Assembly (NCBI RefSeq): GCF_040954645.1
Contig: NC_092806.1
Span: 128,176,952 to 128,240,951 of the forward strand
Reading direction: 5' to 3'
DNA: 64,000 nucleotides
DNA from: Diabrotica undecimpunctata
Taxonomy: Eukaryota; Arthropoda; Insecta; Coleoptera; Chrysomelidae
Below the pieces are notes generated by a model. It had not been told where the DNA came from, made no database searches, and was given only the letters and a program-made list of their open reading frames with translations. A program made the position numbers and the translations under genes. Below, piece by piece: positions 1-64,000 of this stretch (within the stretch, counting starts at the first letter, position 1; every line of letters starts with the position of its first letter).

Positions 1-61
1 ACTATGTTGCCGGATTGTAAAAATGCATACAATAAACTTGAATTAGATAGAGGCGTGAACA
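1..61 (-). repeat. BEL element 3' LTR, cut by window edge
   Basis: On the minus strand the LTR begins TGTTCACGCC at base 61, directly after a G-rich polypurine tract (GGCGGGGGCC, about 62-71). All 61 bases in the window are identical to the other LTR ending at 6099. The rest of this LTR and its target-site duplication lie outside the window. Confidence 0.85.
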
Positions 62-134
62 TGGCCCCCGCCTTGGCAAACACTGCCAACAAAATCGTCT
101 GCTAACGCTAAATGTTCAAATGTTTAAACTACAC

Positions 135-3100
135 TTAGTCCGAAACGGGTAGCGGACACACCTTGGAAAAAGAACGAGTTATGATACCATTGTCTGTCTT
201 TATCCTAAAAACTCTGGCTACACCATCACTGCCGCGTAAAAGTTCGATCACGCGACCTAACTTCCACCTTAATGGAGGTAAATTGTCCTCTTTTATGAGC
301 ACTAACGTGTTTTCCGCAACTTCACCGTTAGTAGTAGTCCATTTCGTGCGTTTTTGTAGTTCGGAGATGTATTCTTTGTTCCATCGTTCCCATATATGCT
401 GAGAAAGCTGCTGAATATGCTGGAATTTTGAGAGCCGATTAACTGGAACATGACGCAAATCTGGATCTGGATTGGTAATAAGTGGTCTTCCGATGAGAAA
501 ATGTGCAGGAGTTAATGGGGAGAGATCATTTGGATCACAGGATAAAGGATGAATGGGTCGGGAATTTATTATAGCTTCAATCTGCACAAGCAACGAATAA
601 AATTCCTCGAACGTTAAGTGCGCGTTTCCCAAAACCCTATGCAAATGATGCTTAACTGTTCTTACTCCGCTTTCCCACAGTCCGCCAAAATGTGGAGAAT
701 AGGGAGGTATGAAGGACCACGAAATATTATTCTTTAACAAGGATTCTCTTATCGCGGGAGTGTGCTGCTCTAAAAATGTGCTTAACAATTTTAACTCCGA
801 ACTAGCTGCTATAAAATTGGTTCCATTGTCGGAGACCATCTTTTGAGGCTTGCCTCTTCGCGCAATAAATCTTTTAAAGGCCAACAGAAATGATTCCTTA
901 GACAGTTCTGTAACTAATTCTAAATGTATGGCCTTCGTACAAAAACAAATAAAAAGACACATGTAACTCTTTATTAGTTTACAACCTCGACCCTTTCTAT
1001 CGCGAATTAAGAAAGGGCCCGCATAATCAACACCTGTTACAATAAATGGTGGGCCACCTGCGAGACGCTGGGCAGGTAGGTCACCCATTATTGGCTGAAT
1101 GGATTTAGATTTTAATCTAAAACATTTTACACATTTGTGTACGGTACGTCGCGCTAAATTTCTTCCTGATAACGGCCAGAAAGTTTCTCTTATAGTTGCA
1201 AGTAAAAGCTGTGGACCAGCATGCATAAGATCCTTGTGAAAATGATTAAATATTAACGACGTAACTATATGATCTGCCGCTAAAATGATGGGATGTTTTT
1301 TGTCATACGTAAACTCGGAATGCTTTAAACGCCCGCCTACTCTCATGATGCCCTGATCATCAAGAAATGGAGATAACTTGATGAGTTTGCTGTTTTTATC
1401 TAAAGATCCCTTTTGGTTCAAATGCTTTATTTCATTAGAAAATGACTGTGATTGACACAGTTTTAGAATACGATTAAATGCAGAATGTATTTCATCCAAA
1501 GAAAGGGGTTCAGAAGTTCTTTCCTTATTTTTACACATGCGGATGAATCTGAACACATATGCAGCGGTTCTTTTTAAACGTAAAATATTAGAGAAGCGCT
1601 CAAATGAAAATACTTCCGTATTCTGTGTTTCATCAAGTTTATTCGTAAAAACCTTTATGTTTTTCCTTGTTTCGCTTGTTTCAGTAGGGACAACTTGTAA
1701 ATTTGGCCATTTATCTGAATCTTGCATGATCCACTCCGGTCCATGCCACCATAAGTTGCACTCCATTATTTTATCTGGTTCCACGCCTCTGGACACTAGA
1801 TCTGCAGGATTATCCTTGCCTGGCACATGACGCCACTGCGCAAACGAAGTGGTTTCCTGGATCTCTGCTACGCGGTTACTAACAAACGTCTTCAATGCAT
1901 TGGCTGCTGTTTTCAACCAACTAAGTACTATCGATGAATCTGTCCAGAGGTAACACGTATCAAATTGCACATTTAATGAATTTTTGACCTTATTGGTCAA
2001 ACGCGATAAAATTACTGCTCCACAGAGCTCTAAACGCGGCAAAGTAACTGGCTTTAAGGGCGCAACCTTGCTTTTTGCACATAATAAGAATGAATACGAC
2101 CTGCCTAACGAATCGGTAGATTTAATGAATATGCAAGCACCGTACGCCTTTTCTGAGGAGTCGCAAAATCCATGAAGTTCTAGTTTGACCTTACTAGAAC
2201 ATATAACATGCCGAGGTATTTTTAAATTGTTTAAGATTCCTAATTTATTCCTAAACTGTAAATAATTATTTGCTAAATGCTCCGGTATGGGATCATCCCA
2301 TGAAAGACGCTCGAGCCATAGTTGTTGTAACATAATTTTCGCTATGATGGTACACGTACTTAATAGACCCAAGGGATCAAAAATTTGAGCTATGTCCGAT
2401 AATAAAGTTCGCTTTGTGATTATATGGCCTAGAGATGAACTTATGCTATAAAACATAGTATCTGATTGCGGTGAGTACAATAATCCCAAAGTTTTCGCCT
2501 TCTCGTTTTCACCGAATTGAATAACGGAACCCGTAGTTGAATTATCCGGTATATCTCTCAATATTTCAGGATCATTTGAATAGAATTTACGCAATGTAAA
2601 TCCTCCGCCTTTAAGGACCTCAAAAAGTTGTTTACATGCTTCGCGCGCTTTCTGTTTTGAATCAAAACCTGTCAAAAGGTCGTCCACATAAAAATCGGAT
2701 TTAATAATGCTAGCAATGTTAGGATTTTTAGCTTCTTGCTCCTCTGCCAATGTCATTAGACATTTAATCGCTAAGTAAGAAGAGCATTTCATACCGTACG
2801 TAACTGTTTGTAACTGAAATATTTCAATCGGTTCTTCCGGATTATTTCGCCATAAGATACATTGTAAGGATTTTTGATCATCTGCAACCAATACCTGACG
2901 GTACATTTTTTCTATATCCGCACTAACTACATATAAGTGTGTTCTAAAACGCAATAAAATGGAGAGTAAATCATTTTGTAAGATTGGTCCGGCCATTTGA
3001 ATACTATTTAATGAAATGCCGTTTGTAGTTGGCGCACTACAATCGAACACAACGCGCAAACGTGTCGTCAAAGAATTTTCTTTTAAAACTGGATGATGTG

Positions 3101-5393
3101 GCATAAAATAAAATGTAGTATTTACCCTAAAGTCTGTTGCCGCTTCCGTAATTCTGCATAAACCTTTCATATGTCCTAATTCTTTATATTCCTGGATGAA
3201 TTCGCTATAAAGAGTTTTAAGATTGGCATCTTTATTCAACTTACGCTCGAGATTTAAAAATCTATTTTTTGCTTGACGAAATGAATCACCGAGTGAACTT
3301 ATCGATTCCTTGAATGGCAATGATACTATGAATTTGCCTGTCGCGTCGCGTTTCACCGTATCTTCGAAATGTTTTTCGCATGCAATTTCTTCGCCCGAGG
3401 GTGCAGGTTTTCCATTGAAAACCTCTTCAAGTTCCCAGAACTTACTTAGCTGTTCTGTAACTTCGATTGTGTTTGTGAAATTACACTTAGTTAGTCGCTT
3501 TTCTGATGCTTTGTTTTGGCTGATATACGGCCCTGCTATGATCCAGCCAAACATTGTTTCTTGCATGAATGGTTTATTTTTACCTAAACTAATTCTGTTT
3601 GCGCCCAGTATTTGCCAAAATAGATCACTTCCTATCAACAATTCGACCTTTTGTGGTTTATGAAAATAATTATCCGCTAATTTTAAATGTTTAGGTATGC
3701 GCAAATCGCTAATGTTTAATTCAGATGCCGGCACGCACCCCGTAATTTCTGGTATTACGAAACAATTTAAAGTTTTATGAAAAGTTATATCGCTACGCGA
3801 CTGTATATTTATTTCGCATTTGAATCGAACGGGAGAAGCAGTATTATTTATGCCCATGACTGATATGTTCGCGCTTGTCGTTTTTAATCTAAGTTTATCG
3901 CATAAATTTTCGGTTATGAATGAGCTTTGTGAACCGCAATCTAACAAAGCTCGCACTATGTATGCCTTACCTTGGCCGTCAAAAATATTAACTAATACTG
4001 TGGACAGTATAGTTTGATCTGCAGCGCTAACTGCCGAAACTGACAAATTGGTAGTGTTTAAACTACCTTGTATATTATCTGCAGATCGTATATCGCTCGC
4101 GTTTTCTACCGCTTGATGAACTAAAGCTGCGTTCTGTTCGCTTGACCTATCTGGATGCAATAACGTATGGTGTTTTGACGCGCATTTCTTGCATGTTGAT
4201 TGTCTACACCGCTTATAGAAATGTCCAGGTTTAAGACAATTCGTGCAAAGATTGACCTGTCTTACTTTATCAACCCTGTCCCTAGATGAAAGTTTTGAAA
4301 ATTCGCCGCATTGATAAATGGTGTGTTCCCTTTTGCAAATAGGGCAACACTGTGTATTATCCGATTTATTTAAAGTTCCCTGTGATGAATATAGACCGCG
4401 AATGTTATGTGAATATTTCGTATTCCGTGAATACGCGCCCGCCTGAGAAATATTTCGTGTATTTTGCTTTTCAGCTTGATTTACCTCAAGAGATTCTAAG
4501 AGGTCCGCCCTTGATTTTAAAAACGTTTTAAAATCATCAAAACTAGGAATTTCATTATGTGTCTTGCTATTCTCCCATGCGCGTAAAGTCGATGTATCGA
4601 ACTTACAAGAAATAATATGAATAAGGAGTATGTCCCACGAATCAGTAGGTAGCCCTAGCTGCTTTAACGCGTATAAATGCTTCGAAAAAATGTCAACTAA
4701 TTGCCGCAATCTATTAGATGACTCTTTATGTATTGGCTCTATATTAAATAAGGCATTAACATGATTGGAAATTAATAATCTCTTATTATCGTACCTTTCC
4801 CTAATTAATTTCCACGCAACTGCATAGTTTTCGGCGGTAAACTCTAATGTTCGTATGACCTGCGCCGCACCGCCCTGTAATGAACTTCGTAAATAGTGAA
4901 AACGCCTTATATTGTCTAAGTACTCATTTCTGTTAACTAAAGATTCAAAAAGATCTGCAAAATCTAACCAATTATTATAATTACCATCAAATTTTGGTAA
5001 CTCGATAGGTTTAAGCTCAATACAATGCCCTGTATATGAATTCTTAGAGCGCTCACTTGCTTTATCGCTTTCTATACAAGCTACTTGTTGATTATCGCGA
5101 ATGATTTTTCGCGCTACCGCTAATTGTGAATAATATTTGTTATAGAATTCTTCGCGTTCCGTATATTCATCCTCTAATAATTCAAATTGAACCGTATTTT
5201 CTATTTGTCCCTGAACTTCATCGAATTCGCCCTGTAAATGTTCTATATTATTTACCATTTCAATAGCCTGTAATACTTCTAAATCTGAAATCGTTTCACC
5301 CTTAGTTATTTTATCATTTAACGCTAATATAAATTTCGAAAATATTGTGAGTTTGCATTTAAAACCGCCCCTTTTTCGCTTTAAATTCTCCAT
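135..5393 (-). CDS. BEL/Pao retrotransposon Gag-Pol polyprotein
   Basis: A single open frame of 1752 residues starts at a true ATG (5391-5393) and encodes all proteins needed for LTR retrotransposition. In order: a basic N-terminus, a BEL-type Gag core (DUF1759-like, about residues 125-280), cysteine clusters around residues 345-415 (CPIC, CTNCLKPGHFYKRC, CKKC), an aspartic protease (LLDCGSQSSF, D485), a reverse transcriptase with YVDD at 902-905, RNase H, an integrase with an HHCC-type zinc region and candidate acidic triad D1456, D1522 and E1574, and a DUF5641-like tail (about 1650-1745). Fusion of Gag and Pol in one frame without a stop or shift is normal for BEL/Pao. There is no env-like ORF. 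The uninterrupted frame and matching LTR pieces indicate a young, possibly competent copy. The clade call is secure; the subfamily was not assigned. Confidence 0.95.
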   Translation of the reverse strand: MENLKRKRGGFKCKLTIFSKFILALNDKITKGETISDLEVLQAIEMVNNIEHLQGEFDEVQGQIENTVQFELLEDEYTEREEFYNKYYSQLAVARKIIRDNQQVACIESDKASERSKNSYTGHCIELKPIELPKFDGNYNNWLDFADLFESLVNRNEYLDNIRRFHYLRSSLQGGAAQVIRTLEFTAENYAVAWKLIRERYDNKRLLISNHVNALFNIEPIHKESSNRLRQLVDIFSKHLYALKQLGLPTDSWDILLIHIISCKFDTSTLRAWENSKTHNEIPSFDDFKTFLKSRADLLESLEVNQAEKQNTRNISQAGAYSRNTKYSHNIRGLYSSQGTLNKSDNTQCCPICKREHTIYQCGEFSKLSSRDRVDKVRQVNLCTNCLKPGHFYKRCRQSTCKKCASKHHTLLHPDRSSEQNAALVHQAVENASDIRSADNIQGSLNTTNLSVSAVSAADQTILSTVLVNIFDGQGKAYIVRALLDCGSQSSFITENLCDKLRLKTTSANISVMGINNTASPVRFKCEINIQSRSDITFHKTLNCFVIPEITGCVPASELNISDLRIPKHLKLADNYFHKPQKVELLIGSDLFWQILGANRISLGKNKPFMQETMFGWIIAGPYISQNKASEKRLTKCNFTNTIEVTEQLSKFWELEEVFNGKPAPSGEEIACEKHFEDTVKRDATGKFIVSLPFKESISSLGDSFRQAKNRFLNLERKLNKDANLKTLYSEFIQEYKELGHMKGLCRITEAATDFRVNTTFYFMPHHPVLKENSLTTRLRVVFDCSAPTTNGISLNSIQMAGPILQNDLLSILLRFRTHLYVVSADIEKMYRQVLVADDQKSLQCILWRNNPEEPIEIFQLQTVTYGMKCSSYLAIKCLMTLAEEQEAKNPNIASIIKSDFYVDDLLTGFDSKQKAREACKQLFEVLKGGGFTLRKFYSNDPEILRDIPDNSTTGSVIQFGENEKAKTLGLLYSPQSDTMFYSISSSLGHIITKRTLLSDIAQIFDPLGLLSTCTIIAKIMLQQLWLERLSWDDPIPEHLANNYLQFRNKLGILNNLKIPRHVICSSKVKLELHGFCDSSEKAYGACIFIKSTDSLGRSYSFLLCAKSKVAPLKPVTLPRLELCGAVILSRLTNKVKNSLNVQFDTCYLWTDSSIVLSWLKTAANALKTFVSNRVAEIQETTSFAQWRHVPGKDNPADLVSRGVEPDKIMECNLWWHGPEWIMQDSDKWPNLQVVPTETSETRKNIKVFTNKLDETQNTEVFSFERFSNILRLKRTAAYVFRFIRMCKNKERTSEPLSLDEIHSAFNRILKLCQSQSFSNEIKHLNQKGSLDKNSKLIKLSPFLDDQGIMRVGGRLKHSEFTYDKKHPIILAADHIVTSLIFNHFHKDLMHAGPQLLLATIRETFWPLSGRNLARRTVHKCVKCFRLKSKSIQPIMGDLPAQRLAGGPPFIVTGVDYAGPFLIRDRKGRGCKLIKSYMCLFICFCTKAIHLELVTELSKESFLLAFKRFIARRGKPQKMVSDNGTNFIAASSELKLLSTFLEQHTPAIRESLLKNNISWSFIPPYSPHFGGLWESGVRTVKHHLHRVLGNAHLTFEEFYSLLVQIEAIINSRPIHPLSCDPNDLSPLTPAHFLIGRPLITNPDPDLRHVPVNRLSKFQHIQQLSQHIWERWNKEYISELQKRTKWTTTNGEVAENTLVLIKEDNLPPLRWKLGRVIELLRGSDGVARVFRIKTDNGIITRSFSKVCPLPVSD

Positions 5394-5580
5394 AATTTTA
5401 TAATGAATTATACAGTAAACAGAAACAGAATATAAATCGCTTGATATTCGACCCTAACGTTCTCAGAATTATCACATGTGCAGAATAAAGGTACAAAGAC
5501 TGATAAATAAAAGGAAATGTGAAATGGATATGCTCACCAAAATATTGTATGTTTATTCTTCTAACAGCCTCCTGGCGCCA
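5394..5580 (-). other. BEL leader with primer binding site
   Basis: This is the untranslated stretch between the 5' LTR and the Gag-Pol ATG. On the minus strand a candidate primer binding site TGGCGCCAGGAGGCTG covers 5565-5580. It starts with TGG, as expected for annealing to a tRNA 3' CCA. The primer tRNA was not identified. The LTR end just before it does not read CA, so the exact boundary is uncertain. Confidence 0.5.
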
Positions 5581-6099
5581 AGAATCTTCGCCTCAGGTCT
5601 TCACAGATTTTAAACCCACAGTTGTCCAATTATGTAACTATCTTAAGAACAACGTTCGACAGTCTATAACGCGCTCGGGCCACTATGAATGCACTATTTC
5701 GCCCGCTAATATGATGACACAAATATGAGTTCGGAATTCGGTGAATTTACACTGTTTTAACACAAAAATTTGATGATTCGGCTCGAATAGACCATGGATT
5801 TGCTTGATATGCACTTCGCTTGTGCCGCTGGTTAATAATCAAACTCCGTGCGAAAACAAAACTGATTTTATTTTGAATTACACAATACATGAATATATAT
5901 AACGCTTATTAAGTATTATGTCCGCTCGCTCTAATGTTGTGTCACCGATCCCGTCTCGTACTTGAGTGCTGTCTTCTTTGGGGTGCCTTAAGGGACTCGC
6001 CTTATCTTCACATATGGCACAATATATCTCCCTACGCCACTATGTTGCCGGATTGTAAAAATGCATACAATAAACTTGAATTAGATAGAGGCGTGAACA
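5581..6099 (-). repeat. BEL element 5' LTR
   Basis: The outer edge is fixed at 6099, where the sequence identical to bases 1-61 ends. The inner edge near 5581 is inferred from the primer binding site. The length would be about 519 bp. It should contain the promoter and polyadenylation signals of the element, but I did not resolve them. Confidence 0.6.
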
Positions 6100-6720
6100 C
6101 AATGGATTCAGTTTGGTGAAAGCAGGGGCACTAATTTATACAAATTACAACCAACAGTAGATGTAAAACAATTTTACAAAGATGTCACACTAAGCAGAAA
6201 CACAGTGTCAACTGTCTTAAGATTAAAAGTAGATCATGGATGTTTTCCGAAACATCTACACAAAATAGGAGTTCTCCCAACAGACCGATGTGAGTGTGGA
6301 ACTAGTATAGCTGATTTAAATCACATATTCTTCAACTGCCCACTACATCGTAATACAAGCACGTGGCTGCTAAAAGAATTGATAAAAGAGGGTTTAAGTA
6401 CACCATTAAACGTAACTCTTCTATTAAGTGAAGACAATATAAAAATCTTTAAAATAATTATGATATTTCTTGTAAAAATTAAATTAAAGGTATGAGTGTA
6501 AAATTGATCGTATGCGCGAACATTTCCTTTGCATGTTTATCATATATGTTGCCCACCTACCTAACCGTGGTTTATGTCTTGTTTGTTACAATAAAGCCGC
6601 TCTGATGAATCCCTGAGCGTGTAAAGTGTCCTCCTTGTACAATCCTGTATGAATGAATACTAATATTTATATGTAATTACGTGGCTAAAGGTTTCAAGCC
6701 AAAGCCAATAATAAAAAAAA
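6100..6720 (+). pseudogene. 3' end of Jockey/I-like non-LTR retrotransposon
   Basis: From 6100 to 6495 one frame stays open and reads as the end of ORF2 of a Jockey/I-type element, after its RNase H domain. It shows the conserved TVLRLKVDHGCFPKHLHKIG segment and a CCHC-like zinc motif (CECGTSIADLNHIFFNC). A 3' UTR follows and ends in an A-rich tail at 6707-6720. The frame is open right up to the BEL LTR, so the BEL element probably landed inside this copy. The 5' part would lie left of the window. Only about 130 residues remain, so it is a fragment. Confidence 0.7.
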
Positions 6721-7300
6721 TTCTTTCATTGTACCTTGACTCTTAAATCTGAAATCTTTTTAAATTTTTGCAAGAGGACAAATCAGACAAAATTCCAACT
6801 TAACTCAGTTTGTTTAAACTTCTTGACCTGAATACAGTCCTGCCTAAACAGAGTACCAAAACAAAAACCAATGATGTGTACCTCTTCTTTTTACTGCCGC
6901 TGATTCCTCTTTTGCTTGCTCCATTCAATAGCTGAATGTCGATAGCCATTTGTTTTATTTCGTCGTCTTACTATCGCGACCAGATACTGTTTTTTTCTTT
7001 TGTTAATTAAAAAGGAGTTATAACCCAGTTGGCCATTTTATTTTGTTAAATGCCTTTAATTAAATTCAACACTTAAACACGCACAGGCGAAAAGTGTTAA
7101 CTGTACAGGGTTCGATTAAGTAGTGTAGGTTCATTTTTACCTTCAATTATCAATGACCCAGCTTGGAGCTTAGAACGATATGATGGTAAAACCATTGTAA
7201 CTAGATTATGTTGAAATATTTTTTGTGAGATATATTGTCTATCGATTTATCGACATTTTTCTTGGTTTATCGACATTTTACTTTGTATTTTTACAATTTT
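6721..7300. other. AT-rich stretch, nothing recognised
   Basis: I see no coding frame, structural RNA or clear repeat in this stretch. Short direct repeats of TATCGAC occur near 7240-7275. Confidence 0.5.
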
Positions 7301-7411
7301 AACCTGTGAAAAAAATTAAAGACAACCAGAAATTATTCTCCATAATATTAAAAGATAATGTAGAAAAACTAATGGAAATCAAGCAAAAGTAACAGCTATA
7401 CAAAATCAAAT

Positions 7412-8682
7412 TTTTTTTATTATCCCGGTTTTTTATAGCGTTCTCCGCCTTCCGGTTCCCAGTTTCCAGCTACGTCGGTCATTCCATTCGCCAGTGTGAA
7501 GGTTTCTTTCCGACATTACCTTCTGAATGCCGCCCAGCCAAGATTGTTTTGGCCTTCCTCTCTTCCTTCTTTCCCTTGGCGTCCATTTTAAAATTTGGTT
7601 TGGCAGCCTGTCGTCGTCCATTCTTTTCACATGACCATACCAGATCAGTTGTCTCCTTTGAATTTCGTCAATGATGGTTGACTTGACTCCCATTATATTT
7701 CTGATATGGTCATTTTGTATTCTATCAAGCCTTGATTTTCTAGCTGATCTTCTCCAGAAGTCCATTTCCAATGCAAGTAGGCGTCGCTCAAGGGATTTAG
7801 TAAGTTGCCATGTTTCGCATCCATAGAGCACTATACTTTTAAAGATGGAGTTAGAGAGGAGATGCTTTCTTTGATTTGATAGTTCTTTTGACCATAGCAT
7901 CGGGTTTAGGCATCCTATCACCCTTTTTCCTTTCACGATTCTTTGCTCTATCTCTTTTTCGGTGCGCACACTTTTGTTGATTGTTGTTCCCAAATATATA
8001 TATTCCTCACAGTTCTTGATTGTTTCATGTTCGTTGACCATTAGATCTTCTACTTCATTCCCGATGCATAAGTATTGCGTTTTGTTTCTATTTACAGAGA
8101 GGCCCCATTCTTCATATGTTTTAAACAACCGCCTCGTCATGAATCCTAAATCTTCCCTGTCTGCTGCCACTACTACTTAGTCGTCCGCAAAATGTAGAGT
8201 GTATAATGTTGTATCGTCGTCAAGTTGGATCCCCATTCCTGAACATGATCTTCTCCAGTGTTTTATTGCTTCATTTAAATAGATCTTAAATAGTATTGGA
8301 GAGAGGCAGCATCCTTGTCGTAAGCCTTTTGTTACTGGAAATTCTTCTGATAAGGTGTTGTTTAGTTTGATTTTTGTAAGATTTTACCAAACAGCCTGCT
8401 AAAAGTACTGGTGACAGAGATACATCTGTAGCTTCCGCAAATATCTTTTGGAACTTTTTTTTTGAATTGGAGTAATCCATGCTTCCTTCCAACTATTCGG
8501 GATTTCTTCCCCATTTAAGTATCTTATGAATAGCACTTTAAGATAGCTTATTAGTTTTGGTGTTCCGTTTTTTAGAAGTTCTGCTGGTATGTTCTCCGGC
8601 CCGGATGCTTTGTTATTCTTCATCGATTTAAGCGCTTGTTGTATTTGTTCTTCTTCCATCAAAAAATGGAATGGTTCTTGTT
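7412..8682 (-). mobile_element. RTE-like non-LTR insertion (copy B), internally deleted
   Basis: An 11-bp target-site duplication (CAAAATCAAAT, 7401-7411 and 8683-8693) brackets this copy exactly. The right part (8662 to about 8399) encodes the start of the RT (NNKASGPENIPAELLKNG). The left part (8170-7433) encodes the C-terminal third, including LYGCETW, IWYGHVKRM and the RRKRGRPKQSW signature. The middle of the RT, including most of the catalytic region, is missing and the frame is broken near 8170-8400. The 3' tail is GGGATAATAAAAAAAA. It is a 5'-truncated, internally deleted copy. Confidence 0.8.
7433..8170 (-). pseudogene. RTE reverse transcriptase C-terminal part
   Basis: This 245-residue frame covers the end of the RT palm and the thumb/connection region of an RTE-like protein. 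It has LYGCETW near residue 117, WYGHVKRM near 175 and RRKRGRPKQSW near 200, a signature shared by several other copies in this window. The YADD-type catalytic box lies just upstream and is interrupted by a stop (FADD* at about 8178). It belongs to insertion copy B and is non-functional. Confidence 0.8.
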
Positions 8683-9115
8683 CAAAATCAAATTACATAT
8701 CATTAAAAAAAATTAAACAGAAAAAACGCCCGGCCTAGAAGAAATTCCTAATTAACTGATTAAAAACCTTGGCGAAAAATTATTAACAGCATCTACAACT
8801 TAATAGTTAGAATACATGAAGTAGAAAAAATACCCGAGGATCAGAAACGAACCAGAATTATATCAATATGTAAGAAAGGAGAAACAATAGACTGTAACAA
8901 CTATAGAGAAATATCTCTACTAAGTACAACATACAAAATTGTAACAGCGCTTATCAGCCAAAAATGGACATAGAGAAAAAATTAGGGACTACCAGTAACG
9001 ATTCAGGGAAGGCACCTTTACTGCAGATGCAATCCGCACAATTACACAACCGAAAACTGCCACGAACAGAACATAGAACTCCATACCCTCTTCTTGGACT
9101 TAATTTGATTGTATT

Positions 9116-9843
9116 CTTCTTCTGCTAGTGCCTATCCTCTATGGATGTTGGCTACCACAATGACCCATCGTATTTTATTAGCAGCTGTTCGAAATAGGTC
9201 TGTGGTGGTCATACCTGTCCACTGTCTCAAATTCTTAAGCCAGGAGATTCGGCGGCGTCCTGGTCCTCTATTTTCCCTTCTAATATTAATAGTAGGATTC
9301 TGTATTTATTTTCATTTCTCACTATATGTCCGAAGTATGCTAACTTTCTTTCTTTAATGGATTTCAAGACTTCAGGTTCTTTTTGTAAACGTTGCATTAC
9401 TGCGTCGTTAGTTATATGATGTACATATGATATTCCGAGCATGCGGCGATAGCACCACATCTTGAAAGACTGCAACCGTCTGCAAGATGCATCAGTGAGT
9501 GTCCCTGCCTCTGCTCCATACATAAGAACAGAAAACACATAATAATTAAGGATTTTGAATCGGAGATGTAAGTTCAAGGTTAAATTGCAGAGAACTTTCT
9601 TCATCTGTTGTAAGGCACTCCTTGCTTTTTCGATCTTACATTTAATCCCGTGTGAGTGATCCCAGCTGTCTGTGATGTTGCATCCTAGGTATGTTATTTT
9701 TTCTGTTCTATCCAATACCTCATTGTCTGCCATAAATTTTGCAAATGTATCTTGGTTTTTGCTTATGATCATAATTTTCGTCTTCCTATTATTAAGTTTC
9801 ATTCAATATTTTCTACCGATGTTAACTACTTGATCTATCAGTC
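9116..9843 (-). mobile_element. RTE-like non-LTR insertion (copy C), 5'-truncated
   Basis: Near-identical 11-bp sequences flank it (TTGATTGTATT at 9105-9115 and TTGATTATATT at 9844-9854), and it ends in an AGAAGAAGAA tail. The frame 9227-9802 (191 residues) begins after the catalytic RT box and runs through KITYLGCNITDSWDHS, VLMYGAEAGTL and KLAYFGHIVRNENKYR. The family differs from copy B: it lacks the RRGRP box and has the GHI(V/M)RNxxRYxLLxxILxGK pattern also seen at 32092-32474 and 57070-58175. Confidence 0.8.
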
Positions 9844-10795
9844 TTGATTATATTGGAAGAAATAAATTATTTAATGCAATGAAACGTCAAGATATATTCG
9901 CAAAAGTAATCAGATTAAAATCTCAGTAGAAGAATGTAGCACAAACACAATTACAGTAGAAACAGGAGCACGGCAAGGCGATTTCCTGTCAACCACACTA
10001 TTTAGTATTTATTTTAGTAGAAGGAAGTGGTCCAGTAGTATTAAAGGAACTATAGCCTACTCCTTAACATAAATAGTAGCATATGCAGTTGACGTAGTTC
10101 TTATGCGAAATGATAAGGAAAGATTGAAGGACTCATTAACAATTCTGGCAAATAAAGCAGAAAAATAAAATATCTAATCTGCTCTAGAAGAGGGGATAAC
10201 AAGACGAGAGAAATCAAGATCGAAAGTTACTATTTTGAAAGAGTTCAACAATTTAACCACTTGAAAGTATTTGAGAAGTATCCTAGAAAAATGAAGGACA
10301 AGAACTTATCCAGAAGTACAAAACCAAAAATATACAAGGTTTCAATGAGACAAGTAGTCATATACGCAGCTGAGACAATGTGTCTCACAGTTAAAGATAA
10401 AGAAAGATTAAGATTATTTAAGAGGAAAATAGGAAAAATTAAGTGAGATGGCTGGGACACATAGAGAAAAAAAAAGCTACTTATTAAGAAGTAAGATGGA
10501 AGCCAGAAACTGAAACACCAAGGGAAAGACCTAGAGAGAGATGAGATGACCAGGTGATAAAAGACATGAAAATCATGAGAGTTAGAAACTGAAGGAATCT
10601 ATGCACATATCGAAATGTGTGGAATAAAAATTCTACGGTAAGCCAAGTCATACAACAACGTTTGACAGTACACAAGAAGAATGTGGAGTGATTCACCGCG
10701 CTAAAAGAATCAAAGAACTCTAACTAAGAGCAGCAAGCATTCCACCAGGAACGAAAGATCTCGATGATAATGGTGGTGGTCGATAATATCAATTG

Positions 10796-12111
10796 TGGTG
10801 GTTTGACACAAGATAGCACGATTAGATGATAACATAATTTTGGCACGTTTAAATATCTTATGTATCTAAGTTGAAATGGCTTTGGACATTTTATGACATC
10901 GGTTGCAATATATGGCTTAAGAAACCTATGAATTGATTAGTTAAAAAGGCAAGACTATCGAAAAGCAGCAAGCAGGTTAACAACCACTCTCAGATAGATG
11001 ACCAGTAGTGGATTAGACCACGAGAAAGAAACAATATCCATCATTAGATGAACTAAGGTCAAAAAAGGAAAAGCGAATGAAAAGAAAAGTAATTCATTGC
11101 AGAACGTTTTATTACTTTTAAAATAATTGCATAATTTACTACTGAAAAATCGATAAAAACCTTATATAATACACTTACACTCATTTAACACATGTTACAT
11201 GGAATTTATATAAATTAATAGCAAATTTATTAAATGTGTTGAACGATTAGACAATCCATTATACTAGTTAATATTAGCCATAAAATAATTAAAAAGCAAT
11301 AAAACGCCGTTCTAGTTCCGTTAAAAAAATGTTTTAATTAGAAGAGCCATTAGTTATTTGCAAATTGGTATCTAAAAATTAGCATAACATTTATATTGCA
11401 AAAATAATCCCATTAGTTGACTATAATGTTTAATATAGTTCGATCGGATTTTTAAATTTATGCGAGAGTCGTTACTTAATTTTTAAGAGATAGACGTTCG
11501 AGCAATAGTTATTTAGTATTATTATCGAGCAATAGTTATTTACAATATACTCCAGTCAATGAAGAAAAAAACCTGAAAAAATCGTATACATCTATTTGAA
11601 GGTTCTAAAAGGTATATGAGGGGTAGCGGATGAAAAAATTTTGCCTATAAAAAGTGTATTCTACATTCTAGAGAGAAATGTTTAGAATAAAAGTTGTAGA
11701 TCATAAAAAGTTCTTTATTTTGAGTGTTTTCAAAATAAAATATATAAACAATTGACCAAGATAATTATAAACAACACTTATTTTTGTAATAATTTACAAA
11801 AACACATGTAATATAAAGGCTTTTTTTTGTTTTAATGTTTTAATGGCTTAGGCAAGTGCCATACAGCCAGTCACAACATGAAAATTTTCTACCCAGCAAG
11901 AATAAAAAGATAATATAAATTTCAAACTTAAGTAGCATTACAAATTTTAAGCATTAAAATTATTATTAAGGATAGGTTATAGATAAAACTTGGACACTCG
12001 TTTCTCGTCTAGGGACCCATCAAGACATTGCTTTTAAGACAAACTAGATTGGGTCACGGATAAAAGGTAATAACAAATGGGGTAAAACAGAGGTTAGGAT
12101 TCTAATTACAG
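10796..12111. other. AT-rich stretch, nothing recognised
   Basis: There is no open frame of note and no recognisable repeat apart from A/T runs. It contains a short direct repeat, CGAGCAATAGTTATTT, near 11495-11545. Confidence 0.5.
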
Positions 12112-12622
12112 TTAAATATTAAGCTTACTTTTGCAAATAAATTCCATCAAACATTCATTTACAGCTCTTATATTTAGAGATAGCAGATAGCACATATTGT
12201 ACGGAGGAAAAATTTGTATGTTGACTAAATTTTTTATTAGATTTTCAGTTTGTTTTGTGTATTTTTTACATTCGAAGAAAATGTGATCTAGATCACCTTC
12301 TTTTTGACAGTCTCGACATAAATTTGAATTTACGATTTTTAGTTTGGACAGATGACTAGGATAGCAGGCGTGTCCAAATTTTATTCTAATTATGGATGTT
12401 ATATACCTTCGTGGAACAGAATAATTTTTAAACCAATAATCACTTGGGATTAAAGGCTGTATAGAAGCATATTGCGAGGAAGACTGCGTACTATATATGT
12501 GCCAAGATTGTTTCCATTTACTATTGATATTATTTTTAATTATTGTTAATGCATCTTGTCTACAGATTTGGTGATCAGCTTGCGTTCCGGTATCAATGGC
12601 CTTTTTAGCTAATATAACTGCT
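12112..12622 (-). pseudogene. C-terminus of Jockey/I-like ORF2 (RNase H end and zinc motif)
   Basis: One frame of about 170 codons without an internal stop ends at TAA (12112-12114). It begins in AVILAKKAIDTGTQADHQ, which matches the RNase H end of I/Jockey-type ORF2. It continues through IIRIKFGHACYPSHLSKL and a zinc motif (CRDCQKEGDLDHIFFEC), the same architecture as the fragment at 6100-6495 but on the other strand and from a different family. It lacks a start codon, so simple ORF listing misses it. An in-frame stop sits immediately upstream of 12622. Confidence 0.75.
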
Positions 12623-13269
12623 TAAACTTCAAAAACTTCATTTTATTAAATTTTTTATTAAAACACAGTTTGAAAAGAGCTGACTTTTTAGCTTATAAAC
12701 ATGTATAAGAACTTTAATATTGTTTATGCCCCACGCTTAGTATATGAGCGTGAGACATACATATTATGCAGTCTCAATCAAAATTTGAGGAAAAAACACA
12801 CTTTTCCATTATCATTAAGAGCTGAAAATTAAAAGAGTTCTAAATGAAATTCTAATTTTTGTGATACAACTTATAGATGCCATATGCAGTGAAGAAGTAA
12901 AAAGTTATAAGACGTTAAAATGGTGGTACTTGTGAAATATCGCCACAAAAAAGCGGAGGGGAGAACTGTCGAGGTCCGTTTTGTTAGATTGGAACTTCAA
13001 ATTGAAGCGCGCTGGCAAAATCTGTAATATCTTGGCTTCTATCGCATTTAGAACGTTCATTTTTTGAAACTGACGTAGCTCAACAAAATAATAGGAATTG
13101 TACTATTTTTACCTCTCGGAAAATCCCGGAAAAATAAATTAAGCAATTAAATTTGTTTATAAAAACGTTATTGAATTTTAATATTATTTATTTATTTTAC
13201 TATTATAATATTTAAATGTATGTTTAAGTGTATATTTAAGTGTATATGATTTACATAAAGATATAATTA
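12623..13269. other. Intergenic, nothing recognised
   Basis: No coding or repeat signal was recognised. The stretch is AT-rich with scattered A/T homopolymers. Confidence 0.4.
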
Positions 13270-13734
13270 AAACAGGGTAGCGGGTGGATACTTCTCTGCG
13301 ATCCCGGCAGGGGATAGATCTACTTCAGGAATAACACACCTGCCCGCGAGAGCTCATGGATTTTCCCAGCCTCCCATCCCCGGGGAGACCGTGTCCAAAC
13401 CCAAAACATTCCCGTCTTTACCCTTTCCTCCCCCCACTTCCAAACCAACTCGCCAACACGCACTAGCCAAGCATGGCGTTTTAATGGCTTAAAACCCCAA
13501 AAGTAATCAAGGTAGCGGTTGGAACAGGTTTGGAGCAGAGGGTGCTAAGAATCCCCGGAAAAAATCACGCTACTACAAAGAGAAATGCATATTACTTCAT
13601 ACAATGTTAGAACTCTTATACCAGACCAGAAGATGAAGGAACTAGAGGAAGAGCTGAAAAACATAAAATGGGACATCATCGGCCTCAGTGAAAGGCCCAA
13701 GGCAAAAGAAAGGAACCAGCGGGTTCTAGATTGA
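13270..13734 (+). pseudogene. 5' end of RTE-like element with APE endonuclease start
   Basis: A GC-richer 5' UTR-like block (about 13270-13540) stands out from the AT-rich surroundings. It leads into a 49-codon frame (13585-13734) reading MHITSYNVRTLIPDQ and then KNIKWDIIGLSE. That is the start of an apurinic endonuclease-like domain of a non-LTR element, where NVRTL and DIIGLSE are the first conserved strands. The frame then breaks and the catalytic core is not recognisable. The copy is 3'-truncated or heavily decayed after 13734. Confidence 0.65.
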
Positions 13735-14768
13735 ACGTATATATTTATACTCACCTTTCTGGAGGCTGCATCTGTTATATAGAGGTCATCTTATGTGCAA
13801 CCAAATCTATGTTTATCTATGATACTTCTTTGCTTTGACATATGTATGGACAAAATAAGACAAGCAATAAGTAAACCTACAATACAATGAAAACGTCGGC
13901 ACGATGATTGATAATTTCTTAGAAAAGCAAATATCTTAAAAAAAATTGATGGAATAACCAGTTTCGTTGTAGCCGAAGCATCTAAATTATCATTCTTTAA
14001 AATCAAAATAATAGTTTAATAGGTTTTTTATCACAAGCTCTAAACCAACAAGTGCGATTTTTATCACTGTTCAGCTAATGACAATCATCATAAGAATTTG
14101 CATAAAATATTCTTCAGAAACTCATCGCTGCCGTTACCATTAGGTAACTGGTGCCTTGAACATCGAAGTATAATGTGAATGTGAAGGTGAATTGTTGACA
14201 TTATTCGATATTTCAATGAATTACGTTACTTCACGCTCGTGGTAAATAGCATGTAATTGTTTAGTGATTGTTTGATGTTCATGTAAATTTTTAGCATAAC
14301 AGTAAATAATATTATTTTTTATTAGTCTTAATTCGCTTAACTGCATTTTGATGGTGACATTTGTATTTTGTACATACTTTTAATTACTTTGGGCCGAAAT
14401 AATGTTTGTACAGGGTCAGTTATAACAACGGAATAAACCAAAGTTGTGTTTCTTTGCAGTAACAAAAAGGAGAAAAAAATTGAATTTTTTAAATTGTTCT
14501 TCTGAAATAATAAACGCATTTTATAATAAGAAAAAAAAATACAGGGTGTAACGATTTTAGAACCTTGTTTACAATATTATAGTCGCATGAATAATTATTT
14601 GAAATGCTGCATTAAGTCTGGATCATGTACTTACTAATATACGTTTAAAAAAGCCGATTGTTAGTGACTACACTCGCTCTGGACCATAGTCTCATCTACC
14701 TCTTTCGTAACATTGTTCCGGAAAATAAGGCCATTAGATAGGAAGCGAGAAACGCCGAATGGTGTAGA

Positions 14769-14769
<1 letters not shown>
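13735..14769. other. Unassigned, possibly decayed TE
   Basis: I recognise no protein with confidence. A TACAGGGTGTAACG string near 14540 resembles the ends of some arthropod DNA transposons, but I found no partner end. Confidence 0.3.

Positions 14770-14840
<71 letters not shown>
14770..14840. repeat. (TA)n microsatellite
   Basis: About 70 bp of perfect TA dinucleotide repeat. A second, shorter run follows at about 14931-14965. Confidence 0.98.
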
Positions 14841-14843
<3 letters not shown>

Positions 14844-14923
14844 GTGATATCAAGAATTTTAATTTTAAAACTTTACAAAAATTATATATTAAACATTATT
14901 CATAAACTTCAATTTTGAATACC

Positions 14924-14965
<42 letters not shown>

Positions 14966-14969
<4 letters not shown>

Positions 14970-16290
14970 ATGATTGTTTATTTTGAGTTCAAACTTAGTT
15001 TATTGAGCCAATAAAAAAATTATAACTTATCTGTTATCAAAAGTAAAATAATCCTTATATTACCTGTGTTCGATGGATTCAAAAGATTTTCTAGTTGTCT
15101 TTTATCGGGAAGAGAGAAGAAAGGATAATAATACAAATACATTATATTACAAAGATTTACGTTTATTTATTTTATATGAACGAATAAAACAATTATTAAA
15201 TTCTGTCGTTATCTTATCAATCAGCATACAAGAAAATAAATCAAATTATTATGATAATAAGATTATAAAGCTACATACATTTATATTACGTGAAAAACCA
15301 ATTTTACTTAAAATTTTCTTTACTTGAAAAAAAAGAAACCACAAAACTTTAAACTTTTGATTAGCCTAACAAAACCTCAGTTCTTAAATTTGAATGCTAA
15401 TGACCATGATGTCGAAACGATCCTTCACAGATATAAAATTCAATTGTACAAACACTTACAGTTTATTTTCTTCTTGAGTTGTATGTTGGAACATACCCAG
15501 AAAAGTCCAGTCTCCTCAAAGATGTGATCTCCCCTTTTTGGCACCTCGGCTCCTTCTTTACGTCTCTGCAAAAACCTCCTGCAGACTACACAAAAAACAC
15601 CTGATTCACTTCTCCAAACTCCGCTACTTGTTTATGACACCAGGACCTCCTTTTGTCAACTTGATGCCGTAAGAATACTTTCACATATACTTTATAAAAT
15701 GCCCACGGTAGATACAAGGAACCTTTTTTAATCTACTTGTTATCTCCTTCAAACTATTCACTTCTTTTCGTTACGCCGGTATCCAAACTCACGAACCACA
15801 CCTTATCTTGGGACACACGACTGTTTCCTTTCGATGACCAAAATATGACTAACTTCTCCTCTCTCATGATCGACTCACCAAATTCCCATTTAAAAACGAC
15901 CGTCCAATCAAAAAGCTTAAATTGTGTTTACTATGATATTGGAAAAGCCTAATTTCGGTTTCAGAGAAAACTAAATAGCTTACTTTAAAATTGTTTTTTT
16001 TCAATACATCATTTATACATATTTCAAAAGATTAGAATATGGTCATTTAATACTCGACTCTACAAACAATGAAGAGATTAACCTTCAGGTAAAATGTCTT
16101 CGAATTCTAAACAAAGGATTTTTGATAATTTTGTTTGAAACGGAAAAGGTCGTTTGCCAAACAAATTTCTACTCTTATCTACACTAAATCTTATCTTAAA
16201 TTACTATATACAATTTGTTTATATTGATATCTTGAAATTTTATTTCGATGGATTTTTTTATTTATTTTTCTTTGGTTGGGAAAGAAGAAA
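14966..16290. other. Unrecognised AT-rich sequence
   Basis: There are short open frames (for example 15073-15327 and 15324-15527, plus) whose translations are low-complexity and match no family I know. The pyrimidine-rich stretch 15480-15900 might be part of an LTR or leader, but no second copy is in the window. Confidence 0.3.
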
Positions 16291-16293
16291 CAT

Positions 16294-16299
<6 letters not shown>

Positions 16300-16390
<91 letters not shown>

Positions 16391-16395
16391 TATAT
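16300..16395. repeat. (TA)n microsatellite
   Basis: About 95 bp of TA repeats with two interruptions near the right end. Apparent ORFs across it (IYIYIY...) are translation artefacts. Confidence 0.98.
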
Positions 16396-16499
16396 ACATA
16401 TATGGAGAAAAGGAGTACGACCGTCAATCCAATATAAACTAAGGAACACTCGAAGAGTGGTGGGTTTTTCGGTCAAAGTGGAGAAATAAAAGACAAAGA

Positions 16500-16565
16500 A
16501 GGTGGCTACTTCATCTATTTATTGAAGACGCTTCGCTTTCTACTCAGAAAGCATCATCAGTTCAT
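16500..16565 (-). repeat. Penelope-like terminal motif
   Basis: Read on the minus strand, this reads CTGATGATGCTTTCTGAGTA, then GAAAGCGAAGCGTC, then TCAATAAA. This resembles the arrangement (GATGATG, an imperfect hairpin, GAAACGTC, AATAAA) seen in terminal repeats of Penelope-like elements, including the one at 32000-32060 here. The assignment is by resemblance only. Confidence 0.4.
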
Positions 16566-16579
16566 CTAAAAAGAACAAT

Positions 16580-17258
16580 ATGAAAAACCAAACATCTATA
16601 GAAAAGTTATAACATGTGTGTTACCTTAAAAAGACATGTAGCAGTCAATGATATTAAATGTGTGAAAAACCTTACGACAATGGATATTTAGAGATCAAGT
16701 TGTATAAACAATTAATTGAAACTAGGTACAGTTTACAAATTAACAAACTTAGCACAGCAATAGAACATGTGATAATCATACATGTATATAAAAAATTATT
16801 GTAAAAAAACTTAATTAAAAAACATTGATATGTAGAGAACTAGAAAGATCATACGATGCACTTTCAACAATATATTATAAGTTAAATGTAATTTTGATGA
16901 TTTAATTTGATTTTGATTTAAATGTTACCTAAAGTCAAAATTAAATTTAACTGATAATATATTGTTGGAAGTGCATCTTATGATCTTTCTAGGTCTCTAC
17001 ATATCAGTTTTAATGTTTTTTACTTAAGTTTTTTACAATAATTTTTATATACATGTTTGATTATCACATGTTCTTTTGCTGTGCTAAGTTTGTAAATTTA
17101 TAAACTGTACCTAGTTTCAATTAATTGTTTATACAACTTGATATCTAAATGTCCATTGTCGTAAGCTTTTTCACACATTTAATATTATTGACTAATACAT
17201 GTCTTTTTAAGGTAACACACATGTTATAACTTTTCTATGGATGTTTGGTTTTTACCAT
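16580..17258. repeat. Large fold-back (inverted repeat, about 300-bp arms)
   Basis: The left arm (about 16580-16883) and right arm (about 16951-17258) are reverse complements with few mismatches, separated by about 70 bp. Both carry GGTAACACACATGTTATAAC and the TGTACCTAGTTTCAATTAAT region in opposite orientation. A transcript would form a long hairpin. No coding capacity was seen. Confidence 0.85.
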
Positions 17259-17437
17259 ATTGAATTGGATTATCATGTCCATGGACTATGGTCAAAACTA
17301 TCTCGACAACTCTACGTATTGAGGCAGATGACAAAACGTATGGGAGAAAGTCAAATGTTTGTGCACATCTATCAAGCCCTGATTTATAGCAATATAACAT
17401 ACGGTGTTACGCTTTGGGATAATACTACTACACCTTA
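17241..17437 (+). pseudogene. Non-LTR RT thumb fragment
   Basis: About 65 residues read SKLSRQLYVLRQMTKRMGES and ALIYSNITYGVTLWDN. This matches the post-RT region (YGxxxWGN block) of Jockey/CR1/R1-like reverse transcriptases. It is cut on the left by the fold-back and on the right by the end of the Harbinger element at 17438. Confidence 0.6.
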
Positions 17438-17703
17438 AGGTGGGTCCACATATGTTCCGAATACCGTCTCGAACCCCGTCGCGTTCTTAAGTGTGGACAG
17501 AGTCATGCAACTGCGTACCGTACCTCGACGCATCAACGACGTACATCGAAGCGTTCCGCTAGCTGTCGGTAAAATGCTTCGCATCAAAAGAAACGTGAGC
17601 GCGACGATATACACCGTGAATCATGTCTGGACTCGCTTGCGAATCTTCTATTCATTTCCAGTCATTTCAGTCTGTTATTTTGAAGGTGTTTCAAAATTAT
17701 TGT

Positions 17704-17982
17704 ATATATATATATTTAGGGATTCTACAGTATTCACTGCCTTCCCTCGCTCAACCGTTTCCATCTCTCTCTGTTGTTCCATTCTCCATCGTTTAGTCCT
17801 CTCTTCTCATGGCGTCGTCTACTTCGTTCCTCCAGGATTTTCGGGGTCGTCCTCTTTTCCTCCTTCCTATGGGGCTCCATTCGGTTATTCTTTTTATCCA
17901 TCCGCTGTCGCTAGCTCTTCTTACATGTCCATACCACTTTAGTCTTTTTTGTTCTATACATTAATAACACTTATTATATTAA
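17704..17982 (-). mobile_element. 5'-truncated RTE-like 3' end
   Basis: An 18-bp perfect target-site duplication (GTGTTTCAAAATTATTGT at 17686-17703 and 17983-18000) brackets it. On the minus strand it encodes KRLKWYGHVRR-type and RRKRGRPRKSWRNEVDDAM-type segments over two frames, then a short UTR. It is related to the copies at 7412-8682 and 50462-51350. Confidence 0.8.
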
Positions 17983-18036
17983 GTGTTTCAAAATTATTGT
18001 TCTGAAGCTATTTTCTTGTGGCATTTTAAAGTAATT

Positions 18037-18966
18037 AAATGGGAATAAGCCACAATTAAAGGTTAAAGTACGTTTATTGACGTTTCAATTTCCACTTTGG
18101 AAATCGTTCTCAAAATACAAACATTAGTAAATTAAACAAATTTTGTTTTTTTGTTACTTAGTGAAAAATTCTTCTAATAATTTAATTTTATCTGACTCAT
18201 CTATATTGACAATTCAGACATACATTATACATTTTAAAGTAGACGACTTTAAAATAATATTGCCAATATTGTTGAGTTGCGTCCCTGGGACGACTTTACT
18301 TATAAGATAGTTCATTCGATTACATGAAATCAACTTTAACTTGAGAATATCCGTCAGAAAAGATCATAGCATGTAATTCATCTTTAAAAAGACAAACACA
18401 TGCCACGATGACAGTAAAATTTTCCTGTTAGTGATTCCATAGTAAATTATGAGGGAAAAACCAGTAAAAGAACCTCATAATACTATCCCGACATGGTAAG
18501 TATTTGCACGACCAAAAACTTATGAGGTTTTTTTCCTGGTTTTTCCCTCATAATTTACTATAGAATCACTAACAGGAGAATTTTACTGTCATCATGGCAT
18601 ATGTTTGTCTTTTTAAAGACGAATTACATGCTATGATCTTTTCTGATGGATATTCTCAAGTTATAGTTGATTTCATGTAATCGAATGAACTATCTTATAA
18701 GTAAAGTCGTCCCAGGAACGCAACTCAACAATATTGGCAATATTATTTTAGTCGTCTACTTTAAAATGTATAATGTATGTCTGAATTGTCAATATAGATG
18801 AGTCAAATAAAATTAAATTATTAGAAGAATTTTTCACTAAGTAATAGAAAAACAAAAATTTGTTTAATTTACTAATGTTTGTATTTTGAGAACGATTTCC
18901 GAAGTGGAAATTGAAACGTCAATAAACGTACTTTAACCTTATTTTGTGGCTTATTCCCATTTAAAT
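18037..18966. repeat. 0.93-kb fold-back element
   Basis: The left arm (18037 to about 18477) and right arm (about 18520-18966) are near-perfect reverse complements around a spacer of about 40 bp. The tips read AAATGGGAATAAGCCACAA and its complement. A possible 7-bp duplication AGTAATT flanks it (18030-18036 and 18967-18973). Each arm ends with GAAATTGAAACGTCAATAAA on the outward strand, a Penelope-like terminal signature. A single diverged arm recurs at 55690-55915 next to a Penelope GIY-YIG remnant, so the arms are probably terminal repeats of such an element. Confidence 0.85.
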
Positions 18967-19024
18967 AGTAATTGTTTCAAAATTAAGTGTATCAAAATGG
19001 AATGGACGGAAGAAAATAGTTCCA

Positions 19025-20803
19025 AGCCAATGATTACAATACAATTTTCCCAACCATATTCTCAACAGAACTTCAGGGACACGGGGAGAATATGTTACCC
19101 TCAAACAACAAGTTAAACAAAGAATAAAGCTCGAGAAAAACGAATACTGGGAGAGAATGTGCAGAGACATAGACAACACGATAGGGTATAGCAGATCAAC
19201 GGAAGCATGGACAAAAATAAAAAACATCAGAAGTAATAAACGAAGTAAAAATAACATACAGATAATTACATCAAAAGAGTGGACAACGCATTACACAAAA
19301 TTATTGCAGGAGAATAGTCCGGAGTATATCTCATACGACCCTGTGACAATAATAACTGAGGAAGCAGAAATCACACAGGAAGATATAAATAAAGCACTAA
19401 AGAAATCAAAAAACAATAAAGCACCAGGACCAGGGAACATAAAAATGGAACTGCTGAAATATGGAGGCGCAAGGATAGTATCCTTTATACGAATGTTGTT
19501 CAATAAAATCGAAGCAGGAGTGAAGATTTTCGATTAGTGGAATTTATCATACATGTCCTCCATTTTCAAAAAGGTGACAAAAGGTCACCAAATAACTACA
19601 GAGGGATCATTGTAATGCCTTCAATAGCAAGAATCTTTTTATCAGTTATAAAAGAAAAACTAGAACAACACATGGACCATTATAGCCAAGAACAAGCCGG
19701 ATTCCGAAAAGCCAGATCATGTTTAGATAATATATTCATTATGAGACAGGTGATTGAAAAGAACAAAGAAAAAAACATTGAAACACATATGACCTTTATC
19801 GACTTAGAGAAAGCATACGATAGCGTGCCCAGGAAACAACAAAGACTGTATAAAGAAACACAAGTGCAAATAAAGTTAGGTAATGAAATAACAAAAACAA
19901 TCACCGCAACAAAAGGCCTCAAACAGGGATGTGGTCTCTCACCTACACTTTTTAACATATATATAGATCAGGCTTTGAAAAGATGGTATAGAAAATACGG
20001 AACAATGGGCATACCAGTACAAGAGAATATATTACATTCACTACTTTTCGCAGATGATCAAGTCATTTTTGCACAAGACAGGGAGGATATGGAATATATG
20101 ATAAGGAAATTAAAGAAAGAATATGAACTTTGGGGACTCAAGATAAATATGTGCAAGACCGAATACTTATGTATTGGACCCGAGGTTGCAGATTTGAACT
20201 TAAGTTTAGAAGAAGAGACTATTAAGAGTTGTAAGGCTTTTAAGTATTTAGGGTCAATGATTAGCCGAGATGGTACTTGTATGAAAGATATAGAAATGAA
20301 AATAGCACGGGGAAAACAAGCCACAAGAGCACTTCATGGAGTGATATGGAACAACACTCTAACCAAAGAAAACAAAAAGAGGATCTTTCAAAGCATAGTG
20401 ATGAATATTACCCTATATGAACAATACGAAATAAAATAAGAACAGTTGAACTGGACTTTATGAGAAGATGTCTACAAATCACAAGAGCGGATAGAATAAG
20501 AACGGAGGAAATATGGAACAGAATAGAAGTAAAATGCTCAATTACAAAAAAGTTGGAAAACAGAGCCCTGCAGTGGTACGGGCATGTACAAAGAATGCCA
20601 GAGCATAGGTGGCCGAAAAGAATATTAAACTGGGACCCGCCGGGAAGAAGACGAAGAGGCAGACCTGCTACAAGATGGAAAACATACGTCGGAAATGCTA
20701 TGATAGATAGAGACCTCAGAGAAGGTGACTGGGAGAATAGAGTGCTGTGGAGGACGAAAACGGCGAACTCATAATGGGAAAAGCCGAAGAAGAAGAAGAT
20801 ATT
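19025..20803 (+). mobile_element. RTE-like element, most of RT retained (copy D)
   Basis: This is the longest RTE-like copy in the window, inserted in the Harbinger element. It starts before the RT and ends in a GAAGAAGAAGAAG tail (20786-20800). The coding part is broken by at least three stops or frameshifts and a small deletion. Its family is the same as the minus-strand copy at 36843-38005, judged from shared blocks such as KKSKNNKAPGPG and CKTEYLCIGPEVADL. Confidence 0.85.
19061..20774 (+). pseudogene. RTE-like reverse transcriptase, broken
   Basis: Frames at 19061-19537, 19537-20439 and 20448-20774 make one degraded protein. Recognisable blocks are KSKNNKAPGPG (RT start), FKKGDKRSPNNYRGI, SQEQAGFRKARSCLDNIF, FIDLEKAYDSVP, LKQGCGLSPTLFNIYID, LLFADDQVIFAQ (catalytic FADD box), LKINMCKTEYLCI, WYGHVQRMPEHRWPKRIL and RRRRGRPATRW. 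About 20 residues are missing after YDSVPRK, deleting part of the palm. There is no endonuclease domain, so the copy is 5'-truncated. The element would copy its RNA into DNA at a nicked target; this copy cannot. Confidence 0.85.
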
Positions 20804-20889
20804 CTCAACAGATATGCCCAGTTTGGACTTGAATTAAATCAGTGCTGAACATAATTATAAATAAAATTCGAATAAGAATAAATGAGACG

Positions 20890-21213
20890 TATAACTACCT
20901 AAATGTTTTTGTTCAATCCTTGGAATATAGCTCTACATACTTCTGGAATTATTATACTTATAGATTGTTTCGAGATTTTAAAAAGGTATTGTAAACTAAT
21001 GAAAGAATCTCCAGTCGCCTAAAAACGGATCGTGACAGCCAACCGTTCTTGAACAGAGAGAGCTTTTCTACATTTTCTATCTTTTCGACCTATTTTTGGA
21101 CCCATCAATATGATCAAAAATTTAAAGTCGGAAGGCGACATCCTTGTGAAATTTTTACATAATCCACTGATCGACTGAAATTTCAAATTCAAAAAATAAG
21201 TGATTGCCACCAT
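20890..21213 (-). pseudogene. Harbinger transposase N-terminal fragment
   Basis: On the minus strand, MSPSDFKFLIILMGPKIGRK and RKALSVQERLAVTIRF, followed after one stop by [19 protein letters not shown] and [15 protein letters not shown], match the region before the DDE domain of PIF/Harbinger (HARBI1-like) transposases. The first 65 residues (21213-21019) form an open frame. The catalytic domain is absent. It fits the TTA-flanked ends at 17438 and 21525, whose transposon it probably belongs to. Confidence 0.75.
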
Positions 21214-21528
21214 ATTTCTCCCTACTTGTATACATTTGTGTTTGCCACCATCTTCAACGAATATTTTTTTCTAAGTAGTGTATTCCTTCTATTAACTGAT
21301 GCATAAGAAGTAGGCTACTGCAGCAATCTCTATCTTGCAGATGCGGATTCAACTCAATTACTGATGGAACGCCAAAATATTTGGTGCGAAGTACGGAACG
21401 GTGTTCAATTCGTTACTTATTTCAATGTCCCCTGTAACAACGTCGCAAACTTCTGTTGATCGCGTCGATGTACGCGACGGCGCCGGCGTTCGAGACGGTA
21501 TTCAGAGCATAATGTGGACTCACCTTTA

Positions 21529-22276
21529 TAAAGTTATATAAATACAGAAAACAATTTTTTGAATAGTTAACGGTGCAAAAATCGCACTCATTACAACAAA
21601 TTATTTTTAAAATATAAAATATTTCTATAGTCTTTGTACAAAAATTATGGAAGGCATATTAATAATTCATAATAATTTACATTATGTACGTTTCCAGAAC
21701 ATGAGGATTTTCATGGCGCTAGCACGAGATACGCAAGAAATTTAATTACACCGGTCTCGGTTATCTTTCTATCTATCAATTACGTGTTGTTTCGTTTTAT
21801 CTATTATTCCATCTAGGTTTGTTAAAGATCATTCTCCATAGGTTCCTCTCGGACTCCATGTTCCTAGTTTTAATAGTTTTAAATTTCACATCAATTTTAT
21901 TAATACCGTTCCTGTCCATAATATAAATACCCACACACTAATACACACAAAGTGACACTTTGCAGACTAACTTATATTGGTCACCCTGTAAACCGTAATT
22001 CAATTAACTGATTTATCAACTAATACGGATTACTGCAATAACAGTACACGCGTAACGTAATCAAACTGAGTTATGCGATTCAGCTTGGTTTCTTGGTTTC
22101 TAATTGGATTTATGGGTGATTTTAATAAAATTCGCAAATAATTACAATTGGAAATAAAATTCGTTTTATAATGTTAACGAACGGTGGATGAGTAAAAGTA
22201 TAAATAATTTAATGTGATTAAATTTTGTTCACTTCACTTATTAAACGCTTTGGTGACATTCTGTGATAGAAAATTC
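21529..22276. other. AT-rich stretch, nothing recognised
   Basis: No coding frame, repeat or RNA signal was recognised. Confidence 0.4.
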
Positions 22277-22421
22277 CTATTTTCGTGGCTATTTGCCACG
22301 AGTTGATATGTTAAAAATCACGGTTTTCAGCTTTGCAAAAATGTGTTTAATATTTTTAATATGCCAAAACTTGATATGTCTAAGGAAAATATTAAAGTTA
22401 ACGACTAAACATGATGTATTA

Positions 22422-22876
22422 AGGTGGGTACACATATGCGAGCAGAGCAGAACTGTTCGCCAACCGTTTGTGAACGCTATATTCGTTAATTTGTACGACG
22501 GGACGAACCGCTAGCGAGCTGTTCGTTCGTTGCTCGTCAGGAACCACAGCATGTCGGTTTTTGGGACGAACACAAACAATGTTCGCAGAACTATAAATTG
22601 TGTCTATAAATTGTTTCTGCCAAGTGTGCGATGATATCATTCTGTTAAACAAAATTGCTGAACGAGCGCGACTTATCTAAGTAGCGAGAAAAATTAATAA
22701 CAGATAATGTAAACAAAATACCGAAATGTTTAGAATAACGAAGTAAATTAATTCTCGGTTTGTTATTAGATACTTAGGGTATTGGATAGTCGAACATAAA
22801 CATACTTTCAACGAACTGTTCGTGAACAGCTCACGAGCAGTTCGCGAACAGTTCGGTTCGCATATGTGTACCCATA
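22422..22876. mobile_element. MITE-like element, possibly Harbinger-type
   Basis: The left end AGGTGGGTACACATATGCGA and right end TCGCATATGTGTACCCA are inverted repeats. TTA precedes the left end and TAA follows the right, so a TWA-type duplication is possible but not exact. The ends resemble those at 17438 (AGGTGGGTCCACAT). The interior is rich in GTTCGTGAAC/GAACAGTTCG palindromes, for example 22800-22855. It has no coding capacity. Confidence 0.6.
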
Positions 22877-23213
22877 AATTACTTTTATATTTTTGCCAAA
22901 AATTGGTAAGTCCACGTATCAAGTTCTGTCACCATCAGATTTAAAATGTGGACGGATGTTTTATAGACATATCAAGTTTTGGTTACCAGCTAACAGATAA
23001 CGTAACCTAATAACGTAAACTAAAATAAGGTGTTTCTGTGCTTCTTTTAAGAAAACTATTAGTACAAAGTACAAAGTATGTCGCGTGGAAAGCTATTAGT
23101 TAATATATGGTTATTAGCCAACATGAAAATTTGGCGGTTTTAGTAAATATCAAAGAAACAGTAGTACACACTGAAAGTGAGGATTTTAAAAAATCAGTGG
23201 GAAGTGATATAAG

Positions 23214-24603
23214 ATGATTGAAAAGGGTTTAGTTGACACTGAAATTGAAGAAATAAGTTCGACTTCTGAAGCAACTGGTTATTCTGAAGAATTAGTGTCA
23301 TATTTGGGTAGTGATAATTCAGATGTAGATGAAAATTATATTTCTTCTGATACTTCATCTGACACAAGTGACAATGGGAGGCCAGGTAAATATCAAGCAA
23401 TTCAATCTAAAAAGTGTAAAGTAACAGCTACTACCAGTAATAATATGTGTGACAAAGTAAGTAATGATAATTTTACAAATAAAATGATGATGGCAAAGAA
23501 CAAATAAATATCTCTAATGTTAAACCTAAAAAAAACCAAAATATAACAGAGTCGAAATGAAAGAAAAGAAGATGTTAGGAGAAGAACATATTACAAGAAT
23601 ACAAAGGTATACAAAAACCTGCAAAAGTATTTCAAGCGATTACTATATGCTATCGCAATAAATATCACGAGAAACTCTCCCTAGATGAACACAATGAAAT
23701 TTTTTATGATTTTCCGAAAAAAGTGCAAGACAAAGACCAAGTAATTTCTGAAAGAATGAAGATAAGAGTCAAAGAAGACAGAAAGAAAAGATAAAGGAGA
23801 ACTCGAAAATAATCAAAACCGATACATTGTGGTTTCATATTATATCACATACAACGACAAAACAATAAAAATTTCCAAAGAAATGTTCCAGAATCTACAT
23901 AGTATTACAAGAGGAAAAATTAATATTTTGATAAAAAGAAACAACTATCACCCACATGTTTTATAAAAACTCACAAGTCGACTCTATCCAGCTCCCAACC
24001 TAACTATTAAACTCATGTATGCTCATTGTGCATCAAACAGAACAATGCCTGTATCAAATTCATCTTATGCTAAAATTTTTAAAGAACTTGGATAAATTTA
24101 AAAATCCTAGTATTAATAAACTTAAGACTTGGGATAACCTAGAAAACAAAAAAAATCCTCTAATAGTGAAGACATACGTGCAGCCGTGAATAAAGAGACA
24201 AATATACAGCTTCACCTAGCAAAGATTGCATAAAATGAAAAAAAATCAGACATAGAGTTCTCCAGAAATAGTAGCGGTAAAATGGTTGTTTTAGTATTTG
24301 ACTTGCAACAAAACTTACCAACACCCAATTTAAATACAAATGTAGTCTACTATAAAAAAACCTTGCTCTGGACATAACCTCACCATCAGAAATTGTACTG
24401 AAAATACCACTTCATGTTTTATGTGGCATGAGGGGTTGTCAAACCGTAGATCAGATCAAGTAGCTTCCTGTCTTTTAAAATATCTTGGCAGCTTAGTCGA
24501 TACAGTTGAAAAAGTTGTTCTGTATTCGGATTCTTGTTCCGGGCATTTTAAAAAGAAGATTGTTGCGGGAAAAACAAATTGCCATGAAGTTATAAATTTT
24601 TAA
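23214..24603 (+). pseudogene. Broken candidate transposase (D-D-D/E family)
   Basis: An acidic, Ser-rich N-terminus (23214-23507: SDNSDVDENYISSDTSSDTS) precedes degraded segments. These include HCGFILYH near 23830, KEMFQNLHSITRGKINILIK near 23880, MYAHCASNRTMPVSNSSYAK near 24020, LVFDLQQNLPTPNLNTNVVY near 24295, and WHEGLSNRRSDQVASCLLKY with VVLYSDSCSGHFKKK at 24422-24560. The two aspartates (FDLQQNLPTP and YSDSCSGH) align with D308 and D385 of the gene at 60378-62568. The region beyond the second aspartate, holding the third acidic residue, is missing. Several stops and frameshifts show it is dead. Confidence 0.65.
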
Positions 24604-24668
24604 TTTCGCTCTACTGAAAACTTATTCTATTTTACATATCAAGTTTTGGCAAGTAGCCACAGAAATAT

Positions 24669-24902
24669 ATTTGGATTTTCACTAGTATTTTAAATACGAA
24701 ATTTGGGAGATACGAATATATGCACATCTTAAGCTACATCAGTCACAGTTCAAAGGTATACTAATTAGCTAGTAATTCTTTGGAGTGTGCATCGGTCTTT
24801 TGGTTTGACAAGTCAATTTGACATTCATAGAAAAATTAAGGATGTAAACGACGGAATACTTAGGGTGACTCTAATAAAAATAGACAACGCGTTGTTGAAA
24901 GA
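24669..24902. other. Short spacer between two DNA transposons
   Basis: No feature was recognised. The expected second inverted end of the Tigger element, complementary to 26379-26432, is not here. Confidence 0.4.
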
Positions 24903-26432
24903 TCTAACAACAAAATGTTGTATCATCGATATGCGATCTTACCTCTGATAACTTCATTTTTAACAGTCTTGTTTTGTCGTCTTGTTTGCTTTATTCTCTT
25001 TACTTCCGTCTCATTTTTAAGGTTCATAACTTCATCTGCTATTTCACTTTCAGTCATGATGTTATACCCAGGGTCACCTTCATCTACTTCTGGCGATTGT
25101 AAAACATCTTCCTCAGCTACATGTTCTCCGGCATTATTACGTATTGTCCTACAGAAATTAGTAACTTTCAACCCTTCTAAATCTATGTCTGCATCTTGGC
25201 CATCACAAATTCTTCCAACCATTTTTTAATGTTTGCTCTTTCACCTTCTTCCATGCTGCAGCAAAATTAAAAATTGTTGATTTTAAATTGTAAGACCTTA
25301 AGTTTTGCAAGGTACGTAGCGCTCTTGTATCTTCTGCATTATCTCCATCGTACAATACAACCATTATTTCGTCTAAATACTTTCTGCGATATATTCGTTT
25401 GGCTGCCAAAATTATTTTCTGATCCATGGGTTAAATAAGCGATGTTGTATTTTTTGGCAAAAATATACACCTGATATTTCCATCTTCTGAACGTAGAATA
25501 TTTTTAGAGGCGTGAGCAGGAGCGTTGTCTAAAAGCAATAAACATTTCACCTCTTCTGACGGTATTCCCAATTTCTCCTCTTAAAATTTTCTCACTGAAG
25601 GTACAATTTATTTGAAAAACCAATTTTTGAAAATATCTGAGGTGAACCATGCCTTCTTAGAGCTATAATATGAAAGGGGCATATGATGCATTAAGTCTTT
25701 TAAAACTCTAGGTTTACGAGATTTGCCAACCACTACAGGTATCAATATATGCGATCCATCAGCGTTAGCACAAAGCAGTGCCAAGATCCTGTCCTTGCTG
25801 ACTTTTCTTCCAGAATCCGATTTTTCATATTTGGAGGCTTGTGCGCTTTCAGGCAAAGTACGCCATAACAAACCAGTTTCGTCAACATTGTAAATCTAAG
25901 ATTCTAATAGCGTTTCGTTACTTACTTGCTATATGTGCTACTAATTTTTGCCTAAAAGGTTCTGTTTCTTCTTTAGGTGCAGTTGAAGCTTCGCCGTAAA
26001 TTTTTTTATTCATGATTCTGTGCCTTTTACGAAAGCGCCAAAGCCATCCATCACTTGCTCTGGTATGTCCATATGATTTGCTAATTTAATTGCAGCAAAT
26101 TTCAATTCGAATGCTCGGACCAGGATCCCACTAGAACGTTGTTGGCCATACCATTTTAAGATTGCTTCTTCCAGTGAAGTTTCACGAGCCAATTTCATTC
26201 GTTTTCCAAGATTGCTATGCTCTCCTACATCACACATAAATGAAAATTTATTTATTTTGTTTTCGTTTTTTTATGTCCGAAAGTTTGCTTTTTTATGCCA
26301 TATTGATTACATATATTAGACGCATGTGTAATATTAACAGTATGTTTTTATTTTTTTTACATTTGACCGGATTTTTTGTCCGTTATATCCGAAGTCCGTT
26401 AAATAGAGGTCCGTTATATCGAGGTTTTACTG
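24903..26432 (-). mobile_element. Tigger/pogo-like transposon, one end missing
   Basis: The right end (26379-26432), read on the minus strand, starts CAGTAAAACCTCGATATAAC and contains repeated GGATATAACGGA-type motifs. This is the terminal repeat style of Tigger elements. TA follows at 26433-26434, compatible with a TA duplication. The transposase remnants inside run on the minus strand. No matching left end was found near 24900, so it is truncated there. Confidence 0.8.
24923..26237 (-). pseudogene. Tigger/jerky-type transposase, frameshifted
   Basis: The start (26237-26010) is a CENP-B-like helix-turn-helix region (SLEEAILKWYGQQRSSGILV), the DNA-binding half of Tigger/JRK proteins. The DDE_1 catalytic half follows in several frames: VDETGLLWRTLPESAQ-type near 25880, RILALLCANADGSHILIPVV and KAWFTSDIFKNWFF (25871-25608), LLLLDNAPAHASKN near 25530 with the second catalytic Asp, and NTTSLI plus PMDQ near 25430. 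The tail (25427-24923) is long and acidic. At least three frame breaks make it non-functional. Confidence 0.8.
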
Positions 26433-26640
26433 TATATATCTTTTATCTTTAAGTGCCTACCGTTCGCTTAATTATTAATTAGTTTTTGTATACAAACCAA
26501 TTATTGTTTGAACATTTTATAGAAAATGCATTGTAGAAATATGATTAAAGTAATTTAAACTTACACAAAATCATCAATACACAAAATTAAGCTTTGTTTA
26601 AAACAATACAAATTTATAGAACCAATTTATTATAAAATAT

Positions 26641-27545
26641 CATCATTCAATCTTCGCTTATCCACTGCTGGACATAGATCTCCCTCATAATTTTCCATCT
26701 ATTTCGATCTTGTGCCTCTTGCATCCAATTCCTATGACAACGTTTTAGATCGTCAGTCCAACGTGTTGGTGGACGACCTCTGCTTCGGTAGGCATCATCT
26801 CTTGGTCTCCATTCCAGTATCCGCTTTGTCCATCTATTATCTGTCATTCGAGCCACGTGACCTGCCCAGTTCCATTTCAGTGTTGCTACTCTCTCTACTG
26901 CATCAGCCCCTCCTGTTCTTTGTCGTAGCTGGCGATTTGGGATCTTGTCTCGTAGTGAAACGCCCAACATAGCACGCTCCATCGCCCTTTGACACACACG
27001 GATCTTTTGAACTGTTCTCCTTGTCATGGTCAACGTTTCGGCACCGTAAGTTAACACTGGCAAAACGCACTGATTAAACGTTTTTCTTTTAAGGCATATT
27101 GGTATATCAGACGATTTGAAAATATGGTTCAGCTTGCCGAAGGCTGCCCAAGTCAGTCTTATACGACGGAGAAGCTCAACGGTTTGGTTATCTTTTCCTA
27201 TGCGAATCTCATGACCTAAGTATTTATAGGCCATTACCTGGTCTATGGATCTTGTTCCTACGCATATATGTTCGCTGACTACAAGATTTGTCATCATCTG
27301 GGTTTTAGATATATTTATTTTCAATCCCCCTTCTAGCGAGGAAAGGTAGAGCCGATTTAAAAGTTCTTTGGCCTCATCTATCCTATCAGCTATTAGTACA
27401 ATATCATCTGCAAACCTTAGATGGCTAAGCTTTTCTTCGTTTATGTTTATGCCCTTGTCGGTCAGTTTTACCCTTTTACATATTAATTCCAAAAGCGTAG
27501 TGAACAGTAGGTCGGTACTATCCTGTTCTTCACTATTCATAGTGC
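26641..27545 (-). mobile_element. 5'-truncated RTE-like element (copy E)
   Basis: This is an intact 297-codon frame (26647-27540) from just before the RT catalytic box to the end of the protein, with a short TGATGATATT tail. It lacks the endonuclease and the first half of the RT, as usual for incomplete target-primed insertion. Its family is the same as the copy interrupted by the gypsy element (41478-48650), judged from LTYGAETLTMTRR, WNWAGHVARM and the YVQQW end. Confidence 0.85.
26647..27540 (-). pseudogene. RTE reverse transcriptase C-terminal half
   Basis: Blocks are LSHLRFADDIVLIADRIDEA with the catalytic FADD near residue 42, SSLEGGLKINISKTQMMTN, AYKYLGHEIRIGKDNQT, VLPVLTYGAETLTMTRRTVQ, WNWAGHVARMTDNRWTKRIL and YRSRGRPPTRWTDDLKR. 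The frame is uninterrupted, so the copy is relatively young, but the missing N-terminal half means it cannot work on its own. Its start is only the first in-frame codon after the truncation point. Confidence 0.85.
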
Positions 27546-28140
27546 TGCTTATCGCATTTTTCTCAAATAAATATAACCGACCTATAACAACGCGTCTTAT
27601 ATTCAGCCAAACCAGTAAAAAAAAATAAGCACGTTTATGCGAATAATTTCAAAACAATCCAAACATAAAATAACTAAGATCAGAGACATGAACGAAAAAA
27701 TAGTGAACAAACCTTTGCTATGAAGTAAAAGAAAGATGCAATGAATAGGAAACATCGATCGAGGTGAAATTCTGGTGGAACTAGAACTGGAATGTTATGA
27801 GTATGGCTTCTGTGTTTGTCCTATTTTCTGCTTTTTTGGGGGTTGTTGTTTGTTTCCCTTCTGTGTTTAGGTTCTTAGGGTACTTTGCTGCAGTGTCTAT
27901 AGTTGTCCGGGCCTTCGCCGTTTGCACACTTCCCTGGTTGGTTTCGATAAATTGTGCATTGTATGGCTCTTTGCGCTACTTGTATGTTAAAAGGACTGGA
28001 GACTGTAGCACTGCAAAGGTTTTGTCGGTCTCTTCAGGTTTTCGACTCTCACTTGTACGTGCATTAGTTTGTTCACTTTTCTCATCGTTTTTTTTCCTTT
28101 CTTGACACTTATACTATGTGGAAGGGGAGAGTCTTTTTGT
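27546..28140 (-). pseudogene. Possible Jockey-like Gag zinc-knuckle remnant
   Basis: On the minus strand around 27880-28080, pieces in two frames read KPLQCYSLQSF and KCANGEGPDNYRHCSKVP. These resemble the C-x2-C and CxNCGGPHxANYRGCxK knuckles of Jockey-clade ORF1 proteins. The copy is badly decayed. The plus-strand frame 27797-28105 is the antisense of it. Treat this as suggestive. Confidence 0.3.
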
Positions 28141-29147
28141 CGAATCTTGATTTTATTTTATTGAGGCCAGTTAAATAAATGTTTTGGTCTTTTAGTATTT
28201 ATATTCTTAAAACCTTCTTTTGGAGGCAATTTTTTCATGACTGCCTTATGCCGTTGGTTGTTTTATTTTAATCTTAACTTCATCTAACTTTTAACTTTGG
28301 CTTCTTTCATCATCTTTGATCTTGACTGCTCATAATTTTCCATATTTTTTTCAATATATTTAGAAGCCACAGTGTTGAAAGTCTGTGAAGTTTGAGTAAC
28401 TTTTTGTATGCTTGGATAAATTTAGATTTGATGTGAGTTGTTCTGCATATGCTATTAACGATTGCTTGTCTTCGTTTATAAGTTTAGTTTTGCTTTCATC
28501 TTTTTTTTAATGTGAAATTTATCAAAAACATTGGATTAACTAAAAGAATAAAATAGACCAAATTCTTTGAATTAGTAAAAGTGTAAGTGTAAAAACGAAG
28601 AAAAGTGCTGAGTCTAAATATTGATTACAATAGATTACGATGACTACAAGATTAGATCGCTAGAGGAGACGTTTACTTCTTACTCATCATTTGCCTCTGA
28701 ACTCTGAACTCTTTACCAAGAAAATATCATTTTATCTTAGAATTTACACTGTCTTCGGGAACGAGTGGCACCCTCTATTCTATTTATTAGATCTACCCTT
28801 CCATTTTTTTTATCGCGTTTTTGGCTTATAAATACGCTATTTGTCTCTAATTTTTTCATTTTTAAAAGAACACTTGCCAGGAGTTCCATTATAGCCACAA
28901 TATCTCGTGAAAGAGCATACATGCATCTTTTTTAATATTTCATTGAATATAGGCTATCTTATAATAACTAATAAGTAACATACAAAAATATAAACTGAAA
29001 GCGAAAGTAAAATGTATTATGCTAAAGGATATACGAAATGAACTATTAAGATGAATCACTAGATGAAACATATAAAATGAATTACCCTTAGAAATACATT
29101 ACATTATATTAAAAAAACAATATTATGTTTATCAAACAGTGACTCAC
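28141..29147. other. Probable intron or intergenic sequence
   Basis: If the exon at 29148-29348 is real, this lies in its downstream intron. A 61-codon minus frame (28737-28922) has no family I recognise and no good splice acceptor. Confidence 0.35.
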
Positions 29148-29348
29148 CTTTTCTAGGACACCGCTGTAGGGTTGTATATTAGGAGGCCCCAACCTGCTGT
29201 TGATGGACCGGGTATCCTCCATTTGAACCTCGGTTTCATCTCCAGAGCATATACTAGGAGATCGCACTAGTTCACAAGACGATTCGTCGGAAAATAGTGT
29301 CTCTGTTCCGCTGTCGATGGTCCCCATTTTTATTTACATGTTTGAAAC
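29148..29348 (-). CDS. Candidate host-gene exon with start codon
   Basis: Read on the minus strand, a pyrimidine-rich acceptor (TTTTTGTTTCAG) precedes 29348, an ATG lies at 29325-29327, and exactly 60 codons (phase 0) end in AAAAG followed by the strong donor GTGAGT. The peptide starts MGTIDSGTETLFSDESSCEL and ends IQPYSGVLEK. It is Ser/Glu-rich, typical of a cytosolic regulatory N-terminus, with no signal peptide. The upstream 21 nt would be 5' UTR, so at least one non-coding exon should lie to the right. It has no retroelement similarity. I do not recognise the gene. Further exons would lie to the left but could not be found by eye. Confidence 0.55.
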
Positions 29349-29629
29349 CTGAAACAAAAATTTACAAATGAATACAATTTAAATTGATCTTACTGTTAAT
29401 AATCACATTGAATAAGTGAACAAGTACAGGTATTTAGACAAGTCAATGTCAAATACCCAAATGGCTAAAATTACTCTCAAATGACTGACTGATATAAAAA
29501 ACTGACTGTACTGTTCAATCAAATATATGATACCAGTGAAATTCAATTAGACTGGTTAAATTTGATCTGTATTTTATTCCTAATAAACCAAACTTTAAGA
29601 AATGTAGCAATTGTACACTCATTAGTTTG
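29349..29629. other. Probable intron, nothing recognised
   Basis: AT-rich, with no feature seen. It would be the 5' UTR intron of the minus-strand exon at 29148-29348. Confidence 0.35.
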
Positions 29630-29980
29630 ATATGTCCAAGGCCAAGAGCACTTTGGGTTCAGGAGATACCTTGGAACTCCAGAAGTACATTTGCTATGGA
29701 AACACTTCTTCACCGGCGTGAGAAGAAAGAAAGCCCGTATACATGTGCTTTATTGATTTTGAAAAGGCATTTGATCACGTCGATGGTACCAATTTAATTA
29801 TTCCTAGCAGAGAATCAAAGTAGATGATAAAGACATTAAACTTATAACCAAATTTTACTGAAACCAAACAGACTTAATTAGTACAAACAACAGAGAATCG
29901 GAGCCAATCAGTATTGAACGAGGCGTAAGACAGGTTTGTCTACTACCCCAAGCTTTTTAACGTGTATGAGAATATACTTT
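29630..29980 (+). pseudogene. RTE-like RT fragment
   Basis: Over two frames this reads FGFRRYLGTPE-type, CFIDFEKAFDHVD-type and ISIERGVRQ, the RT blocks from GxRxGxGTRE to RGVRQGCxLSP. The frame breaks at the last block and the sequence switches within a few bases to the kinase fragment. Confidence 0.6.
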
Positions 29981-29984
29981 ATAT

Positions 29985-30410
29985 ATAAACTTTGTCCGAT
30001 CAAGATCTGCGATTTCGATTTAGAATCTGGCATTCGCTTCCAACCCAGCGTTTCCAGTTCTCTAGCAACATCTGCGGGTAGTGCTGAATTTATGACACCG
30101 GAAGTAGCAGAGGCATTTATCTGAGAATCGGAAACCACAATCATACGATAAGAGGTGCAATAATGGGCGTCATCATGTACATTCTGCTGTGCGGATACCC
30201 ATCGTTTTACGGGAAGTGTATTAGAGACTTTGGTTGGAAGCAAGCCGATAACTACAACGCCTGCCAGGAACTTTTGTTACAGAGCATCGAGGAAGGAAAA
30301 TACGATTTCCCGAAGCCAGAATGGACGACCATATCGGTTAAAGCGAGGGACCTCAACTCGTGTCTGCTGGTGAAAAACGTCAGGAAGCGCATCAGCGCGG
30401 AAAATCGATA
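29985..30410 (+). pseudogene. MNK/Lk6 kinase fragment, retrocopy-like
   Basis: The translation reads PIKICDFDLESGIRFQPSVS, SAGSAEFMTPEVAEAFI, then after a short frame break VIMYILLCGYPSFYGKC, GWKQADNYNACQELLLQSIE and DFPKPEWTTISVKARD. This is the activation segment and C-lobe of MAP-kinase-interacting kinase. The DFD triplet in place of the usual DFG is diagnostic of MNK, as is the Cys/Trp-rich insert. No intron interrupts about 140 codons. Two or more stops near 30122-30160 and lost residues before SAGSAEF show that it is dead. It is flanked by RTE sequence, which suggests reverse transcription of a spliced mRNA. Confidence 0.8.
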
Positions 30411-30769
30411 ACCGTGCGCCCCTTGACGTTGGCTTCTTCTACTGCGAACTGAATTGCTGTTGTGGGGATTTCTGCCGGTCGATTTTTAGTTCTCCGAACT
30501 TGTATGTTGCCTGTAATTACGTTTAAGGTGGCTTACCAATCCACAATTATAACAGTTTGACCGTGAGCCTTTAATAGATCAAAAAGCTATTATAATAGCA
30601 GGAGAAATAATTAACATTATACGATACTAACTGAAACGTGATACGTGATTCTAACTGAAAACTTATAAATAGAATTGATATAAAACACAAAAATTGGAAA
30701 TTGTCGATAAAAATTAATAAAAATAAATATACCTACGTTAACCATAAAATAGGACATCGCCCTAACTCA
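30411..30769. other. Unassigned spacer
   Basis: Nothing was recognised with confidence downstream of the kinase fragment. Confidence 0.35.
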
Positions 30770-31105
30770 ACAACGATTGAAATACTTTGACGTCCTTCTA
30801 AATAAGATTTTGAATTGAATAGGCAAGAAGCATATTTCAAAAAATCAGAATGCTATTAGGTATGGACTATAATTTTGTATATGTGTGAAACGTGGACTTT
30901 GAACGTCGACACCCTAAAGAAAATCGAGGCATTTGAAATGTTTTTGTATCAAAGAATACTCAAGATACCGTGAATCAGCATAACCAGAAACGGAGTTCTT
31001 TGAAGAATAGGAATGAACGAACTCTTTTAAATGTTATTATGAATAGTAAACTATAATATCTTGGACATATAATCAGGGGACCAAGATATGAGTTCCTTGC
31101 TAATT
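30770..31105 (+). pseudogene. RTE-like post-RT fragment
   Basis: Over three frames this reads CETWTLNVDTLKKIEAFEMF-like, LYQRILKIP, and LQYLGHIIRGPRYEFL-like, the C-terminal region of the LxYxGHIxR family. It could be the 3' continuation of the fragment at 29630-29980, with the kinase piece lying between them. Confidence 0.55.
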
Positions 31106-31424
31106 CTTCTTTTTCTTTTTATCTAGACTGTCTGTTTTTCAATATGCCTCCAGTAAGTTGTCGGTTATGTGGTCTTTTTACTGATGGTGTTACTTTCGTG
31201 GTCTTCGTCGTTACTGCTCTATTTACGTTCATTCACAGGTCATGAAAATACTATAATAACTACTAAAGTCCACTTAGATCGATAGATGAAATAATATAAT
31301 GCAGTGAGCAACTTGGATACTCTCAATAGAAAAGTAATGATCTAATTAAACACATACTTACAGAAGAGTTTATCATGAAATTTCAAGGATCTCTTTTTAA
31401 TTACAAGAACATCAAGCCAAGACC

Positions 31425-31995
31425 TACAAAGTTATTGTAAAATATATACAAAACTTACTAAAACGTAAAACGGGACACTAACATTCATGATTTGACAGAA
31501 GTAAAAATTAATTGTGTTGGTATTTCTTTTTATTTCTATTGATTCGTATATCTCTCTCTTCTTTTTGTTTTGCTCGGTTTTTAATATTTTGATGTTTTTA
31601 AAACTTTGAAAATCATCAAACGTTTTTGATGATTTATGCTTCTTCTTATTTTCATGTTTTGTGTGCGTAGTGATGTTGTTCTTGTCATATTTTTTAGAAC
31701 GACTTCTGGATTGAAGAAGTTGACTGGTTTACCCAATAGAGACACTTTCACAGTTAATGCATAGTAAACAACCTGTGATTTTTTGTTAGAGTTTGTGTTT
31801 TTAGTTTAGTGAAATATTTATTTAAAAGGTTGTTGGCTTTGTGAACCACTGTTATGTTTGGCTAAAAGATTCGTTAGTTGAAAGTAAACCATGAGATATC
31901 AGATATCAATTTTTACTTCTGTCAATTCATTAATGCCAGTGTCCTGTTTTACGTTTTGATAAGTTTTTAATATATTTTACATTAACTTTTTGTCC
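31425..31995 (-). mobile_element. Penelope-like element remnant with inverted flanks
   Basis: A decayed GIY-YIG domain (minus, about 31880-31510) is flanked by about 100-bp repeats in opposite orientation (about 31425-31520 and 31905-31995), both carrying TTTACGTTTT next to TTTTTACTTCTGTCAA. Just right of it (32010-32075), TGACAAAGGTAACTGTTCC, CCTAAACGTTGATTTCAATG and AATAAAATC form a Penelope-type terminus. Confidence 0.6.
31510..31880 (-). pseudogene. GIY-YIG endonuclease remnant of Penelope-like element
   Basis: On the minus strand, INCESVSIG followed by a stop and then TSQLLQSRSRSKKYDKNNIT, THTKHENKKKH, KTEQNKKKREIYESIEIKRN reads as the GIY-YIG endonuclease (CxxCxxVYIGQTxRxLxxRLxxH) and the conserved E-x-N-x-x-x-R-x-x-x-E segment. 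One stop replaces the Gln of GQT and there are small indels. The RT domain is absent. Confidence 0.65.
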
Positions 31996-32091
31996 CTAAT
32001 CTTGTACATTTTAAAATCTTGACAAAGGTAACTGTTCCTGCCTAAACGTTGATTTCAATGGTCAATAAAATCTAGTTCCAAATTTAATATT

Positions 32092-32474
32092 ACTTCTTCT
32101 TAGGGTGTCTGCCTGTTCCAAACGTTGGCGATCATTCTGGCTATGATGACTTTGTTGGTTGCTATACGGAATAGCTGTGTTGAGGTCTTTCTATACCATG
32201 CTCTCAGGTTAGCAAGCCAGGATATTCTTCTTCGTCCTGGGTCCCTTTTCCCTTCAATTTTACCTTGCAAAATGCATTGAAGTAGCTCGTATCTGCCTTG
32301 ATTTCTCATTATATGTCCAAAGTACTGCAGCTTACGGCCCTTCACCATGTTGACCAAATCCGCTGTTGTGTTCATCCTTCGCAGTACTTCGTCATTGGTG
32401 ACTTTGGCTGTCCATGGTATCTTCAGGATCCTTCTGTATAACCACAGCTCAAAAGCCTGAAGTTTTAATAGAGT
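32092..32474 (-). mobile_element. 5'-truncated RTE-like 3' end
   Basis: An open frame of about 125 codons reads LQAFELWLYRRILKIPWTAK, LQYFGHIMRNQGRYELLQCI and GRRRISWLANLRAWYRKTST, ending in NRQTP and an AGAAGAAGT tail. It is the same group as 9116-9843 and 57070-58175. The upstream in-frame extension through the TA repeat (to 32708) is an artefact. Confidence 0.8.
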
Positions 32475-32497
32475 AATATAACTTATTAAACCTAAAC

Positions 32498-32498
<1 letters not shown>

Positions 32499-32552
<54 letters not shown>
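32499..32552. repeat. (TA)n microsatellite
   Basis: About 50 bp of TA repeats at the truncation edge of the RTE copy. A second run lies at about 32757-32824. Confidence 0.97.
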
Positions 32553-32555
<3 letters not shown>

Positions 32556-32753
32556 CTTGGGTTTACGTTCAATGGCAAGTTTAGGTTGCACTTGGCAAGT
32601 TAACTTGGCTGCACCGTACTGAAGACGACCAATAGTCAGAAATACGTATATACGGTTGCATTCCATCGATATACCATTTTTGGTTTTCTGGTTTGCGAGA
32701 CATGCCATTACTTTTTACTTTTATTATTCACTCGCATTATCCTTTTCCATATA

Positions 32754-32756
<3 letters not shown>

Positions 32757-32824
<68 letters not shown>
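32757..32824. repeat. (TA)n microsatellite
   Basis: About 68 bp of TA repeats. Confidence 0.97.
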
Positions 32825-32830
<6 letters not shown>

Positions 32831-33339
32831 AACATATATAAGATCCGTGACGGGGATCACCACGAGAGGAATATTGTAGAAATAAAAATGTGAATAAGAA
32901 ATGTGAAATACTAGTTGCTCTCCTAATTATTTCGTAAAGTATAGTAGTCAATCGAATCAACAAGATTATCATATCGTGATCAGGCTTTGGCACAGTTGCC
33001 AAAGCCGTATCGTCAAATCTTAACTACTGATAATTATTCATTCATTCATTCATTAATGAATACATAATTGTCCCAACATTTATTTATTATTTATTCAAAT
33101 TACTACAATCATAACCGGCGCAGTAGCAATTTTTAAGCGTCCACTACGGGGTTCATAAATATGCTTTTATGATCCGCCTAACTTGAGCAACCAGTTTAAA
33201 ACCACTGAAAAGAAAGGAGCGCATTTTAGTGACTTATAATTGATCTCTATTGGATTTTAGTTGTGTAAAATCTTTTTAATGTGAGTATTTAATCACTGGC
33301 CTCAACTTAGTTTCTTTTATTTTGTTTAAAGGTTACAAA
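32825..33339. other. Unassigned; short ATTC repeat
   Basis: It holds a small ATTC tandem repeat at about 33037-33053 and an imperfect palindrome TTTGGCA...TGCCAAA near 32985-33003. No gene was seen. Confidence 0.4.
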
Positions 33340-33705
33340 TTTGGCACAGTTTTTAGACCTCTTGATCCATGCTGGATCAAGAGATTTAAATGGAGAACGC
33401 CTAAACAACATCCGTTATGCAGATAATACCGTTATTTTTTCAGAAAGTTTTAACAGTTTACAGCAACTAGTAAACAAAGTAAATGAAGTAAGTGAAAGAT
33501 TTGGACTACAAGTAAACATATCAAAAACTAAATTTATGCTCATCAGCAAAAATAAAATTAGAGACGTCCAACTGCTAATCAAAAATAGACCAGTGGACTG
33601 AGTAAAACGGTTTACCTATCTTGGAACAATGGTAAACGGACAATGGGATCACTGACATGAAGTAAAATGTAGAATAGAGAAGGCTAGGAGTGCATTCAAC
33701 AAAAT
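33340..33705 (+). pseudogene. RTE-like RT fragment (palm end)
   Basis: The reading LNNIRYADNTVIFSESFNSL (YADN in place of YADD), GLQVNISKTKFMLISKNK, a stop, then KRFTYLGTMVNGQWDH and KCRIEKARSAFNKM follows an RTE-like protein up to the connection region. It then changes abruptly at about 33706 into Penelope sequence. The matching 3' tail of an RTE element reappears at 35388-35451. Confidence 0.75.
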
Positions 33706-34558
33706 GGTAAAACCTACCCAAACAGATCATGTTAAAAATGATACATCTAATCATCCAACCCAACATAAAATGGCTGCTTTCAACAGTTACATCCATAGGT
33801 TACTCAAATTTCCACTTTCTAATGATAATTTTAATTCAGAACTCAATACTCTTAAACAAATTGCTTTCAATAATGGTTATGATCCTAACATTATCTATAA
33901 GCTTCTAAATAGAGCTAAACTAAAAATTGCAGAAAAGCTTGCATATTCATCACAATGTTTTCTTCAACCTACTACTTCAAATAACACCAGATATTTCTCC
34001 TTCACTTACATTAGCAGCATTTCCAATAAAATATCTAAACTTTTTACTTCTACAATTGATAACATTAAAATTTCCTTCAAGTCACACAACACCTTAGGTT
34101 CCTTCTTAATCAACACCAAAGATAGGATGAACACACTTGACAAAAGTGGTATTTACAAATTAAAATGCGATGATTGTGGTGCCTCTTATGTAGGTAGAAC
34201 CATTAGAAAGTTATCCACTAGAGTTTCAGAACATTTGAATAGACCAAACTCTTCAAGTTTTGGTCAACACTTATTATCCAGTAAACACAATTTTAACATC
34301 AACACTGGTTCATCTATCTTACATGACATTAGTAGAAAGAAAAACTATATGGAGTTGAATTTATTGGAAGATTTGGAGATTACAAGGGAAACAAATGGAA
34401 ACTCTCACTGTCTTAATACTCAAATTAATTTAAATTGTACTAAATTTACACGTATTTTTAAAAACTTTTTAAAAACTTTATTACAGCTTCACCTCGTAGG
34501 GGACCCAGCTCGACTGTTTAGACTGCCTGCACTGAGCACATCCATATTAATTTTATAG
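33704..34558 (+). CDS. Penelope-like C-terminal region with GIY-YIG endonuclease
   Basis: This 284-codon open frame begins (MV) in the upstream RTE sequence and enters Penelope sequence at KPTQTD, the last conserved part of the RT domain. Residues 20-150 are the linker. Residues 147-235 are the GIY-YIG nuclease: GIYKLKCDDCGASYVGRTIR with its C-x2-C knuckle, then STRVSEHL, SFGQHLLSSKHNF and NYMELNLLEDLEI carrying the conserved Glu. The domain nicks DNA for integration. It is intact here, but the RT is missing, so the copy cannot move by itself. The ATG is accidental. Confidence 0.8.
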   Translation: MVKPTQTDHVKNDTSNHPTQHKMAAFNSYIHRLLKFPLSNDNFNSELNTLKQIAFNNGYDPNIIYKLLNRAKLKIAEKLAYSSQCFLQPTTSNNTRYFSFTYISSISNKISKLFTSTIDNIKISFKSHNTLGSFLINTKDRMNTLDKSGIYKLKCDDCGASYVGRTIRKLSTRVSEHLNRPNSSSFGQHLLSSKHNFNINTGSSILHDISRKKNYMELNLLEDLEITRETNGNSHCLNTQINLNCTKFTRIFKNFLKTLLQLHLVGDPARLFRLPALSTSILIL

Positions 34559-35387
34559 TTCAACCATTGACTGTGGGTTCAACTGAACTACTTGGATTAC
34601 ACCCCATTTATATACTTTGCTTTCAATTTTGATTTTTAATTTTAGTATTTTAATTACATAGTCAGATTTCTTCCTTTCCACATTACAGATAGTGCTTGGT
34701 AGACCATTTTATTGTAGTCAACTACCCACTGTCTAATATTTTGTTTAGTCTTCTTCTTGCATTCTTACTTTACGTCGACTTCAGTTGCTCTCAAACTAAC
34801 ACCCTAATTATTATAGACAGGTTTGAGTGCGAGATCTGGATTATTCAATCTACTTAAAAAATATTCTATATAATTTTATATTTCATCAGTGACCTTCTAT
34901 AGTAGTGTCAGTTGGACTTTTGCTCAATACTTAGTTTCATAGAATTTTTAAAAGGTGCAAATCACACATCTATGATTGTGACTGCTTATCCAAGCTGTCA
35001 TTTGTCACATGTCACCCCAACATTTCCGTTAGATCGGGAGCCATTCTGTCTCCGGCTTCTACACGCAATGTAGCTTTTCTTCGATAATTTTAAAGTGTTT
35101 GTTTGTCCTTTTGTAATGTAGTGTGATGTACAATTATATGTTTATGACATTTTGTTCTTGTCGGATAGGCCGCAATTGACGAAGTAAGTCTATAAACGTT
35201 AATCACATAAAAACTCTTTATCAACCATAAACTTCGAGTTTTTATCGAAGTTAATCAATTTCTTTAGTTATAAAAAAACGTTTTTTGGCTTATTTCAGAT
35301 GTCCCTGAAGATGATCTAGGGATCGAAAGTACTTGGGCAAGATTAAATCAAACTGTGCTCGATTTATGCCGTTTATTTGATCAAAGT
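33706..35387 (+). mobile_element. Penelope-like element, 5'-truncated
   Basis: It begins inside the end of the RT domain (KPTQTD), contains an intact linker and GIY-YIG domain, and has a UTR of about 0.8 kb. It ends near CCTGAAGATGATCTAGGGAT, CGAAAG, a Penelope-style terminus. RTE sequence lies immediately on both sides, so the element seems to have landed in an RTE copy. Confidence 0.8.
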
Positions 35388-35451
35388 TAAAATAATTATA
35401 GCCCGAATGATCGCCAATATTCGAAACGAATAGGCTCCAAAAGAAGAAGAA
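35388..35451 (+). pseudogene. RTE 3' terminus
   Basis: It reads IIARMIANIRNE-like, a stop, then AAAAGAAGAAGAAG. This is the C-terminus and tail of the group ending in RMIAN. It probably belongs with the fragment at 33340-33705. Confidence 0.65.
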
Positions 35452-36842
35452 GATCCATGCTGGTTTAAGAATGTGAATCTGAGCTCTGAAACGCTCGACG
35501 CGGAACAATTTTGATGGGAAAAGTTACATAGGGCATAGCAGCTAAGTGCTGTATTCTTGTTGATTGGACATGGTACACACAAACACATACGCACGCACAT
35601 GCGCGCACATATACATCCAAATAAAAAATACACATATACACATGTACAACTTCTCCATGAGCATTCGGTAAATCAGCAAAAAGTCGCATAACTGACTCAT
35701 CGTAGGGTAAGAGTTCGTTGTTAATTTCTTCTGTAGCAACTTTTTTTATTTAGATTAAATATTGACGTGCAAGTAAATTATTTAAGCAGAATATATTTTC
35801 CTTGCCATTAAAGTACGTTTCAGAGCATCAGTTAGATAAGCAAAGTATAGAAGAATTATAAGAGGAAGAATTATCCATTAAAGATTTATGATAAACTACT
35901 TTCAGAGAACCCTGCACATTTTAATAGGTTACGTTCAAACCCACGCCCACAATTTTTCACAAAAGATCCAATCATGGCTATATAGATTGACGCATTGTTC
36001 CTACAAGACTTATCAATTTAACTTTATCGACTTCATAAGGATGATAATTGAAATCAATTCGAACAAAAGTTGCAATTATACCAACTAAACGATCTGTCGT
36101 GTATAAGTAACAAGCAATCAGACGTAATGAGTTGTATTCGTAATAACGAGTGAATGACAGCAAAAAAGGTATGTTATTGATGAATGCAAGTGTATCGCTT
36201 TACATTTTATACAGATAGGATCTTAAAATGAAAAAAAGAAAAACTTTTAGTTGTGCAATAATTATATGGTCGCTTTAGATTATGTATTTACTAGTTACTA
36301 GAAGTTATTAAAAATATATATAAAGATTATATAAGCTCTGTTTGCGAAATTTGAAAATTTGACGTATGCTCTAATTAGTATGTATCTACATTTCCAGACT
36401 CTTTTTTCTTGGATTTTTACCCAAGTATTTAGTGGCTCAAAACATGTACATCCAGTAAGTATTAACCACAACATTTTTGTATCAACCTTGGTCAAAATTT
36501 CAAATTTCATGTTTGCTTTAATTAAAGTGGTTATACTTTTAGGATAGCACTGATAATGGAATATTAATTCCGAAAAAGTTCTGTAATGTAGCCCGAAGGT
36601 TTTTGAATATTAAACCTTTTATAAAGGAATTTTTAAATAATTTTTTTTTCAATTGACAAAGCTTTATAATACAGTTATAAGTATCACGGCATAAAGAAAG
36701 TGCTGGTAATGGAATTGCTGACAGTCTTGAAAAATAATGAGCTAATACTCCTTTTATCGAAACAAAATCATTTAGCGGCATACCAAGAAACCGCATATTA
36801 AAGGTTATTTAAAAATAGACATAGATATGGAAAATAGAAATC
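35452..36842. other. Unassigned; CA-rich patch
   Basis: No gene was recognised. A degenerate CA/CG alternation lies at 35577-35645, and its translations are low-complexity. Confidence 0.4.
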
Positions 36843-38005
36843 TTATTCTTCACCTTCTTGAGCTTTTTTCCCATTATGAGTTCGCCATTTTCTTCCTTCA
36901 CAGTGCACTTTTCTCCCAGTACCTTCTCTGAGGTGTCTATAGCATTTCCTATCTACATTTTCCTGCTTATAGCAGATCTTTCTCTCCGTATTGTACCGGC
37001 GGCTCCCAGTCCAATATTCTTTTCGTGCATCTGTGCCGGAATTTTTTTTACATGCTCTTACGAGCATGTTTACTTTCTAACTTTTTTTTAATTGAGGATT
37101 CTACTTCCGTTCTGTTTCTTATTTCCTTTGTTTTTGTTCTACCCTCTCTAGTAATTTGTAGACATCTTCTCATAAATACCAATTCGACTGTTTTTATTTT
37201 ATTTCTTATTATTTTTGTTATTCACCTTACTTACCCTCCATATTGGGTAATCGTCAGCACTATTTTCTAAAAGATCCTTTTTTTGTTTTCTTTGGTTGCA
37301 GTGTTGTTCCGCATCAGTTCATGGAGTATTTTCGTCGTTTGTTTTCCTTGTACCATTTTTAATTATCTATCTTTCATACAAGTACCATCTCGGCATTATA
37401 TCTAAATACTTAAAAGTCTTACAACTCTTTATAGTCTCTTCTTCTAAAGTTAAGTTTAAATCTGCAACTTCGGATCAAATACATAAGAATTCGGTTTTAC
37501 ACATATTTATCTTCAGTCCGCATAGCTTACATTCTTCCTATAACTTCTTTATCATATATTCCATGTCCTCACTGTCTTGCACAAAGATGACTTGGTCATC
37601 TCCATTTAGAATCCCTGGTTTCGGAAACACTGATCCTTCTACAATTATTTGTTGACCTTTTAACACCTTTTTAAAAAATGGAGGACATCTATAATAAATT
37701 TAGCTCATCTAGAATCTTTTCTCCTACTTCAATTTTATTGAACAACTCTTGTATAAAGCATATGATCCTTGCGAATCCATATTTCATCAGTTTAATTTTT
37801 ATGCTCCCTGGTCCTGGTACTTTGTTTTTTTGTCTTTATTTATTGATTAGTTATATCTTCCTCTGTGATTTCGGCTTCCTCCATATTATTGACACAGGGT
37901 CTTGCTAGATATGCTCCGGTCTATTCTCTTGCAACAATTTTGTGTAATACTTTGTCCATTCCTTTGATGGAATGATCTGTATAATATTTTTACTTCGTTT
38001 ATAAC
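36843..38005 (-). mobile_element. RTE-like element, internally deleted (sister of copy D)
   Basis: On the minus strand, KEWTKYYTKLLQENRPE-like, a KAPGPG-like block, then after a deletion DDQVIFVQDSEDMEYMIKKL and KINMCKTEFLCI follow copy D closely. The interval from FKKGDKRS to just before the FADD box is lost (at about 37615-37680). The 3' part (36843-37270) matches the domain ending in GRRRRGRP-type sequence only weakly. Many stops show it is dead. Confidence 0.7.
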
Positions 38006-38257
38006 TAAATTAAAACAAGAATATCTCGGATATATTACACGTGAAGAGAAATACACCTTGCTCCAACTGATTATGCAGAGAAAGATCCAAGGAAAGAGAA
38101 GCATAGGGAGGCGTAGAATGTCATTGCTTCGCAACCTGAGAGAGTGGTACGGATGTACATGAAATGAACTTTTCAGAGCAGCCGTCTCAAAAGTCCGAAT
38201 AGCTATGATGATTGCCGACTTCCGCGGAGATGGCACTTGAAGAAGAAGAAGAAGCTG
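38006..38257 (+). mobile_element. 5'-truncated RTE-like 3' end
   Basis: It reads YLGYITREEKYTLLQLIMQR, GKRSIGRRRMSLLRNLREWY, a stop, then LFRAAVSKVRIAMMIADFRG and a GAAGAAGAAGAAG tail. It is the same family as 57070-58175. It abuts the minus-strand element at 38005, so it inserted at or in that copy. Confidence 0.75.
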
Positions 38258-38295
38258 AATAAAGTTTAACAATATAACTACCCTATGACAGTTGG

Positions 38296-38385
38296 GAGTC
38301 AATGTATAACAATAAATAAAACACAACTTTCAGAGAGTAGTTATATTGTTTCACATTGGGCCCCACGTTGGGCGCCAATGTATAA
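38296..38385 (-). repeat. LTR retrotransposon remnant with primer binding site
   Basis: On the minus strand, TTGTTATACA is followed by TTGGCGCCCAACGTGGGGC, a textbook LTR-end plus primer binding site (TGGCGCCC...). A second TTGTTATACATTG lies 77 bp away, and inverted copies of AACAATATAACTAC flank the block. No coding part remains nearby. Confidence 0.45.
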
Positions 38386-38499
38386 CAAGAGTAGCTGGCA
38401 ATAGAAAATATTCAGCTGGCCAAATCTTGAAGATACAAGAAAACAAACAAATTAATAAAGCCGCTTGTATATCAGTACACTTAAGTGATATCACAGGTA

Positions 38500-38835
38500 T
38501 AAGTAGATGAGATTAGATAGAAAAGTTCGCATCTATAAATCATGTGTAAGACCAATAATGACTCGATAAAAACTAAAGCCAGTTCAGCAGAAAAAAAAAC
38601 AAAATTTTTCGTCAGAAACGAGAAACTTCAGAGAAATATCTGGGAAAACACCAAGAAACACAATACGATATATTAAAATAAGCAATCTTATGTGGAATAA
38701 GCTAGAATAACAACTGATTTAACAACAACAAACACCAGATCACCAGGAAGAGCATTTAAAAGAAGACAAGAAGAAAAAAAGCGGTCTTAACAACGGACAA
38801 TAACAGGCCCAAGGCCTTATATAAGAAGAAGGTGT
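38500..38835 (+). pseudogene. RTE-like C-terminal fragment
   Basis: It starts RLDRKVRIYKSCVRPIMTYA-like and runs through NEKLQRNIWENTKKH and RSPGRAFKRRQEEKKRS, ending in a TAAGAAGAAGG tail. It has several frame breaks. Confidence 0.6.
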
Positions 38836-40399
38836 TTACATACTCGCCAAGTAAATAGAAAATGAATAAACAATAAATAATTGAAAGGCAATGTATGTAT
38901 GCAAAGTTTAATGCAAATTATTTTCACTAATCACGTATTTTTGTACGCAAATGACGTATTTTTCTGTATAAAAAACTCACTATCCGCTTTCCAAGTCAAG
39001 GGAATTAACCAGCCGCATGAATATTCACCACTTAGTTGTATCTTTGATCAACAGCCAAGTAAACGATATTTCCGCGAGAGATTATCCCATTCGCTGCATT
39101 ATATTTTAACGAGACAAACCTAATATCCGCTACGTTATCGATCAAATCAAAGATCCTAAAGATGTTATCGACAAGAAGATTGCATAGTGGTAAGCAAAGA
39201 GTACATTTTCGTGACATAACGGATCTCGAGAAACTTTGTCAGGGTCGAGAAATACTTACCAACATCAGAAAATTATGTAAATAGTGAAAGAGTTCGAAAG
39301 GTCAATGAATATTTGCAGTGGCGTCACAATAATTGTACTCACTTTTTTATAGTGGACATTAACTAAATATGTGTTTATTTGATTAGCAATAAACTATATT
39401 ATTATAAAAAACATATATCGGCATTGTCTATACTGCACTAAAATTGTGAATTATTATGCTATTAACGTACCTCTTTAAGTAGGTACTAAAGTCTATGCTA
39501 AAGTCTCTAAATTATTGTAGACTTCAACATATATTTCAGAAATTGCTTAAAAAGAATAATAAGTAATAATATTTTAGTGTACTATGTATTTCCAGTATAA
39601 TCAGTAATCCAGTATTTCCTATATAATTCCAGTATATGTATTGCAATAAATTATTTTCTACTCAACGCTTTCTTTACAAAATTATAATCACGGGACATTT
39701 TTTTCTTATTGGTAAATAATTAAGAGTTTCTCATTATGAATCCTCAGTTGATACAAATATCTAATTTTCGGACCACCGCTGAAGTTTTATATTGTGTAAT
39801 ATAGTTCTCAGTTCACTTTGATATATTATTTACTCTTTATTTTATAATGAGAAATTGTTATAAACACTTATGTATGAAAAATTTTTACAAGGCGGGACAA
39901 ATGCCCACAAACCAATTTAAGAAGCTTCTAAAAATATAATGGGTGGCGATTTAAAAACTCACTTCTATTAATATCATAATTCCCGTAAATATTATGGAAT
40001 TCGGAAGCCGCCATATCGTAAGTATTACTCTTAAAATTGAACTGAGAACGACTGTTCAATCATTTATGTTATCATCAATTATTTAATGGTAGTATGTATC
40101 TATCTATACTTTAACTACGCGGTTATTTACCTTCCGGTATATTGAATTATTTGCTAAATTCTTTGGCAGTAATTTTATTGTTCTTATTATATTTGTGTAA
40201 GCAGCTAGATACTAAGGTACAAGTTACAAGTTACATGGTACAATGGCTTTTTGATGAATTGTAGTTTTATATGTGAGTTTATGAATTGGGGCTGAACTCT
40301 TTTTAGTATGGAGTCTATTAGAATATTTACCTCAGTGAAGATCGTTATTAAGAAATAAAATCAGTCTGGAAAACCTATTTTTAAACTCTTCTAGGGACT
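38836..40399. other. Mostly unassigned; one unrecognised short ORF
   Basis: A minus-strand frame at 39032-39217 reads NVADIRFVSLKYNAANGIIS and AVDQRYN. It is not low-complexity, but I recognise no family. The rest is AT-rich without signals. Confidence 0.35.
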
Positions 40400-41225
40400 A
40401 GAAAATGAAGAGCATAGGACATGCATCACATTGAGGAATACACCGAAAATATAGAACCTCCGACGATGGAAGAGGTAAAACAAGCAATAGGAGCGCAAAA
40501 GAATAACAAGGCTCCAGGTATTGACAATGTTCCTTCTGAGCTATATAAATTAGGTAGCGAACACCTAGTAGGACAAATGCATACGCTTATGAAGCAGATT
40601 TGGAATGATGAAAAGATCCCTAGAGAGTGGAAAATCGGGATTATATGCCCAATTTGTAAAAAAGGGGATAAACTGAAATGCGAAAATTATCGCGGCATAA
40701 CCCTTTTATGCACAGCCTACAAAGTTTTTATTTAGATACTAAACAAACGACTCCAAAAACTAACTCAACATATTGTCGGGAAATATCAAATCAGTTTCTG
40801 ACAAGAAAGATCTACAACTGGTCAGCTATTCACAGTAAAACAAATTCCAGACAAATCGTGGGAATACGACACTGACGTCAAAAACATATTCATAGATTTC
40901 AAACAGGCCTACGACTAAATTAATAGACAAAAGTTATACCAAATATAGCTTTAACATCTCCCAAAAATATATCCGACTAGTAAAAGCAACAATGGACTTG
41001 AACAGCAACTGTCAGAGTACAAAATGAGCTTACTAAGAACTTTTCAATAGTCAAAGGATTAAAGTAAGAAGACGAAGTATTCACAATTAAAACCATTGGG
41101 CAGAAGAGACCGGATTAGAAATAAATATTCAAAAGACAAAAAAGCTAACACAGGCAAGCGCTAGGGGAAACAGATCCACAGTTAAATAAGAGGACGATAT
41201 TGAACCTGTAGAAAGTTTCTTAACT
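40400..41225 (+). pseudogene. RTE-like RT, N-terminal half
   Basis: An open part (40421-40735) reads TMEEVKQAIGAQKNNKAPGI and KIGIICPICKKGDKLKCENY, RT blocks 0-2. Decayed sequence continues through IFIDFKQAYD, an ATMDLNS-like block and EINIQKTKKLTQASARGNR to about 41225. The last part is near-identical in motif to the start of the fragment at 53880-54560, so both are one family. The catalytic box is lost. Confidence 0.75.
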
Positions 41226-41232
41226 ACCTTTT

Positions 41233-41381
41233 GAAGTTATACTTCTATACGCGCGCTCCACGTTGTAAATTTGAACGGGAGTGAATCGGTAAAATCATTA
41301 CATATGTAAGATAATGAGTAAGAGAGGGACAGAAGATATATTTTCTCTCTCTACCTCTCTCGAGAACAAAAATGTTCCGTT

Positions 41382-41383
<2 letters not shown>
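41233..41383 (+). repeat. MITE end, copy 1 of family 48985-49640
   Basis: It begins GAAGTTATACTTCTATACGC and runs through ATCATTACATATGTAAGATA to a CT-rich block. It matches, inverted, the right end of the repeat at 49480-49640 and, directly, 48985-49130. It is cut by the TA repeat that follows. Confidence 0.6.

Positions 41384-41440
<57 letters not shown>
41384..41440. repeat. (TA)n microsatellite
   Basis: About 57 bp of TA repeats, continuing as an AT-rich patch to about 41475. Confidence 0.97.
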
Positions 41441-41445
<5 letters not shown>

Positions 41446-41753
41446 TATATATAATATAATATTTATTAATCATATTATTGATGACCCTCGAAGATATAAT
41501 AAAATTAACAGATTGGGAAAACAGAGGAATATGTATTAACGGAAAGTACCTAAATCACCTTAGATATGCGGATGATATACTCCTAATCTCCTCGGAACGA
41601 CAAGAACTAGAATTAATGCTGAATGAACTTCATGAAAAATCACTGCAAAAAGGCCTAAAAATTAACTTTAACAAAACAAAAGTAATGACAAACACGGAAG
41701 ACCAAGAGGCAATAAAAATACAAATAGAAAAAATAGAACAGGTAAATGAGTAT

Positions 41754-42137
41754 TGTTGTGAATTTATTAATTGTTAAGTCTTTAATTTATAATGTCTTGT
41801 TCTTATCTTAATTCATTAAAAAGCACAATGACTGATATTTATTTATTTTCACTAAACATACATAATTTATTAAAAAGCGAACGTAACATTTTATCGCGAG
41901 CGCGTCGTCCGAATTAACTGTCCCTTCCAAATAAAGTTCCGTTATTATATACCAGTGCCGTTATCTCGAAAAATCCAAAACCTTCGATGGCGAAACGGTA
42001 AAGGCAAACTGGATTTCCCTCGCACTGGTTCTGGAAGGTCGCTCAGGTAAATCGAGGCCTCTCGTAATCTCTACAACATATTAGAATAAAAACATGTTTT
42101 AAAGGTTAAAAACTATGACTCATATTTTTACGTAACA
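41754..42137 (-). repeat. Gypsy 3' LTR
   Basis: 384 bp, TGTTACG...ACAACA on the minus strand. The last 32 bases of the pol frame lie inside it. Confidence 0.95.
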
Positions 42138-45100
42138 TTGCCCCCCTCTCAAAAGATGGTTCCTCCTGGAACCTTGTTGGGACTAGAACTGGAACGGTAT
42201 GCTGGTATCGGCAACTGGACCCTCTTTTACAACTTCCAGTTGTATAAAAATGACAAGGGACGGTTTTCTCTCCGCACCAGTAACTATGCGGATTGCAACA
42301 GACTAACACCTGGACTTCGGTGTCTTTAAAGATCTCCTCCACCATATTTCGGATAACTCTCCAATCTAATTGGCGGCACTCCAACTTTGGCATGGCTAAC
42401 TTTTGCACGTCGGACTCTAGTACGTGCCCTCTCAATTGAAGTAAGGCTTCCCATACATCTCGGTAGGTAGGTTGGTCACGGGCAGTGTCTTTTGTTACCA
42501 GGTAGAAAAGGTAACGTGATGCATCTTGGAGTTTCAAGGTTTTACCGGGAGCTGGCACTTGGCATTGAAGTTCTGCAACTCGACCAAACTTCCTTCGAAA
42601 GACGGATGCCAACCCTGGTGCGTCTTTGATACTGGCCGGGATGGTAAGGGCCAGCGAGTAGTCATCGGGGAGCGCGAGTAGATCTTGCTTTTCTTCAGTG
42701 GTAACACCATGTCTCGCTTTACCGGTACCTCCATAGGCACCCATGAATTCCTCAAACGTGAGGTCAGACACATCTTGGACTTGGTTTACTTCCACTTCTT
42801 CATCTACGTCGTGGTCACCTTCGAAAGATGCCAACCGGTTATGGTGTACTATCATCGGTTTTCCCCTCGGAATCTTGCTTATTCGGTAGATGACATCGTT
42901 GATCTTCTCCATGATGAGGTATGGACCTTCCCAAAACTGCTGCAATTTGGGAGAACAACCTTTTCGCTTCTTGGGATTATACAGCCATACTTTGTCGTTC
43001 TTCTTAAAGCAACCCTTTTCGGCTTGTGTATCGTACCGTTTCTTCATTCGGTCGCTAGCGATCTGAAGGTGGGAACGGACCAACTCATGTACATCGTCCA
43101 TTCTTCTTCGTAATTCGATCACATAATCTTCACCTGCTACATCTTCTCCAGGTCGACACCCAAATTCTAGATCACAAGGTAGTCGCATTTCGCGTCCGAA
43201 TAGGACTCTGGCTGGTGTCTGGCCCGTTGATTCGTTAACAGCAGATCTGTAGGCCATTGTGAAGAACGGAAGGTATTGGTCCCAGTCTCGCTGATGATCG
43301 GACACCATCTTTGTCAAATACTTGCCAACTGTCCTATTCATTCGTTCTACCATACCATCCGATTGCGGATGATACGCGGTAGTTCTTGTTTTCTTCATGC
43401 CTAGTCTATCACATATTCCTTGGAATAGATCACTTTCGAAGTTCCTGCCTTGGTCACTATGGATCTCCAAAGGCACTCCAAATCGGCTGATATATTCTTG
43501 GATCAACTTATCTGCAACGGTGGCGGCCTTCTGGTCTGGAAGTGCGTAAATCTCGACCCACTTAGTGAAGTAATCCATTACTACCAACATGTACTTGCCC
43601 CCATTTTCACTTTCTGGAAATGGCCCTGCAATGTCCAAAGCTATTCTTTCAAACGGGCTTCCAACATTATATTGTCTCATAGGAGCTCTCCTTTTCCGGT
43701 GAGGCCCGTTACTCGTAGCACAAATAGTACATTTCTTACACCAGTCTTTTACGTCGTCGGAACTGTTCATCCAATAAAACCGTTCCCGAATTCGCTGAAG
43801 GGTTTTCCTTACACCAAAATGCCCTCCCGATGGACTGTCGTGTAACTGACGAAGTACTTCGGCTATTCTGCTCTTTGGGATCACCAACTGTCTTCTCTTC
43901 TCTGAACCGTCATCATTTTCCAGGACTCGTTTGAGCAAGCCATCTTCGATGATAAATGAGTCCCACTGGGCCCAATACGTCTTAACTACTGAGCATAGGT
44001 TTGATATTTCCTGCCAAGGTGGTCGACGGTTTTCCTCTTTCCATTTTCGGATTTTCTGTATAACTGGATCTCTCTCTTGTTCTTCCCTTATCTTAGTAGG
44101 CGTCCAGTCGTCGTTGACAATCGTCGTTCTTAGCACTGCTGCTTCCTTGGATTCCGTTTTGTTGCAGTGGGAACACTCTGCTGGGCATGGCCTTCTGGAA
44201 AGAGAATCAGCGTTTCTGTGGCTAACTCCGGCCCGGTGCTCAATCTTAAAATGGTATTCTTGGAGTCGTTCGATCCACCTGGCTATCTGACCCTCTGGAT
44301 TCTTAAACTGCATCAACCACTTAAGGGCGGCATGGTCGGTTCGGATTAGAAACTTTCTGCCATAGAGGTATTGGTAGAAGTGCTCTACTGATTTAACTAC
44401 TGCTAGAAGTTCTCTTCTCGTGACGCAATAATTCCGCTCAGGTTTTGAAAGGACTTTACTAAAATATCCGAGGACTCGTTCCTGTCCTCCTTGAATCTGA
44501 GACAGCACTCCTCCAATTCCCACGTTACTTGCATCCGTATCTAAGATGAACTCTCCTTCTGGCAGTGGATACCCCAAAATTGGTGCGGTTATTAAATGCT
44601 TTTTCAACGTTTCAAAGGCATTTTGGCAGTCTATATCCCAGCGGTATTCTCTTGCTTCCTCTGTAAGTCGCGTTAATGGCTTAGCGATATCTGCAAACTT
44701 CTTAATAAACCTCCGGTAGTAAGTACATAGTCCAAGAAAACTTCTCACTTGATGTTTGTCAGTTGGTTTTGGCCATTCCTTAATGGAATCGATTTTTCCC
44801 TTATCCACGGCCACTCCTTCTTTACTGACTATATGACCCAGATAATTGACTTTACCTTGAAATAGCTGGCACTTCTTGGGGTTTAGCATCAATTGGGCAG
44901 CTTTAAGTCGATTAAAAATGTTTTCTAAATTCCTCAAATGATCTTCGAATGTCTCCCCCAAGACGATTATGTCATCTAAATAAACCAGGCATGTTTTCCA
45001 AGATAACCCTCTCAACACATTTTCCATAAGCCTCTCAAATGTCGCAGGAGCATTACAAAGTCCAAATGGCATAACGTTGAATTGCCACAATCCAGATCCT

Positions 45101-46284
45101 GTGGTGAAGGCTGTCTTTTCTTTATCGACTGGGTCCATTTCTACCTGCCAGTATCCAGACTTCAAATCTAAAGTAGAAAACAATTTACTTCCAGCCAATG
45201 TGTCCAATGTGTCATCGATCCGAGGCAGAGGATAACTATCTTTCTTGGTAACGTTGTTCAGCAAACGGTAATCCACACAGAACCTCGTCGTTCCGTCTTT
45301 CTTCTTAACCAGGACCACCGGAGAGACCCATGGGCTCGTAGAAGGTTCTATCACCCCGTCTTTCTTCATTTCCTGAACAATCGTTTCAGCTTCCTCTCTT
45401 TTCGCCTGTGGTAATCGTCGAGCTGTTTGACGAATTGGCTTAGCATTACCAGTATCAATTTTATGCTTAACAACCGTAGTTCTTCCCGTCTTTCCTCCTT
45501 TCGGTACGAAAATATCACGATACTGCCGAAGAAATTCCCTTAATTTCCTTTTCTCCATCTGATTTAGAGACTGTCCTGCAACTGCAACCATTTGGTCGAA
45601 TTTATCGTTGGAATTATCAGATGTTGTCGCCTGACGGATTATGGATGTCACAGGTACACAAGTTCCTACTTTTGTCTCTTTCTTTATGGTCACTGGGTAG
45701 TCGTTGACATTGATAAGTCTCACAGGAATTTCCTTAGCCGAAGTCACCAATTCCTTTCCAATTATGATTCCACGGCCAACCTCATCGTCGTGGTTCCAAG
45801 GCTCCATCATAACAGGTCTCCCTTCGTCCACAAATCCCTGTAGCCGCGCTACTATGATCGTTTCGCTTCTCGCAGGCACGACTGTATCTTCTGTAATGGC
45901 TGCTTGCACAGTGTTGTCATTATGTGGATGGAGAAATACCTCCTCGTTGCCAACTTTGATTACCTTATTCTTAAAATCCAATTGGAATCCATGCATATTC
46001 ATTACGTCCATTCCTAATATAACATCCTCTTCGATGTCAGCAACTATAACAGTATGGACGAACTTTTCTGCTCCAATTCCCAATTGTACCTGGATTTCTC
46101 CATGAATGTTGGCATTTTCACCTGTAGCGGTCCGAAGTCGTAACCTCGTTGGTAACAGTTTCTTTCGGCTGTTTATAACTGTCGGGCGTATAATGGTTCT
46201 GGTCGCTCCGGTATCCACCAACAACGTATGCTTTTTACCATTTATGTCTCCATCTACATATACACTATCTTCACGACATTTCAA
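42106..46284 (-). CDS. Gypsy Pol polyprotein with C-terminal macro domain and CCCH finger
   Basis: In order: an aspartic protease (LLVDTGATRTII, D24); a reverse transcriptase with YLDD at 435-438; RNase H; an integrase with an HHCC zinc region (H...H...CKKCTIC) and a perfect D884, D944, 35-residue spacing, E980 triad; and a GPY/F-type module (FWEGPYLIMEKI). Beyond the usual end, about residues 1206-1330 read as a TARG1/OARD1-like macro domain (APGLASVFRRKFGRVAEL, YLFYLVTKDTARDQPTY, LAMPKLECRQLDW, EIFKDTEVQVLV). A CCCH finger follows: C1344-x7-C1352-x5-C1358-x3-H1362. The frame continues upstream of the TTG at 46284 to a stop near 46402, so Pol is probably made by -1 frameshifting from gag, which it overlaps by about 45 nt. 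No env was found. Confidence 0.9.
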   Translation of the reverse strand: MKCREDSVYVDGDINGKKHTLLVDTGATRTIIRPTVINSRKKLLPTRLRLRTATGENANIHGEIQVQLGIGAEKFVHTVIVADIEEDVILGMDVMNMHGFQLDFKNKVIKVGNEEVFLHPHNDNTVQAAITEDTVVPARSETIIVARLQGFVDEGRPVMMEPWNHDDEVGRGIIIGKELVTSAKEIPVRLINVNDYPVTIKKETKVGTCVPVTSIIRQATTSDNSNDKFDQMVAVAGQSLNQMEKRKLREFLRQYRDIFVPKGGKTGRTTVVKHKIDTGNAKPIRQTARRLPQAKREEAETIVQEMKKDGVIEPSTSPWVSPVVLVKKKDGTTRFCVDYRLLNNVTKKDSYPLPRIDDTLDTLAGSKLFSTLDLKSGYWQVEMDPVDKEKTAFTTGSGLWQFNVMPFGLCNAPATFERLMENVLRGLSWKTCLVYLDDIIVLGETFEDHLRNLENIFNRLKAAQLMLNPKKCQLFQGKVNYLGHIVSKEGVAVDKGKIDSIKEWPKPTDKHQVRSFLGLCTYYRRFIKKFADIAKPLTRLTEEAREYRWDIDCQNAFETLKKHLITAPILGYPLPEGEFILDTDASNVGIGGVLSQIQGGQERVLGYFSKVLSKPERNYCVTRRELLAVVKSVEHFYQYLYGRKFLIRTDHAALKWLMQFKNPEGQIARWIERLQEYHFKIEHRAGVSHRNADSLSRRPCPAECSHCNKTESKEAAVLRTTIVNDDWTPTKIREEQERDPVIQKIRKWKEENRRPPWQEISNLCSVVKTYWAQWDSFIIEDGLLKRVLENDDGSEKRRQLVIPKSRIAEVLRQLHDSPSGGHFGVRKTLQRIRERFYWMNSSDDVKDWCKKCTICATSNGPHRKRRAPMRQYNVGSPFERIALDIAGPFPESENGGKYMLVVMDYFTKWVEIYALPDQKAATVADKLIQEYISRFGVPLEIHSDQGRNFESDLFQGICDRLGMKKTRTTAYHPQSDGMVERMNRTVGKYLTKMVSDHQRDWDQYLPFFTMAYRSAVNESTGQTPARVLFGREMRLPCDLEFGCRPGEDVAGEDYVIELRRRMDDVHELVRSHLQIASDRMKKRYDTQAEKGCFKKNDKVWLYNPKKRKGCSPKLQQFWEGPYLIMEKINDVIYRISKIPRGKPMIVHHNRLASFEGDHDVDEEVEVNQVQDVSDLTFEEFMGAYGGTGKARHGVTTEEKQDLLALPDDYSLALTIPASIKDAPGLASVFRRKFGRVAELQCQVPAPGKTLKLQDASRYLFYLVTKDTARDQPTYRDVWEALLQLRGHVLESDVQKLAMPKLECRQLDWRVIRNMVEEIFKDTEVQVLVCCNPHSYWCGEKTVPCHFYTTGSCKRGSSCRYQHTVPVLVPTRFQEEPSFERGAMLRKNMSHSF
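42138..42150 (-). other. Gypsy polypurine tract
   Basis: GAGAGGGGGGCAA on the minus strand directly precedes the 3' LTR and would prime second-strand DNA synthesis. Here it is also coding (ERGA in Pol). Confidence 0.85.
42285..42665 (-). other. Macro (ADP-ribose-binding-like) domain within Pol
   Basis: Residues about 1207-1333 follow the TARG1/OARD1 layout. A substrate-loop-like segment is followed by FRRKFG (family: FKKKFG), an inner strand YLVTK with the Lys used as catalytic residue in TARG1, PTY, a helix, and SMP-like AMP, then LDW and a final EIFKDT strand. The Gly-rich GCGLD loop that supplies the catalytic Asp in TARG1 is shortened to ECRQ-LDW, so hydrolase activity may be lost while ADP-ribose binding remains possible. 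The assignment is by motif recognition, not by a search. Confidence 0.75.
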
Positions 46285-46355
46285 AGAAGCTATTAGTATG
46301 AGAGGGTCTTTGGAAAAGTTCTGGGTCGAAGCTGCCCCCCTAAGGCTGACCCGTT

Positions 46356-47600
46356 CTAGTTTTCCTGATGGTGAGTTTCTTGATTTGCGTCGTACCTAGG
46401 GTGCTTACAGGAGCTTCGTACGTGTCCTATTTCGCCACAATTCCAGCATCTGATGGTCTTCGTTTTCTTGTATGTCATGCTTTTCATCATATTAACGAGC
46501 TGGTCAAGTTTATCTTCATCTCCTTCCTCTTTTACAGTCCTAACTTTACTGTACCCGCCAGAGGCCTGCGTAGCTGACTCGTATTCGAGGGCGGCGGATA
46601 AGACATCAACCAGCGTCTTGTGACGAGCTAATCGTAGTGTTCTCTGCATTTCATGATCACGAAGACCATCAATAAACGTTTGAACGGCCAATTTTTCCAT
46701 CATGTCTTCGGGAGCTGTTGGATAAGCATATCGTACTAATCTGGCAATATCTACCTCATATTCTTGAAGAGCCTCATCTTTCTTCTGTCTACGATTTTTA
46801 AGCTGCGACTGATATACATGCTCCAAATGTTCGTGGCCATATCGCATATTTAACCTCTTCTTCAGTTGTTCGAAATCATCGGTCTCCTCTACTGCTATGG
46901 TCTGAAGCACATCTAAGGCATCTCCTCGAAGAGCGATAGTCAGGTTTACCGCCTTTTCTTTTTCAGACCATCCATTTGCTCTTGCGGCTGATTCGAACTG
47001 TTTCATGTAGTTGTTCCATGACGATTTTCCATCGAAAGTTGGGACTTTCACATGGACAGAACCTCCACTTCCTTCAAATTTCGGCCGTGTTTCCAACTTA
47101 CATTTCGTCTCTTCTTCTTTTGTCTCCACTGTAATTGGATTGTTTCCTCTCTCTGCTGTCCCTGTTTCCTCCATCTTCCTTTCCATCTCTTTAATCTTTT
47201 CTTCGAAGGCCAACATATCGGCAGCAACTTGGTTTTTTAACGAAGACACTCTATCGTCAAGAGCAGATATCTCTGAAGTGACTTTAGAGATGTTAGCAGA
47301 AACTTTGCTTTCCAGAGAAGAAATCTCGTTAGAAACTTTGCTTTCTAAAGAAGCGATGTTGCCGGATACTTTGTTCTCCAATGATGCGATGTCGCCGGAA
47401 ACTTTGTTCTCTAATTTCGAAATCGACGAGATGACAGCATCTTCAAATATATAAGTCTCTGGATCTAGTCCTTCTTCTAGCAAAGCGTTCTTTAGTCGTT
47501 GGACTAACTCAGCCTTTTTTCCGGTAGAAGCTAATTCTCTGTCTTCGAGATGTCTTCTTAAATTAGTCACTGTCAGCTCATAAATCGTAGCCATTTTCAC
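46356..47600 (-). CDS. Gypsy Gag with SAP domain and zinc knuckle
   Basis: This 414-residue frame starts at a true ATG close to the primer binding site. Residues about 5-42 (LTVTNLRRHLEDRELASTGK, then LVQRLKNALLEEG) form a SAP-like nucleic-acid-binding helix pair, an unusual start for Gag. Residues about 55-150 are a coiled coil built from about 11-residue repeats (SLENKVSGDIA, SLENKVSGNIA, SLESKVSNEIS). Residues about 185-350 are the retrotransposon Gag core (VPTFDGKSSWNNYMKQFESA). The CCHC knuckle is CWNCGEIGHVRSSC (about 389-402). It forms the particle and packages RNA. It is followed by pol in the -1 frame. Confidence 0.9.
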   Translation of the reverse strand: MKMATIYELTVTNLRRHLEDRELASTGKKAELVQRLKNALLEEGLDPETYIFEDAVISSISKLENKVSGDIASLENKVSGNIASLESKVSNEISSLESKVSANISKVTSEISALDDRVSSLKNQVAADMLAFEEKIKEMERKMEETGTAERGNNPITVETKEEETKCKLETRPKFEGSGGSVHVKVPTFDGKSSWNNYMKQFESAARANGWSEKEKAVNLTIALRGDALDVLQTIAVEETDDFEQLKKRLNMRYGHEHLEHVYQSQLKNRRQKKDEALQEYEVDIARLVRYAYPTAPEDMMEKLAVQTFIDGLRDHEMQRTLRLARHKTLVDVLSAALEYESATQASGGYSKVRTVKEEGDEDKLDQLVNMMKSMTYKKTKTIRCWNCGEIGHVRSSCKHPRYDANQETHHQEN

Positions 47601-47649
47601 AATTATTTTATATTCACTTGTATTATTATTATAAGTCTAATTTATGTTC

Positions 47650-47667
47650 GATCTCACTCTGACACCA
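47650..47667 (-). other. Gypsy primer binding site
   Basis: TGGTGTCAGAGTGAGATC on the minus strand, two bases after the 5' LTR, begins with TGG as required to pair with a tRNA CCA end. The tRNA was not identified. Confidence 0.7.
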
Positions 47668-47669
47668 TT

Positions 47670-48053
47670 TGTTGTGAATTTATTAATTGTTAAGTCTTTA
47701 ATTTATAATGTCTTGTTCTTATCTTAATTCATTAAAAAGCACAATGACTGATATTTATTTATTTTCACTAAACATACATAATTTATTAAAAAGCGAACGT
47801 AACATTTTATCGCGAGCGCGTCGTCCGAATTAACTGTCCCTTCCAAATAAAGTTCCGTTATTATATACCAGTGCCGTTATCTCGAAAAATCCAAAACCTT
47901 CGATGGCGAAACGGTAAAGGCAAACTGGATTTCCCTCGCACTGGTTCTGGAAGGTCGCTCAGGTAAATCGAGGCCTCTCGTAATCTCTACAACATATTAG
48001 AATAAAAACATGTTTTAAAGGTTAAAAACTATGACTCATATTTTTACGTAACA
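47670..48053 (-). repeat. Gypsy 5' LTR
   Basis: 384 bp, the same length and, as far as I can see, the same sequence as the 3' LTR. Confidence 0.95.
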
Positions 48054-48225
48054 GTATATATATCTAGGACAAGCAATCAGAGCTAACAGAGAAAATCAAA
48101 CAGCCGAAATATCGAGACGAGTAAGAATGGGATAGGCAGCGTTCGGCAAACTTTCTTACGTTCTAAAAAATCAAACAATCCCTCTATACTTACGAAGCAA
48201 GGTATATAACTCCTGTATAATACCG

Positions 48226-48636
48226 GTGCTCACCTACGGAGCACAGACATGGACATTTACACAGGCCAATTTGGATAGGATAAGGAAGGCACAAAGAGCG
48301 ATGGAGAGACAAATTTTGGGTATATCACTTAAAGATAGAAAACGTAACCAGTGGATCAGAACCAGAACAAAGACAGTAGACCTGATAGAACAAGCAGCAA
48401 AACTGAAATGGAAATGGGCTGGACACAATGAACGTCTCCAAGACAGACGATGGAACAATGCCATCGGAAAGTGGCGTCCATACAATGCAAAGAGATCAAG
48501 AGGCAGACCACAGATGAGGTGGAAAGATGACATCAGGAAACAAGGAGGTCCCACATGGCAGAGAACAGCTCAATACAGGGAAAGATGGAGAGAACTGGGG
48601 GAGACCTACATCCAACAATGGAAGGATAGAGAATAG
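48226..48636 (+). pseudogene. RTE C-terminus right of the gypsy insertion
   Basis: This 136-codon frame (LTYGAQTWTFTQANLDRIRK, WKWAGHNERLQDRRWNNAIG, RSRGRPQMRWKDDIRK, YIQQWKDRE) is the end of the RTE protein whose RT box lies at 41478-41753. It ends at a natural stop (48634-48636). Confidence 0.85.
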
Positions 48637-48650
48637 GTTAAAAAAATCCT

Positions 48651-48984
48651 ATTATTTATGTGATATGTTTTGTCTTATTTATTAAATGTTCATAATTATT
48701 TTAGTCTTTTGTATTTCAAAATAATAATCTCAATAAATCACTGTATGACCGAGAACTGTCAATTTTGAAATACGTTTGTGCCATATCTAATTGGCAAATA
48801 TTTTACGTGTTTGGTTCATACGCTGGTGTATATGAGTTCGAATCTCAATATAAATTTCCTTTTTTATTTTTGAAATATTTAAAAACCCCAAGTTAATTTT
48901 ATTAAATATATGTAATATACGCAAAAATGCTAAATTTTAAAATAAAATGAAAATTTACAACATAATCCGAGTTGTTGGTTTTTT
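48651..48984. other. AT-rich spacer
   Basis: Nothing was recognised. Confidence 0.4.
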
Positions 48985-49640
48985 ATGCGTGTTCGACGTT
49001 GGAAATTTGTGTGTATTCGTATATATTGTGTGAATCGGCAACATCATTGCATATGTAAGATATAGGTAAGATAGAGGCAGAAGATATATTTTCTCTCTCT
49101 TTCCCTCTCGAGAATAAAAATGTTACTTTTGTAAACATATTTAATATTTATTAATATTATTATTTTTTTATTAATATTATTATCATGGTAAATTAAACAT
49201 ATGCGTAAGTTATGTATATTGTCATTTTTAAATACTTATGAATATTGCATTTTAATTTGTATTCTATTATAATATTGAATTATGTGGCAGTGTATTGTAT
49301 TGTATTTTTATATTAATAACAAAATTAACAATGAATTTTATTGCAAAGTATGTGTAAAAAATTTTTTTGCATTCAACTCCTTTTATACATATATGAAAAT
49401 AAAAATATATATTTTCATTAAAATATTGATTCAATCCTTCATTTACTTACTATACTCCCATTACAGGTCAAATGTTTATATACAGCAAACGATGTACCAT
49501 ATACCTGTATACCTAATTATTTTTCTCTTTCTGCTATCTCTTACCTATAGCATTACATATGTAATGATTGTGCAGATTGACTCCCATAAAAATTTGTAAC
49601 GGCGAACGCGTGTATAGAAGTATAACTTCTACCGGCAGTC
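48985..49640. repeat. MITE-like element with about 100-bp inverted ends
   Basis: The left part (48985-49130) and the reverse complement of the right part (about 49490-49640) share TTACATATGTAA-type, GTGAATCGGC/GAGTCAATCTGC and GCGTGTTCG/GCGTTCGCC segments in the same order. The right tip is AGAAGTATAACTTCT. A second copy of the left end lies at 41233-41383. No protein is encoded. Confidence 0.55.
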
Positions 49641-50447
49641 CCACTGGACTGCCACACCCGCTTGTCTGCTTTTTTTTTCATTTCCCCTTGTTTTTGATAT
49701 AGCCTGCAATAGATACCAATTTGGGACACCATGTACAATAATACTTTTAATTTTTATTTTAAATATTATCCAAAAATGTGCTAAATTGAATCATAATGAT
49801 ATTGAAGTCAAATATTTTATAACAATTTTTATAACAACATTAGATTTTGCTGATAATTTAGTAACGTTAAAAGAAAAATAATGTCTTAATATATTAAAAT
49901 CTTCTGACCACCCTGTTAGTTGGTTTAATGTAATAAATGTTCCAGTAAATGTTGTTTTGTTGTCCTAGATTCTTACATTGTTACACACTCATCAATCATA
50001 ATAACTATGCACCTAAAAATACCATTCACAAACCTCTTAAAGATAGCTGTAAATTGTTTGAAAGCTGGGAAATTATCAATGGGCGACATAAGTGTAGCTA
50101 TTCCCAGACTCTATTTTACGGCCAGTCGTCAGAATAATGTGATTTAAAATAGGACAAAACGATTATGACCTGTACGTTGAATTGAATATGGTTTGGTACA
50201 GTATTTTAAGGTATGCTTTGATGATTTAGCCGTAAAGGAGACTTTAAATTTAAAGTTACCTTTAACTATAAATTTTCATTTCATTATCGATTTAAATCTT
50301 TTTACCAAAAGAAATTTTTAACTCTTAACTGAGGATTTCGGACCTGTAAGTTGCTAAAGTTTCCTTGAAAGGGAACATAACCTAGTTATAAGATATTTTT
50401 AATATTGTATTTATATGTTTATTATCTTTCTTGTATTTATATGTTGT
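49641..50447. other. AT-rich stretch, nothing recognised
   Basis: No gene or repeat family was recognised. Confidence 0.4.
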
Positions 50448-50461
50448 AACTTTTGAGGTTA

Positions 50462-51350
50462 CAACCGGGACAACTTCTTGTACACATTAAGCTTTGCAGA
50501 TGACCAAGTGGTAACGGCTCAAGATGAAGAAGATCTGTGCTATATGCTCCGAAAATTAGAAAAGGAATACACAAAAAATGGACTGGAAATAAATCTAGAG
50601 AAGACCGAATATTTAACAACAGAGCAAGAACCAGAATACACAAAAAATGGAGTGGAAATAAATCTAGAAAAGACCGAATATTTAACAACAGAGCAAGAAC
50701 CAGTGAGAAACTTGGAAATGGACGATAATAGGGAAATTAACGGCACTGACAAATTCAAATATTTAGGATTTATGCTCGAAAAAAATGGAACCACCGAGCA
50801 AGAGATAACCAGCAGATTAGCACAGACAAGAACATGTATTAAACAAATGAACGGGGTACTGTGGGATAGACAGATTACCAGAAATACAAAGAAGAGAATC
50901 TATAACACCTTGGTACGCAGTATAATGACCTATGGAGCAGAGAATTGGGTAATAAATAAACGAAACAGGTCCAAAATCACAGCAACTGAAATGGAGTTCA
51001 TGAGAAGAAGTTGCAGAGTGACAAAAATGGATCGTATCAGAAATGAGGAGATAAAACGAAGAATGGCAGTAGAACAAGACATACTCAGCTACATCGAAGA
51101 AAAACGTTTAATTTGGTATGGACATGTGAGAAGAACAGATCATACGAGGTGGATAGCAAAGATTTCGGATTGAAGCCCAATAGGAAGAAGAAAAAGAGGT
51201 AGACCCGAAGATCATGGAGGGATGAAGTGGACGAGGCCATGGAAAGACGAGACCTTAGAGATGGAGAATGGCAGAACAGAAAGGACTGGAGACGTTTGCT
51301 GAAAGAAGGAAGGTGGCGACAGCTGTAAAAATCCTTATATAGGTAGATAG
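50462..51350 (+). mobile_element. 5'-truncated RTE-like element with perfect TSD (copy F)
   Basis: A perfect 14-bp duplication (AACTTTTGAGGTTA at 50448-50461 and 51351-51364) brackets it. It begins a few residues before the RT box and ends after RRKRGRP with a short UTR. It is a recent insertion. Confidence 0.9.
50478..51173 (+). pseudogene. RTE RT C-terminal part with in-frame 69-bp duplication
   Basis: The frame starts MYTLSFADDQVVTAQDEEDL (catalytic FADD). It then holds two tandem copies of a 23-residue unit (EYTKNGLEINLEKTEYLTTE, then QEP), with only one substitution visible between them. It continues through IMTYGAENWVINKRNRSKIT and LIWYGHVRRTDHTRWIAKIS. A frameshift near 51170 detaches the RRKRGRP end (about 51180-51330). 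The duplication would put an extra copy of a conserved strand in the palm. Confidence 0.8.
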
Positions 51351-51364
51351 AACTTTTGAGGTTA

Positions 51365-52073
51365 ACGGCTAATAATAATATATTACCTTTATTAAACATA
51401 TTTGTACATTAAATGCGCAATTACGCAAAAATTTGAAACATCTAGTTCACGTTCATCTAATGGAGAGGAATTCATTTTAGTTATAATACCAAAAAATTTA
51501 CACTGTCACAACTGTTTTGAAAATATAATAATCTCGATTTTTATCAAAGACTTGGGGTAAGAAAATAATCAGTTTTGTGCCTTTTATAGAAAATAGAAAG
51601 GCAAATCACTCTGTTTACTAACAAGTAAGTAATTAAAAATTTGTGGATATTAAAATGAGGTACAAAGCTATTTATTCTAGGTGGATACATTACTCCCTTG
51701 TAACAAATTCCATTGACATTAATATTTTATGTATCAGGAAGTATGCAGTTAAGTGTAACCGACTTTATGGGAGTATCCAGAGCTTTAGTCAGTATAATCA
51801 TAAAAGAGTATCCATTGCAATTGCATCCTTAAGGCCAAAGTACATTTATATGCCTAGGAATCCGCAAGTGTGTAGCAATTTATAATTTCCTTATAGGAGG
51901 TTGAAAGAGGGGACTGAACAATTACTGAGCTTGAGGATAGTGTAAGCAAATAAATTGAAACGTTTGCGAACGGCAACTCGTGTTTTGGTTGGAGAGCTGA
52001 GTCCCGGATAAGAGTTCCTTTACTTGGGGAGGACCAACTACAAAAAAAAAGAAACAAAAAAAAACTTACAGAT
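51365..52073. other. Unassigned
   Basis: No recognised gene. It precedes the Harbinger remnant and may hold its degraded 5' end. Confidence 0.35.
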
Positions 52074-52467
52074 ATGTCCTGGGCAACACTACACAAGAAG
52101 ATTCCTGAACTATTTAAAATAGAACGCAGTTTAAAAGAATCCTCTTGGTACTTGAAAAGAAATAAAGGTTTTTCTTTCCTTAGATTTGAATACAAAAAAC
52201 ATTGTCGCACACAAACTTCAAACGACCTGGATCCGACCCATGGCAGACACAAAGTTGAAGCTGACAAACACTAAAACTGGGCCTCAGATTATCCTAAATG
52301 ATAACTATATGATTCGTCAAAACTCGGTTGCTTATTTTTTACTAAAAACCATGGAGGCCCATTTAGCTCTCAGAAACGCTGTTATCAGATCCTTTAACAT
52401 GAAATACAGGAACAAACCGGTAATTATTCCACTTTATAAAGTCTTTCACATAGCATTTCAAGGTTAA
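52074..52467 (+). pseudogene. Unrecognised ORF fragments upstream of Harbinger transposase
   Basis: Two overlapping frames (52074-52274, with SLKESSWYLKRNKG; 52186-52467, with LTNTKTGPQIILNDNYMIRQ and AHLALRNAVIRSFNMKY) do not look low-complexity, but I recognise no family. They could be an accessory or N-terminal part of the downstream transposon, or of another element. Confidence 0.3.
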
Positions 52468-52589
52468 AATTTTGTGCGCAAATATTTAGGTGGAACAATA
52501 AAAGATGAAAAAGATCAATCGAAAGAGCAATTATAATTATTATAAAAATACTTGAAAATGTTAATATTATCAATCTCAGAGATGCAAAA

Positions 52590-53290
52590 AGATGAAACAC
52601 CAGAAAGACACTTTTCCGGTGTTTTATTATATACGAGGTGAATCGAAAATGCTACAAGTAATGGAAAGAGCTGTTAAAGATTTCTATAAAATGACTGCAT
52701 TCTCTAAAACAATTTGTGTAATTGGTTGTACCTTATATAAAATAGATTCTCCTGGTGGTCAAGAGGCAGATATTTTTAGATCGGAAAAATCATTTTTTGC
52801 ATTAAACATCCAGACCGTCAGTGACGCAAAATTGAAAATTAGGGATATTGTTGTACAGTTACCAGGATCTATACGTGATCAAACAATTTTTAATAATAGT
52901 AGGATGAAGCGCAATTTTTATAGTGGTTTGTTTGGTCATTACATGTTGGTTCGTTACAGTGGATATAGTATAACACCATTTCTTATGCCCAATTTGTATT
53001 AAACATCAACACTAGCTGAAGATTTATATAAGAACCAACAATTATAAGAACACCAAATGTAGTAGAACAACAATATGGGTTGTGGAAAAAAGATTTTCTA
53101 CGCTGCGCTTAGGGTTGAGATTAAAATTAGAAAACACCATGGTTGTGATTGTTGCAATTGGAGTGCCTCATAATATTGTCATTGATATGGATGATAATTT
53201 TCCTGATAATCTAAAAACGAAGCCAATGATGATTTAAAATGCATACAAAATATTGAAAATATTTCAGAAAATGTAAGACGTTTATCAATA
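52590..53290 (+). pseudogene. Harbinger transposase DDE domain, decayed
   Basis: The open part (52592-53002) reads FPVFYYIRGESKMLQVMERA, CVIGCTLYKIDSPGGQEADI, SFFALNIQTVSDAKLKIRDI, LPGSIRDQTIFNNSRMKRNF and MLVRYSGYSITPFLMPNLY. After a frame break come QYGLWKK-like and NTMVVIVAIGVPHNI-like blocks to about 53250. This is the DDE_Tnp_4 domain of PIF/Harbinger transposases. The canonical D of IGxxDGTHVxI is changed (IGCTLYKI), and GDSGY has become RYSGY, losing the second catalytic Asp. It is dead. No inverted ends were found around it. Confidence 0.8.
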
Positions 53291-53879
53291 AATAAATTCT
53301 TTGTCCTTTAATGTGTCCTTTTTTATATTTATTTTTTTAAAACAGTCTTATTAACTGAGTGAAAATTCAATATCAATTCAATCAATTCTAATCACGAGTA
53401 TATACAAGCTTTAAACAGCCATATCTTAACCAATTTGTGTCTTACAGAAAAATAAAAAAACCAAAATGTTCAGAAAAGCAAAACCTATATTTTTTTAATC
53501 TCCAAGATTTTTCGTATCACTAACACTTTCCATTGAAGATACTTGAAAAAATAGAAAGACGCGGTAAAAATTAAAGCAATTTTAAGTCATATACGTATTT
53601 AATATTTTGTATATTGTTTTTAGATTTTTCTCTCTAACGCTGGACGTTTCAAAACAGCTATTTGTAAGCATAGACAAAATAATATTTGGCCTAACCAAAG
53701 ATAAGTTTGCCAGAATTTCCATTTTGATATAATACCGATAAAAAAAGCTAGTAGACATTCTGTAGAATGGTTTATGCACAAATATAATTTGTCATTTAGA
53801 TGACCTGATCTTCTGTCATTACCTCTTTCGCACGGTTGGCATTGATGGCATTTAACCGAGAAAATGTAAATAAATTTTT
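53291..53879. other. AT-rich stretch, nothing recognised
   Basis: This may be the 3' part of the Harbinger element; no terminal repeat was identified. Confidence 0.35.
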
Positions 53880-54560
53880 TAAAGCGCTTAGGGAATTAAA
53901 GAAGAAGTACTATTTCAAACTAAAGATAAAAAACTAACACAGGCAAGAGCTAGGAGAAACAAACGCACAGTTGAATTAGAGGACGATATTGAAACTGTAG
54001 AAAGTCTCACATATCTGGGAGTTGCATAAAACACAGATAAAGAACCAGAAATTCAGAGAAGAATAGTAAAGAGAAATAAAGCTTATTTTTTATTCGTCCA
54101 TGTGTTCCTCTCCAAAAACATACACTGGAGATCGAAAATCGGGATCTACAAAACTATTATCAGACCAATAGTATGTTATAGATGCGAGAAATAGGTGATG
54201 ACAGAAGATACAAAACGAAAGCCGGATGTCTTCGAAAGAAAAGTCCTAAGGAAGATATTTGGACCTATTAACGAAAACTGCGTATGGAGATCCAGGTATA
54301 ACCATGAACTCTACCAACTGTTCAAAAAGGCACCGATCTCAGAATTTGTTAAACTTCAAAGACTTGGATGGGTTGATCATGTAGTGGGAATAGAGACGCA
54401 AGAAAATGCAGGGCGCAAGACCAAAAGGAAGGCCACGGAAAAGGTGGGAGGATGAAATGGCAGCGGACACGCAAAATTTGCTAGACATGAGAACCTGGAG
54501 AAGATTACCGCGGGACAGGCAAAGTTCGAGGCATAGTTTGGAGGAAGCCAAGGCTTGATT
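53880..54560 (+). pseudogene. RTE-like post-RT half
   Basis: Over two frames it reads KKLTQARARRNKRTVELEDD-like, ETVESLTYLGVA, SKIGIYKTIIRPIVCY, DVFERKVLRKIFGPINENCV, WRSRYNHELYQLF, LQRLGWVDHVVGI and RPRKRWEDEMAADTQNL. The start matches the end of the fragment at 40400-41225, so both are one family with complementary parts kept. Confidence 0.8.
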
Positions 54561-55689
54561 TGGGCTAAAGAGGGAGAGACTATTTCAAACCCCACCAAAT
54601 ATATAATTTGAATGAGACAGGTGTTTCGACAGTAGCCACGAAAACTCCAAAAATAATAACTGCTAAAGGAAAGCGTAGGGGGATTAAAATCCCATCGGCT
54701 GAAAGAGGCACCAATGTTACTGCTGTTTGTTGCATAAATGCAAAATGGGTCGTTTATTCCACCCTTTTTAATATTTCCTCGAATTAGAATGCAATTATCT
54801 TTTATGAATAACACACCTACCTGATTTGTTGATTATATGCCAACAAATTCATAGTTATAGACAAATCCATAACTAATGAGTTTTAACATTTTTGAGTAAA
54901 AGTCAAAGAACTTAACAGGCTTTTTTATACGTATGACATCTAGTGGAGCAACTTTTGATTGTTGCATCTCTGCGCTTACAAGCATTACTCATGTGAACCG
55001 TTACAATACTTATGCTGATTTCATAAAGACACATTTATTATAATGAATAGGGAGCGGAATCTTTAATAAGTCTAAAGCGGACAATATTTTCATGGACTAC
55101 TTGGTAGGCAAGCATTAACCAAAGGTCAATTTCTTTATGTACGCGACAGTGCACTCATTTAAATCGTACGGTAGAAGAAACTCATTAGTTTTATACAATA
55201 GATACAAATCAAAGGAACGAGAACCCATTGAATATTTCTTCGGTAATTATTACACAATTATTTATCAATATTAAGTACTACCAGTGGCTTAGTTGGGTGG
55301 TTTTATAAAGGTAATATTAGCGAAAATTGGACTCATTTGAAGGATACATAATTATTTTTATAAAAACCGCAAAACAGTCAACTCAAGTTTAGTTTCAAGA
55401 GAACTTTTCACCCTCACACTACAGTATATTTAGTTTTCAACTGGTTAAATGTTATAAAAACAAGCGGAAGATCAATAAAGCATCAAATACCCAATACAAG
55501 TGTTTGCCTGAACAGTTTAATAATATACAGGCTGAGATATGAATTTTTGTTGATATTTCTTTTGGTCATAACTTTTAAGCAGAAATTTTAATTTGCCTCA
55601 TATTTTAGGATAATCCTATTCCCACTTCACTACTTTTTTTTGGAAATAAGCCAAAATTTTACTTTAAAATAATAAAATAAAAAAATAAT
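54561..55689. other. AT-rich stretch, nothing recognised
   Basis: No coding frame or repeat of known type was seen. Confidence 0.4.
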
Positions 55690-56370
55690 AAATAATTTAA
55701 AGTAGATGACTTAAAAATGATATTTTTAATATTTATTAATTGCGTTCCTGGGACGACTTTATTGGAAAATAGTTCATATCCGTCAGAACAATCATAGCAT
55801 ATGATTCGTCTTTTAAAAAGACAACCACATGCAATGATGACAGTAAAATTCTCCTGTTAGTGATCCCATGGTAAATCATAAGGAAACCAGGAAAAAATCG
55901 ACATGGTATTTGGTCTTTCACTTAGTTTACTCTCAATATTAAGAGTAAATTCTGGTTGTATATGTATATTATTTTAAAACATAAATGATGTATTCTCTTA
56001 TTGACTTACAAATAATCATATTTTCTTTCTATTGATTTTCTCGTTTAATATGGATAGCCATATTAAAACTACTGCATTCATTTGACACTTCATACTATTT
56101 TATTTAATTATAATGTTTCATAACTAGAGCAGCTTCTTCAATTTTTGCCTTTTTGTTATATGTTTCTTTCAGGACTATACATCAATATTTCCATTGTATT
56201 GAAATGCATATTTGAGGTCTTTAAAATTCTCTATTTTTGATATAAGATTGATGTTCATTTATTCTAATATTTAATGGTCTTGATGTTTGACCTAAATAAA
56301 AATGTTTGCATTCACAAGGTATTATATAAATATCACTCGTTGTTCTTTCTTGTTCATTGAATGCGAGAGA
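55690..56370 (-). mobile_element. Penelope-like remnant with fold-back-type 3' end
   Basis: The minus-strand GIY-YIG remnant (56370-55980) is followed at 55915-55690 by a diverged copy of one arm of the fold-back at 18037-18966. Shared strings include TGCGTTCCTGGGACGACTTT and ACAGTAAAATTCTCCTGTTA. This ties the fold-back family to Penelope-like elements. Confidence 0.6.
55980..56370 (-). pseudogene. GIY-YIG endonuclease remnant
   Basis: The reading AFNEQERTTSDIYIIPCECK, HFYLGQTSRPLNIRINEHQS, a stop, RPQICISIQWKY, a stop, ETYNKKAKIEEAALVMKHYN shows the CxC...YxGQTxRxLxxRxxEH core and the Glu-bearing helix of Penelope GIY-YIG domains. Two stops make it a pseudogene. Confidence 0.7.
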
Positions 56371-56399
56371 TAATGAGGTACGACCAAACGTTTACTAGA

Positions 56400-57069
56400 G
56401 AGAAAATTAATAGAAACACCAGAGAGAAAACATTACAAATATAACAAAACAGCACACAAAGAAGATAGTTCGTAGCTCGAAAACTCGTGGACAATCGCAA
56501 CGTACAGCGTGGGCCCAGTTAATTTTAAGTTGATTATTATTATATATAAGTTTACACTAATTATGATTTTTTGTTTCAGGTATCCTACAAAAAATCCACA
56601 AAACACACAAAAAACGGCTTCGGTCAACAAAAAGATCAAAAAATTACAACCGGCAAATTACAACAAAAAACCGGCGCAAGCCACAAAAAAAAAAATTAAA
56701 AAAAAAACCACAAAAAACCCGGACACGTAGGGCCCAACCTCTTGGACAATACGCTGTCCAGAATTTGATTAGGATATGGAACCATGTTGGAGTTCTATTA
56801 CCCAGTACTCCTACATGAAGAGGATTTGGCTGATAGTTGTGTCCGTAGCTCGCATCAGAGTGCTATAGGGAGGAAAGGGATGGTCTGGAGCATTGGATCG
56901 CGGTGGAGTGACTCCTGTATTTACTCAAGTTAATAGACCTCGCTGCAATACATTAATACAACCGAACGTAATTCTTAGGGGTGAACATGTCTCATAGGCT
57001 GGGTTTAATTAAATTGCTTGCTTCTTGTTCATTGTTACGTTTGGTTTTAGATAACCTATTTTATATATT
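56400..57069. other. Unassigned; lysine-rich frame
   Basis: An acceptor-like TTTTTTGTTTCAG at 56567-56579 leads into an A-rich frame (RYPTKNPQNTQKTASVNKKI, then a K/T-rich tail) to 56730. It is low-complexity and I do not call it a gene. Confidence 0.3.
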
Positions 57070-58175
57070 GTATAGGCATATTTTATTGACTATAGAAAAG
57101 CATTTGACTGCGTTCACCATCAAAAGATGATCGAAATTCTAAGAACAATTGGAGTTGATGAACAAGACTTGCGAATTATCACAGAACTATACTGTCACCA
57201 AACGGCAACGATTGAAATAGAGCACAAAACATCCGAAGATATACAAATCCGACGAGGAGTGAGACAGGGTCTTATCAACGCTGCTGTTTAATTTATATTC
57301 GGAGTCTATTTTCAGAGAAGCATTAGACGAGATCCAAGGCGGAATTAAGATTAACATAATCAATATAGACAACATCAGATATGCTGATGATACCGTCTTA
57401 ATAGCAAGCAACGCACAAGAACTAAAAAATATAATAAATGCGGTAGTTCACCACAGCGAAATATTCGGTCTACATGTAAACGTTCCCAAAACTAAAACTT
57501 TAGTATTTTCAAAGACACCAATAAACGTACATGTGTATGCCAAGGGTCAAATAATAGAACAGGTAAATTCCATAAAATATTTGGGAGCAAATATCAATAG
57601 TCAGTGTAATCCAAAAAAAGAAATCCTATCAAGAATCGTACAAGCAAGGAAGGCATTCATGAACATGAAAAAATGTTTTACAAGATCAGACCTTAGTCTG
57701 CAGCTTAGAATCCGAATGATCAGATGTTACGTTTTTTCTGTCGTTCTGTATGGCTGTGAAAGTTGGACGATGGACTCTGAAATAGAAAAAAGAATAGATT
57801 CCTTTATGATGTATATATACAGACGAATGCTGAGAATTCCATGGGTACAAAGAATTACTAATGTTGAGGTACTTCGTTGCATGTGTAAACAAAAAGAATT
57901 ACTAAGAATAATCAAAGAGTGGAAACTGCAATACTTGGGTCATGTATTGAGAGGCGAAAGATACGAATTACTTCAAGTTATACTGGAAGGAAAAGTACAG
58001 GGCAAAAGATCAGTAGGAACACGCCAGAACTCGTGGCTGAAAGACCTGAGGAGATGGTTCGACCGCTCATCCGCAGAAATATTTCGCGCAGCAGTTTCTA
58101 AAACTACAATTGTCATTTGGATCGCCAACCTTCGAAAGGAGACGGCGCCATGAAAAGACGAAAAATATGGTCCTA
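57070..58175 (+). mobile_element. 5'-truncated RTE-like element (copy G)
   Basis: It begins at the RT block FIDYRKAFDCVHHQK and runs to a natural stop at 58151-58153. One frameshift or deletion lies near 57270 (RRGVRQG...). The rest is open over two frames and keeps YADD (at about 57385). It is the same group as 9116-9843, 32092-32474 and 38006-38257. Confidence 0.85.
57533..58153 (+). pseudogene. RTE post-RT domain, open
   Basis: This 206-codon frame reads VNSIKYLGANINSQCNPKKE, YVFSVVLYGCESWTMDSEIE, YRRMLRIPWVQRITNVEVLR, KLQYLGHVLRGERYELLQVI and WLKDLRRWFDRSSAEIFRAA, ending KETAP. In reality it continues a frame that is open from about 57290. It lacks the N-terminal half, so it is inactive. 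Confidence 0.8.
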
Positions 58176-59094
58176 CAAATAAATAAACACAACAGAGCCA
58201 GAAACATCGGTCCTAAATTAACTGTTATTAACTCTAGCTCTGAAGTGGTGGCAAACTCACATACTTACGCTCACTGATTACCAATGGCAACTCCATAACG
58301 GAAGAAATTAAACGAAGAATAATTCTGACAAACCCTTATATGACTAAGATGGGCAGAAGGGGAGCAAAGTGGAAACGGTTGAAAATGAATAAAAGACTGG
58401 CGAAATAAATTTGAGAGGTTCTCAATATTAAGACCGAATAAAGGTCGAGGTTCTACTATAGGGCTGTAGCAACATTGATGGTGAGAAAAATTTTAAATTA
58501 AAAAAAGAAACACTGTCCAAACTTGACCTCATACATCTAGATGTTAGTTATAAATGAGAACACCAAAAGAAATATTTAACTGTAAAAATATCGGCGGGAA
58601 AATAGTATTTAATAAGGTCTAGTTTTTATACTACACATAAAAACGTTTTTATATTATAAATTCTTAACGTTTTTAAAAATACGTCAGGATATCTTAATAA
58701 AATGATATAACCGCCTGGAAATCATATTGGTTACGTCCCTGAATATTACAATAACCTTTAATGTATGTACAATAGACAGGATCTTCCGGTTGTGCCTTGA
58801 AAGAATATGAACACTTTTTTTCTAGACCACATTGTGCACGCTAATATTGACCTGATTTTGATTTATGCAACATGCATTCTCAGACGGTAATAAGTATGAT
58901 TATTATTAAATCGATTCTCACACCAAAGGAAGACAATATTTTATATAAATCGGTAAAAACATAGATACAAATAATCAGATTAATAATAAATACACAAACA
59001 AAAACTTCGTTATTTTATTCAATCCTATCCTATACCTAGCGATTAAAATATAAAAAATAAATAAATAACAAAATTACTTTATTTAATTTTAAAT
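58176..59094. other. Mostly unassigned; trace of RTE at the left
   Basis: The reading ITNGNSITEEIKRRIILTNP at about 58275-58335 resembles the SxxEIxxRIxxA segment of RTE-like proteins. The rest is AT-rich without signals. Confidence 0.35.
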
Positions 59095-59312
59095 ATTAAA
59101 CGGCAAGGGCAAGAACTAGGTAAGAAATAGAAGACTACAATGGAACGATCAAGCCGAATGACAACAAATAGAGTAGTAAAGACGGCAAGAGACGGTTCCC
59201 CTATAGGAAAACGATCAGTAGGAAGACTACGAAAACGATGGAACGACAATTTACTGGCGGCACATTGAAAAACAGTCATGTCTATATAAAAAGAAGAAGA
59301 AGAAGAAGAATT
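59095..59312 (+). pseudogene. RTE 3' terminus with (GAA)n tail
   Basis: The reading SPIGKRSVGRLRKRWNDNLL and a stop is followed by a (GAA)n tail at 59289-59310. It is a very short 5'-truncated copy. Confidence 0.65.
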
Positions 59313-60105
59313 TTAAATATATTATTTAAATTTTAAAAATACAAAAACATAGTATGTTTTTTTAATATAACTTGATAATTTTAAACATTTTATTTAGTTT
59401 TTAATAGCTTTGTTCGAGGAGACAGTCCATGACTAATTTTTGACTGATTCTTGCGCAGTTGCGTTTTGAGCGTTTGCGGTATTAAAAATCCGGGACTTTG
59501 ACATAAAGTTTGATGTTCGTAGACTTTTTCTATCTGGTTCATGATCAGTCAGAAACAAATCCATTTTGTTTGTGGATTAAAGTCCAATTAGAGTGTATTT
59601 TTAATCAGCGCAAGCATTATAGAAACTGTAAATTGTCAGGTTTTTTGTTTGTCTTCGTCTCGTATAAGAAAACATAACAACAACAAAAATTCTTGTACTC
59701 AACGAGGAAACATGAACATGAGGAAAGTCAGTCATTACTGCAAACCATAATTTTGATTTTTTTTTAATAGTTTATAACTACTTGCCTTTTTTAATTTAAC
59801 AGTTATCTACAACTCAAAAATTTAGTTTAATGTTTAGTTTTTTATAAATTTTTGACAATATATTATAATGTTTCAATTTTTTTTACCCAATACAATTGCA
59901 TTTGCAGTTTACTGTGTTTTTTGATTAATTAAAGACATTTTAACAATGCATATGTTATTTACCACATGTAGAACGTTGAATAAGGTTATTTTTTGTTAAA
60001 TATTAATATCTTACATTAAAATTCCAAATATAATATATAGGGATTATATTTATACAATCATTTGATAGACCAGACCTTTCCATTTGTTTTCAAAAATGCA
60101 TAGAC
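59313..60105. other. AT-rich stretch, nothing recognised
   Basis: No coding frame or repeat was seen before the transposon end at 60106. Confidence 0.4.
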
Positions 60106-60297
60106 ATATGAGCCGTTGAAAACCAGAGTGGTCTAAGTCAAGAATTTCATGTTTCGCGTTTTCTCGGTATATAATTCTGTTTAACAGTGTTCTATTTTGC
60201 TACAAAATTTGAAAAATATTAGTGCATCCGTTCACTCACAGATGACACTACTGTAATATATGTCAAATGCTATGAAGGTTGCCGTTTTAAGGCAAAA

Positions 60298-60320
60298 TGG
60301 TCTAAGTGTGACTTGGACCA
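60298..60320. promoter_or_regulatory. Palindromic copy of the transposon end motif
   Basis: TGGTCTAAGT, three bases, then ACTTGGACCA. This is an inverted pair of the GGTCTAAGTCA motif of the TIRs, about 58 bp upstream of the candidate ATG. It could be a transposase binding site that also regulates transcription. The function is inferred. Confidence 0.5.
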
Positions 60321-60377
60321 TTCTGCCAGAAATTCTGTCACGAATTTTTTATAAGTGTCACGTTTGCTTGTAGTAAA

Positions 60378-62568
60378 ATGAGTTCTAGTGAATCTGTAAA
60401 TGAACCGTTTAGTGCTAGTGATAGCGAGTACGAGCCAGAAAACAATGACGATTCAACAGAATCTGATTCTGATAGCGGTAAGTTTATTTTTTTTATTTCC
60501 TTTTATAACCTCAAATGTGTGAATAGCAGTATTTTATTTGCACGTTTGTTTCAGCTGACAAACGTTCGAAGTTAAAATTGGGCGAGTACAAGCCAGAAAA
60601 CAATGACGATTCAACAGAATCTGATTCTGATAGAGGTAAGTTTATTTTGTTATTTCCTTTCATAACCTCAAATGTGTGAATAGCAGTATTTTATTTGCAC
60701 GTTTGTTTCAGTTGACGAAAGTTCGAAGTTAAAATTGGGATCAACTACCAAGCACGTCGGCAGAAAACGAAATAGAGAGCCAAGTAAACACATCAAGAAT
60801 GTTCGAAAAGAAAAAAGAAACTGTGGGGAACAATATGTGTCTACATCTAATAAGGTGGTAAAAGCGAAAGAGTTTCATAACAGGGAGTGTACGTGCAAGG
60901 GCAAATGCATTCAAAAAATTTCTCAGGAAGAAAGGAAAGCTATCTTTACAAATTTCTGGAACATAGCTAATTTTTCAGCACAAAATGCTTTTCTAGTTGG
61001 TATTGTAAAATTGTCTAAACCAGCCACTCACCGTCCAAGAAATGGTACAAGGCAGAAAAAAGCAGTATCCTACACTTATGTCCTAAATACCCCGAAAGAG
61101 TCTCATAAAGTGTGCAAAATGTACTTTTTGGAAACCTTTGCAATAAGTAATGGTAGATTAATGCGTGCATTAAAAAAGGAGGAGATATCATTTCCTGGTG
61201 AAGATTTACGGGGCAAACACGCACCTAGCAATAAAACTCCTGAAGGAAATATACAGTTAGTATGCGATCACATAAACAGCTTTCCTTCTTATGAATCTCA
61301 TTATACACGAGCTCATAATCCTAATAGAAAGTTTTTAGATCCAGAGCTCGGTGTACGTACAATGTATACCCTGTACAAAGAGAAATGTGTAGAAGATCCT
61401 GTGTCAGAAAGTTTATACAGACAAATTTTCCATCGCGATTTCAATCTTCACTTTCACGTACCATTAAAAGATACGTGTGTTAAGTGTGACAAATACAAAA
61501 ATCAGGTGACCCAGGAAAAGGACGAGAATACGAAGAAAGTGCTTCAATCACAACACGAGCTGCATTTACGGCGCAGTGAAAAGGCCAGAGCTGCTTTAAA
61601 AGACGCTAAAATTACAAGCATACGTGAAAAAGGGAGAGTGTGTGCATTCACGTTTGATTTAGAAAAGGCCTTACCGTTTCCAACTTTGACTTGCTCTGTA
61701 GCCTACTATAAAAGAAACATGTATGTGTACAATTTGGGTATTCACGAGTTTAGCGACGAAGACAAGGTGTTCCTGTATGCCTGGGATGAAACTATAGCCT
61801 CTCGAGGAGCACAAGAAATAGGATCTTGTATTCGAAAGCATGTTCTAGAAAATGCAAAGGACGCAAGACACATCATTGCATTTAGTGATGCCTGTGGGGG
61901 GCAGAATAGGAACTTTAAACAGTGTTTGTTTTGGTTGAAACTCATTGCAGATTCCGATAATTTGGAAATGGTAGACCATAAGTTTATGGTATCCGGACAT
62001 TCCTTTCTCCCGAATGATCGTGATTTTGGTGTAATCGAACAATACGCAAAGAATAGAGTGAAGTATGTGCCGGACGACTGGTACAGAGTGTTTGAGAAGT
62101 GCCGCACAAAGAAACCGTATCGTGTTTGCAAGATGAACGGAAATAATTTTGTATCGTCACAAAACCTGGAAGCAGCTGTTACCAGAAGAAAGAAAAATGA
62201 AGATAACGCGCCAGTATCGTGGCTTAAAATTCAATGGCTACAATTTAGAAAGAGTGATCCCTATAAAATATTTTATAAAGAAACATTAGATGAGGAGTTT
62301 CCTTTTGATGTCATAAACTTGCAACCTGTACGAAAAGGACGTATCGCCAATTTTCAAAATATTGAATTTTCAAAACTGTATGAAGCTCCAATACCAGTTA
62401 CGATTAAGAAAAAAAAAAAAGGATATGGAAGATATTTTGGCGTTTATACCGCCCATTCATCACGACTTTTTCAAAAATTTATCCGTAAATGGAAACAACA
62501 CTGCAGAAGTAGGTCCACTGGAAGATATTTTGGTGGCGAATGGAGACGACGATGTTTTTTATGAATAA
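60378..62568 (+). CDS. Candidate transposase, three exons (RNase-H-like D-D-D/E)
   Basis: Exons are 60378-60477, 60555-60635 and 60712 onward. Both introns (77 and 76 nt, GTAAGT...TTTCAG) are phase 1, so the frame joins cleanly to the large open frame. The N-terminus is acidic and Ser-rich. A basic region and Cys pairs (ECTCKGKC; CVKCDKYK) follow. Numbering from the Met at 60735, the RNase-H-like acidic positions are D308 (FTFDLEKALPFP), D385 (IIAFSDACGGQNRN) and D430 or E435 (HSFLPNDRDFGVIEQY). The pattern resembles insect proteins I recall under DUF7869. A 12-A run (62409-62420) switches frame: the natural end is probably DILAFIPPIHHDFF...DDDVFYE (stop 62566-62568) in the +1 frame. This is either a mutation or an assembly error. 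Confidence 0.75.
60424..60711 (+). repeat. Tandem exon-intron duplication
   Basis: A unit of about 158 bp (part of an acidic exon, its intron and the next exon start) is present twice, for example GCGAGTACGAGCCAGAAAAC at 60424 and GCGAGTACAAGCCAGAAAAC at 60582. Both donors and acceptors are kept and phases match, so the duplication adds 27 residues in frame. Confidence 0.9.
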
Positions 62569-62656
62569 AAATTTAATTTGTAATAATATAATACACAAAA
62601 ATACACGATCGTTTGTAAGTCTAACTTTTTTGCTTTACTCCAAAATAATGAACCTA

Positions 62657-62681
62657 TTGAAAGCCAGAGTGGTCTAAGTCA
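62657..62681 (+). repeat. Subterminal copy of the TIR motif
   Basis: TTGAAAGCCAGAGTGGTCTA (continuing AGTCA) repeats the inner TIR, in the orientation of the left end, about 175 bp inside the right end. Confidence 0.8.
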
Positions 62682-62888
62682 AAATATTAACAAAAAATAT
62701 AAAAATTTCGACTGTTGGCTGATTGTTCCGCTGGAATTACTTAAGTTTAAGCTTTTTTTATTGAAAATCATTCTGATCAAAGTCAGTTTTTATGTTCCCA
62801 TTTAACGATAACATGTTAACTTTAAGTCGTTGTTTCTCGAATTTCAACATTTCTGACTTAGACCACTCTGGTTTTCAACGGCTCATAT

Positions 62889-64000
62889 AATACGAGTTAT
62901 TGCTTGTATTATATGTCAATGTCTATGCAAAAATTTGAAGGGTTAACGGTAACAGTAAGAAATGTCAACGGACATATAATACAAGATAGAATATTTTATT
63001 ACTTTAAATATCGAAACAAAGACTATAACTTAAAAAAGTACTTCGCTTATGTGTAACTAATTCATAATAAACTAAGCCGAAAGGCAAACACTGCCGCTAA
63101 CAAACAGCCTAGATGGCACGTGACCGTAACCCTCCAGTCTCATAGGCTGGAGGATAGAAATTTGATTAAAAATATTATGAAATTGTAAAAAGAGAATAGT
63201 AAAAACAGCAATTTTGTTGATTAACATAAAGCTTCTCACTAGGCTACTTTACCGCCTACTAAAACCTTTTTAATTTCCGGCTGGTTAAAGAATTTTTACA
63301 ATTATTGGCTAGTTCTTTAATCTCGTTATATGATCTAGTAATTTTTAATAGGTTCTCATTTTTTTTATCATCGCTCATATTTCACATGAATACGTTATTA
63401 TAGTCCTTACATAAATATTCTCAATATACTTGGTGTAGTATTCTTAAATATTGTATATTTAAGTAGTATATTTAAAAGTCCGCCTCTGTTGGATTTACTT
63501 CTTAGTCTATGTGATTTATCAATTATCGTTGCAATTACAAAAATATGCGCTAGATGAATAATGACATGAACTTGGAATTATATCCTTCTTGTTCTGGTGC
63601 TGTGTGTTCTTGATAAGTTGTCTGTCATTATGTCTGATCCGGTAATAGTTATTTAATGAGGGTTAATATTTATCTTTCTATTATTTAGAATAATATTATT
63701 TCTCATCTATGAATTACGCCGGTAATATTATTTTATATTTTCTGCTACTAATACCTATACACCAGTCCTATCTACGATTTTGGTAATTTCTTAATTAATC
63801 TGTCATATTAGGTATATATTTTTTAAAAGTTCGGTAAATAAATTTTCCGCACAAAAATCAAATAGTCATCGTAATTATACTACCCATGCTAGCTTTAATT
63901 TTGTCGAAAAGGAACTTAGTTCAGGAAATGAAGTTCGAAAAAAGTTAAAACCTCGCAATTTTTTCGTCCTGCATGGATTGAGTTGAAATTTTAACAGAAG
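62889..64000. other. AT-rich stretch, nothing recognised
   Basis: No open frame or known repeat. A short inverted repeat, CCTCCAGTCTCATAGGCTGGAGG, lies at 63131-63153. Confidence 0.4.

Follow-up and report, generated by a model that had tools for sequence, protein, structure and literature searches.

The window, that is, the whole stretch of 64,000 nucleotides analyzed here, carries on its minus strand a Ty3/gypsy element whose Pol polyprotein continues beyond the integrase into a macro domain of the TARG1/OARD1 type and then into a CCCH zinc finger. To judge from the sequence, the macro domain is derived from an insect ADP-ribose-removing enzyme of that type; the catalytic aspartate is gone from the copy in the window, which module therefore looks like a repurposed part and not like a working enzyme.

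The element is bounded by LTRs that form an exact repeat, identical at 385 of 385 positions when one extra base beyond the 384-bp LTR is counted, and is flanked by a short target duplication; this structure, together with the order protease, reverse transcriptase (RT), RNase H, integrase, is that of the Ty3/gypsy group. The Pol frame spans positions 46395 to 42109 from stop to stop, its stop codon lying within the 3' LTR, and in the raw DNA it runs open from the integrase through the macro domain, the CCCH finger, and a purine run—which we take to be the polypurine tract—into the LTR (Table 1). The open frame within an element with matching LTRs, as originally proposed, was recovered, and the element is intact and young. 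In Gag, the Retrotrans_gag domain, the CCHC knuckle, and the SAP domain each exceed the respective Pfam cut-off; the SAP domain, which is N-terminal (PF02037, E 8.6e-7), is of a DNA-binding type that is unexpected in a gypsy Gag. Within the window, tblastn at E ≤ 1e-3 found no second copy of either the tail or the integrase. A 69-bp tandem repeat, 93% alike, lies near the element at 50558-50695.

Table 1. Features of the element in the window, in order of position.
Feature	Position	Strand	Basis or remarks
Target site duplication GTAT	41750..41753 (other side, 48054-48057)		Read off both outer flanks
3' LTR, TG...CA, 384 bp	41754..42137	-	Repeat comparison
Pol frame, 1392 aa from the first ATG/GTG/TTG	42106..46284	-	Protease, RT, RNase H, integrase, tail
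Presumed polypurine tract, abutting the 3' LTR, within the Pol frame	42138..42150	-	Sequence
CCCH zinc finger, C-x7-C-x5-C-x3-H	42199..42255	-	Pattern and Pfam match
TARG1/OARD1-like macro domain	42301..42723	-	Retains the catalytic Lys but neither the catalytic Asp nor its Gly loop
Integrase C-terminal domain PF22938 ("GPY/F" of the original prediction)	42829..42900	-	Pfam match, P0001 residues 1-24
Integrase core PF00665	43366..43653	-	Pfam match, P0002 residues 50-145
Gag frame, 426 aa stop to stop	46359..47636	-	SAP domain, Retrotrans_gag, CCHC knuckle
5' LTR, same sequence as the 3' LTR	47670..48053	-	Repeat comparison

The original prediction had placed a TARG1/OARD1-like macro domain at 42285..42665, past the integrase C-terminal module at the end of a gypsy Pol. 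Both the position and the identity held, the domain being now delimited as in Table 1: the tail matches TARG1 with a phmmer E of 2.7e-22 and 34% identity across the macro domain, and in the comparison of structures its closest macro fold is that of TARG1, which results of sequence and fold place it in the ALC1-like (TARG1-type) class. The search with macro-domain profiles succeeded in a relative: PF01661 does not list the window tail at E ≤ 1, so that the tail misses the cut-off and Pfam Macro was dropped as proof of identity for the window copy, whereas the relative P0055 passes that same cut-off. A chromodomain or an ordinary gypsy tail was rejected, since a Pfam search of the tail at E ≤ 1 listed no member of the Chromo families. 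Though TARG1/OARD1 (C6orf130) and the window domain are alike in fold, sequence, and catalytic lysine, the former stands alone and has the aspartate and the glycine loops, while the latter has lost these and is fused to an integrase and a CCCH finger. Among other known systems, the macro domain of the bacterial antitoxin DarG (of DarTG) is 24% identical to that of the window; and alphavirus nsP3, Kadipiro virus VP8, and large DNA viruses likewise exhibit a macro fold in a viral or mobile genome. Kadipiro VP8 was the best match in the viral library, where no row among the 50 matches listed—many of which lack a name—was named as a reverse-transcribing element.

The survey of related elements recovered the same tail elsewhere. 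Three protein searches returned 3, 7, and 242 proteins (the best 120 of the 242 being listed), some with the same domain order. Counting a macro row as element-linked when it showed either the CCCH pattern or one for the C-terminal region of the integrase, we obtained 36 of 121, with the integrase-side pattern in 24, the CCCH pattern in 26, and both in 14, so that 12 rows were counted by the CCCH pattern alone; several of the 10 without that pattern are incomplete. Of the 36 rows, one is the window, 19 come from eight named species, and 16 have other sources; several rows are near-copies within one species. The named species, all beetles, are Diabrotica virgifera, Gonioctena quinquepunctata, Leptinotarsa decemlineata, Callosobruchus maculatus, Aromia moschata, Molorchus minor, Brassicogethes aeneus, and Pyrocoelia pectoralis. 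Both patterns occur within one protein in Diabrotica, Leptinotarsa, Aromia, and Molorchus, and in separate records in Callosobruchus; Gonioctena and Brassicogethes have the CCCH pattern only, and Pyrocoelia the integrase side only. The named protein nearest to the window tail is from D. virgifera, at 89%. The ends of many relative tails (LRRGQCN, KEGAVLR) would, in our reading, fit a polypurine tract followed by the start of an LTR. Scans of IMG/VR confirmed no relatives.

In a quick tree of the 121 macro domains, which was built on few columns and left many forks open, all 36 element-linked rows fell within a clade of 52 (SH-aLRT 96) that includes 16 rows with no shown linkage. A careful tree was built from 50 selected rows, of which 26 were from elements (24 from the set of 36 and two from a second family of the same genome, family C). 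All 26 fell within a clade with 100/96 support, which clade also takes in two hemipteran genes annotated as OARD1-like and sits among insect OARD1 genes, near those of beetles, including the host's own gene. The simplest reading is that an insect, mainly beetle, clade of Ty3/gypsy elements probably captured an insect TARG1/OARD1 a single time, and that the capture then spread. Three hemipteran genes annotated as OARD1-like (P0049, P0050, and P0051, from Macrosteles and Nilaparvata) lie within the element clade of the 121-row tree, P0049 and P0051 doing so in the 50-row tree as well; these genes could be either unrecognized pieces of elements or domesticated copies. Two Drosophila proteins (P0029, P0031) have two tandem macro-profile matches each. 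In two proteins from JGI contigs (P0025 and P0037, the latter also with a CCCH finger) Gag or protease sequence continues into the hinge and the macro domain, both junctions being located shortly before the F-x-x-F motif; those records might represent either deletion derivatives or spliced RNAs for a separate macro protein.

With TARG1 numbered so that the lysine of YLITK is 84 and GCGLD is 121-125, K84 is retained in the window tail, where YLVTK aligns to YLITK. GCGLD, however, is represented by EC-R, with two residues missing, so that D125 is by alignment deleted or replaced; no D or E occupies that column in either of our alignments. The review PMC7050489, where it treats TARG1, names the partner residue Glu125, whereas the TARG1 chain used here has a D at that column. 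Since the first glycine loop has also changed, from MGAG to DAPG, and both loops are consequently unlike those of TARG1, ADP-ribose binding itself may be lost. The aspartate of LDW, present in the window tail three residues beyond position 125, could in principle replace D125, which substitution we think did not occur because many relatives with an intact dyad have the same aspartate next to D125 (GLDGLDW). Both catalytic residues are present in 69 of 69 macro rows outside the 52-row clade and in 27 of the 36 rows linked to elements; eight of the 36 have lost one or both (P0001, which is the window, P0003, P0006, P0007, P0008, P0009, P0022, and P0037), and P0016 belongs to neither count. Seven of those eight form one subclade (support 98/90 in the careful tree), where the aspartate was thus probably lost once; a two-residue deletion at the site is seen in five of the seven, with none in P0009 and P0022.

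The same residues were compared within the genome. All 39 tails examined of the window's own family, family A, have K84 and the deleted loop without D125. In family C, all 30 copies examined have R at 84, and 28 have D125, with E in the other two; an intact dyad is thus found in neither of the two element families examined. The host OARD1-like gene (locus L109) keeps both residues, in ITK and GCGLD. A dyad-intact query revealed no dyad-intact family in this genome among the 150 of 5794 candidates scored. Of these, 113 reached E ≤ 1e-60, their identities all lying at 45-47%; many are located at family C places, and none was closer. From these residues, ADP-ribose hydrolysis by the window copy appears unlikely, and by members of the wider clade plausible.

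A search of the 1.74-Gb genome with the tail gave 6543 candidates, the 145 scored being all 99-100% identical, one of them with a stop. With the tail of P0007 as the query, 150 places scored at 70-71%, two with stops, and all 30 of those fetched belonged to the window's family; family C contributed 113 scored copies, four with stops. These counts are ranked by score and constitute lower bounds. The integrase DNA (601 bp) was identical in 40 of 40 scored copies out of 1159 candidates, which uniformity points to a recent burst. Open frames through the tail measure about 1800-1866 aa in some copies and 1413-1431 in others; the former may have gag and pol in a single frame, the latter a shift between them. 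In a survey of target sites, a match reached the LTR end in 7 of 68 fetched loci (7 of 38 of family A), which are too few. Four loci (L019, L025, L032, L037) have tails 98-99% alike in protein, but their matches to the end of the window LTR are only 75-89% identical, which divergence suggests recombination or fast LTR turnover.

Between the two families, frame and fold have been maintained under constraint: in five of five comparisons of A with C tails, over 161-162 codons and at an amino-acid identity of 0.40-0.43, pS was saturated at 0.87-0.89, with pN at 0.39-0.41 and dN at 0.55-0.60. Six pairs of family C, chosen from 435 possible, gave a dN/dS of about 0.16-0.27 at a dS of 0.13-0.19; the ranking of these copies by protein score biases the values low, but since about 50-70 replacement changes would be expected at that dS if there were no constraint and some 11-14 are present, we judged the bias too small to explain the ratio. 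We did not rely on pN/pS within families, because selection of the loci by protein score biases the values low: 0.13 for the macro domain (741 pairs) and 0.18 for the integrase (595 of 741 pairs, those more than 15% different being excluded) in 39 A tails including the window; 0.17 (435 pairs) and 0.08 (378 of 435 pairs) in 30 C copies. Young copies ranked by DNA (40 by integrase DNA plus 8 of a second 40) exhibited 12 N and 10 S changes in a first sample of 39 rows (P 0.02-0.09, a nominally low N:S ratio) and 20 N and 12 S in a larger one (P 0.06-0.23, not significant), whose 44 rows are the 48 copies minus five with stops or indels (L072, L100, L110, L116, L117) plus the window; a comparison of shared with singleton variants gave no signal (P 0.58). 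Identity to P0003 is 0.68 in the macro domain and 0.85 in the integrase, which difference indicates a weaker constraint on the former. The earlier view that the module is maintained was accordingly borne out across families, but without significance in the larger sample of young copies.

The reading we prefer, tentatively and at somewhat less than even confidence, is that the module is an integrase-borne binding module—a tether or a reader—made from a former eraser after a single capture in the beetle clade and a later loss of the aspartate. The capturing clade would carry the macro domain, in most cases with the CCCH finger, appended to the C terminus of its integrase, and the window's lineage would have lost the catalytic aspartate while frame and fold stayed constrained, on which grounds the window module has most likely ceased to remove ADP-ribose. 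The macro fold might bind an ADP-ribosylated protein, a nucleic-acid end, or the partner of its ancestor, and the finger might bind RNA, so that the integration complex or the element RNA would be tethered by a module located where chromoviruses have their chromodomain. In those Ty3/gypsy elements the chromodomain is placed after the integrase, and specifically, as here, after its C-terminal module, though the window element has a macro domain and a CCCH finger instead. That chromoviruses contain a CHROMO domain is stated in PMC9289625, which also cites, by title, work on that domain directing integration to heterochromatin. Rather doubtful in our view is the proposal that a host TARG1 eraser was stolen once and used against control by ADP-ribosylation, the window lineage having become a reader or a trap that would tether the integrase to ADP-ribosylated chromatin or soak up the mark; the passage from eraser to trap is deduced from the retention of K84, which attacks ADP-ribose, in the absence of the acid needed to resolve the covalent intermediate, in which state TARG1 mutants trap ADP-ribose covalently (PMC7050489).

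Viral macro domains remove PARP-added ADP-ribose, and a counter-defence eraser in the element, one of the roles suggested in the original prediction, would similarly strip the ADP-ribose placed by host PARPs on element protein, RNA, cDNA ends, or insertion-site chromatin. We consider that role unlikely: D125 is absent from every examined tail of the window's family, R occupies position 84 in every examined copy of family C, and loop 1 is unlike that of TARG1 in the 52-row clade, with S at 41 in 40 rows and R at 42 in 39. PARP-1 has been linked, with caveats, to mobile-element expression in flies (PMC7712786), whose authors grant in that paper a possible indirect effect. Removal of ADP-ribose is thus unsupported for the window copy, but the dyad kept in most of the element-linked rows makes counter-defence hydrolysis possible in the wider clade. 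We likewise give a minor share of belief to a module for RNA or particles, in which the CCCH finger and the macro fold would bind the RNA of the element for its packaging or reverse transcription, with ADP-ribose being irrelevant. The finger matches PF00642 with 28.7 bits against a cut-off of 20.5 and conforms to C-x7-8-C-x5-C-x3-H; its three C and one H are invariant in an alignment of eight sequences including the window; and its PDB relatives include the RNA-binding proteins CPSF4 and RBM22. Such a role would also agree with the frequency of the CCCH pattern among the element-linked rows, even if 12 were linked by that pattern alone, and with the fact that two families of the same genome have each lost a catalytic residue. 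Gag, however, already has a CCHC knuckle, and P0046 and P0055 have a macro domain with an intact dyad but no CCCH match, which suggests a separate role for the macro domain.

That the captured domain is a functionless passenger, whose frame is open merely through the youth of the element, strikes us as very improbable. The lost catalytic residue and the nonsignificant shortage of replacement changes in the larger young sample would be compatible with that notion, but the tail frame is open in eight sequences, the other seven at 42-91% identity to the window; the matched stretch is stop-free in 144 of 145, 148 of 150, and 109 of 113 score-ranked copies; the A and C tails are synonymously saturated at the pN given above; and related tails occur in the eight named species. 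An artefact of assembly or of gene models that fused Pol to a host gene, as the many related records consisting of short gene models might suggest, has practically no likelihood and is refuted for the window by the single open frame in the raw DNA, by the presence of the tail at 145 scored places of the genome at the identity already cited, and by independent records in which PF22938 occurs alongside Macro or CCCH matches.

As far as the listings of the open-licence literature searched go, no paper describes an LTR retrotransposon with a macro domain, and the present one, located on the integrase, would be the first reported. The closest precedent encountered is an orchid Ty3/gypsy element with an AlkB m6A-demethylase domain (PMC9289625), where a cellular-type enzyme domain is similarly kept in a gypsy lineage; the orchid AlkB is a separate ORF, in a plant, with demethylase activity in vitro, whereas the window macro domain is fused to the integrase. 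Fixed additional conserved domains in LTR retrotransposons are called rare in the same source. Such extra domains inform on host control, and the one described here makes testable the question of whether ADP-ribosylation restrains animal retrotransposons and whether the element evades or reads that modification, for which purpose the clade itself contains natural variants: with the dyad intact, with the lysine lost, with the aspartate lost, and with and without the CCCH finger.
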